A stretch of 64,000 nt of DNA from Candidatus Cloacimonadota bacterium (GTDB taxonomy: Bacteria > Cloacimonadota > Cloacimonadia > Cloacimonadales > Cloacimonadaceae), in contig JASKKR010000003.1 in the NCBI GenBank assembly GCA_030154085.1, forward strand, positions 62,001 to 126,000. Reading direction: 5' to 3'. Of the stretch, positions 1-64,000 are shown piece after piece. Each line of letters begins with the position of its first letter. Within the stretch, counting starts at the first letter, position 1. The notes below the pieces were generated by a model. That model saw only the letters and a list, made by a program, of their open reading frames with translations. It did no database searches and was not told where the DNA came from. Both the position numbers and the translations under genes were made by a program.

Positions 1-2262
1 CTAAAACCCCAGAATAAGGAAGAGGAAGACCCCTTTGAAGTTATCATTGACCAGATGAAAGCTGAAAAAGGCGTGAAGAATGACCTCGAATTGAATAGTG
101 AAGATCTCAAAAAGCTGGTCTCACTGTTTAAAAAAGCTGTGAAAGATAATACCGGTCACGATTTTCCAGATGATCCTTGGGAACAGCTCTGGGGAGCCAT
201 TTTTGCAGTTTTTGACAGTTGGAATAATGATCGGGCTATATATTATCGTCAGATCAATGGTATTCCACATGAATGGGGCACAGCTGTCAATGTCCAAGCC
301 ATGGTCTTCGGGAATATGGGAGATACCAGTGCCACTGGCGTTGCATTCACTCGTGATGCTGCGACTGGAGAAAAAATATTTAACGGTGAATACCTCATCA
401 ATGCCCAAGGGGAAGATGTGGTAGCCGGAATTCGGACTCCTCAACAGATCACCAAAGAGGGCTCTAAACGCTGGGCAAAACTGGCTGGAATCAGCGAAGA
501 AGAACGCGCCGCCAAATACCCGTCTTTAGAAGAAACCATGCCGGATGTATATAAAGAACTATATGAGATTCAGCATAAATTGGAACAACACGCCCGGGAT
601 ATGCAAGACATAGAATTTACCATCCAGGAAGGTAAGTTATGGCTATTACAAACCCGTAATGGAAAGCGTACTGGCTTTGCCATGGTCAAGATTGCTGTGG
701 ATATGTTAAACGAAGGCTTGATTGATGAAAAAACCGCACTGTTGCGGATGGAACCCAACAAGCTCGATGAGCTTTTACATCCTGTATTCAGTAAAGCAGC
801 GCTGGCTAATGCTAATGTGATAGCCAAGGGTTTGCCTGCTTCTCCGGGTGCAGCCACCGGTCAGATCGTTTTCTTTGCTGATGATGCCGAAGCATGGGCA
901 AAACAGGACAAACAGGTAATCCTGGTGCGCATTGAGACTTCTCCGGAAGATTTGCGCGGCATGAATGTTGCCAAGGGTATCCTGACCGCGCGGGGAGGAA
1001 TGACTTCCCATGCAGCAGTAGTTGCACGTGGCATGGGTAAATGTTGTGTATCTGGAGCTGGTAACTTGGTCATAAATTACAAAGCACGCACCATGACTGT
1101 GGACGGCAAAACCTATAAAGAAGGGGATTGGATCTCTCTCAATGGTTCCACCGGTCAGGTGTTGGAAGGCAAGCTTGAGACCCAGGATCCCGAACTCAGT
1201 GGTGAGTTTGCTACTCTCATGGCACTGGCAGATAAATACACCAAGATGAAAGTGCGCACCAATGCTGATACTCCCAATGACGCCAAAGTTGCCCGCAATT
1301 TTGGTGCTGAGGGCATAGGTCTTTGCCGCACTGAGCACATGTTCTTTGATGGCAACCGTATCAAAGCGATGCGAGAAATGATCTTGGCCGATGATGAGAC
1401 AGGACGCCGCAAAGCTCTGGATAAATTGTTGCCCATGCAACGCAGTGATTTTGAAGGTATCTTTACGGCAATGGATGGTTTCCCAGTTACTATTCGTCTT
1501 TTGGATCCACCCTTGCACGAATTTGTCCCCCACGAGGAAGCTGCTCAAGCGGAGATTGCCAAAGAGCTGGGCATAGATGTCAAAAAAGTGAAAGAACGGG
1601 TGGATTCACTGCATGAATTTAATCCCATGCTGGGACACCGTGGTTGCCGCTTAGGCAATACCTATCCAGAAATCACCGAGATGCAAGCTAGAGCTATTAT
1701 CGAAGCTGCTATCAACGTCCAAAAAAAGGGCGTAAAAGTACTTCCTGAAATCATGGTACCATTGGTTGGCACTCTTGCTGAATTCAAGTTGCAGGAAAGC
1801 ATAATCCGTGAAACCGCGGAAGCAGTGTTCAAAGAAACTGGTCAAAAAGTGGATTACCTGGTAGGAACTATGATTGAGATCCCCAGGGCTGCTTTAACTG
1901 CTGACCAAATAGCCGAGAATGCCGAATTCTTTAGCTTTGGCACCAATGATCTTACGCAGATGACCTTTGGTTATAGCCGCGATGATGCTGGCACATTCTT
2001 GCCGATCTATCTGAAAAAGAATCTTCTGAAGAATGATCCCTTCCAAGTCTTGGATCAGGAAGGTGTAGGTCAGCTTGTGGAGATGGGCACAAAACGTGGT
2101 CGCAGTACCAGACCCAATCTCAAAGTGGGCATCTGTGGAGAACATGGTGGTGAGCCAAACAGCGTAGAATTTTGCCACCGAGTTGGAATGAACTATGTGA
2201 GCTGTTCTCCCTACCGTGTCCCGATTGCCCGTTTGGCAGCGGCAATGGCAGCAATCCGTTAA
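1..2262 (+). CDS. ppdK: Pyruvate, phosphate dikinase (5' end outside window)
   Basis: This enzyme interconverts pyruvate, ATP and phosphate with PEP, AMP and pyrophosphate, linking glycolysis or gluconeogenesis to amino-acid fermentation in many anaerobes. The frame is open from base 1 with no stop, so the visible 753 codons lack roughly the first 120-150 residues of the usual ~880-900; the ATG at 55 is internal. Visible parts are the end of the ATP-grasp domain, the phosphohistidine domain with [16 protein letters not shown] (the His carries the phosphate), and the PEP/pyruvate TIM barrel ending in [16 protein letters not shown], whose Cys is catalytic. A strong terminator follows at 2287, so it ends its own transcription unit. 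Confidence 0.97.
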
Positions 2263-2286
2263 ATATAGCCAAACATAAACCCAATG

Positions 2287-2317
2287 AAACCGGCGAGAGA
2301 TTTCCGCCGGTTTTTTT
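2287..2317 (+). terminator. Rho-independent terminator of ppdK
   Basis: Perfect 8-bp stem AAACCGGC / GCCGGTTT starting 24 bases after the ppdK stop, followed by a run of T. Confidence 0.9.
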
Positions 2318-2358
2318 GTAGTTTAGTTAAAGCTCATTATGCGGAAAGGATTATTCCC

Positions 2359-2388
2359 TTGACTCAATTTACTGGCATCAATAATAAT
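2359..2388 (+). promoter_or_regulatory. Putative sigma-70 promoter of the ykvA-rdgB-phosphomutase operon
   Basis: TTGACT at 2359, an 18-bp spacer and AATAAT at 2383. The predicted start near 2395 leaves a short leader carrying GGAGG just before the ATG at 2407. Confidence 0.45.
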
Positions 2389-2406
2389 GCACTTGTGGAG
2401 GTATAG

Positions 2407-2928
2407 ATGGAAGATGAAGTATTTGAACCCCGTGAAATACCTGTTGAAGAACAGGCAAAGATCAACGACAGGGTTGTGGATTTGGATGGAGCCAAGCTGA
2501 AGTTTTATGAAAATCTTCGCAAGAAAGCTAAAGGATGGACCCGTGAAAAAACAGGAAAAGTAGGGGGAAAGATCGGTGAATATCTGTTTTTGTTGCCGGA
2601 TTTCTTTATCCTAGTGTGTCGCTTAGCTGTTGATAAAAGGGTTAGTGCCAAGCAAAAGCTCATGGTTTCAGGCATCATTGCATATCTGATCCTTCCGCTG
2701 GACATCATTCCTGATTTTATTCCGGTAATCGGCTATGTAGATGATTTGGTACTTGTAGTCTTGGGCTTAAATCTGATTCTCAATGAGATCGATGATAAGG
2801 TATTGCTGGACAATTGGAGTGGAGAGGGTAATGTGCTCAAGCAGATGCAAACTATAACTAATCTTGCGGATAGATTTTTAGATAAGAATCTGCTCCAAAA
2901 GATTCGCCAATGGTTGAAAAAGATCTAA
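2407..2928 (+). CDS. YkvA-like (DUF1232) membrane-associated protein
   Basis: The 173-aa protein carries the DUF1232 signature around residues 85-125: a hydrophobic helix followed by LPLDIIPDFIPVIGYVDD. The family is widespread and its biochemical role is not established; members are small membrane-associated proteins. The N-terminal ~60 residues are charged and the end (…LLQKIRQWLKKI) is amphipathic. The start is supported by GGAGG seven bases upstream. It is the first gene of a tight run: rdgB begins one base after its stop and the phosphohexomutase follows 12 bases after that. Nothing in the sequence points to a specific partner. Confidence 0.85.
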   Translation: MEDEVFEPREIPVEEQAKINDRVVDLDGAKLKFYENLRKKAKGWTREKTGKVGGKIGEYLFLLPDFFILVCRLAVDKRVSAKQKLMVSGIIAYLILPLDIIPDFIPVIGYVDDLVLVVLGLNLILNEIDDKVLLDNWSGEGNVLKQMQTITNLADRFLDKNLLQKIRQWLKKI

Positions 2929-2929
2929 G

Positions 2930-3523
2930 ATGATTCCACTTTTACTTTCTACTCGTAATCCCGACAAGGTTAAGGAATTGTGCGATTTACTTGCTCCGCT
3001 TGAAGTGGCAGTGCATAGTTTGGAGGCTTTCCCTGAGTGTCCTGAGACCATTGAAGACAAAGACACCATCTTTGGCAATGCCATCAAAAAAGCTTGTAAT
3101 GGGGCAGCATATTCTGGTATGTTATGCTTAGCTGATGACACTGGTCTCTTCATAGACGCTTTAGGGGGAGACCCTGGAGTATACTCTGCTCGTTGGGCTG
3201 GTCCGGATTGTTCCTATCAAGATAACCGTCGCAAAGTGCTTCTGCAATTGGAAGGTATCAGCGATCGGAGAGCATATTTTCGTACTGCTATGGCATTGGT
3301 AGATGTTTCCGGCTTGATCAGTGTAGTGCAAGGCGAAGTAGCCGGTTTTATCACTGAAATCGAGAGAGGCAACGCCGGTTTTGGATACGATAGCATCTTT
3401 GAGGTGGAAGGCATCGGCAAGACCTTCGCGGAAATGAGTGACACCGATAAAAATCGCATCTCGCACAGAGGCTTAGCCTTAAATAAAATCATACCCATAT
3501 TAGAAAGAATAAAAGGTTTTTAA
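2930..3523 (+). CDS. rdgB: XTP/dITP pyrophosphatase (RdgB/HAM1)
   Basis: This house-cleaning enzyme hydrolyses non-canonical purine triphosphates (dITP, XTP) to monophosphates, keeping deaminated bases out of DNA and RNA. The 197-aa length is typical. Family motifs are present: the N-terminal STRNPDKVKEL nucleotide loop, LADDTGLFIDALGGDPGV with the metal-binding acidic pair, GFGYDSIFEVEG, and the C-terminal SHRG that contacts the base. The gene starts one base after the DUF1232 stop, so the two are probably translationally coupled. No anomalies are seen. Confidence 0.96.
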   Translation: MIPLLLSTRNPDKVKELCDLLAPLEVAVHSLEAFPECPETIEDKDTIFGNAIKKACNGAAYSGMLCLADDTGLFIDALGGDPGVYSARWAGPDCSYQDNRRKVLLQLEGISDRRAYFRTAMALVDVSGLISVVQGEVAGFITEIERGNAGFGYDSIFEVEGIGKTFAEMSDTDKNRISHRGLALNKIIPILERIKGF

Positions 3524-3535
3524 AAGAGGTTTTAT

Positions 3536-4894
3536 ATGATTAATAGTGAAATTTTTAGACAATATGATGTGCGGGGCATTGTAGGCGAGCAGATCGATGC
3601 TGAAACCTATTTTCTGATTGGCAAAGGTTTTGGCTCTATGCTACAAAAACAGGGACTCAACAAAATTGTTATTGGCGGAGATGCTCGGCATAGTAGCCGC
3701 GAATTTATGGATGCTTTCATAAATGGTGCTTTGGAAACTGGTTGTGTTGTTACTGACATTGGTATTACAGCCACTCCCATCCTGTATTTTGCCATCTGGA
3801 AACTGGCTCAAGATGGTGGTGCTATGGTGACCGCATCTCACAATCCTCCCCAATATAACGGATGTAAACTCAATCTCGGTATGGACAGCGTTTTTGCTGA
3901 TAAGCTCCAAGATCTCCTCAAGCTCATCCAACAAGAAGACTTTAGCTTTGGTTCGGGAAAGCTGATTAAAAACGATACTATTATGGAACAGTATTGCGAT
4001 TACATCGCAGAACGAATTGATATCAAACGCCCGGTTAAAGTCATTGTGGATGCTGGGAACGGAATGGGCGGACTGTATCTGCCTAAGATTCTGCGCCGCA
4101 AGGGTTGTGAGGTCATCGAGATGTATTGCGAACCTGATGGTGACTTCCCCAATCATCACCCAGATCCCACAATCGAAAAGAACATGTCCGATCTCTCTCG
4201 AGCTGTAGTTGATGCTGAATATGAGCTTGGAATCGGTCTCGATGGTGATGCAGATCGGATCGGAGTAGTGGACGAAAAGGGCAAAATGCTCTATGGAGAC
4301 CAGATTCTCAACATCCTGGCGCGTGACTATCTAGCCATAAACCCCGGAAAGCCCATCATTGCCGATGTAAAATGCTCCAAAAACCTCTATGACGACATTA
4401 AAGCCCGGGGTGGGAAAGCCATTATGTACAAGACTGGTCATGCAAACATCAAAAAGCACATGAAAGAGGTTGGTGTAGAATTTGCCGGTGAGATGAGTGG
4501 TCACATCTTTTTAGCGGATCGTTATCTTGGCTTTGATGATGCAATCTATGTGAGCTGTCGTTTCATTGAAATCGTAGCCAAAACTCAACAGCCTGTCAGC
4601 CAATTCTTGGCAGATCAGCCAAAAATGTATAATACTCCGGAACTGCACATCGAGTGTGAGGACAGCCGTAAATTTGAGGTAGTCGCAAAAGTTTGTGAGG
4701 AACTCAAAAAGGAAGGCTACGACGTAAATGACATTGATGGCGCTCGCATAACTTTTGATGATGGGTGGGGACTTATCCGCGCTTCAAATACCACGCCTGT
4801 CTTAGTCACTCGCTTTGAAGCTACCACCGAAGCCAGAATGCAAGAAATTCGAGAACTCATCGAATCTAAAATAAATAAATATCTAAAATCTTAG
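3536..4894 (+). CDS. Phosphomannomutase/phosphoglucomutase (alpha-D-phosphohexomutase)
   Basis: It interconverts hexose 1- and 6-phosphates, feeding nucleotide-sugar synthesis for LPS and glycans. All four hallmark loops of this superfamily are present in the 452-aa protein: TASHNPPQYNG with the phosphorylated active-site Ser, the Mg-binding GLDGDADRIG, the sugar-specificity loop GEMSGHIF (typical of dual PMM/PGM enzymes), and the C-terminal phosphate-binding RASNTTPVLVTRFE. The GEMSGH loop favours PMM/PGM over phosphoglucosamine mutase. The gene lies 12 bases after rdgB and ends the operon ahead of a hairpin at 4904. Confidence 0.93.
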   Translation: MINSEIFRQYDVRGIVGEQIDAETYFLIGKGFGSMLQKQGLNKIVIGGDARHSSREFMDAFINGALETGCVVTDIGITATPILYFAIWKLAQDGGAMVTASHNPPQYNGCKLNLGMDSVFADKLQDLLKLIQQEDFSFGSGKLIKNDTIMEQYCDYIAERIDIKRPVKVIVDAGNGMGGLYLPKILRRKGCEVIEMYCEPDGDFPNHHPDPTIEKNMSDLSRAVVDAEYELGIGLDGDADRIGVVDEKGKMLYGDQILNILARDYLAINPGKPIIADVKCSKNLYDDIKARGGKAIMYKTGHANIKKHMKEVGVEFAGEMSGHIFLADRYLGFDDAIYVSCRFIEIVAKTQQPVSQFLADQPKMYNTPELHIECEDSRKFEVVAKVCEELKKEGYDVNDIDGARITFDDGWGLIRASNTTPVLVTRFEATTEARMQEIRELIESKINKYLKS

Positions 4895-4903
4895 CTAAAG
4901 TTC

Positions 4904-4938
4904 AAAGGGCAAACTGCCATCTATGGCGGTTGCCCTTT
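4904..4938 (+). terminator. Hairpin, weak terminator candidate
   Basis: AAAGGGCAAACTGCCA pairs with TGGCGGTTGCCCTTT around a 4-nt loop, with one bulged base. Only three T follow the stem, so termination may be partial. Confidence 0.5.
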
Positions 4939-5011
4939 CTACGGTATGCTTGTCCTTTTCCAATAACTTGATACCATGTATTAAGATGCAAAAAATAATA
5001 AGGTGGAGATT

Positions 5012-5770
5012 ATGACTATACCTTTTAACATCAACCGTATGAAAGATACGGAATTGCATTACCCCCAACGCTTTGCAAATATGCAGCAGAAGGATTTTGG
5101 ACTCATCTTTTGGAATGAGGGAAACAAGGCATCCATGGAAAGCAATCATGCGGTGATCACTGATCACATTGGAATCGAGAGTAGCATCCGTAGTGTTGAA
5201 TCCTTTTACAAAGCCAAAGGAATTAATCCTTGCATCTTTTCTTCCTTGACTCCTGGGGAGTTTGAAAAGATCAGAAGCATTCTGCCCAATCACGGTTTTG
5301 AGCTTGAAGTTAAAAACTATGAATACTTCCTTCATGACCATGAAAGTAGCCTGAAACCGGTAGAGAATCTCGACATCCACCGTATTCGTGCGCTGGATAT
5401 AGACATCATGGAGACCATCGCTTTGGAATATGGTGGAGACTGGACCATCAAGGTGGTTGAACGTCACCTGTTACATCCGTCTTTCCATCTATTGGGAGGT
5501 TTCTATGATGGCGAATTAGCGTCTCTGGCGTCGATCAGTATCTTTGCTGGATATAGCAGAGTAGCAGATGTCTTCACGCGTGAGAAATTTAGAGGCAAAG
5601 GTTTTGCTGGAGCGATGATTCATTACTTAGTAAACTATCACAGTAGCATTTCGCCAAACCACCTCTATCTATTTTCCGATCATCCGGAAACCAACAGAAT
5701 CTTTCTCAAAGGAGGGTTTACACCACTCAAACGGGATTTCCAAGCTTGGGTGGCGATCAAAAAGATTTGA
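5012..5770 (+). CDS. GNAT-family N-acetyltransferase
   Basis: A 252-aa protein whose C-terminal half has the acetyl-CoA fold: a strand, then the pyrophosphate-binding loop FRGKGFAGAMIHYLV (R/Q-x-x-G-x-A/G pattern), then LFSDHPETNRIFLKGGF, typical of the last GNAT strand and helix. The N-terminal ~120 residues are less conserved and may be a degenerate second GNAT domain. An in-frame GTG lies at 5003, but AGGTGGAG sits just before the ATG at 5012, which I take as the start. The substrate cannot be read from the sequence. It converges on the alanine racemase-like gene with only five bases between them. Confidence 0.8.
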   Translation: MTIPFNINRMKDTELHYPQRFANMQQKDFGLIFWNEGNKASMESNHAVITDHIGIESSIRSVESFYKAKGINPCIFSSLTPGEFEKIRSILPNHGFELEVKNYEYFLHDHESSLKPVENLDIHRIRALDIDIMETIALEYGGDWTIKVVERHLLHPSFHLLGGFYDGELASLASISIFAGYSRVADVFTREKFRGKGFAGAMIHYLVNYHSSISPNHLYLFSDHPETNRIFLKGGFTPLKRDFQAWVAIKKI

Positions 5771-5775
5771 TATCC

Positions 5776-6942
5776 TTATTTAGTACTATCTACTACAAAG
5801 CGGGGTATCTGAACCGGAAGCCGTGCTAAAAGCTCATAATTTACCATATTAGTGAGTTCAGAGAAAGATGCGACCGTAATCTGCAAATCTCCCTGTTTGC
5901 CGATCAAAACCACCTCGTCTCCGGCCTTGACCGAAGGTAGATGGCTGACATTGACCATAAACATATTCATGTTCACCATTCCCACAACGTCTGCCTTCTT
6001 ACCGTGAATCAGAACATGTCCAAAATTGCTTAAACTCCGATTGTAGCCATGATAATAACCGACTGGGATCGTTGCAAGGCGCATGTTTTTGGTAGCTAAA
6101 TAGGCATTGCCATAATTGATAAAATTGCCTCTTGGCACATGCTTGATGCTCATCACACGGCTCTTCCAGCTCAGGACTGTCTTTAGCGGATCGCGAGTAA
6201 ACTTCGAATCTTCGGATAATAGATTGTTCATCTTGGTCTCCATTGAAGGCCAAAAACCGTATTGGGCGATGCCAAAACGCACCATATCCATCTGCGTATC
6301 TGGATAAATCAATGCCGCTGCCGAACAGGCACTGTGATAATATTGAGGCACCAGCCCTTTTTTCTTTAGATCTTTCTGAAGGCGAGCGAAAGTGATCATC
6401 TGCGCATGAACTCGGGAAAAATTGGCAATACTCTCCGCTCCCGCATAGTGTGTGCAAATACCCTCAAGAAAAAGGTATCGACTGTTTTTCTTGATTAATG
6501 CTATGATCTCAGGTAAAATCTCCTCCTCAAGACCTGTGCGATACATCCTGGTCTCCAGTTCTAGATGGATGCGCGCCTTCTTTTTGACCTTTCTCGCGGA
6601 AGCTATGGCGGCTTCGAGGCGTTCTTTGGTGAAAATATAGAAACCGATCTCATTATCAATGATCCATTCCATCTGATCTTCGTCGAGCATGCCCAAGATT
6701 ATGATATGGCTGTCACGGCGCTTGACTTTTAGTGTGCGTTGTGCTTCATAGGCATCATAGACTGCAAAATTGCGAATACCATTTTCTTCTGCTAAAGGAA
6801 CGTACTCTTCAATGCCATGTCCATAGGCATTGCCCTTGATCACAGATAGGAAAGTGCACTCTTTGCCAATGCGTTTTTTGAGGTAGCGAATGTTTTTTTT
6901 GACAGCACTTTTATCCAATTCTATCCAACTGGATTCTAACAT
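5776..6942 (-). CDS. alr: Alanine racemase-like PLP enzyme
   Basis: A 388-aa fold-type III PLP protein like alanine racemase, which makes D-Ala for peptidoglycan. The PLP lysine is K36 in VIKGNAYGHG; the second catalytic residue, equivalent to Tyr265 of the Geobacillus enzyme, lies in INYGNAY, 19 residues before GYYHGY as expected; the Arg contacting the PLP ring nitrogen lies in VRFGIAQYG. The usual C-M-D-Q substrate loop instead reads N-M-N-M, replacing the conserved Asp. Specificity may therefore differ (alanine, serine or broad amino-acid racemase). It is a single-gene unit with its own promoter. Confidence 0.85.
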   Translation of the reverse strand: MLESSWIELDKSAVKKNIRYLKKRIGKECTFLSVIKGNAYGHGIEEYVPLAEENGIRNFAVYDAYEAQRTLKVKRRDSHIIILGMLDEDQMEWIIDNEIGFYIFTKERLEAAIASARKVKKKARIHLELETRMYRTGLEEEILPEIIALIKKNSRYLFLEGICTHYAGAESIANFSRVHAQMITFARLQKDLKKKGLVPQYYHSACSAAALIYPDTQMDMVRFGIAQYGFWPSMETKMNNLLSEDSKFTRDPLKTVLSWKSRVMSIKHVPRGNFINYGNAYLATKNMRLATIPVGYYHGYNRSLSNFGHVLIHGKKADVVGMVNMNMFMVNVSHLPSVKAGDEVVLIGKQGDLQITVASFSELTNMVNYELLARLPVQIPRFVVDSTK

Positions 6943-6981
6943 TAAATCTCCGCCTTTTATCTAATCTAATTTAAATAATTT

Positions 6982-7010
6982 CATATATCTCAGCAAAATA
7001 GATACGTCAA
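6982..7010 (-). promoter_or_regulatory. Putative promoter of the alr-like gene
   Basis: On the minus strand, TTGACG (7010-7005), a 17-bp spacer and TATATG (6987-6982), giving a leader of about 33 nt with GGCGGAG before the ATG. Confidence 0.5.
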
Positions 7011-7160
7011 GTAAAAAGTCCTATTCTTGTCTTGCAAAAACTATAGGAGACGGTTTAAAAATCACAACGATTATCATCTTATTCCCAGAAGCAGACCGCA
7101 AAGGTATAAAGTAACCAAAATCGAGCGCCTATCATCTTATCCTCAGGACAAGTTCCTTGC

Positions 7161-7275
7161 TAAATTTTAGGAGCGTAAATGGTTGAAAAAGATGGGCTCT
7201 TGACGCCTCCCCCGTTTCTTCCCCCTTTGAGAAGTGAGCAAGAAACGGGAAAATAAGGAGTTACAGCTTTGTGAT
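7161..7275 (+). repeat. Dispersed intergenic repeat, copy 1
   Basis: One of six ~110-nt copies in the window. The inner arms CCCGTTTCT (7211-7219) and AGAAACGGG (7241-7249) pair perfectly. The 49 bases 7226-7274 are identical to copies 2 and 3. The outer stem is weak here (GTAA / TTAC). It lies downstream of mfd, antisense to it. Confidence 0.9.
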
Positions 7276-7447
7276 TGTGTTTTTAGCGAGCATAAAAAGA
7301 TAAGAAAAAGTAATAATAGTAGGATGGCTTTCTGATGCAATCTTGTCGTTATTTAATCGCGACTGGCAGGCTATGATCTTTTATCCTATCATGGTGGGGA
7401 ATTGGGAAGCCATCTGCAATTTGGGGGTCGAGGCTATAGCTTCGCAG

Positions 7448-10400
7448 TCAAGATGCTTTTCTTATATCTAACTGCATTTCCAGAATCTGGATGGCACGTT
7501 CAAATTGCTCAAGGGAGTTTAGCTTTTGATTCAGATCAATGATGATTTTTAGGGTTTGTTTTGCTTCAAAGGAGAAGTTTTCGGAGAGTTTGCTGCTAAA
7601 GAGGAGAATTTCTTTTTTGGATGGGGTGTGAGTGCTTTCATATTCAATCACCATCTTGCCGCGTTTTACGGTGCAATTGCGTAATTTAAGCTCTTTGGCC
7701 AGGATCTCTACTTTAAAATATAACATCAGCCAGTGTGCATTTTCAGGGATCTTGCCAAAACGATCTGTAAGTTCAGTGGCAAGGTCATCAATTTCAGCAA
7801 GACTGTTCAATTCACTGAGTCTGCGATATATTCTGAGGCGTTCTTCATCGTTGTCGATATAATCTGTAGGGAAGTAGAGGTCAAGCTCGGTGCGAATGCT
7901 TTGTCTGGTGGCGGGGCTATCTTCTGCATAGAGTCGTTCTGTATCGCCGGATTCCACCGCTTCTATGGCACGTCCTAAAAGGCGATTGTAGTAATTAAAA
8001 CCGATTGCTTGGATGATTCCGCTTTGCTTTGTGCCCAAGATAGTACCTGCGCCTCTGAGTTCCAGGTCGCGAAGTGCTACTTGAAATCCCGCGCCAAGAT
8101 AGTCATATTTGGTGAGCGCTTCCAGACGCTGTCGCGCGATGGCAGAACTGCCTTTAGGAATCAAAAGATAGGCGTAGGCGCGGCGATTGCTGCGACCCAC
8201 CCGACCTCGCATCTGATAGAGCTGTGCTAAACCAAAAGTATCCGCTCGATCGATGAGGATAGTGTTTGCGTTTGCAATGTCAAGACCATTTTCGATGATT
8301 GTCGTGCAGATTAAGACTTGAAATTCGCGATTCACAAAGGCATTCATCACTTCTTCTAGATGATGCTCGGACATTTGGGCATGCCCCACAGCAAAAGATA
8401 TATCCGGCATGGCACGGCGTAATTCCATCGCAACCGTCTCAATGGTCTGCACTCGATTGTGGACAAAGAAGATCTGACCACCGCGATCAACTTCTCGGCG
8501 AATGGCATCTTTGATCACTTCGATATCGCGCGGAGTGATGATGGTGCGAATGGGAAGACGCTCTTTGGGGCTTGTCTGCATCAGAGAGATATCTTTGAGC
8601 TTTGCCAATGCCATATTAAGTGTCCTCGGGATCGGCGTTGCACTCATATAAAGAGTGTCGACGTTGCTTTGTAGACTGCGCAGACGGTTTTTGTGGCGCA
8701 CTCCAAAGCGATGCTCTTCGTCGATAATGAGCAGTCCCAGTTTGGCAAATTTTATGTCTTTTGAGAGCAGCCTATGGGTTCCGATGGCGATATCTACTTT
8801 GCCTTGAGCTATGTCAGCGACATCTTTGAGGATCTGACTTCTGCTGCGAAAACGGGAAAGCATAGCGATTCGCACTGGATATTGAGCAAGCCGCTCCTTG
8901 AAGACGCGAAAATGCTGTTCCACTAAGAGGGTAGTGGGCGCCAGTACAGCAACTTGGAAGCCACTATTTACGGCTTTGAAGGCAGCTCGGATAGCAACTT
9001 CTGTCTTGCCAAAGCCCACGTCTCCACATAAAAGCCGTTCCATGGGGACAGGCAGCTCCATGTCTTGCTTTATCTCTTGAGTGGATCTAATCTGATCTGG
9101 GGTTTCTTCATAGATGAATGAGTTCTCCATCTCTATTTGCCATTCTGTATCCGGTGAGTGAGCCAGACCAGCTCTGCTGTTGCGTTCGGCAAAGAGCTTC
9201 ACCAGATCTGCCGCTACCAGTTCGATCTGCTGAGCAGCCTTGCGCTTGGTATTCTGCCATTTGGAGCTTCCCAGTTTGTTTAGAGCTGGGGCACTGCCTT
9301 CTTCTGCAACATACTTTGTCACCAGAGAAAGCTGGAATGTCGGTACATATACCCTATCTTCATTTGCATATCGTAAGACCAAACATTCTACATCCCGACC
9401 ATCCAGACGGATGATCTTGAGCCCTTCAAAGACCCCGATGCCGTGATCTACATGCACCACATAATCGCCAGGCTTAAGGTTCTCATAATCGACGATGGTC
9501 TCACCCGGGGCAAAGCGTGGAGCATAGCGCTTGCGTTTGTAGCGATTGAAGATCTCATGATCAGTCCAAAGTCCCAACTTGATGTCACCGATTTCAAAAC
9601 CTTCATGCAGTACACCGATATGGCTTTGATATTCGATTTCATCTGTGAGCATTTGTAGCATACGTTTTTCTTGGGCTTGGTTATCAAAGAGCAGGAAGTG
9701 TTTCCAACCTTGACTGTGGCGGCTTTTGAGAGTTTGAGATAACAATCCCAGATCTGCATCGAAAGCAGGTTGGGATTCAAAGGGAGCACGGACGTTTTCC
9801 TTGATTTCAGGAAGAAGAAATTCACTCTGCGATACAAATAGCTTAACACTTTTATTGATGCAGGAGTAAAAGCTCTTTTCGTCAAGGATCAAGCTATTCA
9901 CCTTGGGGATCTTGCCCTTACTGCCTTTTTTGATTTCTTTGTGATATTGGTTCAGGGTTTGCTCGGTCAGAGCTTCCATCTCTTCTTTGATGTAGGTATA
10001 ATTGTTGAAGACTATAATCCGGGATTCCGGAGCAAAATAATCAGCAAAGGGGCTTAGATCTTTGCAAAGTAAGCTATAGAAATTCTCAAAACCCTCAAAG
10101 AAGCCTTCTTCACGCACTTTTGCTATGATCACCGAGCCAGAATCTACCTCATCAAGGGCAAGCTCCCTGGCGGGGATGATGGTCACTTCCTGTAATTCAC
10201 CAGGTACTGAACGTTGAGTAGCAGTGGAAAAACTGCGGATCGACATGATCTCATCTCCCCAAAATTCAATCCTCACGGGATGAAGATTGGGCGGAGAATA
10301 GATGTCCATGATTCCTCCCCGTTTGGCGGCCTGATATACTGTGGAAACTTGATAGTCGATCTCATAGCCCATGTTTTGCAGGTTTTCCAGTAGCTGGTCG

Positions 10401-10843
10401 GGATCAATCTCGTCACCCTTATGCAGTCGTAAAATGTGACGCTGCAAGCTCGCTTTACTGGGGATATAACGTAAAAAAGACCTGATAGATAGGCTATAGA
10501 TCGCCGGAATATCGGAAACTGTATTTACCAAAGACATCATCCTCGTGGCACGGATGGAATAGTGGGGCGAGCGTTCCTCATATGGCAAGATCTCATAATC
10601 TGGTAGATAAAACGCATTCTCCCGCCCGACTAGTGTCACAAGATCATCCCACAAGTCCTCGGCAATAATGTCATCTTGGGAAATGAGGATCACATTCTTA
10701 CCGGTCTTGACCCACAGATCTGCCGCGACCAATGCTCGAGCGCTTTGGTTAAGGTGATAGATCTGCAAACCATCATTGATGGACTGCAACCCCTCAAAGA
10801 AAGGAGATTGTCTAAGGAGCGGTGTGATCTTGGTGTATAGCAT
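7448..10843 (-). CDS. mfd: Transcription-repair coupling factor Mfd
   Basis: Mfd displaces RNA polymerase stalled at DNA lesions and recruits UvrA. The 1131-aa length and domain order are standard: UvrB-like N-terminal region (1-~330), RNA-polymerase interaction domain with LKPGDYVVHVDHGIGVFEG, a RecG-like SF2 helicase with Walker A GDVGFGKTE, box LLIIDEEHRFGV, SATPIPRTL and the QMRGRVGRS motif VI, then the C-terminal TRCF domain. It is the last gene of a minus-strand operon, 10 bases after hisS. No frame breaks are seen. Confidence 0.98.
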   Translation of the reverse strand: MLYTKITPLLRQSPFFEGLQSINDGLQIYHLNQSARALVAADLWVKTGKNVILISQDDIIAEDLWDDLVTLVGRENAFYLPDYEILPYEERSPHYSIRATRMMSLVNTVSDIPAIYSLSIRSFLRYIPSKASLQRHILRLHKGDEIDPDQLLENLQNMGYEIDYQVSTVYQAAKRGGIMDIYSPPNLHPVRIEFWGDEIMSIRSFSTATQRSVPGELQEVTIIPARELALDEVDSGSVIIAKVREEGFFEGFENFYSLLCKDLSPFADYFAPESRIIVFNNYTYIKEEMEALTEQTLNQYHKEIKKGSKGKIPKVNSLILDEKSFYSCINKSVKLFVSQSEFLLPEIKENVRAPFESQPAFDADLGLLSQTLKSRHSQGWKHFLLFDNQAQEKRMLQMLTDEIEYQSHIGVLHEGFEIGDIKLGLWTDHEIFNRYKRKRYAPRFAPGETIVDYENLKPGDYVVHVDHGIGVFEGLKIIRLDGRDVECLVLRYANEDRVYVPTFQLSLVTKYVAEEGSAPALNKLGSSKWQNTKRKAAQQIELVAADLVKLFAERNSRAGLAHSPDTEWQIEMENSFIYEETPDQIRSTQEIKQDMELPVPMERLLCGDVGFGKTEVAIRAAFKAVNSGFQVAVLAPTTLLVEQHFRVFKERLAQYPVRIAMLSRFRSRSQILKDVADIAQGKVDIAIGTHRLLSKDIKFAKLGLLIIDEEHRFGVRHKNRLRSLQSNVDTLYMSATPIPRTLNMALAKLKDISLMQTSPKERLPIRTIITPRDIEVIKDAIRREVDRGGQIFFVHNRVQTIETVAMELRRAMPDISFAVGHAQMSEHHLEEVMNAFVNREFQVLICTTIIENGLDIANANTILIDRADTFGLAQLYQMRGRVGRSNRRAYAYLLIPKGSSAIARQRLEALTKYDYLGAGFQVALRDLELRGAGTILGTKQSGIIQAIGFNYYNRLLGRAIEAVESGDTERLYAEDSPATRQSIRTELDLYFPTDYIDNDEERLRIYRRLSELNSLAEIDDLATELTDRFGKIPENAHWLMLYFKVEILAKELKLRNCTVKRGKMVIEYESTHTPSKKEILLFSSKLSENFSFEAKQTLKIIIDLNQKLNSLEQFERAIQILEMQLDIRKAS

Positions 10844-10853
10844 GATTGTGAAT

Positions 10854-12134
10854 CTATAGGTTATTCGATTCTTTATTTTTACTCTCTATCAGTAAGTTCG
10901 GCAGATCAGAAGGATCAACAGTGCTTTGCTCTCCGCTTGCCAGATCCTTGAGACTTATCATACCCGAGGATAACTCATCTTCACCGATGATCCCGGCATA
11001 GGCTGCTCCCATGGCATTAGCCGCCTTAATCTGGGCTTTAAAAGAGCTTTTATCTGGGTTGTATTCAGCATAGATTCCGCGATTACGCAACTGTGAAAGT
11101 AGCTGAATAACAACCTTCTGTGCTGCTTCTCCAATCCCGATGATATAGATCTGTGGTTTCAACGGCTCCGCTGTGGAAATGCCTTCGTTTTGCATGGCAA
11201 GTAAAAGTCGCTCAAAGCCTCCGGCAAAGCCGATGGCAGGTGTATCTTTTCCACCGATGGCAGCGATCAAACCATTGTAGCGTCCTCCTCCAGCAAGGGA
11301 ATTCTGTGCACCAAGATCGTCCACGATGATCTCAAAGGCAGTGTTTGTATAATAATCCAATCCCCGGACGATGGCGGGATTGATCTTATAGTCAATCTGC
11401 ATATCGTTCAGATAGCTCTGCACTTGGGCGAAGTGGTCACGACAAGGAGCATCAAGATAGTCTAATTGGGATGGAGCGTCCTGACGCAACACTTTGCAGG
11501 ATGGAACCTTGCAGTCCAAAAGCCGACGGGGCTTTTTCTCATAACGCTTCTGACAATCCGGGCATAGCTCTGCCAAATGAGGGCGATAATAGTCCTGAAG
11601 AGCAGCGTCGTAATCCGAGGAACATTCAGCACAGCCCACGCTATTTATCTCCAAACGAATCTTTTTAAGACCAAGAGCTTTCAAAAATTGCATTTCGAGC
11701 GAGATTACTTCAGCGTCAAAGAAGGGATGATTGCTGCCGATCAGCTCAATCCCATATTGGTAAAATTGGCGATATCTTCCTTTTTGAGGACGGTCATAGC
11801 GAAACATGGGTCCGATGTAGTAAAACTTGTGCCTCCCACCTTGTAGATCCAGATGGTTTTCCACAAAGCTGCGTACCACGGGAGCTGTACCCTCAGGACG
11901 AAGAGCAAAATCTCTGCCCTTCTGATCTTGGAAACGATACATCTCTTTTTGCACTACATCAGAGCTTTCTCCTGAGCTACGTTCAAAAAGTTCTGCCATC
12001 TCAAAGATGGGAGTGCAGATCTCTTCATAGCCAAAACTCGCGGCTGTCTCGCGGAATATGCGCTGCACGTATTGCCATTTTGCGCTATCTTTGGGTAGAA
12101 TATCGTAAGTTCCCCGGGGGATTTTATAGTTCAT
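10854..12134 (-). CDS. hisS: Histidyl-tRNA synthetase
   Basis: A class II aminoacyl-tRNA synthetase charging tRNA-His. The 426-aa protein begins with the canonical PRGTYDILP and contains motif 2 (…RPEGTAPVVRSF), the histidine-specific GLDYYTNTAFEI and GGGRYNGLI, motif 3 near GFAGGFERLLLAM, and a C-terminal anticodon-binding domain from about residue 325. It lies two bases after truA and ten before mfd, so it is co-transcribed with RNA-modification and repair genes. The cytoplasmic role is unambiguous. Confidence 0.98.
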   Translation of the reverse strand: MNYKIPRGTYDILPKDSAKWQYVQRIFRETAASFGYEEICTPIFEMAELFERSSGESSDVVQKEMYRFQDQKGRDFALRPEGTAPVVRSFVENHLDLQGGRHKFYYIGPMFRYDRPQKGRYRQFYQYGIELIGSNHPFFDAEVISLEMQFLKALGLKKIRLEINSVGCAECSSDYDAALQDYYRPHLAELCPDCQKRYEKKPRRLLDCKVPSCKVLRQDAPSQLDYLDAPCRDHFAQVQSYLNDMQIDYKINPAIVRGLDYYTNTAFEIIVDDLGAQNSLAGGGRYNGLIAAIGGKDTPAIGFAGGFERLLLAMQNEGISTAEPLKPQIYIIGIGEAAQKVVIQLLSQLRNRGIYAEYNPDKSSFKAQIKAANAMGAAYAGIIGEDELSSGMISLKDLASGEQSTVDPSDLPNLLIESKNKESNNL

Positions 12135-12136
12135 GA

Positions 12137-12925
12137 TTACCTCTTTCTGATGTCAGAAAACTTGCAGTGGGCTTTACCGTCAAGCAGTTCTACAGGATAC
12201 TTAACTTCGATCAAGTAGAGTCCTTGAGCGGGAGCGGTGGTTACTAAGGTTTGGCGGGAGCAGCGCTCACCAAGGATCTTATCGATCGTATCAGGACCCA
12301 AATCGAAGTGAGAGATATTTGCTAAAGTGCCTACAATGCGACGCACCATATTATGCAGAAACCGATCAGCTCGGATAGTAAAAACAAAGGCATCATCATC
12401 TTCAATGATGGTGAGCTCTTTGACTTCACAATTGTGATTAGGAACTTCTGGATTGAGCTTGCCAAAGCTGGAAAAGTCATGCTTCCCCAAGAGTCTTGGA
12501 GCTGCCTCTTGCATGGGCGGAAGGTGAATCTTCAGATGCGGGATAAAGCCGGCGTAGTTGCGGTTAAATGGCGTGATATCTTTGACAAGGATATAGCGAT
12601 ATTGGCGCTCATAGGCTTGATATCGGGCAGATAGATCTTCTCCCACCTCCCAGATCTCGACCACTTTTACATCTTCGGGCAACCAACGTCTAAAAGCTTT
12701 TAGGATTTGTGGCATACGCATATTCCCTTCATATTCAAAGTGAGCATATTGCCCCAGAGCGTGTACTCCTGCGTCAGTGCGCCCTGCTGCTACAATCGGG
12801 GTGGGTTTTTGGCAAAATTCTTCAAGAGCTGTTTCTAATACTTTTTGGATGCTGCGACCGTGCTTTTGTTTTTGCCAGCCGATAAATCCAGTGCCGTCGT
12901 AGGAAAACTTGATCAGATATCGCAT
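12137..12925 (-). CDS. truA: tRNA pseudouridine(38-40) synthase TruA
   Basis: TruA isomerises uridines 38-40 in the anticodon arm of many tRNAs. The 262-aa protein starts with the typical YLIKFSYDGTGFIGWQ, has the catalytic Asp in AAGRTDAGVHALGQ, and carries the C-terminal RADRFLHNMVRRIVG tRNA-contact motif. The start lies one base from the stop of the upstream membrane-protein gene, and hisS follows after two bases. Confidence 0.97.
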   Translation of the reverse strand: MRYLIKFSYDGTGFIGWQKQKHGRSIQKVLETALEEFCQKPTPIVAAGRTDAGVHALGQYAHFEYEGNMRMPQILKAFRRWLPEDVKVVEIWEVGEDLSARYQAYERQYRYILVKDITPFNRNYAGFIPHLKIHLPPMQEAAPRLLGKHDFSSFGKLNPEVPNHNCEVKELTIIEDDDAFVFTIRADRFLHNMVRRIVGTLANISHFDLGPDTIDKILGERCSRQTLVTTAPAQGLYLIEVKYPVELLDGKAHCKFSDIRKR

Positions 12926-12926
12926 A

Positions 12927-13559
12927 TCATATGTTTGAGAGCAAAACCAAGAGGCTGAGGAAGATCATGCCACAGAGATTTGCTGAAACTGCTGGCTCGG
13001 GGGTGGGATAATCCTCAGTTAGGATGCTTTCTGTTTGTTGTTCGATTTGGTGTGTGTGTTGATGGACATTTCTACTGGCTTGAATCACGCGATCAGTGAT
13101 TCCGGCGATGCTCTCGGTCTTGGGTAAGTTCTTATACTGCCTAAAATACTCTTGAATGTATAAGTAGGTGGAAATAAAATAACTGACTACATGGCGAGAA
13201 AATGTATATCTCTTACACCAGGATATTTGTGCTGCAAGGCGGGTAAGGTCGAGTGCGCCCCAGGTTGCGACGGTGATCATGATCAAATAGATGATCATGG
13301 CACTGAAGAGAAGTGAGTCGGGAAAGCTAATTCCGGTAAAGAGTGCCAATAGCCAATATGCTGCCAAAAATGAGACCAGCTTACGCAGAGCAAAGATGAG
13401 TTTTGCATAGAGAGTCCAATCTAAACTCATATAGATTAGCACGAGAAGGCTTTGCAGCCCCAATTGACGAAATGAAGCTTCGAAAGCAGTGCTAATTCCG
13501 AGTACAAATATTGCCAGCTTGAGATATAGGTGCTGGTTTTGGATCAAGGGAGTTTTCAT
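12927..13559 (-). CDS. Unknown multi-pass membrane protein
   Basis: A 210-aa protein with several hydrophobic segments between about residues 12 and 120, a basic amphipathic middle (SWCKRYTFSRHVV) and one more hydrophobic segment at the extreme C-terminus, preceded by a Gln/His-rich hydrophilic stretch (~165-190). The layout faintly recalls EcfT/CbiQ transmembrane components of ECF transporters, but I see no diagnostic Ala-Arg-Gly motif and no ATPase or S-component genes nearby, so function is unassigned. Its start overlaps the stop of the TPR lipoprotein gene by four bases, so translation of the two is probably coupled. Confidence 0.7.
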   Translation of the reverse strand: MKTPLIQNQHLYLKLAIFVLGISTAFEASFRQLGLQSLLVLIYMSLDWTLYAKLIFALRKLVSFLAAYWLLALFTGISFPDSLLFSAMIIYLIMITVATWGALDLTRLAAQISWCKRYTFSRHVVSYFISTYLYIQEYFRQYKNLPKTESIAGITDRVIQASRNVHQHTHQIEQQTESILTEDYPTPEPAVSANLCGMIFLSLLVLLSNI

Positions 13560-15871
13560 TCTTTAATGTGAGGTAGATCCTCGGATTCTTGCGGTTGATT
13601 GTCTGATGAGGGGATGTCCTCTGCTGGGTTTTCCATATTCTCCGGCGGCTCAGTGTCGTTTTCAAGCGGAGCTACAACTTCTCCCTTGGGTTTTGGCAGT
13701 TCTATTTCAGGGATGGCAGGGATATCGGAAGGCAAAATCTGCTGCTCTTTCGGGGTTTGGGTAGTTTCTTCTGGGGGCTCTGCTACCTGATCAGGGGGAT
13801 TCTGGCCATTAATTAAATCTGTCTCTTCGAATTTTGTATTTAATTTGCTATCATATAAGATGTACTTTTCTCCGTCAAAAAAACGCCTGACTGCGGTGGC
13901 ATATTCTCCAGCTTCACTATTAGTCAAGACTTCTCTGAGATATTGTTTAGCGCGAGTAGTATCAGGCTCTTCAAAGCTAAAATGCCAACCGAGACGATAG
14001 TTGGCTCGCAGGCGCAAGTCATCATATTCTACCTGCAAGAAGTCCTGCATCCGGCTGACTAAAGAGTCGGAATCCGGCGGATAGAGCTCCAGTGCTGCGT
14101 CAAATGATGCCAGAGCTTCTTCATAATCCGGATCTATGAGGCGGGGGATGCGCCCTTCTTTGAGGGCGGTTGCGGCGCGAGTATACATATTTCGTGGATA
14201 TTGGGTTTGCAATATCTCATAAACTTCCTGGTTAAGTTCCGCATATGAGGGATCATCGAGGATTATGCTATATATAGAATAGTAGCAAAAGGGTAAGATC
14301 TCAGCATCAAAACGGCTAATCAGTTCGCCAAGACTTTCTTGTTCGGAGATTATCCCATCTCGGATCTGTTCCAAAGTAGCAAGATCTGGTTCTGGTATTG
14401 TTGGTGGTATATCTTCAAGCGTTTCTTTGCCATCTTCTGGGGATAAATTTTCAGTCTCAATTTCTTTCCCAAGACTTGGCAGATCGTTTTCAGACTCAGC
14501 AAGCGGGACTGCTTCTGGATCAGGCGGCTCTGTAAGGCTCTCTTGCTTAAAGTCGATATTGGGGATCTCTGTCTCTACTTCGGTTTCTTGTACGTGAGCG
14601 ATGCTATCTTGCATGGAAGCGATCCTCAGATTCAAACTATCTATCTGTGTCTGATAGAGACTGATTTGTGCCAGGAGTGAATCTTTTTGGCTGATCACTC
14701 TTTGATATGTGGCTATAGCCGAATCTGGCAAAGCCAGCGGATCCAAGAAGTATTCGGCTCGTCGGTAGTGATTTTGCAACCAGGCATCTGCGTCACGGGT
14801 GATATCCAAAGCGCGATTTGGCTTGATCTGATTGAGTGCGTTTGAGATGCGATTTGCTTTATCAGCAAGTTCAGAACGAGCATATTCTCCTCGCACCCGA
14901 TTAAATTGTGCAATTGCCTCCTCGATCTTTCCCTGATTGTAATACTTATACATGCCCAAATAATAATAGGCTGCAGCGGAATTTTCTGTGCGAGGATAGT
15001 TGCTGGTTACTGCTTCGAGCTCTTCCAACCCCTTTTCTTCATCTCCAAGGGCAAGGAGGACACGCCCCAAAAGGACTCTCGCCTGGGAAAGTTGTCCAGG
15101 TCTCTGCTCATTGCGAACTATATAACGCAGTTCACGATAAGCTGATTCAGTCTCGCCCAAGTGATAATAATTGAGTGCGATATAATATCTGGCTTCTAAA
15201 CGTCTTTCCTTGTTGATTCCTCTGATATTTATGAAGTTCTTAAATTCTTCGATGGACTTTTGGTAGTTTTTTTGCTCATAATAGCTCTTTCCCAAAAGGA
15301 AAAAGGCTTCGTTGGATTCCTTCGTATTTTTGTGATTGTTGACGATGCGTTCCAACCAATATTGAGCCTTGGTATGATCTCCATCCTGGATCTCAAAATC
15401 TGCAAGGACCAGCAACGCCTCGGCACTGTGGTCCACATATTTGGGATCGCGGATAAAGCGTTCCAATAGGGCTTTAGCTTCGGCTGCTTGATTAATGTCA
15501 CGCAGCACTCTTGCTAGATATATATGTGCCTCAGGGATGTATTTGCTGTCTGGGTAACCCTGGATCAGACTCTCGAAAGCATCTTTGGCTTGGAAGGCGG
15601 AGTTCTTTTTATAGTAAAGGGCTCTTGCCATCAAAAAGAGAGCATCATCAGCTTGTTTACCATCTGGATCTTCAGATAGGATGATTCCACACTTTTGGAT
15701 AGTTTTGGTATACTCTGCCACCGCTTGAGGGGTAGGGCGCCCATTTGCGCTCAAAGGACGCTCCATAGCGCTGGCAAAGTATTTTTGGGCATTGTACATT
15801 GTATTGTCTATGCTGCAAGCGGATAGGAATAACAGCAGTGCCCAAAATAGATATCCTGAGAATCTCTTCAT
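13556..15871 (-). CDS. Large TPR lipoprotein (YbgF/BamD-like repeats)
   Basis: The 771-aa protein starts with a lipoprotein signal peptide (lipobox FLSAC around residue 19). Many tetratricopeptide units follow (~50-360), with repeated patterns such as ADDALFLMARALY and NEAFFLLGKSYYEQ, resembling BamD and YbgF. Residues ~385-430 are probably coiled coil, ~430-500 are acidic and Pro-rich, a second TPR-like block spans ~510-670, and the tail is Pro/Glu-rich. It is probably a periplasm-facing scaffold for envelope assembly; the exact role is inference. It lies 33 bases after hutH and overlaps the next gene by four bases. Confidence 0.85.
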   Translation of the reverse strand: MKRFSGYLFWALLLFLSACSIDNTMYNAQKYFASAMERPLSANGRPTPQAVAEYTKTIQKCGIILSEDPDGKQADDALFLMARALYYKKNSAFQAKDAFESLIQGYPDSKYIPEAHIYLARVLRDINQAAEAKALLERFIRDPKYVDHSAEALLVLADFEIQDGDHTKAQYWLERIVNNHKNTKESNEAFFLLGKSYYEQKNYQKSIEEFKNFINIRGINKERRLEARYYIALNYYHLGETESAYRELRYIVRNEQRPGQLSQARVLLGRVLLALGDEEKGLEELEAVTSNYPRTENSAAAYYYLGMYKYYNQGKIEEAIAQFNRVRGEYARSELADKANRISNALNQIKPNRALDITRDADAWLQNHYRRAEYFLDPLALPDSAIATYQRVISQKDSLLAQISLYQTQIDSLNLRIASMQDSIAHVQETEVETEIPNIDFKQESLTEPPDPEAVPLAESENDLPSLGKEIETENLSPEDGKETLEDIPPTIPEPDLATLEQIRDGIISEQESLGELISRFDAEILPFCYYSIYSIILDDPSYAELNQEVYEILQTQYPRNMYTRAATALKEGRIPRLIDPDYEEALASFDAALELYPPDSDSLVSRMQDFLQVEYDDLRLRANYRLGWHFSFEEPDTTRAKQYLREVLTNSEAGEYATAVRRFFDGEKYILYDSKLNTKFEETDLINGQNPPDQVAEPPEETTQTPKEQQILPSDIPAIPEIELPKPKGEVVAPLENDTEPPENMENPAEDIPSSDNQPQESEDLPHIKE

Positions 15872-15904
15872 CTTTGGATCCTTTTATTTTGATTTATGCA
15901 GATA

Positions 15905-17434
15905 TTACTTTAGCACTAGATTGTGTTGCTGGATGCACTCAAGAACTGCACCACTTTTTACCAAAGCTATGGCAGCATCGATATCTGGATAAAGGATACG
16001 ATCTTCCTCGAGCTTGGCTACCTTTTGACGAAGCAGAGATTTTACACTTTCTAGAGCTGCAGAAGATGGGTAATCGCGATAGTCTAACGCCGTTGCCCCG
16101 ATCAAAAACTCGATGGCAATGACACGCTCGACATTTTCCACCACTTGCAAAAGTTTAATGGCAGATACCGATCCCATAGAGACATGATCTTCTTGATTTG
16201 CTGAAGTAGGAATGCTATCGACGGAGGCGGGGTGTGAGAGTACCTTGTTTTCCGAAATCAAAGATGCTGCAGTCAATTGTGCGATCATATAACCGGAATC
16301 CAGTCCCGGGCGTTTTGCTAAAAATGGCGGAAGTCCCCGTGATAGAGCAGGGTTTAGCATCTGTTCTATGCGGCGCTCACTGATATTTGCCAATTCGCTG
16401 AATGCCAACGCCATGGTATCCAGAGCGATAGCCAATGGTTCACCATGGAAATTTCCACCAGAAATAACTTTGTCTTCTTCCGGAAAAATCAGCGGGTTAT
16501 CCGTGGCACTATTGATTTCGATCGAAAGCACTCCACGTGCATATGCTAAGGCATCTCGAACGGCGCCATGAACTTGCGGCGTGCAGCGCAGAGAATATGC
16601 GTCCTGCACATTGTCGCAATTCAAGTGTGAATCTCGCAAGGGACTATTTTGCAGGAGAAGTCGCAGATTTTCAGCAGAGTTCATCTGTCCCGGATGTGGG
16701 CGCAAACCGTGTACCAATGAATCAAAAGCACTAGGGGTGCCCAAGAGCGCATCAATGGAAATCGCCGCTGTAATATCTGCTGTGCGGCAAAGCTTTTCTG
16801 CTTTGAGCAACATCAAAGCTCCGATGGCAGCCATCACCTGCGTGCCATTGTTTAGCGCCAGACCTTCTTTCGCCGCCAGAGAAATTGGACGAATACCTGC
16901 TCGCTGCAGTGCTTCTGCACCTGTAAGTCGTTCTCCCTCATAGATCGCTTCCCCTTCTCCCAAAAGCACTAACGCCAGATGTGATAGTGGCGAGAGATCT
17001 CCACTGGCTCCCACTGAGCCGCGCATAGGGATAATCGGATGCACACCCCTATTGAGCATTTCAACCAAGGTCTGAAGTGTCTCAAGACGAATGCCGGAAT
17101 GACCCTTCGCCAACACAGCAATGCGTAATAGCATGATAGCGCGAGTGATCTCTTCGCTATAGGGCTCGCCAACGCTGACAGAATGACTTCGAATCAGATT
17201 GACTTGTAATTCAGCAATTTTGTCCTTAGGAATATTGACTGAGCTAAACTTTCCAAACCCGGTCGTAAGACCATATACTATATCGCCATTGGCGATTATT
17301 TTGTCTACGTATTTCCGACATTGTGCGACCTTGGCAATACTCGCGTCTGCCAAGCGGATCTGAGCTTTTTCATTCGCAATCTTGCCCACCGCTTCCAGGG
17401 TGAGGGTATTGCCATCGATGATGATATCTTGCAT
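15905..17434 (-). CDS. hutH: Histidine ammonia-lyase
   Basis: It converts L-histidine to urocanate and ammonia, the first step of histidine catabolism. The 509-aa protein has the self-cyclising Ala-Ser-Gly (MIO cofactor) at residues 143-145 in GSVGASGDLSPLSHLAL, the YGLTTGFG loop near residue 54 and the QEDHVSMGS motif near residue 410. Length and motifs fit HutH rather than phenylalanine or tyrosine lyases. No hutU or hutI is adjacent; an N-formylglutamate amidohydrolase lies 20 kb away. It is probably the first gene of the operon running to mfd. Confidence 0.95.
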   Translation of the reverse strand: MQDIIIDGNTLTLEAVGKIANEKAQIRLADASIAKVAQCRKYVDKIIANGDIVYGLTTGFGKFSSVNIPKDKIAELQVNLIRSHSVSVGEPYSEEITRAIMLLRIAVLAKGHSGIRLETLQTLVEMLNRGVHPIIPMRGSVGASGDLSPLSHLALVLLGEGEAIYEGERLTGAEALQRAGIRPISLAAKEGLALNNGTQVMAAIGALMLLKAEKLCRTADITAAISIDALLGTPSAFDSLVHGLRPHPGQMNSAENLRLLLQNSPLRDSHLNCDNVQDAYSLRCTPQVHGAVRDALAYARGVLSIEINSATDNPLIFPEEDKVISGGNFHGEPLAIALDTMALAFSELANISERRIEQMLNPALSRGLPPFLAKRPGLDSGYMIAQLTAASLISENKVLSHPASVDSIPTSANQEDHVSMGSVSAIKLLQVVENVERVIAIEFLIGATALDYRDYPSSAALESVKSLLRQKVAKLEEDRILYPDIDAAIALVKSGAVLECIQQHNLVLK

Positions 17435-17844
17435 GGTTCCTCAATTTATTCGTATTTTCAAACATATTAACATAAAAATCAAGCGATTAAAGCAAAAAAT
17501 AGGATATGCTGGTTTTTGTCAAGCGCTTATCCCGTTTTGACCTGGCATACACCCATTTATCAATACTATCTGATTTCACCACTTTAATGGGGCAAGTCTT
17601 TGGTTTATGCCTGCCTTTTTTAATTAATGCAAAAGTTTTGGGAAGTCAATTATCATATGCTCTAAGTGCTTGAAAAAGTAACACACTTCACGCCTCCCCC
17701 GTTTCTCTCCCATTTGAGAAGTGAGCAAGAAACGGGAAAATAAGGAGTTACAGCTTTGTGAAGTGTGTCCTGTAAGTATCATTTGGCAATGCTAATATTG
17801 ACAACGAAGAACGAATGGAAGCTCACTAACGGGTACTGTCACGC
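17435..17844. other. Intergenic region between hutH and the glycosyltransferases
   Basis: 410 bases with no credible gene. AT-rich sequence upstream of hutH probably holds its promoter. Repeat copy 2 occupies 17658-17771. Confidence 0.7.
17658..17771 (+). repeat. Dispersed intergenic repeat, copy 2
   Basis: Shares the identical 49-base block (17713-17761) with copies 1 and 3. The inner stem CCCGTTTCT / AGAAACGGG is perfect. A further perfect 11-bp inverted pair, ACACACTTCAC (17681-17691) and GTGAAGTGTGT (17758-17768), crosses the outer stem. Confidence 0.92.
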
Positions 17845-19119
17845 TCAGGTATGAATCAGCTCTTCCAGCCTTCCAAAGAGCTGATAAACTTGCCTTCTAC
17901 GCTCATATTTGGTCAGAGCGGGGGAGAGCTCGATTTTGCGATCACGATCGTCAAAAAGCTTACTGAGGCAGATTTTGATGGCAGAGACGGATTCCATTGG
18001 GCAGATAGTCTTGATGCCGCATTCTTTAAGGAGTTCAGCGGCTTCGCTTTTTTGGGGTACCATAGCTAGGATGGGGCGAGCGATGCGGAGATATTCGAAG
18101 ATTTTGGAGGTAAGAGTACCTTTGGGGCTGCTGCTATTGATGACGAGGATCAAGGCGTCTGCTTGTTGCATTTTGGCGAGGGCTTCCCGATGGGGAACTT
18201 GGTTTTGGACAGATATCCTTTCTTTGATTCCACTCTTTTCAATTTCATCGTAGACTTCGCGATTGAAATTTCCATAGAGTAGGATTCGGAGATTTGCGGG
18301 GATGAGTTTTTCTCTATCCATCTCTTCGATGGCGCGATAAAGATATTTTAAGCTGCGGCGGGCGTAGATATTGCCAAAATAAGCGAGGGTAAAATGTTCG
18401 CTGGATGGCCTTTCTGAGGGGATATCCTTAAAGTCTTCTTCATCATGACCGTTAAAGAGAAGAAAGGTTTTGTCCTTTAGCTGAGGATCAAAGTGCTTTG
18501 CCAAATCTTCTGCGATTCCTTTGGTAGCGGACACGATGAGATCAGCTCGGCCCAGGATTCTTTTTTCCCAAGCTTTGCTGAAGTGTCTTTTGAAGGGATT
18601 TCCCATGAGATCATAATCTGTCAGCAAAGTCCAGTAATCCCGATAATCAACTACCAATGGGAGTTGAAATTCCTCGGCTAACTTATAGGCAGCAATCGCA
18701 GAAGAGAAAGGTCCGCAAGATACAAAAATGAGGTCATATGCCCCAGATTGTAGTTCGATACGACCAGCCTTCAGGAGATGTGGTAGCCAGCCGATCTTAT
18801 CATCGATGGGATAGAGCCGGCGCATAAATAGCTTGAGACTCTCAGGGCTTTTTTTGTAGATATATCCGCTGGTTGATTTGTTTTTCCCAAATAATTTTCG
18901 CAGCAGAGCCATGGGATCCCAGCTTGGGGTGCGGATTAGCTTATCTTCCCGGCATAGCAAACTCAAAGAAGGATCCCAGTAGGCATATTCGATTTCATCG
19001 ATGGTGAGCAGTGTGATCTTGGCTCCAGCCTCACTTAAGTATCTCACAGTTTTGAGGTTTCTGAGTACGGCGGGTCCGCCTAAAGGGGGATAAAAGTAGC
19101 TGATATATAGGATTTTCAT
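17845..19119 (-). CDS. Glycosyltransferase, GT4-like fold
   Basis: A 424-aa GT-B glycosyltransferase. The N-terminal domain begins MKILYISYFYPPLGGPAVL, typical of GT4 enzymes that use nucleotide-sugar donors; the C-terminal domain has the GT1-type signature with ADALILVI followed by SKIFEYLRIARPILAMVP, where the Glu of FEYL binds the donor. The first four bases overlap the end of the upstream glycosyltransferase gene, so they form a two-gene operon, probably for LPS or surface polysaccharide. Donor and acceptor cannot be deduced. Confidence 0.87.
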   Translation of the reverse strand: MKILYISYFYPPLGGPAVLRNLKTVRYLSEAGAKITLLTIDEIEYAYWDPSLSLLCREDKLIRTPSWDPMALLRKLFGKNKSTSGYIYKKSPESLKLFMRRLYPIDDKIGWLPHLLKAGRIELQSGAYDLIFVSCGPFSSAIAAYKLAEEFQLPLVVDYRDYWTLLTDYDLMGNPFKRHFSKAWEKRILGRADLIVSATKGIAEDLAKHFDPQLKDKTFLLFNGHDEEDFKDIPSERPSSEHFTLAYFGNIYARRSLKYLYRAIEEMDREKLIPANLRILLYGNFNREVYDEIEKSGIKERISVQNQVPHREALAKMQQADALILVINSSSPKGTLTSKIFEYLRIARPILAMVPQKSEAAELLKECGIKTICPMESVSAIKICLSKLFDDRDRKIELSPALTKYERRRQVYQLFGRLEELIHT

Positions 19120-20246
19120 ATAAGGCTCTTGATCAAGGCAAAATATTTTTCTTCAAGGCTTTCCCAGTTGAAGCGGGTTTGGGCGATATGGGCACAGCGA
19201 GCGCTGAGTTCTTCATATTCTTTCTGGGGTAAGCGCAACATTTTGGCGATGCTCGCAGCAATGTCACGCGCTCTATAAGAGGAGAGCTCGCCCAGTTTAT
19301 TTGCCCCGATCACGCTTTGCATGAGGGGTGTTTTGATGCTAATCACGGGAAGTCCGGCTGCCAAGTATTCCAAAACTTTTAGGGGTATTGCCATACGCAT
19401 ACGTTTGTTTTTGGGGTTAAAGAGCCACAATCCATAGCGGGAGCGCTTGAGCAACAGCCCGATCTTTTCCGGGGGGATCCACTCTTGGTAGTAGATTACA
19501 GCGTTGAGATTGAAGTTATCAATGCTTTCAATAAATTGACTTTCTATGTTTGGATCATGGAACTTGCCCAGGATTAGGATCTTGAGATGAGGAAATTCAT
19601 TTTTGAGGAGAGTGGCAGATTTGAGGATCTTGAAAATCCCACGATCTCGAGTTATGCCCCCTACATATATGAGGTCAAAACGCATGGCGCATAGACGGGA
19701 TAGGGATCCGGGAATATCACACTGATAATCCCAGACATTTTTGACGGGATAATTTGGCATCACCAGAAGGTTTTTGGCGTTTGGGTTGGCAGGGAAGAGT
19801 TGATTTATGATCTCTTGATTGACTGCCGTGACAGCATCTGCCCGGTGCGCCAGAAAACGCTCAAAGCTAAGATAAATCTGCCTTACAAACGGGCGGAAAA
19901 GCCAATGTACGCGCTCGGAATGTGCCTCAGCAAAAAATTCATGCACGTCAAAGATCACTTTACAACCAATGCTTCTTCGGAGCAATAAAGCCAAAGGCAC
20001 GGTGAGCGGCTCTACACAAATCACAAGATCCGGAGCTATAGCCTTGCATTCTTTGTAGATCAGAGGTAAAGCTTTGAGAGAAGAGCCCGCGCTAACTATG
20101 ATCTGATAGGGGTTGGTGTGATGATTTACAATTCCGTTTGTAGAAATGATATATACCTCTCCCAGCGCTGTGAGACTTGTCCCCAGCTTGTAATATAAAC
20201 GAACATCATTGCTCGGATGTGAATTTGTAATGATACATGTCTTCAT
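19116..20246 (-). CDS. Glycosyltransferase, GT4-like fold
   Basis: A 376-aa GT-B enzyme beginning MKTCIITNSHPSNDVRLYYK, with a Rossmann-like N-terminal half (EPLTVPLALLLRR, VIFDVHEFFAEAHSERVHW) and a C-terminal GT1 signature PLKVLEYLAAGLPVISIKT. The frame is open further upstream to 20282, but GGAGGA lies about nine bases before the ATG at 20246, which I prefer. The gene overlaps the next glycosyltransferase by four bases. The role in surface glycan assembly is inferred from the family. Confidence 0.86.
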   Translation of the reverse strand: MKTCIITNSHPSNDVRLYYKLGTSLTALGEVYIISTNGIVNHHTNPYQIIVSAGSSLKALPLIYKECKAIAPDLVICVEPLTVPLALLLRRSIGCKVIFDVHEFFAEAHSERVHWLFRPFVRQIYLSFERFLAHRADAVTAVNQEIINQLFPANPNAKNLLVMPNYPVKNVWDYQCDIPGSLSRLCAMRFDLIYVGGITRDRGIFKILKSATLLKNEFPHLKILILGKFHDPNIESQFIESIDNFNLNAVIYYQEWIPPEKIGLLLKRSRYGLWLFNPKNKRMRMAIPLKVLEYLAAGLPVISIKTPLMQSVIGANKLGELSSYRARDIAASIAKMLRLPQKEYEELSARCAHIAQTRFNWESLEEKYFALIKSLI

Positions 20247-20829
20247 TTGGCAATTCCTCCATTCAACAACCGTTTCTGGCAAGAATATGTCAAGCGAAAT
20301 ATCGTTTTGCGCGGTGCCTGTCTCTTATCTCTGAATATAAAGAGTCACCGTAAATTTTAATTCGGTTTTGCCTAATGACAGTGTGCGATTCCCCAATCCC
20401 TGCGTAGTGGAATGATAAAGAATGTCGTGGAGAACACCGGGCGGCATCTCCACGACTTGGAGGGCATTCTATGTGGGGTCTATAAAACTCTATCCATTCT
20501 GAGAATTGGTTCGTTTTCTGTCAATGTTATTTTTGCCCATGCTTTATGATATTGGTCGGCATCGATTCTGTGTAAAATCATGAATATGGAAGAGGAGCAG
20601 AGCGTGATCAAAGCAGATGATATCTGTGCATATAAAGATCGCCAAACGATGCTCTACAAGATAGTAAGGCTGATAGACAAATTCCTGTAGGCATAAATCT
20701 TTGATAGTATCTGCGAGAGTTTGCCAGCCAAATTATAGCTTGACGGATTATGCTCCTAAAGATTATCTTGCAAACATAGGGTCTTCAAGATTAAACTTTG
20801 CTCGTAGGCAGTAAAAGAAAAGAATTGGG
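20247..20829. other. Intergenic region before the PocR kinase
   Basis: 583 bases between divergent units. It holds an isolated hairpin (20424-20456) and a 36-codon open frame (20580-20690) without a ribosome-binding site, which I do not call a gene. Confidence 0.6.
20424..20456. promoter_or_regulatory. Isolated 10-bp perfect hairpin
   Basis: GTCGTGGAGA (20424-20433) pairs perfectly with TCTCCACGAC (20447-20456) around a 13-nt GC-rich loop. No T-run follows on the plus strand; the minus-strand flank ATTCTTTA is only mildly T-rich. It could be an operator, RNA structure or remnant terminator. Confidence 0.5.
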
Positions 20830-23490
20830 ATGGGAAGATATATGCCCCAAGACAGCGATCTTAAAACTGACTTTCATAGAGCGTCGCAAATCAGAGATTT
20901 GGATCTTGTGGAGATTCAGTTTCTCCTCAGAGATTTTTATGAGCTTACGGGATATTCTTCCGCAGTGATAGATCTTAGTGGCAATGTGTTAGTGAAAGTC
21001 GGCTGGCAGGACGTTTGTGAGATCTTCCATCGTCGACATCCGGATTGTCTACAGAAATGCAAGCAAAGTGATGTAGAATTTAGCGGGGACATCCCTCTCG
21101 GACAGTTTCAGCTTTATAAATGCCAGAATCAACTCTGGGATATAGTTACACCTCTAAATGTAGGTGACGCTCACGTTGCCAATCTCTTCTTTGGTCAGTT
21201 CTTTTTTGAAGATACCGCGGTGGATTTGGAATATTTTAGAGAGCAAGCTCACAAGTATGGCTTTCCAGAGAAAGAATATTTAGCAGCTGTTTCCCGAGTG
21301 CCTCGCTATTCCCAAGATGAAGTTGCCAAGATCATGTCTTTCTTCAGCGATCTGGGCAAATTGATCTCAGAGAAGAGCAGCACCAGGCAGCTTCTTCAAA
21401 AAACCCTTGATGATAGAGACAAACTACTGAATTCTCTCAGCATACAAAGTCTGGCACTTGAGCAGATTGGCGATGCTGTGATCATCACCGATCTTGATGG
21501 GAAGATTACCTATGTCAATAATTCTGAATGCCGCATCTCTGGTTTTGATCGCAGCGAACTGCTCGGCAAAAACTTAAGCATCTTTGGTAGAAACTCTGAA
21601 GCGGGATCGACTACTAAAGAAATCTTGGAAGAGACTAAAAAGCATGGCTCTTATCGGGGCGTGGTGGAAACATATACTAAGAATAAAAAGAAAATCTTCA
21701 TGGAAGTGCGCACTGCTTTGGTCAAGGACCGCAGGGGAGAGCCGATAGCACTCTGCGGTTCTTTCACAGAAATTACTGACAGAATGGAAACCATGCAAAA
21801 GCTATATTTTCAGCAGGAAGTAGATCGCGTCTTGCAAAACCTTGCTTCGCATTTGCTGGAATCTCGAGCTTCCGATTTAGAAATAGTCTCAAGGCAAAGT
21901 TTAGCAGATCTGGGGAAACTACTTGATCTGGATAGAGTGCAACTTTTTCGAGTGGATACTTCGGCAAATATCTTCTTCTCTCAATCTGAATGGTGTCGCG
22001 AAGGGGTAGAGAGTCAAGACGATATATTGCGGGACATTCCTCTGACAATGATTCAACATTGGATTAAAGCTCTTGAAGAGCGAGAGTATCTCAGCATATC
22101 GTGTATAGGAGATCTGCCCGAGCAGTGGATACGTGAGAAAGAATTCCTGCGTGTGCAAGGGATAGAATCTGTGCTCGACATACCGATAAAGCACCAAGGA
22201 GTCTTGACTGGTTTTTTGAGCTTTGATAGTCTAAATGTCAAAAGGGATTGGGAAGATGTTGAGATCACCATGGCGAAAATGGCAGCAAAGCTTTTTTCCG
22301 TAGCATTTGAGAGGAGAGATTATGAAAATCAATTAATTCAGGCTCGGGATAAAGCGGAAGAAAGCAATCGCATCAAGAGCACTTTCATGGGCATCGTGAA
22401 TCACGAGCTCAGGACGCCACTTAATCATATTTTGGGCTATGCCCAGCTCATGGAGGCAACGCCTAATTCCCCCGATATCGCTGAATATGCTGCCCATATT
22501 AACAGTAGCGGTAAACATCTCCTGCACCTCTTACAGGACATTTTTAATCTGTCTTTGAATGATCCAGCTCAGGCATTGCTGCAGCCGACTATTTTCAAAA
22601 TGAACGATCACTTTGAGCAAAATCAACAAAGCCTGCGTGATATCCTCAACTCTTCCGGAAAACGGGATAAGATCATCCTCCGTTTTTGCCGAGATAAATC
22701 AATCTCCGAACCTGAGATCTACGCGGATGTCGGCAAAATCAACATGATCTTGCACAATCTGTTCAAAAATGCTGTCAGTTTTTGTGATAGCGGTGAAATA
22801 GTCTTTGGCTATGAGCTGCTTGATGATGATATGATCCGCTACTTCATCAAAGACACAGGAATCGGCATACCTCAAAATATGCACGAGAAGATCTTTGACA
22901 TCTTTTCGCAAGGGCAGGACGTATATACGCGGAAGGTTGGAGGAATGGGATTAGGTTTACCTATCAGTAAAAGACTCTCTGAGATTTTGGGTGGGAGGCT
23001 GTATTTTGAGTCAATCGCAGGGGAGGGTAGCACCTTCTATCTGGAGATTCCGGTTGTCATAAATCACCATCCTGAACAAGGCGAACATGCTTCCTCTAAA
23101 CCGCGTATGAGCTTGGACCTTTCCGGCAAGCATGTGATGGTGGTTGATGATGAGCATAGCATTTTGATGCTTTTTAAACACTATTTGCGTAAAAGCGGAG
23201 TTATCTTTCATCAGGCGCGAAATGGAGAAGATGCATTGGACAACCTTGACGCTTTGCCATCCGGAAGTGTGATCCTGATGGATCTGCAGATGCCGGTCAT
23301 GGATGGATTTGAGACAACTGCTAAAATCAAAGATATGCGCCAAGATTTGAAGATTGTGGCAGTCACGGGATATGCCACAGAGTCAGATAAGCCTGCTCTT
23401 ATGAACAGTGGTTTTGATGCCTTTGTGCCAAAACCAGTTGTCAAGACAGCTCTCTTTAAAGTCTTAAAAGACTTATGTGTTGGCTCATGA
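20830..23490 (+). CDS. Hybrid sensor histidine kinase, PocR-PAS-GAF-HisKA-HATPase-REC
   Basis: An 886-aa cytoplasmic kinase with no membrane segments. Residues ~14-185 form a PocR sensory domain with conserved cysteines (HPDCLQKCKQSD, LYKCQNQLWDIV); such domains are linked to small-molecule (hydrocarbon or propanediol-type) or redox sensing. A PAS domain (~210-330), GAF domain (~340-500), HisKA with H525 in NHELRTPLNH, an ATPase domain (N-box LHNLFKNAV, DTGIGIP, GGMGLGLPIS) and a C-terminal receiver with D818 in LMDLQMPVMDG follow. No response regulator is adjacent. A second in-frame ATG at 20842 is possible. Its stop overlaps the stop of the convergent xdh gene. Confidence 0.93.
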   Translation: MGRYMPQDSDLKTDFHRASQIRDLDLVEIQFLLRDFYELTGYSSAVIDLSGNVLVKVGWQDVCEIFHRRHPDCLQKCKQSDVEFSGDIPLGQFQLYKCQNQLWDIVTPLNVGDAHVANLFFGQFFFEDTAVDLEYFREQAHKYGFPEKEYLAAVSRVPRYSQDEVAKIMSFFSDLGKLISEKSSTRQLLQKTLDDRDKLLNSLSIQSLALEQIGDAVIITDLDGKITYVNNSECRISGFDRSELLGKNLSIFGRNSEAGSTTKEILEETKKHGSYRGVVETYTKNKKKIFMEVRTALVKDRRGEPIALCGSFTEITDRMETMQKLYFQQEVDRVLQNLASHLLESRASDLEIVSRQSLADLGKLLDLDRVQLFRVDTSANIFFSQSEWCREGVESQDDILRDIPLTMIQHWIKALEEREYLSISCIGDLPEQWIREKEFLRVQGIESVLDIPIKHQGVLTGFLSFDSLNVKRDWEDVEITMAKMAAKLFSVAFERRDYENQLIQARDKAEESNRIKSTFMGIVNHELRTPLNHILGYAQLMEATPNSPDIAEYAAHINSSGKHLLHLLQDIFNLSLNDPAQALLQPTIFKMNDHFEQNQQSLRDILNSSGKRDKIILRFCRDKSISEPEIYADVGKINMILHNLFKNAVSFCDSGEIVFGYELLDDDMIRYFIKDTGIGIPQNMHEKIFDIFSQGQDVYTRKVGGMGLGLPISKRLSEILGGRLYFESIAGEGSTFYLEIPVVINHHPEQGEHASSKPRMSLDLSGKHVMVVDDEHSILMLFKHYLRKSGVIFHQARNGEDALDNLDALPSGSVILMDLQMPVMDGFETTAKIKDMRQDLKIVAVTGYATESDKPALMNSGFDAFVPKPVVKTALFKVLKDLCVGS

Positions 23491-25752
23491 GAGAGCGGAT
23501 ATTATCGCCTCATTTGTTGCTGGGAAGCTGAGTTCTGCTTCAGGCTTGACGCTCTGAATAGCATTTTGCAGAGCAAAGAATACTGACAGCCCATAGATGA
23601 AAGGTGGTTCTCCTACCGCTTTGGATCCAAATACACTCGCTTCAGAAGACCTGCTTTGTAACATTCTCAGCTCAAGTTGAGCGGGAAGATCTCGTATGCC
23701 GGGAATTTTGTAGGTGCTGGGATTGCCGCTCTGATATTGCCCTTTGACATCAACGATGAGCTCTTCCATAGTACACCAGCCCATGCCTTGGATGAATGCT
23801 CCGATGATCTGACCTTTATCAATCTCAGGATGGAGGCTTTTACCATTTTCATGCACTATATGGGTGCTGAGCACTCGATGTTCGCCACTAAGCATATCGA
23901 TCTCTACCCTTGAGATTGCCGCTCCATATACAAAGTAGTGGAAAGGTCGTCCTTCTCCGAGCTCACTGTCAAAAAATAGATCTGGCGTCGCGTAATAGCC
24001 ATATGCACCCAAAGGCATACGTTCGTGATAGGCGCGCTTGACAGAATCTGCAAAGCTGATGGAATGATTGGGGAAGCCCACAGGGAAGATCTTATTGTGA
24101 TCAAAGATCAACTCATCGGGGATGATGTTATAGCGCTCTTTGATCAGCATGAGGGCAGCTTGTCTGAGCTTGCTGCGGATCTTTTCCGCGGCTATGCGGG
24201 CAGCATTGCCATTGATATCGCTTCCAGTAGACGCAGCAGTGGGAGAAGCATTGCCAATGCGTTGGGTATTAGCGCTTTCCACACGTATCCTTTGAGGATC
24301 TACTCCCAGGACTTTGCTGACTACTATTGCCACCTTGGTATTGAGCTCTTGCCCCATTTCCACACCCCCACAGGAGACAGATACACTGCCATCAATATAT
24401 ACCCAGATCATGGCTGACCCCTGGTTTAAGAAGGCAGTGGTGAAAGAAATGCCAAATTTGACCGGGACGATTCCCAAACCTTGTTTGCGATAGCGATGAT
24501 TTTGGTTGAAGCTGGCTACTGAGGCTTTTAGCTTTTCATAATTAGAATCAGAAGCGGCTTGATCAAGGATTCCAGCAGCAGAAGCTTCCTTTATCTTTTG
24601 TCCATAGGGAGCAACATCTCCGTTATGATAGGCGTTTAATTTGCGGATCTCGAGTGGATCTTTACCCAAATGAGCAGCAATCTTTTCGATAGCACTTTCG
24701 ATCACAAAGATTGCTTGGGGTCCGCCAAATCCACGGAATGCAGTATTTGGAGGCAGATTTGTGCGGCACGCACGACCTCGAATGCGGACATTGGGAATGT
24801 AGTAAATATTATCTGCATGAAACATGGCTCGCTCCAGAATGGCGATGGATAGATCCACATATGCGCCGCCATTGCTTCTGAGCAGAATGTCCCATGCGGA
24901 AATCCTCCCCTCATCGTCAAAGCCAATTTGCCAATCGCTTTGGAAGGGATGGCGTTTGCCGGTGTAGTGCATGTCTTCATCGCGCGAAAGCTTGACCTGC
25001 ACCGCACGTTGCGTGAGATAGGCTCCCAATCCAGCTAACACTGCCCAGATAGTTGCGGCACGCTCCTTACCGCCAAAAGCTCCACCCAGGCGAAAGACTT
25101 CCACGATTACTCTGTGCACCGGGATGCCCAAAACTCTGGCGGCGATTTCTTGCACTTCCATCGTGCTTTGCGTGGCTGAGTAGATGTGGATCAGGTCATG
25201 ATCGACCGGGATGGCGCGGGCTCTTTGGCTCTCCATGTAAAAGTGTTCTTGTCCTCCGCTGATGCAGGTGCCTTGAAGTCGGTGCGCACTTTTTTTAAGA
25301 GCTTGCTCGACCTGTCCGAGTTCAATCTTGCGCTCCGGGATATACCATTCCTGTTTCCGGTCTGCTTCATCTATGGTCAAGATTGGTTCCAGCTCCTCAT
25401 ATTCGAAGTCAATTAGCTTGACGGCAGCCTCAGCGATTGATTCATCTTCAGACAGAACCATCGCGAGCACTTGTCCACAGTACATGATCGTTTTATCTGG
25501 GAAAAGAGGCTCATCGGGAAGCACGTGACCGATCATGTTTTCCCCAGGAATATCATTGTAAGAGATCACGGCATGAACACCTGGGAAGCTTTTTGCCTTA
25601 GAAAGATCAAGACGTTTGATGCGGGCATGTGCTACGGGAGAGAAGAGAAACTTGGCATGCAGCATGCCTTTTTGAGGTGGTTCATCAGCGATGAAGGCAG
25701 AACTGCCGCAAACGTGCAATTTCCCATTAATATGCCAAGGAAGCTTTGTCAT
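23485..25752 (-). CDS. xdhB: Molybdenum hydroxylase large subunit (xanthine dehydrogenase family)
   Basis: The 755-aa molybdopterin-binding subunit hydroxylates purines or related N-heterocycles. Family motifs are GGAFGGKERAA near residue 225, NTAFRGFGGPQ (Arg and Gln near the Mo site), GGVEMGQELNTK, and the catalytic Glu in SKAVGEPPFIYG near the C-terminus. GGAGGGG five bases upstream supports the ATG at 25752. It overlaps the small-subunit gene by 26 bases and ends in a TCATGA shared with the convergent kinase. Purine substrates are plausible, but other hydroxylase family members cannot be excluded. Confidence 0.9.
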   Translation of the reverse strand: MTKLPWHINGKLHVCGSSAFIADEPPQKGMLHAKFLFSPVAHARIKRLDLSKAKSFPGVHAVISYNDIPGENMIGHVLPDEPLFPDKTIMYCGQVLAMVLSEDESIAEAAVKLIDFEYEELEPILTIDEADRKQEWYIPERKIELGQVEQALKKSAHRLQGTCISGGQEHFYMESQRARAIPVDHDLIHIYSATQSTMEVQEIAARVLGIPVHRVIVEVFRLGGAFGGKERAATIWAVLAGLGAYLTQRAVQVKLSRDEDMHYTGKRHPFQSDWQIGFDDEGRISAWDILLRSNGGAYVDLSIAILERAMFHADNIYYIPNVRIRGRACRTNLPPNTAFRGFGGPQAIFVIESAIEKIAAHLGKDPLEIRKLNAYHNGDVAPYGQKIKEASAAGILDQAASDSNYEKLKASVASFNQNHRYRKQGLGIVPVKFGISFTTAFLNQGSAMIWVYIDGSVSVSCGGVEMGQELNTKVAIVVSKVLGVDPQRIRVESANTQRIGNASPTAASTGSDINGNAARIAAEKIRSKLRQAALMLIKERYNIIPDELIFDHNKIFPVGFPNHSISFADSVKRAYHERMPLGAYGYYATPDLFFDSELGEGRPFHYFVYGAAISRVEIDMLSGEHRVLSTHIVHENGKSLHPEIDKGQIIGAFIQGMGWCTMEELIVDVKGQYQSGNPSTYKIPGIRDLPAQLELRMLQSRSSEASVFGSKAVGEPPFIYGLSVFFALQNAIQSVKPEAELSFPATNEAIISALS

Positions 25753-27190
25753 CGTGCCCCTCCAGATATTTAATGATGTGGTTAATGATCATTTGTTTGC
25801 GATAGCTGCTGCTGCCGCGAACGTCTGAAAGAGGACTAAATTCCTCCGCGACTCGCTCAGCAATGATCTCGGTCGAAGCTCCTGCTTGATACAGCTTGGA
25901 AAATATCTTACTCAGAGCAGGTGTTGCTGCTACTCCACCAAATGCTAAAAGTGCTGTGCCGTCCTTTGGGATGCAGATAGCTGATACCACAGAGGATATG
26001 TCTACAGACTTGCGTTTTGCACTTTTCATCGTGTCGATATATGCATCTTGTGGTGGGACAGGGATGATGATCTCGCGGATAAATTCTCCCTTTTGTAAGG
26101 CTGTTTTGCGATATGCCACGAAAAATTCTGAGACGGGCAGCTCACGACTCCGTTCTTGACTCATCAAGGCGAGACGTGCTTGAAGCACCAAGAGCAGCGG
26201 GAGACTGTCACCGACGGGTGATGCATTTGCGACATTACCTGCCAGAGTTCCAAAATTCCGGATCTGCTTTGATGCAATCAAACTGCACAGCTCCACCAAA
26301 TAAGGTAAATCACGTTTGATAATATCAGAATCCATGATCTGACTGTAGGTGACTCCACATCCGATATGGATGCCATCTTGTTCCTTCTGGATTTCACTTA
26401 GATCCAGGATATCGGTCAGATCGATCAAGCGCTCAAAACTACGCCTTGCGATATTGACTTGCACCATGATGTCCGTGCCACCTGCGATCAAACGAGCTTC
26501 AGGATATCTCGCTAACTGCTGACAAAGCTCTTCAATGCTGTGCGCTTTGTGATAGTGCTGGATCATGTGCAATGAAGCTTCAGAGCGATCATACTCCTCG
26601 GCAGGAATATTAAAAGTAAAAAGCTTGGGCTCTATCTCGCGGTAATAAAGAGGTAAGATATCCGATCTTTCGGTATTTGCTGATAAATCCAAAGCGGCAT
26701 CGAGGATTGATTGATAACCAGTGCAGCGGCAGAGATTGCCTTCTAAAGCTGCCAAAATCTCTGATTTATCAGGATGTGGTGTGCTCACTAAAAGTGCAAA
26801 AAGGCTCATCACGAAGCCGGGAGTACAATAGCCGCATTGAGTGCCATGATGCTCCAAAATTGCTTTTTGGATCGGGTGCAGGTCTTCAGGATTGCCAAGT
26901 CCCTCGATGGTGATTAGATGTTTGCCATGTAGCTTTGCTGCAGGATAGAGACATGAATTGATTGACTCATAGACGATTGTGCCTTTCCTCGCTTGGGCGA
27001 TGACCACCGTGCAAGCACCACAATCTCCTTCGTTGCAAGAGCATTTGCTCCCATACATATGCATTATCTTGTGCAAAAAATCCAAAGTACTGATACCGGG
27101 GGGAAGATCCACCAAGATATCCTTGCCATTGAGAAAAAAGCTTATCCGATTGAAGCGGTAAGAACCACTTGCAGCAAGGGTTTGTTCCAT
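25727..27190 (-). CDS. xdhA: Molybdenum hydroxylase [2Fe-2S]/FAD subunit (XdhA-type fusion)
   Basis: A 487-aa electron-transfer subunit. A plant-type [2Fe-2S] domain has Cys50, 52, 57 and 60 in KCSCNEGDCGAC; a second [2Fe-2S] domain has CGYCTPGFVMS and NLCRCTGYQ; the C-terminal FAD domain has ARLIAGGTDIMVQ and RNFGTLAGNVANASPVGDSL. In many bacteria these are separate subunits; the fused form matches XdhA of xanthine dehydrogenase. The frame is open to 27241, but GAGGTGA just before the ATG at 27190 supports the shorter start. No xdhC-type maturation gene is seen nearby. Confidence 0.9.
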   Translation of the reverse strand: MEQTLAASGSYRFNRISFFLNGKDILVDLPPGISTLDFLHKIMHMYGSKCSCNEGDCGACTVVIAQARKGTIVYESINSCLYPAAKLHGKHLITIEGLGNPEDLHPIQKAILEHHGTQCGYCTPGFVMSLFALLVSTPHPDKSEILAALEGNLCRCTGYQSILDAALDLSANTERSDILPLYYREIEPKLFTFNIPAEEYDRSEASLHMIQHYHKAHSIEELCQQLARYPEARLIAGGTDIMVQVNIARRSFERLIDLTDILDLSEIQKEQDGIHIGCGVTYSQIMDSDIIKRDLPYLVELCSLIASKQIRNFGTLAGNVANASPVGDSLPLLLVLQARLALMSQERSRELPVSEFFVAYRKTALQKGEFIREIIIPVPPQDAYIDTMKSAKRKSVDISSVVSAICIPKDGTALLAFGGVAATPALSKIFSKLYQAGASTEIIAERVAEEFSPLSDVRGSSSYRKQMIINHIIKYLEGHDDKASLAY

Positions 27191-27209
27191 AAATTCACCT
27201 CGTATGCAA

Positions 27210-27237
27210 AACATAGAAGCTGTGGACAAAATGTAAA
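27210..27237 (-). promoter_or_regulatory. Putative xdh operon promoter
   Basis: Minus strand TTTACA (27237-27232), 16-bp spacer, TATGTT (27215-27210). The leader would be only about 13 nt. Confidence 0.35.
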
Positions 27238-27529
27238 GCATTTTTTTGCTAAAGTTAAAGACCGTCGTATAATTGAGCTCTGAGTGACCACATTCATTAA
27301 GTGCGATTTGCGTGGCATGGGGACATCTGTATAGAATCAGACAAGCTGAGAGTATGTTTACTCAAGATATCTTCCATATAATCAATCAAGACATATTGCA
27401 ACTGGTAAACAAAAGGGCAATCTTGATTAACCTTGTTTGCCGAGCGATCAAAAACTACAAAGCAAAGCATGATTCATATTAATCCAAGATCATACCCAGC
27501 AGAGGCTATTATCAGCTGAATTTTAGCCT

Positions 27530-27638
27530 GGCTAAATGCCTGCAAAAGTAGGGCACTTGCTGCCTCCCCCGTTTCTCCCCCCTTTGAGAAGTGAGCAAGA
27601 AACGGGAAAATAAGGAGTTACAGCTTTGTGAAGTGCAT
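27530..27638 (+). repeat. Dispersed intergenic repeat, copy 3
   Basis: Bases 27583-27631 are identical to copies 1 and 2. The inner stem CCCGTTTCT / AGAAACGGG is perfect. GCACTT (27553-27558) pairs with AAGTGC (27631-27636), the counterpart of ACACTT / AAGTGT in copy 2. Confidence 0.92.
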
Positions 27639-27821
27639 TCGCAAGGCAATTATAGTTGGTATTCCGCATTTTCCCTGACGTGCTTATAAAGGATGAAGCT
27701 ACATCAGTATCGAGCTTGTTTAGAATTAGTTACATATATTTCCCATTTTATGTAATCGCCTTAAGTTAGTATCCCGCAAAAGAGAGATGAACTTTGACAA
27801 GATTACAGATGCGCTTTTTGC

Positions 27822-27849
27822 TTGACACATATATGCCAACGATTAATCT
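27822..27849 (+). promoter_or_regulatory. Putative promoter directly abutting the lipoprotein ATG
   Basis: TTGACA at 27822, 16-bp spacer, TAATCT at 27844 (matches the three most conserved -10 positions). Transcription would start at or beside the ATG at 27856, which lacks a ribosome-binding site. Confidence 0.4.
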
Positions 27850-27855
27850 GCTCTT

Positions 27856-28413
27856 ATGAGGAACTTTGCGCTGTTGATTCTGGCGCTGATTGCGCTGACC
27901 TCCTGCGATATATTTGATCTGCGGGATCCCCAGCCTCCGTCTGAAGAGGCTGTATGGAACGATTTTGCCACAAGTTGGGAGCTAACCGTGCAAAACCTCA
28001 GATTGGCATATACAGATTCACGCAATACCGTGAACTATAGCAGGATCTTTGCTGACGAGTATAGATTCCATTTTGCTCCTCAAGACATAACAGATTTTAG
28101 CACTGATACTTTTTGGGAGAGATATCAGGAGCAGGATATGCTGTTGAACCTGCATTCCCGATATTCCAAGATTGAGCTAGATCTACAAAGCCTCGAGATA
28201 GACGATGAAATCTCGGCTGATTCCGCCAAGATATATCGATCTTATGAGATGCATTTACAGCCGAGCGCTCCGGAAGAAAATGAGCTGGTCGTAAGCGGCA
28301 ATATGGAGTTGCAATTACGCAAAGAATACGGCTACTGGTATATTACGCATTGGTATGATTATCGTTCGGTCTCGGATTGGACATGGGGAAGATTGAAGCA
28401 TGAAAACTCTTAG
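27856..28413 (+). CDS. Small lipoprotein, unknown function
   Basis: A 185-aa protein with a short N-terminal hydrophobic signal and lipobox ALTSC (Cys17), so it is predicted to be lipid-anchored in the envelope. The mature part resembles the length and alternating pattern of SnoaL/NTF2-like folds (…YGYWYITHWYDYRS near the end), but I recognise no specific family. There is no Shine-Dalgarno before the ATG, and a promoter lies close enough that the message may be leaderless. It overlaps the next lipoprotein gene by 14 bases; the two may be diverged paralogues. Confidence 0.75.
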   Translation: MRNFALLILALIALTSCDIFDLRDPQPPSEEAVWNDFATSWELTVQNLRLAYTDSRNTVNYSRIFADEYRFHFAPQDITDFSTDTFWERYQEQDMLLNLHSRYSKIELDLQSLEIDDEISADSAKIYRSYEMHLQPSAPEENELVVSGNMELQLRKEYGYWYITHWYDYRSVSDWTWGRLKHENS

Positions 28414-28975
28414 ATGGTTCCCTCTAATCTTGATTATTTTGGCTATGGGTTGTCAGAATCCATTCCGACCGAAACTGATAGATGCTTCCACATCGGTGAT
28501 CTATAATCGTAACCCAGAAGAATTATTGCGCAATCTGGAGAAGTCATATCGCGAGAAAAACATCAATATATTCCGTTCTTTGCTCCATAAAGACTACCGC
28601 TTTGAATTACTGTCCAGTGAGTACAGCCAGATCGGGATTGATATGGATGGAGATGGCATCCGGGATACATGGTGGGATTACGAGCAGGAGCTTGAGATGA
28701 CTCGCAATATGTTCGAACGAGGTTCTAGCGATGGTTCTATGCCCGTGGCAGATGTGATAGAGCTGCGACTGCAGATTCCTCCCCAGGAGCTTTGGGAAGT
28801 GGACCCTGCCCTTGGAAGAGAAAATTGGATCGTGATCCCTTGCTATTTTGACCTTATTCTCAGCTATACATCCTCAAACAGCAGCTATGTGGCAAATGGT
28901 ATTGCAAGATTCTATCTGGTGGAAGAAGATGGAGCTTGGCAGATTATCATTTGGCGGGATGAATCCAATCTATGA
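28400..28975 (+). CDS. Small lipoprotein with Ca-binding-like loop
   Basis: A 191-aa protein with signal peptide and lipobox AMGC (Cys18). The mature part has the same general layout as the preceding lipoprotein (…GAWQIIIWRDESNL at the end, like the other protein's YWYITHWYDY), suggesting a shared NTF2-like fold. Around residue 81 it contains DMDGDGIRD, matching the DxDxDGxxD spacing of calcium-binding dockerin and thrombospondin type-3 loops. It overlaps the upstream gene by 14 bases and ruvX by four. Function unknown. Confidence 0.75.
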   Translation: MKTLRWFPLILIILAMGCQNPFRPKLIDASTSVIYNRNPEELLRNLEKSYREKNINIFRSLLHKDYRFELLSSEYSQIGIDMDGDGIRDTWWDYEQELEMTRNMFERGSSDGSMPVADVIELRLQIPPQELWEVDPALGRENWIVIPCYFDLILSYTSSNSSYVANGIARFYLVEEDGAWQIIIWRDESNL

Positions 28976-29391
28976 AGGGACGCATTTTGGCAATCGACTA
29001 TGGTACAAAACGGGTTGGGATTGCCATGACCGATCCCATGCGCATCTTTGCTAAAGCACATAGTGTCTTGAAAAACTCTGGCTTTGAATCTCTTGTAAAA
29101 GAGATCTTGAATTTGGTGCAAGAATATCAAGTGACCCTGATTGTGGTGGGAATGCCCTATGCCATTGATGGCGGCTTCACTCCAAAGACTATCGAGACCA
29201 AAGAGTTCCAAGAAAAGTTGCAGGAAAGGACAAAGATTCCGGTAGTTTCATGTGATGAGCGATACAGCTCGTCCGAAGCGGAAGAAGAACTTAAGATGAT
29301 GGGAAAAAGTTGGCAAGAAAGCCGTAAATTGGTTGATGCCATGGCTGCCGCAATGATCTTAAAAACATATTTGGAGACATACGAACAATGA
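28972..29391 (+). CDS. ruvX: YqgF/RuvX-family nuclease
   Basis: A 139-aa RNase H-fold protein beginning RILAIDYGTKRVGIAMTDP, whose first Asp is the catalytic metal ligand; further motifs are VVGMPYAIDG, DERYSSSEAEEEL and VDAMAAAMILKTYLE with the C-terminal Asp. The family is described as a Holliday-junction-type resolvase or a 16S rRNA 5'-end processing nuclease. Its start overlaps the lipoprotein gene and its end overlaps mltG, each by four bases. The ruvX-mltG pair is common in bacteria. Confidence 0.94.
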   Translation: MKGRILAIDYGTKRVGIAMTDPMRIFAKAHSVLKNSGFESLVKEILNLVQEYQVTLIVVGMPYAIDGGFTPKTIETKEFQEKLQERTKIPVVSCDERYSSSEAEEELKMMGKSWQESRKLVDAMAAAMILKTYLETYEQ

Positions 29392-30377
29392 CAAGATGGA
29401 AATACCTGATAATCGCTTTGATCGGGCTCGTTGTGATCATTTCAGCGTTAACTGCCTATGAGCTTTTCAGTTGGCGTGACACCTCCGAGCATGCCGTGAA
29501 AGTTGAACCCGGGGAAAGTGCAGCCAGCATCGGGGCAAAGCTTGAGGAAGCAGGTATCATTGCCAATGCCAAAAGCTTTAAGCTTCTCACAAAAGTCAGA
29601 AGGGCAGATCGAAACCTAAAATCGGGCACTTACATCTTCGGTGGACACACCAATCTCTGGCAGACAGTCTCTCGACTTAAAGAAGGAGTCTCAGCAACTT
29701 GCCGCATTACCTTCCCGGAAGGTCTGTCGATGTATCAAACCCTGAAACTGATCGAAGAAAGTGGGCTGGCAGATTTTAACGAACTATATTCCGCAGCGAC
29801 AGATACTGCTTTGGTGCGCAGACTCACGGGCATGCCACTTAAAAGCCTGGAAGGTTTTCTCTATCCTGAGACCTATTTCTTTCCCGTAAATTGCTCCGGG
29901 GATAGCATCTTGTCGATAATGACGCGGGAATTCTTCCATAAAATGCAGCTTCAAGGTATTGATCCGCATGACATACAAGATTTTTACGATCGCCTGAAGT
30001 TGGCATCAATAGTAGAAAAAGAAGCTGGAAACAACTCCGAACGGGCAAAAATAGCTGGAGTTTTTGAGCGCAGGCTGCGCCTGGGAATGCCCCTCCAAAG
30101 CTGCCCTACTGTGAACTATATCTTGGAACAAAGAGGCGTCCGACGAGCTGTCTTGACCACAGCCGACACCGAGATTTCCTCACCATACAATACTTACCAG
30201 AATCCTGGGTTACCACCTACTCCGATCTCAAATCCCAGCATCGAATCCATTCTAGCCGCTCTTAATCCGCAAGAACATAACTATTTATATTTCTTTGCAG
30301 ATGGCAAAGGAGGAAATGTATTCAGCACAAGCTTTGCAGAACATCAACGCTTACAAAGACAGCAAAAATATAGATGA
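29388..30377 (+). CDS. mltG: Endolytic murein transglycosylase MltG
   Basis: MltG cleaves nascent glycan strands and sets their length. The 329-aa protein has one N-terminal membrane segment (~6-26), a LysM-like part near ~40-100, and the catalytic YceG domain with the essential Glu in LASIVEKEAGNNSERAKIAG, then PYNTYQNPGLPPTPISNPS and the C-terminal YLYFFADGKGG…FSTSFAEHQR. It is anchored in the inner membrane facing the periplasm. It overlaps ruvX by four bases. Confidence 0.95.
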   Translation: MTRWKYLIIALIGLVVIISALTAYELFSWRDTSEHAVKVEPGESAASIGAKLEEAGIIANAKSFKLLTKVRRADRNLKSGTYIFGGHTNLWQTVSRLKEGVSATCRITFPEGLSMYQTLKLIEESGLADFNELYSAATDTALVRRLTGMPLKSLEGFLYPETYFFPVNCSGDSILSIMTREFFHKMQLQGIDPHDIQDFYDRLKLASIVEKEAGNNSERAKIAGVFERRLRLGMPLQSCPTVNYILEQRGVRRAVLTTADTEISSPYNTYQNPGLPPTPISNPSIESILAALNPQEHNYLYFFADGKGGNVFSTSFAEHQRLQRQQKYR

Positions 30378-30414
30378 TATTTCTTGGTAAATGGTCTTTA
30401 AAATACCATTTGGG

Positions 30415-30435
30415 GAAGTGCTTCTTGAGCACTTC
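30415..30435 (+). promoter_or_regulatory. 8-bp hairpin upstream of the LPP20-like gene
   Basis: GAAGTGCT (30415-30422) pairs with AGCACTTC (30428-30435) around a 5-nt loop. It is followed by A-rich sequence, so it is not a standard terminator; it could be an mRNA-processing or attenuation structure between mltG and the next gene. Confidence 0.4.
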
Positions 30436-30481
30436 AAAACGATCGTGATGACATTATATATGCAAAGCATATGGAGGAAAA

Positions 30482-31039
30482 ATGAGAAAAGTTGTATTCG
30501 CTCTCTTGGTGATTAGCCTGGGGCTGTCCATTTTTAGCTGCAGCTCAAACAACCAGGCTGTCGAATCCGATGGAGATTTAGTTTACCGTCCCCCATGGTG
30601 GGGTAGTCAGGAAGAGCCTGAATTTATATATACATATGGTCAAGGAACCAATCTTGCAGAGAATTCCTCAATGAATTCCGCTCGTGCAAATGCCCTGCAA
30701 GAAGCTGCCAATTACGTGGAAGTGGAAGTGCAAAGCATGATCAAAAACTTTGAAGAAGAAGCCGGGATCAATGACCCACAAGTGCTGTCTTTGACTTCAA
30801 GCGTGGTGCGTGCTGTGGCAAATGCCAAGTTCTCTGGGGTAGTGACAGGGAAGGTCGAGACTCGTAGAATCAACGAACGGGGCGGCGTCAGGTACAAAAC
30901 CTGGATGCAGCTTAAGATCCCCCGAGATCAAGTTAATAAGAACCTGGTGGAAACCATCAGAAACGAAGAAACGCTCTATAATCAGTTCAAAGCATCTCAA
31001 GCTTTTCAAGAACTTGATAAGCAGCTTGATAGATATTAA
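30482..31039 (+). CDS. LPP20-family lipoprotein
   Basis: A 185-aa lipoprotein with lipobox IFSC (Cys20). The mature part matches the LPP20 pattern: PPWW…FIYTYGQGTNLAENSSMN, a long helix SARANALQEAANYVEVEV, and GVVTGKVETRRINERGGV followed by a short beta segment. The family is common in Epsilonproteobacteria and FCB bacteria and its role is uncertain. GGAGG lies seven bases upstream of the ATG. It is followed by a strong terminator at 31062, ending the operon that starts at 27856. Confidence 0.8.
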   Translation: MRKVVFALLVISLGLSIFSCSSNNQAVESDGDLVYRPPWWGSQEEPEFIYTYGQGTNLAENSSMNSARANALQEAANYVEVEVQSMIKNFEEEAGINDPQVLSLTSSVVRAVANAKFSGVVTGKVETRRINERGGVRYKTWMQLKIPRDQVNKNLVETIRNEETLYNQFKASQAFQELDKQLDRY

Positions 31040-31061
31040 ATTCCCAAAACAGTTATCTGTG

Positions 31062-31088
31062 AAACCCGTGAACCATCACGGGTTTTTT
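31062..31088 (+). terminator. Rho-independent terminator
   Basis: AACCCGTGA pairs perfectly with TCACGGGTT around a 4-nt loop, followed by a T-run. Confidence 0.9.
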
Positions 31089-31124
31089 GCGGGGTGCATG
31101 TAATATCATCTTATCAGAAATGAA

Positions 31125-31153
31125 TTGACAACTACGCATTTACTAAATACATT
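31125..31153 (+). promoter_or_regulatory. Promoter of add-gmhA-nuclease operon
   Basis: TTGACA at 31125 (consensus), 17-bp spacer, TACATT at 31148. AAGGA precedes the ATG at 31180. Confidence 0.6.
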
Positions 31154-31179
31154 GTTCTTTATATACGAAGGATAATATC

Positions 31180-32259
31180 ATGAAAATTCAAATGACAAAA
31201 GAACTTATTCACAGGTTACCCAAGACCGATCTACACGTTCACTTAGACGGCAGCGTGCGGATTCCGACTATTATAGAACTGGCAAAAGAACAAGGCATCA
31301 AGCTTCCCAGCATGGATGAAGCAGGATTGCGCAAACTCATTGTCTGTGGTGAACAAACTAAAAACTTGGAAGACTATCTGAAGGGATTCCAGATTGTAAA
31401 CAAAGTTCTGCAAAGTAAGGAAGGTCTGTGGCGGGCAGCATATGAGTTGGCAGAAGATGCAGCCAAGGAAAACGTCCGCTACATGGAAGTACGATATTCT
31501 CCCATTTTACATACAAATAAGGGATTAAAGCTCACCGAGATCTCGCAAGCGGTGATCGATGGGTTAAACCAAGCTGAGCGAGATTTTAACATCAAATGTG
31601 GTGTTATCATTTGTGGTATCCGGAATATGGATCCTAATACATCGGTTAAGCTTGCAGAATTGGCTATTGCCTTTAAGAATAAAGGAGTAATCGGTTTTGA
31701 TTTGGCTGGGGGTGAATATAACTATCCTGCCAAAGATCATAAAGAAGCCTTTGATCTGGCTTTGCGGAACAATCTTAATATCACTATTCATGCCGGAGAA
31801 GCCTATGGACCAGAATCCATCCACCAAGCCATCCACTATTGTGGAACACATCGCATTGGTCATGGAACACGTTTGGTTGAAGATGGGGACCTCCTGAACT
31901 ATGTTAATGACCATCGCATTCCCTTGGAGATCTGCATCAAAAGCAATTTCCATACGAAAGCAGTAGAAAATATCCAGAGCCATCCCATAGATTTTTATAT
32001 AGATTATGGACTGAGAGTGACCATTAATACTGACAATCGCACAATCAGTGACACTACTGTCACAGATGAATATATGCTCGCCATTAAGGAACTGGGCTTG
32101 GATTATTCCACTGTCAAGAATGTGATCCTGAATGGTTTTAAAAGCGCCTTTGCTCCATACAAAGAAAGAGTAAGACTGATCAATCAGACTCTCAAAGAAT
32201 TTGATGAAATAGAAGAAGCGGAACTCAAGACCAAAATGAAATTGAAGGAAAGCTTATGA
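31180..32259 (+). CDS. add: Adenosine deaminase
   Basis: It deaminates adenosine or deoxyadenosine to inosine in purine salvage. The 359-aa TIM barrel has the zinc ligands in TDLHVHLDGS, the His in ITIHAGEAYGPES (this Glu is the proton donor), THRIGHGTRL, and the metal Asp in VTINTDNRTISDTT. The Asn after this Asp, where mammalian ADA has a second Asp, is common in bacterial members. It overlaps gmhA by four bases. Purine release may connect with the molybdenum hydroxylase at 23.5-27 kb, though the operons are separate. Confidence 0.93.
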   Translation: MKIQMTKELIHRLPKTDLHVHLDGSVRIPTIIELAKEQGIKLPSMDEAGLRKLIVCGEQTKNLEDYLKGFQIVNKVLQSKEGLWRAAYELAEDAAKENVRYMEVRYSPILHTNKGLKLTEISQAVIDGLNQAERDFNIKCGVIICGIRNMDPNTSVKLAELAIAFKNKGVIGFDLAGGEYNYPAKDHKEAFDLALRNNLNITIHAGEAYGPESIHQAIHYCGTHRIGHGTRLVEDGDLLNYVNDHRIPLEICIKSNFHTKAVENIQSHPIDFYIDYGLRVTINTDNRTISDTTVTDEYMLAIKELGLDYSTVKNVILNGFKSAFAPYKERVRLINQTLKEFDEIEEAELKTKMKLKESL

Positions 32260-32858
32260 TGCAGGATTTGATCAAGAAATCTTTTACCGCCGCTCAGGAT
32301 ACTCTTTCAAACTTCGCAGCAAACAAAGATAACCTGAATGAGATCGAACAGATTGCCCTTATCATTGCAGAGCAATATCGCAAAAAGAACAAGGTGATCA
32401 TCTTCGGCAATGGCGGCAGTATGTGTGATGCTATGCACTTTGCTGAAGAACTCACCGGGCGCTTTCACAAAAATCGAGAGCCACTTCCTGCGATCGCAAT
32501 CAGCGATCCCAGCCACATCACCTGTGTGGGCAATGATTATGGTTATGATGAGATCTTTGCTCGTGCAGTTTCTGCCTATTCTCAATCTGGAGATGTGGTC
32601 ATCGGGCTCTCCACGAGCGGGAACTCGCCCAACATCATCAAGGCGCTATCTCGTGCTCAAGATCTGGGCTGCATCACCATCGCTCTTTTAGGTGCTGATG
32701 GTGGCAAGTTAGCTGGCACTACGGACTATGAACTGATCGTTCCCGCAGATACCAGTGATCGGATTCAAGAGATACACACCATCATTTTACACGTTATAGT
32801 CGAGATGGTCGAGCGGGAGCTCTTCTCTTTGCCTGATCCAGTAGAATACTACGCATAA
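32256..32858 (+). CDS. gmhA: Phosphoheptose isomerase (SIS domain, GmhA)
   Basis: GmhA converts sedoheptulose 7-phosphate to glycero-manno-heptose 7-phosphate, the first step toward the LPS inner core heptose. The 200-aa length and motifs fit: FGNGGSMCDAMHFAEEL, FHKNREPLPAIAIS, VIGLSTSGNSPNIIKAL (SIS phosphate-binding loop) and QEIHTIILHVIVEMVE. Its presence supports a diderm cell with heptose-containing LPS. It starts inside the end of add (four-base overlap) and is followed after 13 bases by the secreted nuclease. Confidence 0.92.
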   Translation: MMQDLIKKSFTAAQDTLSNFAANKDNLNEIEQIALIIAEQYRKKNKVIIFGNGGSMCDAMHFAEELTGRFHKNREPLPAIAISDPSHITCVGNDYGYDEIFARAVSAYSQSGDVVIGLSTSGNSPNIIKALSRAQDLGCITIALLGADGGKLAGTTDYELIVPADTSDRIQEIHTIILHVIVEMVERELFSLPDPVEYYA

Positions 32859-32871
32859 GAAGGATAACAAG

Positions 32872-33909
32872 ATGAATTTTAAGAAAGTATACATTATCTC
32901 AGCTTTATTGGTTTTGATTGCTCTTGGCTTGGGGGCAGAGTACTATCAGGATGTTGAAGATTTGACAGGGGATGAATTGCTTTATGGGCTCAGGGATCTA
33001 ATTTCAACAAATACTTATTCCAGCTATGATGGAGCTAAGGTCTTTCTCTTTCAAGAGCTTGATAATGACGACGGAGTGGTTGTATGTATCTATACAGGAC
33101 AAGAATATACCATTGATGAGAATTACTCAGGTCAAAACAACCCAAACACCGAGCATACCTATGCTCAAAGCTGGTTCAGCGATCCTGATAGCAACATTAA
33201 AAAGGCAGATCTACATCATCTTTTTATCACGACCATGAATGTAAATTCCGCGCGAGGAAATCTTCCCTTTGGTAATGTGGCAAGCACAGCTGCTTCTACA
33301 GTATATTATAGCTACACCCCTTTGCAGAGCTATCGCGGAAATGACAATTGGCAACACATGGTCTTTCAAGTAAATTCCCAATATCAAGGGGACATCGCCC
33401 GCGCTATCCTATATTTTCATACCCGCTACGAAGATCCTCTGGTGCAAGGCGGAGTCGATATGCTCCCCACGATGATTACTTGGCACTATGCTGACCCCCC
33501 GGATGAAGCTGAACGCGATCGCAACGATATGATATATTCCTTTCAAAACAATAGAAATCCCTTTGTAGATCGACCAGAATTTGTAAATCGGATCTGGAAT
33601 CCTGGAGTAATCGTAGCTGATGACTTCAACGCAGCTGTCCCAGCATTGCGTATTGACAGTGTCTATCCTAATCCATTTAGTGATGAAGTGAGGGTATCTG
33701 TGGATGCCAAAGATAATCAACGACTTACTGCTACAATTTATAATGTTCGCGGTGAGAAAGTCCGAGACATCAAGCTGGATTCTGCACAAAAGTCTTTTAT
33801 TTGGGATGGCTGCGACAGCACAGGGCGGCGTCAATCTTCAGGAGTCTATTTTGTTCGCATCAAAGGGCAACATGCATCTGCTTCTCAAAAGCTACTCTTG
33901 CTTGACTGA
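32872..33909 (+). CDS. Secreted endonuclease I-family nuclease with C-terminal sorting domain
   Basis: A 345-aa exported protein. It has a signal peptide (~1-20, ending LGLGA), an endonuclease I (EndA/Bsn-type) domain with NTEHTYAQSWF and KADLHHLFITTMNVNSARGN carrying the His and Asn residues of the beta-beta-alpha-metal site, and from ~257 a C-terminal beta domain with YPNPFSDEV, YNVRGEKV and SSGVYFVRIKG, the pattern of type IX secretion/FlgD-like sorting domains. Probable role: extracellular nucleic-acid degradation feeding nucleoside salvage (add lies upstream). No type IX machinery gene is in the window. Confidence 0.9.
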   Translation: MNFKKVYIISALLVLIALGLGAEYYQDVEDLTGDELLYGLRDLISTNTYSSYDGAKVFLFQELDNDDGVVVCIYTGQEYTIDENYSGQNNPNTEHTYAQSWFSDPDSNIKKADLHHLFITTMNVNSARGNLPFGNVASTAASTVYYSYTPLQSYRGNDNWQHMVFQVNSQYQGDIARAILYFHTRYEDPLVQGGVDMLPTMITWHYADPPDEAERDRNDMIYSFQNNRNPFVDRPEFVNRIWNPGVIVADDFNAAVPALRIDSVYPNPFSDEVRVSVDAKDNQRLTATIYNVRGEKVRDIKLDSAQKSFIWDGCDSTGRRQSSGVYFVRIKGQHASASQKLLLLD

Positions 33910-34218
33910 TAGATCATGATGAAGAGTATCAATACACCGTGAATGTACTAAAGTTATAGCCTCTTATATCTTAACAACAACTAAAACCTGGTCTCAAGCT
34001 CTGGCATATGCTACCTATGCTTTACTTTATGGCTTCCCGTCGATAGCGAGTTAGTATCCAGCCTGTTTGAAGATACGATTCGCATAAACAAAGATGATAG
34101 AGATGGCTGTTTCTGGGAGTTTTATGCTTTTATGCCATAGTCGGACTTGGGGATAGCCTGGAAGAAATCATAAAAGAATTGACAAAAATCCCGTAATAAA
34201 AAAGATAGCCAACACAGT
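33910..34218. other. Intergenic region before the tRNA genes
   Basis: 309 bases; no gene, repeat or terminator recognised apart from the putative tRNA promoter at its right end. Confidence 0.6.
34179..34207 (+). promoter_or_regulatory. Putative tRNA-Val promoter
   Basis: TTGACA at 34179, 17-bp spacer, weak AAGATA at 34202, 12 bases before the first tRNA. Confidence 0.4.
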
Positions 34219-34295
<77 letters not shown>

Positions 34296-34305
34296 CCTGT
34301 TTTAA

Positions 34306-34382
34306 GGGTGATTAGCTCAGCTGGTTAGAGCGCTACGTTCACATCGTAGAGGTCACTGGTTCGAATCCAGTATCACCCACCA
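34306..34382 (+). tRNA. tRNA-Val (anticodon CAC)
   Basis: A 77-nt cloverleaf with encoded CCA, ten bases after the first tRNA. It differs from it at three positions: D-loop T to C, anticodon base 34 G to C (CAC at 34340-34342), and acceptor base 69, where A restores a perfect 7-bp stem GGGTGAT / ATCACCC. The pair looks like a tandem duplication that extended codon reading to GUG. Confidence 0.96.
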
Positions 34383-34719
34383 CAATTCCTTTTCCAAGAT
34401 GCTTCCCTTATTATTTAGTTCATAAGCAGGGCAACCTCTTATCCCTGTATGAGATGCGGTTCTCACTAAATCAGTACACCACAGATCATTACATCCAAGA
34501 TATTCGAAGTTTGGCTATTTTGCCAAGAATAGTCAATCATGCTTGCTAGTAGGAAGAGTGGTTAGATAAATATTGCAGAGCTGTAAGTGCTTATTTTCTC
34601 GTTTCTTACCCGTTTGGCAAATGAGCGTGAAATGAGGGAGGCATCAAGAAGCCGTATTTTTCAAGCACTTAGCAGGTGTTTTTTGGAGAAGACAGAGTAA
34701 ATTTGGCGTATTTTGATCG
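34383..34719. other. Intergenic region between tRNAs and tsaB
   Basis: 337 bases, no gene; contains repeat copy 4 in reverse orientation. Confidence 0.65.
34573..34674 (-). repeat. Dispersed intergenic repeat, copy 4 (reverse, diverged)
   Basis: On the minus strand it follows the same order as the other copies: TGCTTGAAAAA, TGATGCCTCC, then AAGAAACGAGAAAATAAG and CTTACAGC. The outer stem is perfect over 9 bp: AAGCACTTA (34663-34671) with TAAGTGCTT (34584-34592). The inner stem has one mismatch. Confidence 0.82.
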
Positions 34720-35403
34720 CTATAAATTATGGGAATTTTTCTTTTTGATCTGTGCAGTGCTGGCGCGTAAATAATATGGTTCGAGGTCGGCTAAGGCTTC
34801 TGCATCATAGTGTGTAGGCGGGATAAGGTCAGAAATGGCAAAAAGTAGTTCTGCTTTGAGAGTGTGAAAATATGATGGAGCTACGTTTTGTTTGATTGCC
34901 GAATCTTTCAGAACTTCACTAACGATCGGTGCACCACTGCCGGTGATGATGGTATCTGTCAAATCCCAATCCAGAAGATCAATGGGAGCTATCACTTGGG
35001 GGTTTTCGATCAGGGAGAGATCCGGGCGATAGAGTGCCACATAGATTTCCTTCATTTTGGCATCAATAACGCTGAGGATCTTTTTCCCGGCGATCGTACA
35101 AGGATAGGCAGCCATCTGCAAGGAGTTATAAGACGACACCGGGATCTTGCGAGCGAAGGCAATCCCCTTTGCCGTGGCAAGTCCGATTCTGAGTCCAGTG
35201 AATGAGCCGGGTCCCACACACACAAGGATTTCAGAAAGAGCCTCAGGACCCACGCCGGAGAGTTTGATGGCGTTGTCGATGGCGGGCATGAGGGTCTCGC
35301 TATGTGTCACCCTGAGATCAAAATATGCGCTATAGACGAGCTTTCCCTTGTCATGCAGAGCTATAGACCCGGAGCTTTGTGAGCTGTCAATTGCGAGTTT
35401 CAA
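34720..35403 (-). CDS. tsaB: TsaB, tRNA t6A-modification complex subunit
   Basis: TsaB is an ASKHA-fold scaffold that pairs with TsaD for N6-threonylcarbamoylation of A37 in ANN-decoding tRNAs. The 227-aa protein starts MKLAIDSSQSSGSIAL and has the typical VGPGSFTGLRIGLATAKGIA and HSETLMPAI motifs. It overlaps the ferritin-like gene by four bases, so it is the last gene of the oxygen-defence cluster. No tsaD or tsaE is in the window. Confidence 0.94.
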   Translation of the reverse strand: MKLAIDSSQSSGSIALHDKGKLVYSAYFDLRVTHSETLMPAIDNAIKLSGVGPEALSEILVCVGPGSFTGLRIGLATAKGIAFARKIPVSSYNSLQMAAYPCTIAGKKILSVIDAKMKEIYVALYRPDLSLIENPQVIAPIDLLDWDLTDTIITGSGAPIVSEVLKDSAIKQNVAPSYFHTLKAELLFAISDLIPPTHYDAEALADLEPYYLRASTAQIKKKNSHNL

Positions 35404-35852
35404 TTGCCTTTTTGGATAAAATCGTCGTATAGAGTTTCAAAATGGAGTTTGTGCTTTGCTTCTTCCGAAGCAAGGCGCTTAAAGAGATCTGAGATTTCTT
35501 TATTGGGGAACTTGGTGCTCATATCGGAATATAATTTGTAGCTAAGTTCTTCGCGTTTCATAGCTTTGATGAGTATATTTTGGTAGCTGAGCTCGTCATC
35601 ACTGAGATTTTTGGTTATATACTCACTGATCTGCAGATTCGGGATTTGTTTGATATCTTCTGGCTTAACGCCTTTTTTACGGATGTTCTCGATGACGACG
35701 ATATGTCCCATTTCCATACTTTCCAGCTCTTTGAGCATTTCTTTTTGTCCGCTAAATTTCGCCATGGTCTGCAGGTCTCGATAGAAGTCTATCGCTTCCT
35801 TTTCGCGGGCTATTGCAAAGTCTATTATTTCGTTGAATTCGATGATTGTCAT
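35400..35852 (-). CDS. Ferritin-like diiron protein (rubrerythrin family)
   Basis: A 150-aa four-helix protein with the two E-x2-H-type iron motifs of rubrerythrin-like proteins: AREKEAIDFYRDL plus ELESMEMGHIVVIE in the first half, and KREELSYKLYSDM plus ASEEAKHKLHFETLY in the second. It lacks a rubredoxin domain, so electrons would have to come from a separate partner such as the rubredoxin encoded just upstream. Likely role: peroxide reduction or iron handling in the cytoplasm of an anaerobe. GAGGAA precedes the ATG, and tsaB follows with a four-base overlap. Confidence 0.85.
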   Translation of the reverse strand: MTIIEFNEIIDFAIAREKEAIDFYRDLQTMAKFSGQKEMLKELESMEMGHIVVIENIRKKGVKPEDIKQIPNLQISEYITKNLSDDELSYQNILIKAMKREELSYKLYSDMSTKFPNKEISDLFKRLASEEAKHKLHFETLYDDFIQKGN

Positions 35853-35879
35853 GCTTCCTCTATTAGGTTTAGGAGTACA

Positions 35880-35911
35880 AAGAAATGCCGGGAAGCATAG
35901 GCTCCCCGGCG
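35880..35911 (-). terminator. Terminator-like hairpin after rubredoxin
   Basis: On the minus strand GCCGGGGAGC pairs with GCTTCCCGGC (one G-T pair) around a 4-nt loop, then ATTTCTTTG. It lies between rubredoxin and the ferritin-like gene and may allow partial read-through. Confidence 0.6.
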
Positions 35912-35918
35912 GTAAGTA

Positions 35919-36062
35919 CTAGTTATCAAGGGGCTCGAACATGTCTTTCCCGACTCCGCATTCCGGACAAACAAAATCATCAGGAAGTTGTTCGAACGGT
36001 ACATTGTCATTTTCTGCAGGATCATAGATCCAGCCACATGCGATGCATTGATATTTCTGCAT
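35919..36062 (-). CDS. Rubredoxin
   Basis: A 47-aa protein starting [19 protein letters not shown] and ending [17 protein letters not shown]: two C-x2-C-G iron-binding knuckles, typical rubredoxin spacing and aromatic core residues (Y4, W11, Y13). It carries one Fe and passes electrons to rubrerythrin, superoxide reductase or similar acceptors. GGAGGAATCCC precedes the ATG. It lies 21 bases downstream of rubrerythrin and upstream of the ferritin-like gene. It is short and easily missed by automatic calling. Confidence 0.96.
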
Positions 36063-36083
36063 GGGATTCCTCCAGGCCTTAAT

Positions 36084-36680
36084 TTAGTAATTTTCCAAGT
36101 GGATTTCAAAGTAGGCTTGCGGGTGATTGCAAGCTGGACAGGTCTTCGGGGGTTCCATGCCTTCGTGGATGTATCCACAATTTAGACATTTCCAGAAGAG
36201 CTTTTCCTCGCGTTTGAAAACCTTCATGTTTTTGACGTTGTCATAGAGTTTGCGAAAGCGCTTTTCGTGTCCTTTTTCCACTTTTGCAACCATTCTCCAA
36301 GAATTAGCAATCTCTTTGTATCCTTCTTCTTCTGCAATATCAGCGAAGAGAGGGTAGAGATCAGTCCACTCTTCGTGTTCTCCTTCAGCGGCAAAATGGA
36401 GGTTTTTGAGAGTGGCTTCTTCGGTCTCACTCCAGCCTACGGGGTAGGCGGCAGTGAAGCTAATCTTCTCAGCTTCCATTCCATTTTTGAGAAGATGGCG
36501 GAAGAAAACCTTGGCATGCTGAACTTCGTTTCCAGCAGTTTCTTCAAAGATATTAGCGATTTGAATGTATCCTTCTTTTCTTGCTGTTTTGGCAGAATAC
36601 TCATAACGCATCCGAGCTTGACTCTCTCCAGCAAATGATTTTAGTAGATTCTCTGCAGTTCTTGAATCGTAGAAAGACAT
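36084..36680 (-). CDS. rbr: Rubrerythrin
   Basis: An NADH-linked peroxidase that reduces hydrogen peroxide through a diiron site. The 198-aa protein has an N-terminal ferritin-like domain (SFAGESQARMRYEYSAK with Glu ligands, EETAGNEVQHAKVF, EGEHEEWTDLYPLFA, VAKVEKGHEKRFRKLY) and a C-terminal rubredoxin-like domain from ~165 (WKCLNCGYIHEG, KTCPACNHPQAYFE). AGGAGG precedes the ATG. It lies 20 bases after superoxide reductase; the peroxide made by that enzyme is its natural substrate. Confidence 0.96.
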   Translation of the reverse strand: MSFYDSRTAENLLKSFAGESQARMRYEYSAKTARKEGYIQIANIFEETAGNEVQHAKVFFRHLLKNGMEAEKISFTAAYPVGWSETEEATLKNLHFAAEGEHEEWTDLYPLFADIAEEEGYKEIANSWRMVAKVEKGHEKRFRKLYDNVKNMKVFKREEKLFWKCLNCGYIHEGMEPPKTCPACNHPQAYFEIHLENY

Positions 36681-36700
36681 TTATTCCTCCTGATGTAACT

Positions 36701-37078
36701 CTAAACTTTCCAAAGCCCGTGGAGATTGCAATAGGCACGTACTTCCTTGACATCGGCTTTTTTAACAGGGAATTCAGCAACTGGGGCATCGCCTGGTTTC
36801 AATTCGTGGCGATAAACTTTTTTTGCAGTAAGCACTTCGATGAATGCGATATAATGCTTTTCTTCCATGGGGTGATGTACAGAGCCCACTTCGACTTTGA
36901 TAGTCGCACCTTGTTCTGTGACTACCGGGATATGTTTTTCTTTTGCTGCATCGACCGTATTGCCTTCAAGCAATTGCATAGGTTTTCCGCAACAAACCAA
37001 TTCACCTTGTCCGGCGAAAACGGCTTCAACAGTATTTCCACAGATTGGGCAATGCCAAATTTGTCTTATAGCTATCAT
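36701..37078 (-). CDS. dfx: Desulfoferrodoxin / superoxide reductase (two-iron class)
   Basis: It reduces superoxide to hydrogen peroxide without releasing oxygen, a hallmark of strict anaerobes. The 125-aa protein has an N-terminal desulforedoxin centre (WHCPICGN…LVCCGKPM, four Cys) and the catalytic His4-Cys centre: VGSVHHPMEEKHYIAFIEV and the C-terminal AYCNLHGLWKV. The frame is open to 37111, but GGAGGTAAAG immediately before the ATG at 37078 defines the start. It is the first gene of the dfx-rbr-rubredoxin-ferritin-tsaB cluster. Confidence 0.95.
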   Translation of the reverse strand: MIAIRQIWHCPICGNTVEAVFAGQGELVCCGKPMQLLEGNTVDAAKEKHIPVVTEQGATIKVEVGSVHHPMEEKHYIAFIEVLTAKKVYRHELKPGDAPVAEFPVKKADVKEVRAYCNLHGLWKV

Positions 37079-37110
37079 CTTTACCTCCATGATATTATCT
37101 ATGTGTGTCA

Positions 37111-37139
37111 ATTATGGTTAGATCACTTTCTTTTGTCAA
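37111..37139 (-). promoter_or_regulatory. Promoter of the superoxide-defence cluster
   Basis: Minus strand: perfect TTGACA (37139-37134), 17-bp spacer, CATAAT (37116-37111, five of six). Leader about 26 nt. I saw no obvious PerR-type palindrome overlapping it. Confidence 0.75.
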
Positions 37140-37229
37140 TAGTAATTTTGCCTGAGCATTCCTCCCAAACTCTGATAATAGCATAACTTTGGCTCCTAAG
37201 GTCATGAAAGATAACTGTCTTAGGGGATA

Positions 37230-38015
37230 TTATCCTTTTTGCGACAGGACCTTGGGAATCCATTCTTGGCAAGCTGCATAAAAAAACTTGCGCAAATCAA
37301 AAAAGGTTCTTGGATCCAAAGTGCCATTCCATTCATCCATAAAAATCTTTTTGAATTCAATGGCTGGACAGATCAATCTACCAGGATATTTGCTATGCAA
37401 AAAACGAGACAAATACCCCCCGGTGAACTTTACATCGATGCGAACATCTAGTTTGCCATTTCTGAACGGTTTGCCCTCAAGGATGTTCTTAAGATCATCT
37501 ACCAAAGGATAAAGCTCATTGGGCATATTGCTGCGCCCCAGAATGATATCAGGATTTTCTGCCTGCGGATCAGGCTCAGCTTGCTGCCCTCCCCGACGAT
37601 GATTGAAACTGTGCAGGTCCAGGACAATCACAAATGGATGCAGTTTAAAGAAATGCTCAAGTTCATAACAAAGGATATTATACCAAGCGTCATAGCTCTT
37701 CAGCAATTCTTCGACCATCGCTTTGGGGAACTCAGCAGTCCGTACTGTCAATCCCCAGGCATCTTCTGGCATGCGATAGACGGCATTTTCTCTGCTGCGA
37801 TTGAGATCAACAGCAAAACGACTGGTATCTACGACGATATGATTTGGGAATTGTTCTGCGATTCTGCCCGTATAAGGATCTTCTTCCCGTAGGCGATCCC
37901 CTTCACTGATACAAGTATATGGCTGTAGTTCTTCCGGGATGCGATGACCATTGTGAATAGCCGTAGCGATCACTGGAATGGATCTATCGGTGAGAGTAAA
38001 CCTGCTCTGTATCAT
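37230..38015 (-). CDS. N-formylglutamate amidohydrolase-family protein
   Basis: A 261-aa protein of the FGase family, which hydrolyses N-formylglutamate (last step of one histidine-degradation route) or related N-acyl amino acids. Motifs include VIATAIHNGHRIP, SEGDRLREEDPYTG, VDTSRFAVDLNRSRENAVY and VIVLDLHSFNHRRGG, supplying the His and Asp/Glu metal ligands. With hutH at 15.9 kb it suggests histidine use, but the genes are unlinked. Its ATG shares one base with the upstream stop (TAATG), so it is the last gene of the recJ-started run. Confidence 0.82.
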   Translation of the reverse strand: MIQSRFTLTDRSIPVIATAIHNGHRIPEELQPYTCISEGDRLREEDPYTGRIAEQFPNHIVVDTSRFAVDLNRSRENAVYRMPEDAWGLTVRTAEFPKAMVEELLKSYDAWYNILCYELEHFFKLHPFVIVLDLHSFNHRRGGQQAEPDPQAENPDIILGRSNMPNELYPLVDDLKNILEGKPFRNGKLDVRIDVKFTGGYLSRFLHSKYPGRLICPAIEFKKIFMDEWNGTLDPRTFFDLRKFFYAACQEWIPKVLSQKG

Positions 38016-38680
38016 TAGGTTGTCGGATATGTTTCCATCAGGTCGGTAAGCTTGTCCAGAATCGCAAGATAGTGCTCTGCATCAGCAATTTCATAATGAG
38101 ATTGGCCGCGCCAACGCTCTAAAGGACTGAGATCAATCTTACTGATGAGACCAGCTTTATCAAAGAGTTCCTTGGATGTAAGAGGATACGGTTGTTTGGC
38201 AAGGAAGAAAAAACCCTTCAGAGCCGGGATTAAAGCGGAAATCGAAAGAGGGAGAGTCTCTTTGAGCTTACGCGGGCTGAGATTGCCGTCCAGAAGCATC
38301 TGCCGGGTGAGCAGCCATTTGCTCTTGAATTCCCGTTCCATCTGCAGTCTTACGTCTGATGGGAGAAACTCAAGCTTTGAGAGGATATCTTCCTTGAGCA
38401 AGAGATTGACATGCTGAGAACTCATGATGTCAATGAACTCGAGAGGATACGAATCCAAAGAGGATTTGATGAAGCGACGATTGATAACAAGTGGCAACGC
38501 AAGTTTGTTTTTGTGGATATATTTCGCCATGGGCACAAAATCCTGGAGGTTATCAGGATCCTTGTCCAGAATTACTACTGCCATCTGCTTGCCCGAGAGA
38601 TCCTCATAGATGTTTACTTGGATCAATAAGTCTAATACGGGTTCCAGACTTTTCAATAGACCGTTATAATGGTGATTCAT
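38015..38680 (-). CDS. Unknown protein, possibly nucleotidyltransferase-like
   Basis: A 221-aa soluble protein. The N-terminal half has alternating strands and helices with YPLEFIDIMSS and HVNLLLKED, then a helical part LRLQMEREFKSKWLLTRQML, reminiscent of proteins in which a degenerate nucleotidyltransferase fold is joined to a HEPN-like helical domain. I see no clear GSx10DxD active site, so activity is doubtful. AGGAGGAG precedes the start, which shares one base with the glyQ stop. Function unassigned. Confidence 0.65.
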   Translation of the reverse strand: MNHHYNGLLKSLEPVLDLLIQVNIYEDLSGKQMAVVILDKDPDNLQDFVPMAKYIHKNKLALPLVINRRFIKSSLDSYPLEFIDIMSSQHVNLLLKEDILSKLEFLPSDVRLQMEREFKSKWLLTRQMLLDGNLSPRKLKETLPLSISALIPALKGFFFLAKQPYPLTSKELFDKAGLISKIDLSPLERWRGQSHYEIADAEHYLAILDKLTDLMETYPTT

Positions 38681-39531
38681 TACTCCTCCTGAGCATATTT
38701 ATTGATATAATTGTTGGCACATGCTTTGGCAAGATTGCGGATCTTTCCAATATAAGCTGCACGTTCTGTGACACTGATTACACCTCTGGCATCTAAGAGA
38801 TTGAAGGTATGAGAACTCTTGAGTAGCATGTCATAGGCGGGATATACCAGTGATTTATCTAAGAGAGCATAAGCTTCCTTCTCATAATCATTAAAAAGTT
38901 CAAAAAGCAACGCTGTATCGGCATGCTCAAAATTGTAGTGAGAATATTCTACTTCTTTGCTATAATAAAGGTCCTTGTAGCTACTATGTTTACTATATGC
39001 TAAATCTCGATAGTCTGATACATCTTGGATATACATCGCCAAGCGCTCAAGACCATAGGTGAGCTCTACCGAGATAGGAAAGACATCCATGCTTCCTACT
39101 TGTTGGAAATAGGTAAATTGCGAGATCTCCATACCATCCAGCCAGACTTCCCAACCCAAGCCCCAAGCTCCAAGAGTGGGAGATTCCCAATCGTCTTCCA
39201 CAAAGCGGATGTCGTGCTTTTCTATTTCAATATTGATAGCTTGGAGGCTTTTTAGATATAGATTCTGGATGTCATCGGGGCAAGGTTTGATGATGACTTG
39301 GAACTGATAGTAGTGTTGAAACCGGTTTGGGTTCTCGCCATAGCGTCCATCTTTTGGGCGGCGACAAGCTTGGGGATAGGCTATGGCACAGGGTTTAGGA
39401 CCCAAAGCACCAAAAAAGGTAGCTGGATGGAAAGTCCCTGCTCCCATTTCCATATCATATGGCTGCAGCAGATTGCAGCCTTGCTCAGCCCAGAATTGCT
39501 GAAGGGTGAGGATTATCTTTTGGAATTCCAT
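38680..39531 (-). CDS. glyQ: Glycyl-tRNA synthetase alpha subunit
   Basis: The catalytic alpha chain of the bacterial alpha2beta2 glycyl-tRNA synthetase. The 283-aa protein starts with [19 protein letters not shown] and contains [50 protein letters not shown] and [19 protein letters not shown], all family-typical. The beta subunit glyS, usually next to glyQ, is not in the window: the neighbours are merR and an unknown gene. Confidence 0.97.
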
Positions 39532-39534
39532 GCT

Positions 39535-39912
39535 TTATTTCCTATTTATTTCTTCAATTTCTTTTTTGAGTTTAACCAGGCTGTTGCGAAGCTCAATGAG
39601 ATCCTTCGCCACAGCAGGCATGGCAGCGTCTATCTTGCTCCTTTGCTTGGCAATAGCTTCTTGTCTAATCTCTTCTTTAAGGTCTTTATCTTGGCGGAGT
39701 TTCTGGCGGGCTCCATCTATGGTGTAGCGTTGGTTGTAGAGCATGTCTTTGATCTTCTTCAAAGTCTCTATCTGCTGCAAAGTGTATCGCCTTTGGTGAC
39801 CGCTCTTTTTGGGGCGGATAAGCGGAATCTCACTTTCCCAATAGCGTAGGACGTGTGGTTTGACTTCCAGGAGATTGCTTACTTCGCCGATAGTGTAATA
39901 CTGCTTTGTCAT
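39535..39912 (-). CDS. MerR-family transcriptional regulator
   Basis: A 125-aa protein with an N-terminal winged helix MerR domain: YYTIGEVSNLLEVKPHVLRY, WESEIPLIRP, GHQRRYTLQQIETLKKIKDM. A C-terminal coiled coil follows (~60-125), without effector-binding cysteines. Small MerR proteins of this type commonly lie near translation genes. It overlaps lnt by four bases and ends three bases before glyQ. The regulated promoter is not evident. Confidence 0.88.
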   Translation of the reverse strand: MTKQYYTIGEVSNLLEVKPHVLRYWESEIPLIRPKKSGHQRRYTLQQIETLKKIKDMLYNQRYTIDGARQKLRQDKDLKEEIRQEAIAKQRSKIDAAMPAVAKDLIELRNSLVKLKKEIEEINRK

Positions 39913-41417
39913 CTGGTTCTCCGCGGAAAGATGAAGCTTAAGATAAATATTGCCAAGCTAATAAGCACAAAGATAATTGGGTAGCGGTAGATCTTGTGAT
40001 AAAACGGAATCTCGTCTGTATAGTATAGAGGTGCCGTTATGTTTGTGATCTCAAAAAGTTCGGTAGAGCTTAAGATCTGCCCTTTGGGGTCCACGATCAT
40101 AGATATTCCTGTATTGGCACTACGATAAAACTGCGTACGGGTTTCGATGGCGCGGAACTTTGTCATCATGGCATGCAGCTTGGGTCCGTATGAGGTACCA
40201 AACCAAGCGTCATTGGTGATATTTACATGGAAGTCGGCTTTGGTAAAGTTCCCTTGACCATCTTCGAAATTTGCACGTTGATAAAAATGTGGGAATGCCA
40301 ATTCATAGCATATCGAAGGCGAGAAGGTCTTATCCTGGAATGTATATCGTGGGATCTTGGTGCCAAATTCCCAATTGGCTTGCCCAAATTGCCAAGACCA
40401 CAAAAAGGGGAAGTATTCCAGCCAGAGCATACGCTCTCCGACTGGAACCAAGATGTTTTTGTAATATAGTTCTTGCGTGGAGCCATCCGGAGAGAAAAGA
40501 GAAGCTGCATTATATGAGTAATAAGGCACGGGATAGTCTGCCGGGGCTCTTTCGGCATGTGGAAATCCAGTAAAGATGCTTATCTGGTGTTTTGTGGTTA
40601 AATTATTGAGATCCTTGCGGACATGGGGGTTGATCATCAGGTAATCTGGAATAGCTGCTTCCGGGAAGATTAGCATTTTGATTCCTTCTTCCGCTGCTGC
40701 TTTACACAGGTCATCATAGCGTGCCAGGATTTGTCTATAGTGAGTCTCGTCCCATTTGTCATCTTGCTTAATAGATGGCTGCATTACTGCCACGGGTAAG
40801 TCAGTTTTTTCCATGGGCAATGTCAGAAGCCGATAGGACCCATAAATCCACCATACTCCAAAGATTACGATGATCCAGATGATTGCCCGTCTTTTTTTCT
40901 TGAAAGTTTGATAAAGAAGATAGTTGATGATCACTATAAGCCCGGCTAGAAGGCTCATTCCACCGATATCCAAAGCTTGCAGCAGAGGCAGGAAGTCGGT
41001 GAGGGAATAGCCCAGATTCCACCACGGGAAGCGCATCTGTCCAAAGTTTTGCAGATACTCAAAGCTGATGAAGACGCTGAGGATGGTTAGCAGGCGGATT
41101 CCTGGCATTCGATGCCAAGCTCGTTCGATAATCCAAAAGCTAATGGTATAGTAAACCGCAAAAATCAACCATATTCCGATCAATCCTGGGAAGGTGACGG
41201 AGCCGATCCAGTAAAAGACTAAGATAATCTGCACCAGCGAAAAGATTAATCCACCGATAATTCTATCGATGGTTTTATGCTCTTTGTTCTCAAAGAAGAG
41301 CATAAGCGGGATCAGCGCAAAGAAGACGAGCCAACCCAGATAGATTGGCAGTCTTGACAAACTGATCAATATCCCTGCAAGCAGCGGGAGATAATATTTC
41401 TTAATAAACCGAAGCAT
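39909..41417 (-). CDS. lnt: Apolipoprotein N-acyltransferase Lnt
   Basis: Lnt adds the third acyl chain to lipoproteins at the inner membrane, consistent with a diderm envelope and the many lipoproteins here. The 502-aa protein has about six N-terminal membrane segments (~8-190), a nitrilase-like domain with the catalytic Glu in MLIFPEAAIPDYL, Lys in YYKNILVPVGE and Cys in SICYELAFPHFY, then NITNDAWFGTSYGP, and a last membrane segment near the C-terminus. It overlaps the propeller lipoprotein gene by 17 bases and merR by four. Confidence 0.95.
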   Translation of the reverse strand: MLRFIKKYYLPLLAGILISLSRLPIYLGWLVFFALIPLMLFFENKEHKTIDRIIGGLIFSLVQIILVFYWIGSVTFPGLIGIWLIFAVYYTISFWIIERAWHRMPGIRLLTILSVFISFEYLQNFGQMRFPWWNLGYSLTDFLPLLQALDIGGMSLLAGLIVIINYLLYQTFKKKRRAIIWIIVIFGVWWIYGSYRLLTLPMEKTDLPVAVMQPSIKQDDKWDETHYRQILARYDDLCKAAAEEGIKMLIFPEAAIPDYLMINPHVRKDLNNLTTKHQISIFTGFPHAERAPADYPVPYYSYNAASLFSPDGSTQELYYKNILVPVGERMLWLEYFPFLWSWQFGQANWEFGTKIPRYTFQDKTFSPSICYELAFPHFYQRANFEDGQGNFTKADFHVNITNDAWFGTSYGPKLHAMMTKFRAIETRTQFYRSANTGISMIVDPKGQILSSTELFEITNITAPLYYTDEIPFYHKIYRYPIIFVLISLAIFILSFIFPRRTR

Positions 41418-42222
41418 AATCCAGTTGTAGCAACCTCAGCTGTTTTCCTACTACTATTGCCAGAATATCCCGAGAGATGGTCATGATCTTAGCTTTGCCG
41501 GTGAGCGGTAGCCAAGCAGCGCTCATTTTGCTCACCAAGGCTTCATCTGAAAGCTTAATTGCGTTGTTGTATTGATCATAAACGATTTGTCCGGATTCTG
41601 AGGATATGAATTGTCCGAGGCTGGAGAAGAGCGTGCTTTTATCTTTATCCTTATCATAGGCAACGACATAATCTCGATTTGCATAGAGATGATCTACGCG
41701 TTCCAACTGAAAGCGACCAAAGCGATATAGCTCACTGCCATCCAGGAGGTTAAAGGAAATGATCTCAGATGTTGCAGCATCATAAACATAGACGTTTTGC
41801 TCGTTTCCCAATGCCAGTTTTTGGGGTTGCTGGACATAGTTCAACTCCATGCTGCTGATATATTTCCCATCAGAATTGAAGCGCTTGATCAGTTTTGCCG
41901 CACTATCCAAGGCATAGACACTCCCATCCGGAGCCATAGTCATATCTGCCAAATCCATAAAGTTTGTATTTCCAGTCCCAATACCGCCGATGATATTGGG
42001 CTGTTTATCGCCTTTTCGGATTAGGATCTGATGTGCATCCGGATTCATGGCAAACACAGACTTGCTAGTAGGATAATAATATGCCTTACTGATTTGTTCG
42101 GCAAATTCGACCGTTTCGATAAGGCGGAAATCTACGACCTCCATGGGAGGCATTTTTTTGTTCGAAGAGCAGGCTGTGATCAGCACTAGTATCACCAGCA
42201 TGAAACCGATATACCTTTTCAT
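41401..42222 (-). CDS. Beta-propeller (NHL/6-bladed) lipoprotein
   Basis: A 273-aa lipoprotein with lipobox LITAC (Cys18). The mature part has repeated blade-like units such as LADMTMAPDGSVYALDSAAKL and FNSDGKYISSMELNYVQQPQ, typical of NHL/6-bladed beta-propellers. It is probably an envelope binding or sensor protein of unknown partner. It begins one base after the recJ stop and overlaps lnt by 17 bases, so the three genes are co-transcribed. Confidence 0.78.
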   Translation of the reverse strand: MKRYIGFMLVILVLITACSSNKKMPPMEVVDFRLIETVEFAEQISKAYYYPTSKSVFAMNPDAHQILIRKGDKQPNIIGGIGTGNTNFMDLADMTMAPDGSVYALDSAAKLIKRFNSDGKYISSMELNYVQQPQKLALGNEQNVYVYDAATSEIISFNLLDGSELYRFGRFQLERVDHLYANRDYVVAYDKDKDKSTLFSSLGQFISSESGQIVYDQYNNAIKLSDEALVSKMSAAWLPLTGKAKIMTISRDILAIVVGKQLRLLQLDYASVY

Positions 42223-42223
42223 A

Positions 42224-43945
42224 TCATACTCCTATGATCTTCAGATCTTTTAACTTTCCTTGGATACAGGTTTTGTTGCCAAAACGATTATATTCCAATG
42301 TATATGCAATGTCGATTATGCTGTTTTTCTTGAGCATAGTCAGATAATCTCCCAGGTTATAGCCGATGAGATCCAAGCTGACTCCATCTTTGACTACCTT
42401 AAGTTTAAGGTGGTTACGCCCGACATTATAGGGATAGTTCGCAATTGTTACTGCTCTAGTCATGAAGGTTGGGCGGTTATTTTCAGGTCCAAAAGGAGCA
42501 AAGAGTTCGATTGCATCCATAAGATATTCGTTGATGTCATAGAGTTCGATCTCGTGGTCTATTGCCAAGGGTGGCTGGATCTGTTCCAACTTCAGATGAT
42601 CTGCCACATAGCGCGCCAATTCATTCTCAAAGCGATCGATATATTCCTGATAGATGGTTAACCCAACGGCATATTTATGACCGCCAAAGCTGTGTAGATT
42701 ATGTTCAAGATGTTGCAGCGCCGAGAACAGATCAAAGTCTGCCACTGATCTTCCAGAGCCACTGCCAAAGCCATCTTTGAAGGATATCATGATCACTGGG
42801 CGGTAATATTTTTCCACCAATTTTGATGCCACGATTCCGATCACGCCTTGATGCCAGTCGTCGGATGAGACGACTATGCAGGGAGTATTCTCCAGGTTTT
42901 TATATTTTTTTTCAATGATTTCACAGGCTTCATAAAAGGTCTTTTGATCTTCCTGTTGTCGCAGGGAGTTATCGCGCTCAATCATTTCCGCCAATTCCAT
43001 GCTTTGGGCTTCATTGGTCGATATCAAGAGTTCCACTGCAATCTTGGCTGAGCCCATTCGACCAGCGGCATTGATCCGTGGAGCGATGCCAAAGACGATG
43101 TCCGTGGTGTCCAGGTTTTTATGATCCATGCCGCAGAGCTGAATGAGTGTATTCAGCCCGAGGTTTTTCATCTCGATGAGGTGTTGCAATCCAATAGAGG
43201 CAAAGATGCGATTTTCTCCAATCAGTGGAACTATATCCGCGATCGTCCCAACTGCCACCAGGTCCATGTATTTGAGAACATTTTCTGTGTCATTGATTCC
43301 CAAAACCTGATATAGAGCCATGAGCAGCTTATATGCCACTCCTACTCCTGCCAAGTGTCCAAAGGGATAGCTACAGCCGGGTAGCTTAGGATTGATGATT
43401 GCCAAAGCTGGGGGTAGCTCGGCTTTGGGATTGTGGTGATCTGTGATGATGATATCCATGCCCATCTCTTTGATGGAATAGACCTCTTCCAGGGCGTTCA
43501 CCCCGCAATCCACGCTGATGATCAGAGTAGATCCCTCCTCATGAATTTGCTGAAGGCTGCTTAAAGACAAGCCATACCCATCTATCATCCGGTGGGGTAT
43601 ATAAAAATGTATGTTTGCCCCTACTCGCTTTAGCCCCAGATACAAGAGTGCTGTGGCAGTTGTGCCATCCACGTCATAATCGCCATAGATGGTGATCTTC
43701 TCTTTGTCATTGATGGCCTGTATAATACGATTCACCGCTTTTTGCATATCTTCAAACAAGAAGGGATCTGCCAAATTTAATAAGTTCGGATTAAAGAATT
43801 CCTCAATCTCTTTTTCAGTGTGCAAACCTCGCCGATAGAGCAATTCTGCGATTAAATCAGGTGCCTTTAACTCAGCACTTAGTTTTTCCACAGCCTCTCT
43901 TTCTTCTGCATTCAGACCCGGTGGTATGAGCCACTTTTTGTCCAT
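42224..43945 (-). CDS. recJ: Single-stranded-DNA exonuclease RecJ
   Basis: RecJ is a 5'-3' ssDNA exonuclease for recombination and repair. The 573-aa protein has the DHH phosphoesterase motifs YGDYDVDGTTATALL (~85), IISVDCGV, IITDHHNPKAELP, the DHHA1 domain with GSGSGRSVADFDLFSAL and LHSFGGHKYAVGL, and a C-terminal OB-fold. GAGGA precedes the ATG. It is probably the first gene of the seven-gene run ending at 37230. Confidence 0.96.
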   Translation of the reverse strand: MDKKWLIPPGLNAEEREAVEKLSAELKAPDLIAELLYRRGLHTEKEIEEFFNPNLLNLADPFLFEDMQKAVNRIIQAINDKEKITIYGDYDVDGTTATALLYLGLKRVGANIHFYIPHRMIDGYGLSLSSLQQIHEEGSTLIISVDCGVNALEEVYSIKEMGMDIIITDHHNPKAELPPALAIINPKLPGCSYPFGHLAGVGVAYKLLMALYQVLGINDTENVLKYMDLVAVGTIADIVPLIGENRIFASIGLQHLIEMKNLGLNTLIQLCGMDHKNLDTTDIVFGIAPRINAAGRMGSAKIAVELLISTNEAQSMELAEMIERDNSLRQQEDQKTFYEACEIIEKKYKNLENTPCIVVSSDDWHQGVIGIVASKLVEKYYRPVIMISFKDGFGSGSGRSVADFDLFSALQHLEHNLHSFGGHKYAVGLTIYQEYIDRFENELARYVADHLKLEQIQPPLAIDHEIELYDINEYLMDAIELFAPFGPENNRPTFMTRAVTIANYPYNVGRNHLKLKVVKDGVSLDLIGYNLGDYLTMLKKNSIIDIAYTLEYNRFGNKTCIQGKLKDLKIIGV

Positions 43946-44175
43946 GCTTTATCCTCTTATATTCATATTTATTATCTATTCAAATCGAGAATTAGCAGCA
44001 TCTTGAGTGGATTTAGTAAAAGCAATTGTGCAGCCTGATGCATGCATTTATCTCAATAAATGCAGCTTATTCGGTGGCTGATTTCTTGTAAAGAATTTAT
44101 TTGATCTCGGTGGTCAAAATAGAATTCTTCTTGCCAGAAACAATAAATTCTGATTTGTGGACACAAAAAAGAAAT

Positions 44176-44541
44176 ATGGAAATTTACATGAAAATTCTTT
44201 CAGGTCTCCTATCTTCCGAGATTGCTTTCTGGAGTCAGCTCAGCGGGTTTATTGCGCTTAATATGCTCGATGCCCATTCAACCTATCTTGTGATGCGTCC
44301 CGATCACTTTCGGCGTGAACGCAATCCCATTGCCAGGATGGTTTTCAGAAAATTTGGCATTCCTCAAGGTATCATCATTTTCAAAACTATCCTCTTGGCG
44401 ATCCTCATACCCGCCATGTGCTTCTATGCTGGGCACGACCTTTTAACACTCAATATCGTCCTTGCTGTCAGCAACTTAGTGTTTATTGTGGTAGTAATTC
44501 ACAATTATCGCATCTATAGACGCTATTGCAGGAGGACTTAA
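44176..44541 (+). CDS. DUF5658-like small membrane protein
   Basis: A ~121-aa protein with three or four hydrophobic helices. The first contains ALNMLDAHSTYLVM and is followed by RRERNPIARMVFRKFG, the arrangement (Asn-x-x-Asp in helix 1, then R-E-x-N-P) seen in DUF5658-type proteins of unknown function. The frame is open upstream to a TTG at 44101; no good Shine-Dalgarno distinguishes 44176 from an ATG at 44188. The patatin gene starts one base after its stop, so they are probably coupled. Confidence 0.7.
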   Translation: MEIYMKILSGLLSSEIAFWSQLSGFIALNMLDAHSTYLVMRPDHFRRERNPIARMVFRKFGIPQGIIIFKTILLAILIPAMCFYAGHDLLTLNIVLAVSNLVFIVVVIHNYRIYRRYCRRT

Positions 44542-44542
44542 G

Positions 44543-45409
44543 ATGAAAAAGGCACGTTTGATTCTCGGAGGTGGCTCTGCTTATGGGCTCGCCCATATTG
44601 GTGTTTGTGAAGCTATCAGCAGGGAATACGAAATTTCCGGTATCGTAGGAACTTCCATGGGAGCCATCATTGGTGCATGCCTGGCTTGTGGTATCAGTCC
44701 AGAAGAAATACTTGAGCTGGCAGCAGATGTTTCCACTTTGGAACTTTTCAATCCGCTCACGCTTGATTTCTCTCGCAGCGGCATCTTTGATGGGAAGGCC
44801 ATCACCAAGCTTTTCAGCGAATGGACTGATGAACGCGAGATCGAGAACGCCGACATCCCCTTTATAGCTGTAGCATTTGATCTTAAACGACAGTATACTG
44901 TACTTATAGACAAGGGTCTTTTCTCAGAAGCTATGCGCGCTTCCAGCTCCTTGCCTTTTGTTTTTGCACCTCAGGATATGGGGGACTATCTTTTCGTCGA
45001 TGGAGGAGTATCCCATCCTTTACCTTTGGCTTTTGCTGAAAAAGTTCCCGGTGAGATCACTATTGCTGTCAACGTCTTGCCTCCCGTTGCTCCGAGGGCG
45101 GAATTCTATAGACCATCCAGCAAGACTGACAAAGAAAAGCTCAATAGATATGAAGTATTACTGCAATCCCTGATGCACAATCAGGGTTTCATGGCTTTCC
45201 AATCCATCGTCCGATATAAACCTGATATCATTATCGAAGCACATTATCCTAAACTGGGCTTCACGGATATTCGCAAGGCAGAAGAGTTTTATGATTTCGG
45301 ACGCAAAGCAGCCAAGGAAGCTCTAAAAAAAGATAAAGAGCCAGGATTTGCCAGTCGCTTAAGAGAACACTACGAGAAAATCTTAAACAGGATCGTTACC
45401 AAGAGATAA
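44543..45409 (+). CDS. Patatin-like phospholipase
   Basis: A 288-aa serine lipid hydrolase of the RssA/YchK type. It has the oxyanion-hole loop ILGGGSAYGLAHIGV, nucleophile Ser in GTSMGAIIGA (GxSxG), and the catalytic Asp in VDGGVSHPLPL. It lacks a signal peptide, so it is probably cytoplasmic or membrane-associated. AGGAGG lies close before the ATG. A weak hairpin follows near 45440, then repeat copy 5. Confidence 0.9.
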   Translation: MKKARLILGGGSAYGLAHIGVCEAISREYEISGIVGTSMGAIIGACLACGISPEEILELAADVSTLELFNPLTLDFSRSGIFDGKAITKLFSEWTDEREIENADIPFIAVAFDLKRQYTVLIDKGLFSEAMRASSSLPFVFAPQDMGDYLFVDGGVSHPLPLAFAEKVPGEITIAVNVLPPVAPRAEFYRPSSKTDKEKLNRYEVLLQSLMHNQGFMAFQSIVRYKPDIIIEAHYPKLGFTDIRKAEEFYDFGRKAAKEALKKDKEPGFASRLREHYEKILNRIVTKR

Positions 45410-45438
45410 ATTAAATCCCAAGGGTAGGGCAGAATAAT

Positions 45439-45461
45439 ATTCTCTCAGATTGGGAGAATTT
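45439..45461 (+). terminator. Weak terminator-like hairpin after patatin
   Basis: ATTCTC pairs with GAGAAT around a 9-nt loop, followed by TTTATAG. Low stability. Confidence 0.35.
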
Positions 45462-45477
45462 ATAGCTTAAATCAGAT

Positions 45478-45586
45478 TCGTAACTGCTTGCAAAAGATGG
45501 GCTCTTGATGCCTCCCCCGTTTCTCGCTCATTTGAGAAGTGAGTAAGAAACGAGAAAATAAGGAGTTACAGAGATGTGAAGGGCAT
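45478..45586 (+). repeat. Dispersed intergenic repeat, copy 5
   Basis: The outer stem GTAACT…CTT (45480-45489) pairs with AAG…AGTTAC (45560-45569). The inner hairpin has CCCGTTTCT / AGAAACGAG (one mismatch), then CTCATT / AGTGAG closing a TGAGA pentaloop. It lies between the convergent patatin and AEC genes. Confidence 0.9.
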
Positions 45587-45599
45587 TATGAAGCTTTGT

Positions 45600-46502
45600 T
45601 TAACCAAACAAGTAAATCAATAATGGTAGATAAAACAGGGCAATAATGATGGAAAAACTAACCATAGTAGCGGCAAATTCGCGGTCTAGATTCTCTAATT
45701 CAGCAAAAATCAATGTGTTAAATCCAATCGGCAGGGCTGCGCAGACAGTGACAGTTACGGCTGTAAGTCCTTCCAACCGCATAAGCTGACTGAGAGCAAA
45801 GCCGATTCCCAAGCCGATTCCCATGCGGATGAAGATCGCCAAAAACGCCTTCCCTATATTTTTGATGCGCGGGGCAAAATACAACCCTAAAGCGATCATC
45901 ATCAATGGGGTTGTAGGAAGTCCCACCAGGTTGAGGAAATTCACGGTCAGGGGATTCAATGAGATGCCAAGAGCTTTGATTCCAAAGGCAATGAGCATCG
46001 CCCACAGCGGTACAAGCTTAAGAAATTTTGACCAAACGATTTTGTCAGTTTTGGTGTTATCTCCATATTTTACGGCATTGAAATATGTGAAAGTGAAGAT
46101 CATGAAAGTGTTGCCAATATCAAATAGGGAGGCGCGAGCAAGACCTTCATCCCCAAAAGCAGCGTGGAAAAAAGGGAGGGCATAGGCGGTATTCATGATC
46201 ATGGTGCCTACCAAGAAACTGCCAAACATAGCGCTGGGGAGCTTTAACACCCGGTTTACTCCTTGGGAAATGATGTACATTAAGATCACAATTACGATTG
46301 CCATGAGGGGAATTAAGAACATATTCGGGCTGATCTCGACATTTGTGATGGCAAGGATGGTGAGAGCAGGCAGACTTACATTGAGCACAAATTTTAGGAG
46401 TATCGGGGCGTCATCTTTGCTGAGTAATTTGATAGACTTGGCAAGCAAGCCCACAAAGAACGCAAGGATCAAGGGTATGACCTTTTCTACAAATGGGTTC
46501 AT
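45600..46502 (-). CDS. AEC-family transporter
   Basis: A 300-aa inner-membrane carrier of the auxin efflux carrier family, with about ten membrane segments in a five-plus-five arrangement. Typical features are the N-terminal ILAFFVGLLAKSIKLLSKDD, VLNVSLPALTILAITNV and the second-half GLPTTPLMMIALGLYFAPR. Bacterial members move small organic anions or amino acids; the substrate is not deducible. It starts five bases after the PiT gene, so it is the last gene of the PhoU-like/PiT operon. Confidence 0.9.
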   Translation of the reverse strand: MNPFVEKVIPLILAFFVGLLAKSIKLLSKDDAPILLKFVLNVSLPALTILAITNVEISPNMFLIPLMAIVIVILMYIISQGVNRVLKLPSAMFGSFLVGTMIMNTAYALPFFHAAFGDEGLARASLFDIGNTFMIFTFTYFNAVKYGDNTKTDKIVWSKFLKLVPLWAMLIAFGIKALGISLNPLTVNFLNLVGLPTTPLMMIALGLYFAPRIKNIGKAFLAIFIRMGIGLGIGFALSQLMRLEGLTAVTVTVCAALPIGFNTLIFAELENLDREFAATMVSFSIIIALFYLPLLIYLFG

Positions 46503-46507
46503 TACTA

Positions 46508-47992
46508 TTATTCTTTTTCTATTCTAAAACTGCGGTAAAGCTGGTTCAGCTGTTCGTCCAAAACCCGATTTTGATTCTTCTGTAATTCATTTTCAGGTTT
46601 GGGGTAATATTCAAATTCTTTATGTGTGGTTAAGAGAGCTTTCAACTGCCATTTGTGACGGAATTCTTGCCCATCATATCTGCGCAGGACGCTCAGCTGT
46701 TCAGGCGAGAATCGGCGATACATACCACTTTTAGTGAGAGACGCAGTGTCTACCAACATGGGATAAATCTCAGCAATTTCGATAATCTGGGAGATGTCGT
46801 CGCGGGAGAGATCCCTGAACTCAGTGAGTTCATGATAGATATCTCTTTCAGTGGTGAAGCTACGTCCATTGACACTGGATAAAGCGGCTGGATCATAGCC
46901 ATCGTTGATTATCTTTGTGACGGTAATTCTGTCGAAGATATATTGAGTTTTTTCTCGCACCTTTTGTTCAAAGACATTCTGCATGATGAAAAGCATGGTG
47001 AAACTAATTAGAAAAGCTAAGATAGGAGCGGCGATCCATGCCAGAGAAATCTTGCCCAATATATTGTAGCGGATGTTCTTGCCACCTTTTGCCAGTCCAA
47101 TCCCGATCACTGCACCGACTATTACCTGAGTGGAGGAAACCGGCACCAACGGGATGGTGGGGAGTCCCAGACTCAATAGTAGATTGTAAAGTCCACGCGA
47201 GGCAAAAAGAAAGAGCACAATCGCCTCTGCCATAAGAGCTATGAGGGCGGTGATGGGAGAAAGGTGAAAGAGATCTTTACCCACGGTGCGCATGACTTTG
47301 TGGGAATAGGTATAGATACCGACAACGATCGAAAGTGCACCTAAAAGGTACAATTGCTGCACTCCAGTGAGCACAAAAGGTCCCCAGATGTGAATATCAG
47401 TGAATGGTGAAACTGGGACAAAGACGCCAACTACGTTTGCGATGTTGTTTGCCCCTAAGGAATAGGCTCCAAATGCGCCGACCACGATAAGGGCGTTTCT
47501 AATAAACAGATCTTGCACCAGAAGGTGAGATTTTGAGCGGTTTACCCAAGGCTTTGCCAGATAAAATAGAACTGCAGCTATGATGGCTGAGAGTACAAAC
47601 GCCATTACCCAGCTTGAGGCAATAGTGATGATTGAGCGATAATCAGTAAGTCGTCCGGAAAACACGTTCCAGCCGATGATAGCCCCAACTATGGTTTGAG
47701 AAGTGGAAACTGGAATGCCAATCCTGACAATCAGAGTGATGGCTATTGCGGCTGCCAGTGCAACAGTAAAAGCTCCTCCTAAGGCATCAACAGAGCCGAG
47801 TTTGCCCAAAGTTCCGGAAGGTCCGCTACCTTCAAATACGGCACCCAAAGTTATAAAAATGGCGGCGATTAGGGCGGCTTTCTTGAATTTGAGCATACGG
47901 GTTTCCACTGCTGCTCCAAAGATGTTACCAGTATCATTCGCGCCCAGGGACCAGCCTAAAAACAAGCCGCTCAAAAGGTAGAAGAAAAACAT
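46508..47992 (-). CDS. pit: PiT-family inorganic phosphate transporter with C-terminal extension
   Basis: A low-affinity, cation-coupled phosphate permease. Both signature repeats are present: GANDTGNIFGAAV near the N-terminus and SLGANNIANVVGVFVPV in the middle, along with PVSTSQTIVGAIIG and PVSSTQVIVGAVIG. After the last membrane helix (~340) there is a ~150-residue hydrophilic extension (from EQKVREKTQYIFD to the end) that standard PiT proteins lack. It lies nine bases after the DUF47 gene, a widespread pairing, and five before the AEC gene. Confidence 0.93.
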   Translation of the reverse strand: MFFFYLLSGLFLGWSLGANDTGNIFGAAVETRMLKFKKAALIAAIFITLGAVFEGSGPSGTLGKLGSVDALGGAFTVALAAAIAITLIVRIGIPVSTSQTIVGAIIGWNVFSGRLTDYRSIITIASSWVMAFVLSAIIAAVLFYLAKPWVNRSKSHLLVQDLFIRNALIVVGAFGAYSLGANNIANVVGVFVPVSPFTDIHIWGPFVLTGVQQLYLLGALSIVVGIYTYSHKVMRTVGKDLFHLSPITALIALMAEAIVLFLFASRGLYNLLLSLGLPTIPLVPVSSTQVIVGAVIGIGLAKGGKNIRYNILGKISLAWIAAPILAFLISFTMLFIMQNVFEQKVREKTQYIFDRITVTKIINDGYDPAALSSVNGRSFTTERDIYHELTEFRDLSRDDISQIIEIAEIYPMLVDTASLTKSGMYRRFSPEQLSVLRRYDGQEFRHKWQLKALLTTHKEFEYYPKPENELQKNQNRVLDEQLNQLYRSFRIEKE

Positions 47993-48001
47993 GAATTTGC
48001 T

Positions 48002-48646
48002 CTAAAGCTGTCTCTTGATAGTGTAGATAGAGAGTCTGTCACATACATTCTGCGCGGCATCTGAGACCCTTTCAATGTGGATGGCAAAAAACCGCAATTG
48101 GCTCTTTCGCGAGAGCTCTATCTCAGTGGCAAAGATCTTGCGGCGCAATCTCTCACCGATCTGATCTGCTTCCCGCTCAAAGAAATAAACTTTATGAATA
48201 TAGTTGTTTACGGCGCCAAGATCTCTAAAGAAAGAGCGCACAGCAAAAACTAACTGCTCTACCGCAGCGACAGAGGCTTTGGTAGTCTGCATCCATAGCT
48301 CATTAAGAACGATAGGAATCTCAGGCATCTCAATCGAGAACTGGAGCAGAGAATCCTTGATGTTGTCGATCACTTCATCGGTGTTTTCCAGGATAGCGAG
48401 CACATCACCACGATTTTCCGGGATTAGGGTGCGTTCATAGAGGAAGCGTTCGATGCTGACCCTGAGGTCATCTGCTCGATGTTCATGCTCACGGATTTGA
48501 CTCAGTCGATCTTCAAATTCCGGGATACGCCCATGAAGATAGTCCTCAATTGCAAGCTGAAAAGTAGTGGCAGAATCGCTCACTATATCCAAAAAAGTAT
48601 CTATTTGGGATTCTATGAAGCGAGTTGTCTTCAAAAGCAGCGGCAT
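48002..48646 (-). CDS. DUF47/PhoU-like phosphate-transport regulator
   Basis: A 214-aa all-helical protein of the DUF47 family, structurally like PhoU and usually encoded next to pit. Visible features are LSQIREHEHRADDLR with acidic metal-binding positions, LAILENTDEVIDNIKDSL, and the second-half VYFFEREADQIGERLRRKIF. AGGTAAGG precedes the ATG. Its tight linkage to PiT implies control of PiT activity. Confidence 0.92.
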   Translation of the reverse strand: MPLLLKTTRFIESQIDTFLDIVSDSATTFQLAIEDYLHGRIPEFEDRLSQIREHEHRADDLRVSIERFLYERTLIPENRGDVLAILENTDEVIDNIKDSLLQFSIEMPEIPIVLNELWMQTTKASVAAVEQLVFAVRSFFRDLGAVNNYIHKVYFFEREADQIGERLRRKIFATEIELSRKSQLRFFAIHIERVSDAAQNVCDRLSIYTIKRQL

Positions 48647-48679
48647 AAACTTACCTTACCTATATTTATACTTTATTAC

Positions 48680-48707
48680 ACTATATTCCGAGTCAAGTTT
48701 TTGTCAA
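48680..48707 (-). promoter_or_regulatory. Promoter of the PhoU-like/pit/AEC operon
   Basis: Minus strand: TTGACA (48707-48702), 16-bp spacer, TATAGT (48685-48680, five of six). Leader about 27 nt. Confidence 0.7.
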
Positions 48708-48894
48708 GCAATACCGTGGAAGTCAGACTTTAGGGAAGGTCGTTTATTTAAGCGATCATTGAAAATTGCAAATTGGTTTTTGTGGTGCAATCCTGCCAGG
48801 CTATTCGGAAGACTGGATTAGGAGGTAACTGTATCTTTCGAAGTCCATGGGAAAATCAAAGAAATCCTGAAAGAGCCAGTACCCTTTGAAGCAA

Positions 48895-48924
48895 CGAAAA
48901 AAGCCACAGTTAAACTGTGGCTTT
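48895..48924 (-). terminator. Terminator of the ECF sigma/Spy operon
   Basis: Minus strand AAGCCACAG pairs perfectly with CTGTGGCTT around a 5-nt loop, followed by six T. Confidence 0.9.
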
Positions 48925-48949
48925 GTGGTTGTGTGTTACTGAGGAGGGA

Positions 48950-49534
48950 TTATTTTTTATTGTGGTTTTCGTGTTCGCCATCACAGTCATTGCAATCTTC
49001 ACACTCTTGAAGTCTTTGTCTATCTCGGTGACCAGGATTTTTTTCTCCAGAGCCGGGCTTTTGCATCATCTGATGGCGTTGATGCATATTGTCCATCATC
49101 GCAGGTCGTCCCATCATCATGGGAAGACGTTTCATCATGATGGTTTTTTGTTCGGCGTTCAATTCTTTGATCTGGTTTGCGAAGAGATCAATCTTGGCGT
49201 TGGCGAGCTCAAGTTCTTTAGTGCTAATTTGGCTATTAATTTCTTTAGCTCGGCGGAAGTTTTCGCTCTTCATTGCTTCTAATAGATCCAGTCTGAGATT
49301 CTTCAGGTCGGCACTAATGGTGTTTTTCTGGCGCTCGAAGGCTGTCCTAGCTTGAGCAAATTTCTCTGCTTGTGCCTCTGTGAGATTGAGATCTTGCATG
49401 AATCTTTGCATGCTGTTCATTCTTTCACAGGCTGCCGGGGCATTTGGGGGCATAGCGTTGCGATCCATCTTTTGAGCAAAAAGAGCTCCAGTGGCGATCA
49501 TGAGGACAAGACTAATTACGATTGTTTTCTTCAT
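48950..49534 (-). CDS. Spy/CpxP-like periplasmic protein with metal-ligand-rich tail
   Basis: A 194-aa exported protein (signal peptide ~1-20, ending ALFAQ). A helical LTxxQ-type core (LNLTEAQAEKFAQARTAF, RRAKEINSQISTKELEL) resembles Spy/CpxP chaperone-sensors. From ~140 it becomes Met-rich (MMMGRPAMMDNMHQRHQMM) and ends in His, Asp and Cys (ECEDCNDCDGEHENHNKK), suggesting metal binding. Its first 23 bases overlap the preceding gene. It ends the sigma-factor operon, 25 bases before a strong terminator. Confidence 0.82.
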   Translation of the reverse strand: MKKTIVISLVLMIATGALFAQKMDRNAMPPNAPAACERMNSMQRFMQDLNLTEAQAEKFAQARTAFERQKNTISADLKNLRLDLLEAMKSENFRRAKEINSQISTKELELANAKIDLFANQIKELNAEQKTIMMKRLPMMMGRPAMMDNMHQRHQMMQKPGSGEKNPGHRDRQRLQECEDCNDCDGEHENHNKK

Positions 49535-49982
49535 GGTTATTTCTCCTGTTTCTAGTATTTCTAAAGTGTTGGATGCGTCTTTGCATATTGTCAGCGCTGT
49601 TACTGAAGTAGTTGTAAGCTTCCTCAGCAGTCATTTGTTTGCGAAGTGTGAGAAGACGTTCCCCCAAGCGGCTTTCTAGAGAATTTTGCAATTCCAAGGA
49701 TTTTTGGAGGATGTTGTTGACGGTTTCTTCATCAATTGGGTCTTTGGCGAGCTCTCGCATGAGCTCCACCCTAGTGCTATCAAAACTGCTGCGCAATTGC
49801 CGGATATCAGGATTCCAAGGTATATTTTGGAGATGAGGCGGCAGCATTACGTGATCTGGGCGTGGAGGGACATCTCTTGGAGCGGGACAAGCTCTGACTC
49901 CGAAACAATAAATAGAGATGATCACTGCAAAATTGAAACTAAGTGAGACAATCAAGAGAAACAATAGCAACCGTTTACTCAT
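49512..49982 (-). CDS. Periplasmic heavy-metal-sensor-like (CpxP-type) protein
   Basis: A 156-aa protein with an N-terminal membrane anchor (LLLFLLIVSLSFNFAVIISI), a Pro-rich linker (CPAPRDVPPRPDHVMLPP), then a helical domain with RVELMRELAKDPIDEETVNN and RLGERLLTLRKQMTAEEA, the Metal_resist/CpxP-like pattern. GGAG lies seven bases before the ATG at 49982, although the frame is open to 50069. Its start overlaps the anti-sigma stop and its end overlaps the Spy-like gene. Probably an envelope stress or metal sensor feeding the sigma factor (inference). Confidence 0.78.
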   Translation of the reverse strand: MSKRLLLFLLIVSLSFNFAVIISIYCFGVRACPAPRDVPPRPDHVMLPPHLQNIPWNPDIRQLRSSFDSTRVELMRELAKDPIDEETVNNILQKSLELQNSLESRLGERLLTLRKQMTAEEAYNYFSNSADNMQRRIQHFRNTRNRRNNHEENNRN

Positions 49983-50391
49983 CATAATACTCCAGAATTG
50001 TGTGTTCCCCAAAGTAAATGGCTTCATATTCGCTTTGAGTTTGGCTGAGATAATCATCCTGGGGTTCAATCACCATTTTCCCGACGATCGTACCAGCCCA
50101 TAGACTTAACAAGATGACCAAAGAGGCAGTGGCATAACCCAAGCCATACCTTTGAAGAGCACTGCGCTTCTTCTTCGCAGGAAGATTGCTCATGATACGA
50201 TGATGCAAATACGGCGGATATTCCGGAGAAGGAATCTCTGCTAGTCTTGCTTCTAGCTCTGTGTATTGCTTATAGATATCGGTGCAGGAGGGACACATTC
50301 TAAGATGCTCTTTGAGGGCACGGGCGTTTCTGGCGCTCAAATGGTTATCCAGCTTGAGGCTGATGTAGCGTTCTGCTTTACTGCATCTCAT
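49975..50391 (-). CDS. Anti-sigma factor with zf-HC2 zinc finger
   Basis: A 138-aa protein starting MRCSKAERYISLKLDNHL, with the zinc-binding HLRMCPSC motif (H-x3-C-x2-C) of anti-sigma ZAS domains, and one membrane segment (~95-115, ATASLVILLSLWAGTIVG). It would hold the ECF sigma factor encoded just upstream at the membrane. AGGAGAG six bases before the ATG at 50391 favours this start over upstream in-frame ATGs. Confidence 0.87.
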   Translation of the reverse strand: MRCSKAERYISLKLDNHLSARNARALKEHLRMCPSCTDIYKQYTELEARLAEIPSPEYPPYLHHRIMSNLPAKKKRSALQRYGLGYATASLVILLSLWAGTIVGKMVIEPQDDYLSQTQSEYEAIYFGEHTILEYYDE

Positions 50392-50431
50392 GGTTCTCTC
50401 CTTAAAATTGGTAAGCATAATCTGCTTTCGC

Positions 50432-50929
50432 TCATAATACATTCCTACCTTTCTTTACCTGCACTATTTTTTTGCGTAGGTTGCGCTTGGCTCTCACTAA
50501 GAGCGATTCCACCGCCTTTAGACTAATTCCCAGATGATCAGAGATCTCTTTGTAGGATAACTTTTCATAGTATTGGAGTTGAATCACGGCGGCAAGGCGA
50601 GGAGGTAGCTCTGCTATTGCCTTTTGGAGATCAGAGTAATCCGTAGCTTCAGGTGGAGTAGGTTCTGGGATCCGAGTAAAATTCACCGGGTCCAAGCTAA
50701 TATAGCGCGATTTTTGCTTTAGGAAGGTCATCGCTTTGTTGTGCGCCACACGGTATGTATATGCCAAAGCTGTCTTTTCTTCAATCTGCTCAAACTTTTC
50801 ATATATGGCGATAAATACTGCTTGCACAAGATCCATTGCATCTTGTTCGTCAGCAGTAATTCCCATTAGATAGCGGTATATCCGCTTTTCATGGGCAGTT
50901 AGGAATTCCTCAAAGCTTTCTTTCTTCAT
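50432..50929 (-). CDS. ECF-type RNA polymerase sigma factor
   Basis: A 165-aa sigma-70 family protein with region 2 (FLTAHEKRIYRYLMGITADE, DAMDLVQAVFIAIYEKF, AYTYRVAHNKAMTFLKQKSR) and region 4 (AIAELPPRLAAVIQLQYYEK, LSYKEISDHLGISLKAVESL, LVRAKRNLRKKI). The frame is open to 51076, but homology begins at the ATG at 50929, preceded by a weak GGTG. It leads the anti-sigma/CpxP-like/Spy-like operon and is transcribed divergently from the LolC-like gene, sharing a ~134-bp promoter region. Confidence 0.92.
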   Translation of the reverse strand: MKKESFEEFLTAHEKRIYRYLMGITADEQDAMDLVQAVFIAIYEKFEQIEEKTALAYTYRVAHNKAMTFLKQKSRYISLDPVNFTRIPEPTPPEATDYSDLQKAIAELPPRLAAVIQLQYYEKLSYKEISDHLGISLKAVESLLVRAKRNLRKKIVQVKKGRNVL

Positions 50930-51063
50930 CAATAGACACCAAAAATATATAATATATACTAATTGACGGTTGCAATACCTGCAAGAATTATCCCTGAGAG
51001 AATGAGATGAACGAGAATTGCAAAAAGTCTTGACGATTTTTGGCTGGATGGGAAAGTGCAAAA

Positions 51064-52311
51064 ATGAAGAGAACAAAAAAGAATGCCAGTATATACTTCC
51101 TTGCGCGGAAATACTTGGGAGGGGATAGCCGGATGGGTATCAAGAAAACCCATCTACTCACCCTTTTGGGGATTGCCCTGGGAGTCATGGCACTCATTAC
51201 AGTCAGTTCCGTGATGAATGGATTCCGGGAAGATATCCGCCAAAGGATTATCGGTACTCTTTCCGAGATGCGTCTCTCGGCAGTGGATAATGAGCCCTTT
51301 GCCGACTATGCAACCGTGGTTTCTGCTTTGCAACAAAGAGGTTACAGGGCCGCTCCTGTCGTGAGAGCAGAGCTTTTGCTCAAGCATGGTGCAATGACGG
51401 CTCCAGCTGTGGTTTTTGGAATCGATCCTGCCTTACAAAAAGAGATGAGTCCGATCCTGCAAGCTCAGAATGAGTATGGCTCTTTGCAAGGCATCGTGGC
51501 GGGGTCATTCGATCCAGAAAGCTTTAACCAGCGTGGAATTGCCTTGGGTAGCGGGCTTGCTTCCGATCTCGGTATCTATGTTGGAGATGAGATTCAAGTG
51601 ATCTCACCTATTTTTACTGAGCCGGGTCCTTTTGGGCTGATGCCAAGGGTTCGGGTGCTGCAGGTGAAGGCGATCTTTGCTGCCGGTATGCCCGAGTATG
51701 ATCAGAGCTTTGCATATATTCCTCTATCGGTAGCGCAAGACTTTAACTCCTATCAGGACCGAGTGGATTATATCGAGATCAGAAGTGACAATCCTCAGCA
51801 AAGCATAAGACACAGCCGGGAGCTTAACAATCAGTTTCCAGGTTTCAAGATAGATGATTGGAGCAGTTTTGATGCCTCGCTATATGGAGCTATTCGATTT
51901 GAGAAATTCCTGATGTTTGTAATTTTACTATTTATGTTCATCATAGCCAGCTTCAATCTCACAGGTTCGCTGCTCAAGCTTATTTCTCAGAAGAAGCAGG
52001 AATTGGGATTGCTCAAGGCTTTGGGCTATGAAGATCACGAGTTGCGCCGGCTATTTTTAGCACAAGCGATGATGCTTTGCACTTTGGGTTTCATCTTGGG
52101 TGCCTTACTCAGCACGGTGCTTTTAATTTTGCAGGATCGTTTTGGAATTGTCAAGCTAGACCAGGCAATCATTCTGCCGGTCCAGATGCAGCTTAGTGAT
52201 TTCCTTGTGGTGGGAGGAGTTTCCTATTTACTAACTTGGTTAAGTGTGCTTATGCCATTAAATTATCTAAAGAAAATAAATGCGGTGGAGTTGATTCGCC
52301 GTAACGCATAA
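51064..52311 (+). CDS. LolC/LolE-family ABC transporter permease
   Basis: A 415-aa FtsX/MacB-type permease: one N-terminal membrane segment (THLLTLLGIALGVMALITVS), a periplasmic domain (~60-280), then three C-terminal segments with the LolC/E coupling helix around LLKALGYEDHELRRLFLAQ. Such proteins release lipoproteins from the inner membrane to LolA. The start is uncertain; I take the ATG at 51064 (the frame is open to a TTG at 51040). No LolD ATPase or second permease is adjacent. Confidence 0.88.
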   Translation: MKRTKKNASIYFLARKYLGGDSRMGIKKTHLLTLLGIALGVMALITVSSVMNGFREDIRQRIIGTLSEMRLSAVDNEPFADYATVVSALQQRGYRAAPVVRAELLLKHGAMTAPAVVFGIDPALQKEMSPILQAQNEYGSLQGIVAGSFDPESFNQRGIALGSGLASDLGIYVGDEIQVISPIFTEPGPFGLMPRVRVLQVKAIFAAGMPEYDQSFAYIPLSVAQDFNSYQDRVDYIEIRSDNPQQSIRHSRELNNQFPGFKIDDWSSFDASLYGAIRFEKFLMFVILLFMFIIASFNLTGSLLKLISQKKQELGLLKALGYEDHELRRLFLAQAMMLCTLGFILGALLSTVLLILQDRFGIVKLDQAIILPVQMQLSDFLVVGGVSYLLTWLSVLMPLNYLKKINAVELIRRNA

Positions 52312-52324
52312 GAGGTGAAATATT

Positions 52325-52792
52325 ATGACACGCGAGGATGCATATCGCATCGCTATCGAAGCAGAGATTCGCTCTCAGAAGCTATATCGAGCGCTAGGTA
52401 AGAGCTTCAAGAATGAAGATACAGCGCAGTTTTTTGATCAATTGGTCAAATATGAAGAATATCATGAAGAAAAGATGCGGGAGCTTTTTACAAAAGAATT
52501 TCCGGGGAAGAAGCTGGAGCTCTCTGAGGAACCGGATGTTGAGATGAGGGGATTGAAGCTGGATGATCCTAAAGCGCTCTTGGAATTTGCCATTTCTCGT
52601 GAAGAGCTGGCAAAGAACATCTATTTGAATATGGCAGAGCAATCTGCAGATTCTTCCACTCGTGGTCTGCTTCTTCGCTTTGCCGATGAAGAGCTGAATC
52701 ACAAAGAGATGCTGTTTGCCGAGATTGAGAAGCTACACGGCATCTTGCAGTGGTTTGATCCATCTGAGCTTGATGGTTTTATGGAGTATTAA
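52325..52792 (+). CDS. Ferritin-like diiron protein (rubrerythrin family)
   Basis: A 155-aa four-helix protein. The Glu and His ligands fall in AIEAEIRSQKLYRALG with VKYEEYHEEKMREL, and in SREELAKNIYLNMAEQ with ADEELNHKEMLFAEIEK. It is related in layout to the ferritin-like protein at 35.4 kb and lacks a rubredoxin domain. AGAGGTG precedes the ATG. Function as peroxidase or iron handler is inferred. It lies 13 bases after the LolC-like gene and three before rarA. Confidence 0.83.
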   Translation: MTREDAYRIAIEAEIRSQKLYRALGKSFKNEDTAQFFDQLVKYEEYHEEKMRELFTKEFPGKKLELSEEPDVEMRGLKLDDPKALLEFAISREELAKNIYLNMAEQSADSSTRGLLLRFADEELNHKEMLFAEIEKLHGILQWFDPSELDGFMEY

Positions 52793-52795
52793 GCT

Positions 52796-54106
52796 TTGCT
52801 TTCAGATCAGAGTGATCTTTTTGAGAAAGAAGAGCTGCAGGAGCGTGAGGTTCCTCTGGCAGAAAAGTTACGCCCGAGCAGTTTAGAGGAATTGCGTGGC
52901 CAAGAAAAGCTGATCTCTCCGGATTCCTTACTTTCGGAAATGATCAAAACAGGTCGCTACCAAAGCTTCATTATGTGGGGTCCGCCAGGGAGTGGCAAGA
53001 CTACTATTGCCCGCATCATCGAGCGAAAATCTAGGCACCGCTTTATTCATTTTAGTGCAGTGCTTGCTGGGATCAAAGACGTAAAAGCGGTGATGCAGGA
53101 AGCCGACTACAAACATCGCAATCTGGGTGAGCGTTCAATCCTTTTTATCGATGAGATCCATCGGTTCAACAAGTCCCAACAGGATGCTTTTTTACCCTTT
53201 GTCGAGAGTGGATCCATCATCCTCATCGGGGCAACGACCGAAAACCCTTCTTTTGAAGTGATACCCGCGCTACTTTCCAGATGTCATGTTTTTGTCCTGG
53301 AAGCTCTTGGAGAAGATGATTTACGTGCGATACTGCGGCGTGGATTTGATGAATTGGGGCTGGAAAAAGACGAAGAAATTATCGCTTGGATGGCGGCAAA
53401 TAGCGATGGAGATGCGCGTCGAGCCCTCAATGAATTGGAGCTAATTCAGGGGTATCTCAAAGAAAACCCACATCCTCCGATCCAGACTTTGGCGCAAACT
53501 TTGGCAAAGAAGACCATGTTCTATGACAAAAACCGGGAAGAGCACTACAACTTGATTTCGGCATTACACAAATCCATGCGGGGCAGTGATCCGCAAGCAG
53601 CTTTATATTGGCTTGCGCGGATGCTGGAGGCAGGTGAGGATCCAAGATATGTAGTACGGCGCTTGATCCGTTTTGCTTCGGAAGACATCGGTTTGGCGGA
53701 TCCTCAAGCATTGGTTCAGGCTCTCGCTGCCAAGGATGCTTTACTTTTCATAGGTATGCCGGAAGCGAGTGTATCTCTCGCGCAAGCAGTTGTTTATCTT
53801 GCTACAGCGCCCAAGAGCAATGCTCTGTATTTGGCTTATGATGCTGCTGCTGAAGATGCCCGCAAGACCAGCCATTTTGGGGTGCCGCTTCACATTCGTA
53901 ATGCTCCTACCAAGCTCATGAAGGATTTGGACTACGGTAAAGACTATCGCTATGACCATGACTTTGAGAATAAATACAGCTACCAAAAGTATTTTCCTGA
54001 TAAGCTACCGGAAAAAGAGTACTATCGACCAGGTGAATTTGGGTTTGAAAAAGAGATTGCCAAGCGTATAGCATGGTGGAACAAACTTCGCAAACAGGAT
54101 AAGTGA
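52796..54106 (+). CDS. rarA: Replication-associated recombination ATPase RarA/MgsA
   Basis: RarA acts at stalled or gapped replication forks. The 436-aa AAA+ protein has [20 protein letters not shown], Walker [14 protein letters not shown] (~62), Walker [21 protein letters not shown], sensor 1 [27 protein letters not shown], and the MgsA C-terminal domain with [20 protein letters not shown] and [12 protein letters not shown]. No ATG precedes the conserved N-terminus, so the start is the TTG at 52796, with GGAG about nine bases upstream. Confidence 0.95.
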
Positions 54107-54130
54107 TATCAAGTAATAGAAGGAGAAAAG

Positions 54131-54454
54131 ATGATAGCCAGCACGACCCCAACCCTCGAGGGTTTCAAGATTGTAAAATACTATGACATTGTGACAGGAG
54201 AAGCGATTATGGGCGCAAATATAGTTCGCGACCTTGTGGCTTCTATCACCGATGTAATTGGCGGGCGCAGCAAAGCTTATGAAAGCAAGCTTCAAGAAGG
54301 TAGAAAGGATGCAATTCACGAGATGGAGATGCAGGCCATGAAGCTCGGAGCAAACGCTGTAGTTGGTGTGGACATAGATTATGAAGTTGTAGGACAAAGC
54401 ATGCTGATGGTCGCTGCTTCTGGTACTGCTGTGAGCGTGGAACCCATTTCATAA
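54131..54454 (+). CDS. ybjQ: YbjQ/DUF74 family protein
   Basis: A 107-aa protein of the UPF0145/YbjQ family: [60 protein letters not shown] and [12 protein letters not shown]. The family forms pentameric rings, and its function is uncertain. AGAAGGAG precedes the ATG. It is the last plus-strand gene before the convergent RNase P RNA, only about ten bases away. Confidence 0.93.
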
Positions 54455-54460
54455 GAAATT

Positions 54461-54855
54461 AACCGCGGGAGTTCAATAAGCCGGATTCTGTAATCTCGGA
54501 GCACCGAGACCGATGTCTATCCATCTGGGCCAAAACTCGCGCTTTGGCTCAAGCTGCCTACCCGGAAGCGGTGTGGGCGCACCATTGCTTCCCTATTTGG
54601 CATTGCACCGGATAAGGCATTCCTGGCTGCCGATGTCACCATTGGCACCGGTGGTCTCTTACACCACCATTTCACCCTTACGCAGCACCACGATCAAACC
54701 TCAAAATCTTTGAAGCTAGATGGTGATGCTGCGCGGTTTGTTTCTGTGGAGCTAGCTATGCATTGCTGCAGCTTCCCGTTAGGAAGTATCCTGCCCAAGG
54801 TGTCCGGACTTTCCTCTGTGCAAGAACACAGCAGACATCTTTCGCTCCCGCGGTA
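54461..54855 (-). ncRNA. rnpB: RNase P RNA (M1 RNA)
   Basis: The catalytic RNA of RNase P, which matures tRNA 5' ends. On the minus strand the ~395-nt RNA opens with CCGCGGGAG and closes with CTCCCGCGG (P1 helix). In between it has the universal blocks GAGGAAAGTCCGGACACC, GTAAGAGACCACCGG, CCGGGTAGGCAGCTTGAG and, near the 3' end, AATCCGGCTTAT. These match the bacterial type-A conserved regions in order and spacing. Ends are placed by the P1 pairing. Confidence 0.96.
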
Positions 54856-54907
54856 AATCTTCTATTAATCCATCCTCTGGAAAGCACAAAGTTGTCCAGA
54901 TTTATTT

Positions 54908-55714
54908 TTAGAGATATTTGAGCATATCGCGGTCGATCACTCCAGCGTATAGCTCGATATAGGGTTTGACAGGGCTAATATTGATCTTTGGGAAAAAGAC
55001 TTCTTCGATTTGGAAGAAGCCTACCGAGGCATTCATCTCGACATCGATGCGGATTGGTCGTTCCTCACCTTTGTGGATTTTCACCTTTTGGATAGCTGAT
55101 GCGGAGGTGCGATGTATATCTCCCGGGCGTACTTTTTTTGACAGCATTGCTGGGATTCTGGCTCTCCCTTTTTCCATGTCACTTCCATCTCCGATGAGCA
55201 CCAATCCCGCTTCCAGGCTATGGATGGTATGAGTCGCCATATGTCCAAAGATACCTTCAATCGCGATGGAGCGGATAGCGGCCTTAGTATTATATTCATC
55301 CTTTTTATGGATAGCATCCAAGACCTTGTCTATAAATGGAGTAGCAATTTGGATACTGAGAAATTCATGACTATCTCGGGCGATTGTCATCCCGAGATCG
55401 TGCATCAGGGATGCCATGATCACTCCAACCAAGGAATCATCTGCTGTTCCTACATTTTCCTTCTCAAGATGCATCTTGATCCCGGCTTGATTGAGCAATT
55501 GGAACATCATGATCGTATTTAGAGTAGCTTTACGCATATGCACCGGTCCGTGGTCGTTAAATCCAAGGCGTTTTATTGATACTATGTTTGCATATTCCTG
55601 TAGAGCTTGAATTTGTGGATCATCAAAGAGGAGCTCGGCGGTCTTCAGAGCTTTGCCATCCAAAAGATTCAAGATCTTCTTCTCCAATTGTATCTGTTTC
55701 ATGGACTTATTCAT
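54908..55714 (-). CDS. HD-domain metal-dependent phosphohydrolase
   Basis: A 268-aa protein with HD-superfamily ligands: FNDHGPVHMRKATLNT, VIMASLMHDLGMTIARDSHE (the HD pair), and later GHMATHTIHSLEAGLVLIGD. The C-terminal part (VKIHKGEERPIRIDVEMNAS) is a beta-rich domain. HD proteins of this type hydrolyse nucleotide or other phosphate esters; the substrate is unknown. It lies 14 bases after the small ThrE-type subunit, in the same operon, and upstream of rnpB. Confidence 0.85.
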   Translation of the reverse strand: MNKSMKQIQLEKKILNLLDGKALKTAELLFDDPQIQALQEYANIVSIKRLGFNDHGPVHMRKATLNTIMMFQLLNQAGIKMHLEKENVGTADDSLVGVIMASLMHDLGMTIARDSHEFLSIQIATPFIDKVLDAIHKKDEYNTKAAIRSIAIEGIFGHMATHTIHSLEAGLVLIGDGSDMEKGRARIPAMLSKKVRPGDIHRTSASAIQKVKIHKGEERPIRIDVEMNASVGFFQIEEVFFPKINISPVKPYIELYAGVIDRDMLKYL

Positions 55715-55728
55715 AATTCATATCTCCT

Positions 55729-56184
55729 TTAGAAGCGTTGCTGCAGACGCAATACCAAGCTCGTAGCAGAGGCTACCACAGCGATGGCAATTGAGATTGT
55801 CCCTGCTATCATGAGAGTTTCAAAGATCAAACTTGACGCCAGAGCCATATCGGAACTGATATAGGCTCGCATCGCGTAATACATGGTACGTCCAGGCACT
55901 AAGGGAATGATTACACAGATCACAAAGACTGATACTGGAGTTTTCACCATGCGGGCAACAACTTCTGAATATATACATACTAAGATAATCGCCAAGAAGA
56001 CTGAAAGCAAGACCGACTCTGTATAGTGCAAAATAATTAAGTAACTTGCATAGCAGATGCCGCCGCCTAATCCGGTTAGTAATACCCGCCATCCTTTAAG
56101 ATTGCTGCGCATGGAAAATCCTAATATTGCCAAAAAGGCAAAACAAAATTGCCAAAAAGTGCTAATGTCCCAGGGTGTATTCAT
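55729..56184 (-). CDS. Threonine/serine exporter, small subunit (YjjB-type)
   Basis: A 151-aa protein with four or five membrane segments, matching the ThrE_2/YjjB half of split ThrE-type exporters (GLGGGICYASYLIILHY, FVICVIIPLVPGRTMYYAMR). In E. coli the YjjP/YjjB pair exports succinate, while ThrE exports threonine and serine. The ATG at 56184 overlaps the stop of the large subunit (ATGA), showing coupled translation; an upstream in-frame TTG is less likely. Confidence 0.88.
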   Translation of the reverse strand: MNTPWDISTFWQFCFAFLAILGFSMRSNLKGWRVLLTGLGGGICYASYLIILHYTESVLLSVFLAIILVCIYSEVVARMVKTPVSVFVICVIIPLVPGRTMYYAMRAYISSDMALASSLIFETLMIAGTISIAIAVVASATSLVLRLQQRF

Positions 56185-56978
56185 CCTAAAATTATCTCCC
56201 AAAGCTTGAGCATGGCACCACTCCCTGCCACGATCCCGACCGTGATGATGAGGGCTTCTACTCCGCGAGCAGTTCCCGCCACCAAATCTCCGCTCATGGT
56301 GTCGCGGATAGCATTTGTGATTGACAGTCCTGGCACCAAGATCATAATTCCACCGACAATAATAGTATCCAAGTTAATAGATTGAAAGCCAAGCTGCATA
56401 GTCTTTGACAGGATCACGATGATCGAGGCAGCAATAGCATTTAACAAAAAGTTATTTACGGGTAAGAGTGAGATATACTTGAGGCTGGCGCTAACAATAA
56501 ATCCGACAATCATTGCCAAAGCAAACTCCAATCCGGTTCCCCCAAAGATCAGGCAAAAGGATCCACTGGTAGCAGCGCCGCACAAGTTTGTCACAAAAGA
56601 GGGATAAGGCTGTTGCGTATCGATCTTCTCCAGTTCCTGCCGGAAGTAGTCATATTTAGTCATCTCCGGAGGACATTTGGCACAATTATCTTCATACAAT
56701 GTGTTTACCACTCGAGTAAGATCAGTGATCTTTCCCAAATCTATGCGTCGCTGTTCGACTCGGCGAATGCTCGTGCTGAGCTCGTTTTTCCCATCTCCGA
56801 TGCTCAGGAAAATTCCAGTGGGCGTCACGAACGACTCTATCTCTTCAAATCCAAAACCCTTACAAACTTTGTACATCATGAGTTCGACCCGATTAGTTGC
56901 CCCTCCGCTTTCCAAAATTATGCTCCCAGCTTTGAGCGCTAATTTGCTACACATTTTGAGCGAAATCTCCGGCATCAA
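56181..56978 (-). CDS. Threonine/serine exporter, large subunit (YjjP-type)
   Basis: A 265-aa protein with an N-terminal cytoplasmic DUF1212 region (GSIILESGGATNRVELMMYK, FVTPTGIFLSIGDGKNE) and about five C-terminal membrane segments including IVGGIMILVPGLSITNAIRD, the characteristic YjjP/ThrE motif. It pairs with the YjjB-type subunit. It overlaps the MutS-like gene by four bases upstream and yjjB by four downstream. Confidence 0.9.
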   Translation of the reverse strand: MMPEISLKMCSKLALKAGSIILESGGATNRVELMMYKVCKGFGFEEIESFVTPTGIFLSIGDGKNELSTSIRRVEQRRIDLGKITDLTRVVNTLYEDNCAKCPPEMTKYDYFRQELEKIDTQQPYPSFVTNLCGAATSGSFCLIFGGTGLEFALAMIVGFIVSASLKYISLLPVNNFLLNAIAASIIVILSKTMQLGFQSINLDTIIVGGIMILVPGLSITNAIRDTMSGDLVAGTARGVEALIITVGIVAGSGAMLKLWEIILG

Positions 56979-58534
56979 TCCTCCTGAGTGATTCTGGCAA
57001 GAATCTCGTCGGGCATGCCCAATATCCTGGCAATCTTCAAGGCATCCAAGGGTGGCGTTTGTCCCTCATCCAAGCTGATCAGACTATAATCCATCGCATT
57101 GGCCAAAGCCTTGAGATTTGCGGTCAGATCATCACCCGCTTTTTGTGCAAAACTCTTGTCTATTCCCTTTATCTGATATTTCCGTGCGTTTTTAAGCCGA
57201 GTCGGCGCACTAAAGTGAGTGGCAGCGACTGTTGTGTGATGGCTTTCTGCCAAGTGCTCGATCACAGCCGTAGCCAGAGCTTCGCCTTCCCGAGGATTGG
57301 TTCCTTTGGCAAATTCATCCAATAGAAAAAGTCCCCGTCCAGAGCGTTTTAGCGCTGTGCAAAATGAAACTACTTCTGCTCCGAACGAAGAAAGACTATC
57401 CGTCTCACCGGCATGATTATAATACACAAAATCAAAAAGGGGAATATTAGCTTGCTCGGCAGGCAGAGGAATTCCTATTTTAGCCATAATTGCACACTGA
57501 GCCAGACTTTTGAGGATACTGGTCTTGCCGCCCATATTGGGTCCGATGATCAGGTTTGCTGCTTTGCCAAATGAGATATCCAAGCTTTGATATTGTCTTC
57601 CATCATTTTCAAGCGCAAGCTGTAAGGGTAGATTCCTCAATCTTTGGATCTGGATCTCATCACTTATCCGAGGAATCACACAATCATATTTGTATGCAAA
57701 TTCTGCCAAAGTATAGTCCCACGCTAATTCCCGAAAAGAATCAATAGCTCTTTCCAATAATGGATTTTGCTCCACAATCTGCTGAGATAATCGCTTTAAG
57801 ATCGCTTCTTCTTCTTGGGCAATTTCCTGATTGATCTCAGCCAATTTACTCTTATGCTGCAAGCTTTCATCACTATCTGCAAGAATATAATGTAGGTTTG
57901 CAATACTTTCACGATGTAATACAAAGTAGGGGCTTTGATTCAAACTTTGGATCAGCGATCTTGCGCTCCGCGGAAGCACAAATTCTTCCTTGAGTCCATC
58001 TATGCCAAGCTGAGCTATAGCTTCTTGCAGATATTTGTGGCGAGCGTGCTTGAGCTTTAGAGCTAAAGAATCTCGCAAGGTATCCAGTTTGGCAAGAGTA
58101 GGACTGTAGGCAGGTGAAAGGCGAAAAGAAGGAATGTTATTCTTTTCTGGATCCAAAAGGGCAAAAAGCTCGCTGAGATCAGGTAAGTCATATAGTGTGA
58201 TGCCTTGCTCAAGACAATATTTTCTTAAAGCCTGATAATGCCAGATAAAATGCTTGAGATCAAAGATTTCATGGAGGGCGAAATTGCCGGCTGCATAGCT
58301 TGAGGCATGGATCTCGGAGATGGGGGAAAGCAGGTCATGCCATTTCATATGACGTCGTTGTCTCAACAAGCTTAGAAGCAATCCACGGCGCTCATATGCA
58401 AAGGCTAATTCATCTGCTGATAGATGTTCATGGTTGAGCTTAGATCGTTTGATAGATGCAATAAAATCCGATGGTGGATCTAACAAAGCAAAAATCTTAT
58501 CCAAGCCCCAAAGCCGACTCTCATATTTCGTCAT
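56975..58534 (-). CDS. MutS-family ATPase (non-mismatch-repair type)
   Basis: A 519-aa protein with a helical lever region (~1-300) and a MutS-type ABC ATPase: Walker A LIIGPNMGGKTSILKSLAQC (~332), signature DSLSSFGAEVVSFCTALKRS, Walker B LFLLDEFAKGTNPREGEALA and ATHFSAPTRLKNARKYQ. It lacks the N-terminal mismatch-binding and connector domains of MutS and the Smr domain of MutS2. Similar short MutS homologues act as chaperone-like reactivases of B12-dependent aminomutases (KamB/KamC type) in amino-acid fermenters; that is an alternative to a DNA role. Confidence 0.82.
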   Translation of the reverse strand: MTKYESRLWGLDKIFALLDPPSDFIASIKRSKLNHEHLSADELAFAYERRGLLLSLLRQRRHMKWHDLLSPISEIHASSYAAGNFALHEIFDLKHFIWHYQALRKYCLEQGITLYDLPDLSELFALLDPEKNNIPSFRLSPAYSPTLAKLDTLRDSLALKLKHARHKYLQEAIAQLGIDGLKEEFVLPRSARSLIQSLNQSPYFVLHRESIANLHYILADSDESLQHKSKLAEINQEIAQEEEAILKRLSQQIVEQNPLLERAIDSFRELAWDYTLAEFAYKYDCVIPRISDEIQIQRLRNLPLQLALENDGRQYQSLDISFGKAANLIIGPNMGGKTSILKSLAQCAIMAKIGIPLPAEQANIPLFDFVYYNHAGETDSLSSFGAEVVSFCTALKRSGRGLFLLDEFAKGTNPREGEALATAVIEHLAESHHTTVAATHFSAPTRLKNARKYQIKGIDKSFAQKAGDDLTANLKALANAMDYSLISLDEGQTPPLDALKIARILGMPDEILARITQED

Positions 58535-58730
58535 ATCTTCCTCGTAAGACCGCTGGATAATCGGGGCGTGGGGCAGAACCCCATACTTTGGCCTTCTTAT
58601 ATATAAATAATGTTCATATTTTCGAAATGCTCATTGATGTCAATGAAATTGTCCTTATTCAGAGAGGAGGACTCACTTCCTGTGCTATCGACTCAAAAGT
58701 AAAATCGACCCTGCAATTAAGTTTGTGGCT

Positions 58731-58840
58731 TAATTTCAAGAGCGTAAATGCTTGAAAAAGATGGGCTCTCGATGCCTCCCCCGTTTCTCCCTCCTTTGAG
58801 AAGTGGGCAAGAAACGGGAAAATAAGGACTTACGCGATTC
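58731..58840 (+). repeat. Dispersed intergenic repeat, copy 6
   Basis: Outer stem GCGTAA (58742-58747) pairs with TTACGC (58830-58835), plus CTT (58751-58753) with AAG (58824-58826). Inner CCCGTTTCT / AGAAACGGG is perfect. The 5' half is nearly identical to copy 1. Confidence 0.9.
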
Positions 58841-59019
58841 GCCGTACTATGGGCAATCGGTTTTTTGGACTTAATCATGATGCTGCTTCGTGGACTGCAT
58901 ATGCAAGTCCTTTTGCTTTCTTCGACTCCTCTATTTTGTCCAATTGATCGCTATTTGCAGATTTCAGTGACTCTTTATACGGGCTTTGTTATCACTTGGA
59001 GTAAATTTCAGCTTTTTTC

Positions 59020-59049
59020 TTGACAGGAAATCTAAAAGCAAAGCATAAG
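59020..59049 (+). promoter_or_regulatory. Putative promoter of the cyclase gene
   Basis: TTGACA at 59020, 18-bp spacer, CATAAG at 59044. Confidence 0.3.
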
Positions 59050-59139
59050 ATATTTCAATATTCATGAGTGGTAACCGCTAAACAAAGAGGTTAAGCACTC
59101 TACAGAAAGGTCAGTTTCAAAAATCAGAAGGAGGTGTGA

Positions 59140-62100
59140 GTGATTCGCCATATACCGCCTTTTATCCTTGCTCAATTGGAAAAAGGCGATATGCAGGGCA
59201 GTTTTTGTGGTTATGTAATGCTTTTGGATATAGTGGATTTTACCGGAATATCAGAGGTCTTCCAAAAACAATATGACCATGGGGCAGACAGGATTGGAGA
59301 GCTTTTAAACGCAATCTCAGAGGGATCGATCCGCTCGATAGAAAGTCATGGTGGATTTGTCAGTCTTTTTATTGGAGACGCCATTTGTGCTGTATTTCCC
59401 GGAGAAGATCCCCGCCCTCTCTTATGTGCTCTTGGCGAGATTCGTAGGTTTTTATCCGGCATGCGGAAGAGCATGTCGGGTAATCTGAACATGAAACTTG
59501 AGCTGCGGGAAATCATCAGCTATGGTGATATTGCTTGGGAGATCTTAGAAATATCTCAACAGTATGAGTATTTCTTTTATGGAGAAGCATTTCGGAGCTT
59601 GACTCTTTTGGCAGAGGATCACTGTCAAAATGCCTATTCCCAGACTTTTGTGCAACAGGTCGGAGCGGAGCACTTTTCTGTGGAAGATGGCTGCCAAACT
59701 TTGCAGATTCCCCCATTGAAGCTAAAGCCTCAAAAAACTGGATACACTTTTAAAAAAGAAAGCAAGGACCTTTTTGAGCATCCCCGCCTGCGCGGCTACT
59801 CACCTACAAATGAGATTCGCAATCTGGCGGTCTGCTTTGTGGGTCTGCGTAGGGTGCAAGATTATCGGGCTACATTGTTGACGCTTGCGAGGTTGGCAGA
59901 GCGACATCTTGGTTATGTAAACAAAGTCGATTACACCGGTAGTTATCCTGTAGTCGTGGTGATCTTTGGGATTCCACTGAGCACCGGGAAAAGCATTCGC
60001 CAAGCATGTGAATTTTCCTTGAGTCTCAGTCATCAGGAGGATGGGGTCAGCATCGGTCTGAGCTGCGGATATGCCTATGCTGGATATGTGGGTTCGGACA
60101 ATGTGCGAGAATATACTGCCTTGGGTCATTGCATGAATATCGCTTCCCGATTGATGAATCAAGCTGCTTTGGGTGATGTGATCTGCGATACCAGCATCGC
60201 CCGAGAAATCGATGGGGGTTATCTTTTAGAACGCTTGGGAGAGACCTGCCTCAGAGGGCTCAAAAAGGAGCTTAATTTCTTCCGTCTCAAACGAGAACCT
60301 CTTGAAAAGCAGTTGCATTTTAAACATCACTTTGTGGGACGTGAAAATGAGCTGGAATATCTGGACTATGTGGTGAAAACCAATCTCACTGTTTCGCGCA
60401 ATACTGTCATCTATATCCATGGAGAACCGGAAATAGGTAAGAGTAGATTGGCTTGGCGGTTTATTCAAAGCTTGAAGAATTTTCACAGTTTTACGGCGAT
60501 TTGTCCACTTTATGATGGGAGGGTACACGATCCGGTCAAGCAGATCCTAAAACATTTCTTCGGCTTTAGTTATGAGTCTACCCCGGAACTGCTGAAAGCA
60601 AAGCTGGATAGAGTTTTTTCGGAACGAGGCTGGAATGAGGCATATGATAGTAGATTTAAAGCCGATCTGGCATCCATATTGGATCTTGAATACCCCGGCT
60701 CAGCAAGCAAACTTACTGATCCCGACGAGAAGAATCTGCGGCAGATCAAGGCTTTTTCAAACTTCATCTCCCTTTTGGCAAAAGAGATGCCAGTGCTCAT
60801 TATGATCGACGATGGGCAGTGGCTGGCTGAAAGCAGTAGGGATTTCTTTGATTATCTTGATCCCAAAGAGCGGAATCCGATCTTTATCATAACTACTTGC
60901 AGATACCTCTCAGATGGGAGTAAGATGGATCTAGGGCTATCAAAACTGGAGCGCTATGACATGGAACTGGGAGCATTGAAGGAAGAGGATCAGATGGAGC
61001 TCCTGAGGCAGATATTGAGTCCTTTGGGGAAAATTAATCTAAATTTCACCACTATCTCAGATAAGGCAGGTGGATATCCACTCTATCTTGAACAGATGGC
61101 ATATTATATTTTGGAACATACGGGAAATTCCATTGAAGATCCAGTGCTGCCGGAAGTGTTTCAGTCCTTCAGCATCAGCGATGTGATCAATAGTCGTATC
61201 GATCACTTTGGACAAAAAATGCGCGAAACAGTTTATGCCGCTGCAGTCATTGGGATGATCTTCGATACCAACCTATTAGAGCAAGTGGTCAACCATGATA
61301 TAAGCTCCGCACTGGAGATTGGTGAGCGACATAGGCTGTGGAATAAGATAGCTAAGCATAGCTACAGCTTTTCGCATGCTGTGATCCATCAAAACATATA
61401 TGAAAGAATGCTTAAATCGGATGTTATGCATTTGCACCGGCAGATAGCAGATAGCTTGGCGAAGGATATTGATCTGGATGTATCAGGAAAAGCGGAAGCG
61501 GCTTCATATCACTATTCCAAAGCTGGCATGCTTTTTGAAACGCAAAAATATATGCATCTTGCAGCAAAACATTATATGGATACGGATAACTGGCACGAAG
61601 GTATCCGTAGACAGCGGGAGACTGTCATCTATAGCGGTAGGATCTTTGGTTTTGGCTCTACGGAACATATTGAAAACCTCTTCTGGCTGGCGATCGGCTT
61701 TCACTATATGCAGCTCTATGATAAAGCCGAAAAGCTATATGAGATCGTTTATGCAAACCGAGTCAAGGCCTTGGGACATAACAATCTGAAAATCTCCCCA
61801 TATGTGAATAACCTCGGTAGATTCTACAAAGATGTGGGACGCTTTGATGAAGCTGAAAAGCTACTGCGTAAATCTCTGGATATGGAGATTACTATTGGCA
61901 AGCAAACTGATATCGCAGACAGACTAAACAACTTAGCATCCTTGTATAACAAACAAGGGAAATGGAAGTTGGCATTGAGCTATTCACAGAAAGCTTTGGT
62001 ATTGTTTGAACAATCAACACACATAATCCACGATTATTACGTGGGGATGATGGAGCTGAACATCGGTTATCTACATTTCAAAATGGGCAAACCGGAGCTA

Positions 62101-62472
62101 GCTGAAGAAAAAGCTAATCGTGCGCTTAAGCTTATGATCCGCGATCGAGGCGGCAAAAACCCCCGCGTTGCGTTATGCTATCTGCTTTTGGCAGAGTGCT
62201 ACAGTGTGCAAAAGAAATATGAAAAAGCTGAAAAAAAGATGCTCTACGCGCGTAGGAAGTATGGGCAATATTTTGGCAAAGAATCCCCTGATTATGCAAA
62301 TACGAACCTTAAGCTGGGGGATCTGTATGAACAGATGGGACAAGAAGCAAGAGCTGCCAGCTATTGGAAGAAGGGTGCGAAAGTGCTCAAAGCTATGTTC
62401 CCGCCCGATAATCCGTTTGTACAGGAGGCAGACCAGCGCTTGAAAAAGATTGCTCTTTGCCCTAAAAGATGA
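59140..62472 (+). CDS. Soluble class III adenylyl cyclase-like protein with ATPase and TPR domains
   Basis: An 1110-aa protein laid out like soluble adenylyl cyclase: C1 (~25-190), C2 (~224-385), an NTPase (~395-640) with Walker A GEPEIGKSR (from residue 428) and Walker B VLIMIDDGQW (from 552), a helical region, and TPRs (~800-1100; NNLASLYNKQGKWKLALSYS). C1 keeps both metal Asps (D30 in LLDIVDFTG, D80 in FIGDAICAVF) but lacks the Asn-Arg pair. C2 lacks the Asps but has N333 and R337 in GHCMNIASRLM with the right spacing. Together they could form one active site producing cAMP. The start is GTG, with perfect AAGGAGG five bases upstream. Confidence 0.88.
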   Translation: MIRHIPPFILAQLEKGDMQGSFCGYVMLLDIVDFTGISEVFQKQYDHGADRIGELLNAISEGSIRSIESHGGFVSLFIGDAICAVFPGEDPRPLLCALGEIRRFLSGMRKSMSGNLNMKLELREIISYGDIAWEILEISQQYEYFFYGEAFRSLTLLAEDHCQNAYSQTFVQQVGAEHFSVEDGCQTLQIPPLKLKPQKTGYTFKKESKDLFEHPRLRGYSPTNEIRNLAVCFVGLRRVQDYRATLLTLARLAERHLGYVNKVDYTGSYPVVVVIFGIPLSTGKSIRQACEFSLSLSHQEDGVSIGLSCGYAYAGYVGSDNVREYTALGHCMNIASRLMNQAALGDVICDTSIAREIDGGYLLERLGETCLRGLKKELNFFRLKREPLEKQLHFKHHFVGRENELEYLDYVVKTNLTVSRNTVIYIHGEPEIGKSRLAWRFIQSLKNFHSFTAICPLYDGRVHDPVKQILKHFFGFSYESTPELLKAKLDRVFSERGWNEAYDSRFKADLASILDLEYPGSASKLTDPDEKNLRQIKAFSNFISLLAKEMPVLIMIDDGQWLAESSRDFFDYLDPKERNPIFIITTCRYLSDGSKMDLGLSKLERYDMELGALKEEDQMELLRQILSPLGKINLNFTTISDKAGGYPLYLEQMAYYILEHTGNSIEDPVLPEVFQSFSISDVINSRIDHFGQKMRETVYAAAVIGMIFDTNLLEQVVNHDISSALEIGERHRLWNKIAKHSYSFSHAVIHQNIYERMLKSDVMHLHRQIADSLAKDIDLDVSGKAEAASYHYSKAGMLFETQKYMHLAAKHYMDTDNWHEGIRRQRETVIYSGRIFGFGSTEHIENLFWLAIGFHYMQLYDKAEKLYEIVYANRVKALGHNNLKISPYVNNLGRFYKDVGRFDEAEKLLRKSLDMEITIGKQTDIADRLNNLASLYNKQGKWKLALSYSQKALVLFEQSTHIIHDYYVGMMELNIGYLHFKMGKPELAEEKANRALKLMIRDRGGKNPRVALCYLLLAECYSVQKKYEKAEKKMLYARRKYGQYFGKESPDYANTNLKLGDLYEQMGQEARAASYWKKGAKVLKAMFPPDNPFVQEADQRLKKIALCPKR

Positions 62473-62773
62473 TCCCGGCAACCGCAGAAAACTTGCAGAA
62501 AGATCTTGACCAAATAGGTTGTTTGACTTTTTTGAAGAAATCCGCGGGAAATATCAGAGAAACTGACCACTGTGGAATCTTCCGGACGATAAACTTATAA
62601 GGGTTAGTCTGGACTATGCCCATCAAAGATGAAGCAAGGTCAATCCATAATCTCGATCCAGATATCTCTCGTGGCATCCTATGGAGTGAATAGCTAAATT
62701 AGTCATCACTCGTTCACGAGCCCAACAAAGACATTCGCGTCATATACCGTAAAACGAAAGAATAGAGGAGCTT
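62473..62773. other. Intergenic region after the cyclase
   Basis: 301 bases; no gene, repeat or strong terminator recognised. GAGGAG lies just before the next ATG. Confidence 0.6.
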
Positions 62774-63301
62774 ATGAATATTTACTTGACTTGGGTACAG
62801 AGCCATCCAATCACCAGTGCCATGCTGCAATTTGCGATCTTGGGCAGTTTAGGAGAGATCATCTCTAAATGGATAGTGCAAAAGAGTTTTAAATACCCGT
62901 TTACTTTTATGATGACCATCTGGAAGATGATTGTTTGGGCAGTTTTGGCGGTTGGTATCAAATATGCCTTCATAGGCTTTGGTGGTTACGTGCAAAGCTT
63001 GATAGAATCAGGCTTGTGGCCTGCCTTTGCAAAAGGTAGCCTGGGCTATGCACTATCACTTTCTATCCTCATGAACCTCCAGTTTGGATTGTTTCTGGTC
63101 TTGATTCATCGTATCTTGGACAATATCCCTTTGAAGGAAAAGAACTGGAAGAATTTGCACAAAGGAATGTATAGCCTGCTTTGGTTCTGGATTCCGGCAC
63201 ATACTGTTACATTCATGGTTAATGATGATCTTAAGATGGGACTTGCAGCAGTGTGGTCGGTAGCCTTGGGCTTGATCTTAGGTTTCTTTAATCGAAAATA
63301 A
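62774..63301 (+). CDS. Mpv17/PMP22-like membrane protein
   Basis: A 175-aa protein with four hydrophobic helices. The order recalls bacterial Mpv17/PMP22-like proteins: an N-terminal HPITSAMLQFAILGSLGEII, a Phe/Trp-rich middle, and a C-terminal SLLWFWIPAHTVTFMVNDDL followed by VALGLILGFF, where W-x-P-A-H-x-x-x-F is the family-like core. The family includes channel-like membrane proteins of uncertain role. GAGGAG precedes the ATG and a good terminator follows at 63314. Confidence 0.7.
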   Translation: MNIYLTWVQSHPITSAMLQFAILGSLGEIISKWIVQKSFKYPFTFMMTIWKMIVWAVLAVGIKYAFIGFGGYVQSLIESGLWPAFAKGSLGYALSLSILMNLQFGLFLVLIHRILDNIPLKEKNWKNLHKGMYSLLWFWIPAHTVTFMVNDDLKMGLAAVWSVALGLILGFFNRK

Positions 63302-63313
63302 TATTTAACTTTT

Positions 63314-63347
63314 CGGCAAATAGCTTGACGCTGTTTGCCGCTTTTTT
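63314..63347 (+). terminator. Rho-independent terminator
   Basis: CGGCAAATAGC pairs with GCTGTTTGCCG (one G-T pair) around a 5-nt loop, followed by CTTTTTT. Confidence 0.88.
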
Positions 63348-63372
63348 CTGATCTTTGGGAAACAGCAATAAA

Positions 63373-64000
63373 GTGGCAAAGCCACTGCCGAATAGCATGC
63401 TGTGGCCGGTGATATTTTGGATTACCGGGTTGCTTTTGTCCCACCATCTCGCTTTGGGATATGGGAGTATCATAGTTTCCTATGTGGTACTGCTTATCAC
63501 GGCTCTGTTTGTGCCGAAACTGAGGATTTTTATTTCTATTATAATATTCCTTGTTTTTGGCATGCATCGCATGCAGCAATATGAAGCTCACACAAGTGTA
63601 TTGAGCGAGGTCTTGCAAAAGCAGGGTCACATTCAGCATAATGCGGATTTTGTCCTGGAGCAGAGCTTAGGGAAATATAATTATGAAGTCACTCTTTGTC
63701 GAATTGCAGGATATCCACTGCAAGAAAAACTGATTCTGAAGGACTCCCGCGAACTTGAACAGGGTGCATCATATTCAGCTTTGGTGGAAATTCTGCCCTT
63801 GAGGCGAGATCCCGTTTTGGACATCTTCCCCAATAGATACTCAGGCTCTATGCGGCTTGTTGGATCCCCCACTCTGATTGACTCGGTTGATAAAAGTTTA
63901 AGACAGAAAGCACAAAATAGCATCAGACTACGCTTGAGAAGTGCTTTGGGGACTTACTCGCCATTGGCGGAAGCTTTGCTGCTCAGCGATTCAGGGTTCA
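63373..64000 (+). CDS. comEC: ComEC-like DNA-uptake channel, N-terminal part (runs off window)
   Basis: An open frame to the window edge (about 209 residues visible). It has two or three N-terminal hydrophobic segments, a soluble beta-rich DUF4131/OB-like part (YNYEVTLCRIAGYPLQEKL, GASYSALVEILPLRRDPV) and LRSALGTYSPLAEALLLSDS, which resembles the start of the ComEC competence channel domain (…A-x-ALLLGD). ComEC moves single-stranded DNA across the inner membrane. The start is uncertain: GTG at 63373 with GGGAAA upstream, ATG at 63397 or TTG at 63355. A terminator separates it from the previous gene. Confidence 0.75.
   Translation, partial: MAKPLPNSMLWPVIFWITGLLLSHHLALGYGSIIVSYVVLLITALFVPKLRIFISIIIFLVFGMHRMQQYEAHTSVLSEVLQKQGHIQHNADFVLEQSLGKYNYEVTLCRIAGYPLQEKLILKDSRELEQGASYSALVEILPLRRDPVLDIFPNRYSGSMRLVGSPTLIDSVDKSLRQKAQNSIRLRLRSALGTYSPLAEALLLSDSGF

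Follow-up and report, generated by a model that had tools for sequence, protein, structure and literature searches.

A likely bacterial relative of animal soluble adenylyl cyclase in Cloacimonadota, with a predicted composite active site and a STAND-TPR arm

We identified a gene in a Cloacimonadota genome whose product is quite likely related to the soluble adenylyl cyclase (sAC) of animals. Judging from its sequence and predicted structure, the protein would possess a single complete composite active site, make cAMP, and be controlled by a STAND-TPR part. The gene was found in a window of 64,000 nucleotides, which is the whole stretch of DNA analyzed here, from a genome of 1.95 Mb (42 contigs, 99.75% complete) whose closest relatives bear Cloacimonadota names. 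The coding sequence (59140..62472, + strand; ORF list, Pfam, and structure models) is open throughout and encodes a protein of 1110 aa that comprises two cyclase homology domains (C1 and C2), a STAND NTPase, and TPRs. Its start codon is GTG, and a Shine–Dalgarno sequence, GGAGG, can be read 5 nt ahead of it (59130..59134, +). The N-terminus agrees with that of the closest relative, L033, which aligned from residue 1 to the end with 45.5% identity; the highest identity to any relative was approximately 49%.

The Pfam scan of the 1110-aa protein detected a cyclase domain, AAA_16, and TPRs. PF00211 (Guanylate_cyc; cut-off 21.9) scored 22.4 bits for the full length and 26.5 bits for aa 1–398, and C1 was weak by sequence, as PF00211 matched C2 alone. 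C1 (aa 1–190; 59140..59709, +) was recognized using phmmer, a family profile, and an AlphaFold2 model, and C2 (aa 222–388; 59803..60303, +) using PF00211, the profile, and superposition. When aa 1–398 were compared with the PDB using phmmer, human sAC (ADCY10) ranked first (1.5e-12), followed by cyanobacterial CyaC (5.5e-7) and Pseudomonas CyaB (1.3e-6). The family profile, made from 81 sequences (the window protein and 80 relatives, the best 80 of 151), matched human sAC at 1.1e-55 and the next family, CyaB, at 4.7e-26. The sAC match formed a single alignment over C1, linker, and C2 (positions 17–393), indicating a shared C1–C2 unit rather than two separate cyclase matches. The AlphaFold2 model of aa 1–398 had a pLDDT of 93.3 and a pTM of 0.91; Foldseek placed 24 sAC entries on top (best, 1.4e-27), and the model superposed on human sAC as one C1–C2 unit (VIA Z 37.7, 2.9 Å, 381 residues aligned), with human AC9 and the Pseudomonas tandem-cyclase protein PaPycC (6yii) at Z 32.6 and 23.9 in the same superposition. 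Profile, model, and superposition thus agree on two fused cyclase domains in the sAC arrangement. The original prediction had likened the C1–C2–NTPase layout to that of animal sAC and proposed that C1 and C2 form one site; sAC being the best match by sequence, profile, and predicted fold, and its superposition being that of a single unit, bear this out.

The residues of the active site could be paired with those of human sAC in the phmmer alignment, whose numbering of the human chain fits the published Asp47. The metal-binding D47 and D99 of human sAC correspond to D30 (59227..59229, +) and D80 (59377..59379, +) in C1, K334 and T405 to K262 (59923..59925, +) and T326 (60115..60117, +) in C2, and N412 and R416 to N333 and R337, the ends of an NxxxR motif in C2 (60136..60150, +); all were assigned by alignment and conservation. 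K334 and T405 presumably line the adenine pocket, as the Lys/Thr pair of the ATP type. The roles of Asp47, Asp99, Asn412, and Arg416 of human sAC are given in a passage of PMC4506562. Pairing by eye from the phmmer alignment placed G235 and T266 of C2 opposite the metal Asps, and R152 and L156 of C1 opposite the Asn/Arg pair. The metal and NxxxR residues are therefore split between the domains in a complementary manner and the mirror site is degenerate; with the mirror residues absent, we ruled out a single-domain or homodimeric cyclase. Since the six residues map to sAC from the two domains together, one composite site is expected from sequence and model, with the metal Asps contributed by C1 and the adenine, ribose, and phosphate residues by C2. 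D30/D80 in C1 and N333/R337 in C2, with each domain lacking the other's set, had been predicted and are indeed present at these positions. These four residues were right, but the list was incomplete, as it omitted K262 and T326.

We then examined the conservation of these residues among relatives. A contig search with the single window protein as a query found no relatives, and a search with an alignment as a query found 151, of which the best 80 were retained. In these 80 named relatives, D30 was found in 80, D80 in 80, K262 in 61, T326 in 75, N333 in 80, and R337 in 79, where the D30 and D80 counts are biased because the search patterns contained both motifs. N333 and R337 lay outside the search patterns, and their conservation is thus more than chance. 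Five of the residues (D30, D80, K262, N333, and R337) occurred jointly in 62 of 81 rows (window and best 80 of 151). Of the 80 relatives, 65 had NCBI phylum names, covering 12 phyla (32 Cloacimonadota, 8 Chloroflexota, 5 Fermentibacterota, 5 under Thermodesulfobacteriota, and others), and the other 15 were without phylum placement. A second sample of 50 rows, consisting of the window protein and 49 from a phylum search with the whole C1–C2 and leaving out the two single-domain cyclases of the window's own genome, retained D30 in 47 (one row being gapped there owing to its start), D80 in 50, K262 in 45, T326 in 40, N333 in 49, and R337 in 45. A third sample had 26 rows from 13 genomes (30 loci, four short ones dropped); here D30, D80, and N333 were each present in 26 and R337 in 25. 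In the phylum, 83 of 124 genomes matched, a figure that takes in single-domain cyclases and hence does not count sAC-like genes.

Some relatives lack key site residues, so the family likely includes catalytically dead copies, as far as sequences can tell. In the 50-row sample, position 337 was Ser in L038 and L075, Phe in L037, and Gln in L071, and L077 had E/E/K at 30/333/337. The L077 gene (L077:5020-8280, +) keeps an intact Walker A and appears to encode a STAND-TPR protein whose cyclase is likely inactive. In the L037 locus (L037:5048-6070, +), the frame ends after 340 aa at an in-frame stop within the C2 match. After the C2 Lys, the window protein reads YTGSY (59917-59946), whereas most relatives have x-D-K-G and the nearest relative, L086, has YSESH; Asp occupied position 267 in 67 of the 80 relatives (best 80 of 151), and the window protein departs at 267–269.

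The cyclase pair is followed by a STAND-type P-loop NTPase module (aa 398–757; 60331..61410, +), recognized from AAA_16, a winged-helix-like end, and a Foldseek match to the STAND-TPR crystal structure 6mfv (1.2e-16). Alignment located Walker A, GEPEIGKS, at aa 428–435 (60421..60444, +) and Walker B at aa 552–558 (60793..60813, +). In the 47 rows longer than 800 aa, Walker A Lys434 was kept in all, the first Walker B acid was Asp or Glu in all, and Arg was found at the R588 position in 42. A TPR superhelix (aa 765–1105; 61432..62454, +) was supported by Pfam, the full-length model, and structure comparison; it resembled the superhelices of APPBP2 (Z 32.1) and MalT domain III (Z 25.4), which is weak evidence, since high scores come easily to helical repeats. 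An NTPase, a winged-helix-like end, visible only as a strand-helix pattern, and a TPR arm were seen in the full-length model (pLDDT 86.2, pTM 0.76). Walker A and B, the winged-helix-like end, and the arm together correspond to a STAND NTPase with a TPR sensor, and a P-loop NTPase after C2 is also a property of sAC; a passage of PMC12802110 attributes a STAND domain to human full-length sAC.

As for regulation, a passage of PMC4506562 lists two side chains, Lys95 and Arg176, and two backbone positions, Val167 and Met337, as the bicarbonate contacts of human sAC. Alignment placed L76 (59365..59367, +), four residues before D80, at Lys95, and a Leu in place of the bicarbonate-binding Lys was thus correctly predicted. 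The second side chain is also gone, with T155 (59602..59604, +) at the place of Arg176; this pairing was made by eye in a region of weak conservation and is less certain than the one between L76 and Lys95. With both holding side chains of the pocket absent, bicarbonate would not act via the human site, and the sequence suggests that the window cyclase is probably switched on by something other than bicarbonate. Arg was found at the Arg176 place in none of the 80 relatives (best 80 of 151), the 50 rows, or the 26 rows. Lys at the Lys95 place was likewise absent from the 80 (best 80 of 151), and was found in 6 of 50 and 4 of 26.

These ten other bacterial members retaining Lys95 differ at the T405 place: the six rows of the 50-row sample are one Cloacimonadota group with Gly, and the four of the 26-row sample (L189, L192, L196, and L204) have Thr. 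Of four more Lys-type genes, two lie in the genome of L086 and one each in those of L091 and L085; all three genomes also carry a window-type gene, so that three Cloacimonadota genomes have both types. No second C1–C2 gene was seen in the window's own genome by the genome and phylum searches. In a 35-row tree, human sAC joined the six Lys rows (100/99), and constraining it to the window's clade was rejected (p-AU 0.003); a 101-row tree likewise placed it with the Lys95 group (98). In both trees the human branch is very long (2.1–2.3) and the root unplaced, and the grouping may partly be long-branch attraction; both trees were made without L189, L192, L196, and L204. The Lys95-type profile matched 27 times in the genome of L117 (G136) and 42 times in that of L144 (G124), and many of these matches lay in frames of more than 1000 aa; by sequence, this is an unusual expansion of sAC-like genes.

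The cyclase gene stands alone. It is separated by 605 bases from a divergent ORF upstream and by 301 bases from the start of the next co-directional ORF downstream; this isolation, the strong Shine–Dalgarno sequence, and the GTG start had all been noted in the original prediction and are accurate. Neighboring genes encode a MutS-like protein, parts of a ThrE-type transporter, and two ORFs without Pfam hits. The ThrE-type exporter genes (55729-56978, −, and 56975-58534, −) adjoin the gene of the MutS domain V protein and are divergent from the cyclase gene. When flanking genes were compared with 52 loci by tblastn, several of which are short, the sole match, in L084, was the window's own upstream stretch; an operon partner was rejected, as no flanking gene recurred.

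We surveyed the genome for a cAMP pathway. Besides that of the window, it encodes two class III cyclases: a cyclase-AAA-TPR protein of 933 aa with one cyclase domain (L073:7292-10093, −) and a CHASE2-cyclase (L074:9186-11057, −). A CRP-type cAMP receptor, for which the original prediction had advised searching the genome, did not materialize: no HTH_Crp profile matched above its cut-off across the genome, and CRP was rejected as the receptor with the best, HTH_Crp_2, at 20.7 bits against a cut-off of 27. Three CNB proteins were found instead, namely a histidine kinase, a small CNB-only protein, and a receiver-CNB fusion whose CNB match was below the cut-off. The strongest CNB match was the CNB-HisKA-HATPase kinase (L165:742-1857, −, in G000:C10), with the cassette FGEMGIITEEPRSASV. 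A cassette like FGEMGxIxxxPRSA[ST]V, with small changes allowed, occurred in the top CNB match of all 11 genus mates, which makes 12 of 12 genomes once that of the window is counted; in the mates, kinase identity was judged by frame length alone (375–438 aa). We take this phosphate-binding cassette to be of the cAMP-binding type. The CNB-histidine kinase is the likely candidate for the cAMP receptor, and the two other cyclases of the genome could also feed it.

Taken together, we propose the following mechanism. Sequence and prediction suggest that C1 and C2 pair as an sAC-like pseudo-dimer that has one complete active site; this unit would make cAMP from ATP. A protein or peptide may be the ligand sensed by the TPR arm, and the STAND module, in its nucleotide-bound state, may relay the signal to the cyclase pair, by analogy with MalT-like switches; bicarbonate would have no action through a human-type site. 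The cAMP would act mainly via the CNB-histidine kinase instead of a CRP-type transcription factor. More tentatively, and with somewhat less than even confidence, bacteria may hold two old sAC branches: a branch with the bicarbonate Lys that is the closest to animal sAC, and a branch that retains the composite site without the pocket, is controlled by the STAND-TPR arm only, and includes the window protein. Genomes with both types would then have CO2-tuned and ligand-tuned sACs feeding cAMP to the CNB-histidine kinase, not to CRP.

A cyclase that no longer cyclizes has to be considered. The C1–C2 pair might only bind ATP or another nucleotide as a regulatory or dimerizing part of the STAND-TPR switch, producing no cyclic nucleotide, and both the relatives, such as L077, in which catalytic residues are gone but Walker A remains and the deviation of the window C2 at 267–269 would fit such a degenerate pair. 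However, the window protein retains the full set of six site residues, and D30, D80, N333, and R337 hardly vary across samples from 12 named phyla; relaxed selection would not yield such conservation, and we regard degeneracy as unlikely. Active but bicarbonate-regulated sAC, sensing HCO3− through residues other than Lys95 and Arg176, seems less probable still. A two-domain enzyme of Chloroflexus is reportedly stimulated by bicarbonate. According to a passage of PMC4506562, residues besides Lys95 are not conserved in bacterial orthologs, whose mechanism is unclear. Nevertheless, both side chains are missing in the window protein and none of the 80 named relatives (best 80 of 151) has Lys95, whereas a sister group retains it.

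Tandem cyclase domains also occur in clade A PycC of the Pycsar phage defense (PMC11224242, in a passage on these proteins), and the window protein could in principle be a pyrimidine cyclase with cCMP or cUMP as its product. The PADLOC PycC model does match (3.3e-8), 6yii does superpose (Z 23.9), and tandem-cyclase proteins can use other nucleotides. Even so, sAC is far closer (Z 37.7), the adenine-type pair K262 and T326 is present, and the gene has no adjacent TIR or membrane effector gene such as PycTIR or PycTM, which makes a Pycsar assignment highly improbable. Clade A PycC (6yii) therefore shares the tandem class III domains with the window protein, while differing in its effector neighbor and lower fold score, and it was absent from the phmmer matches up to E 10.

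Human full-length sAC has approximately 1610 aa. The window protein shares with animal sAC (ADCY10) the C1–C2 fusion, the one composite site with D/D from C1 and K/T/N/R from C2, and the P-loop STAND NTPase after C2, and differs in having Leu and Thr for Lys95 and Arg176, a shorter chain with a clear TPR arm, and a phylogenetic position outside the Lys95-type bacteria with which animal sAC, on its long branch, groups. Cyanobacterial CyaC/CyaB1 and Pseudomonas CyaB have a single cyclase domain and form homodimers with two sites; they share the class III fold and an sAC-like catalytic domain, but CyaB matched the profile more weakly. The TOMM kinase/cyclase fusion TIGR03903 scored 122.8 bits over the C2-AAA-TPR part, far under its cut-off of 705.75 bits, and the Pfam scan found no kinase domain. 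Kobayashi, Buck, and Levin are said to have described, in 2004, Chloroflexus proteins that have two cyclase domains and resemble sAC in their C-terminal part, one of them reportedly stimulated by bicarbonate. Together with the mention, in a passage of PMC6660944 citing Roelofs 2002 and Kobayashi 2004, of a bacterial sAC with a P-loop NTPase domain, this means that the two-domain sAC-like architecture is already known in bacteria and is not new. A literature search for sAC-like proteins or adenylate cyclase in Cloacimonadota or Cloacimonetes found no paper, which is weak evidence of absence. What we add is how widely this architecture occurs in Cloacimonadota and further phyla, how well its composite site is conserved, and that it divides into types that have or lack the bicarbonate Lys.

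How the autoinhibitory domain of sAC works remains unclear, according to a passage of PMC3838963, and, as a passage of PMC12802110 states, the STAND P-loop predicted in full-length sAC was the reason for testing nucleotides on it. A compact bacterial homolog with an intact STAND-TPR arm, a complete site, and no bicarbonate pocket would allow C-terminal control to be studied apart from bicarbonate, and paralogs with and without the Lys in a single genome are a natural test of the role of Lys95. For Cloacimonadota, the protein would mark a cAMP pathway, which may run via a histidine kinase.
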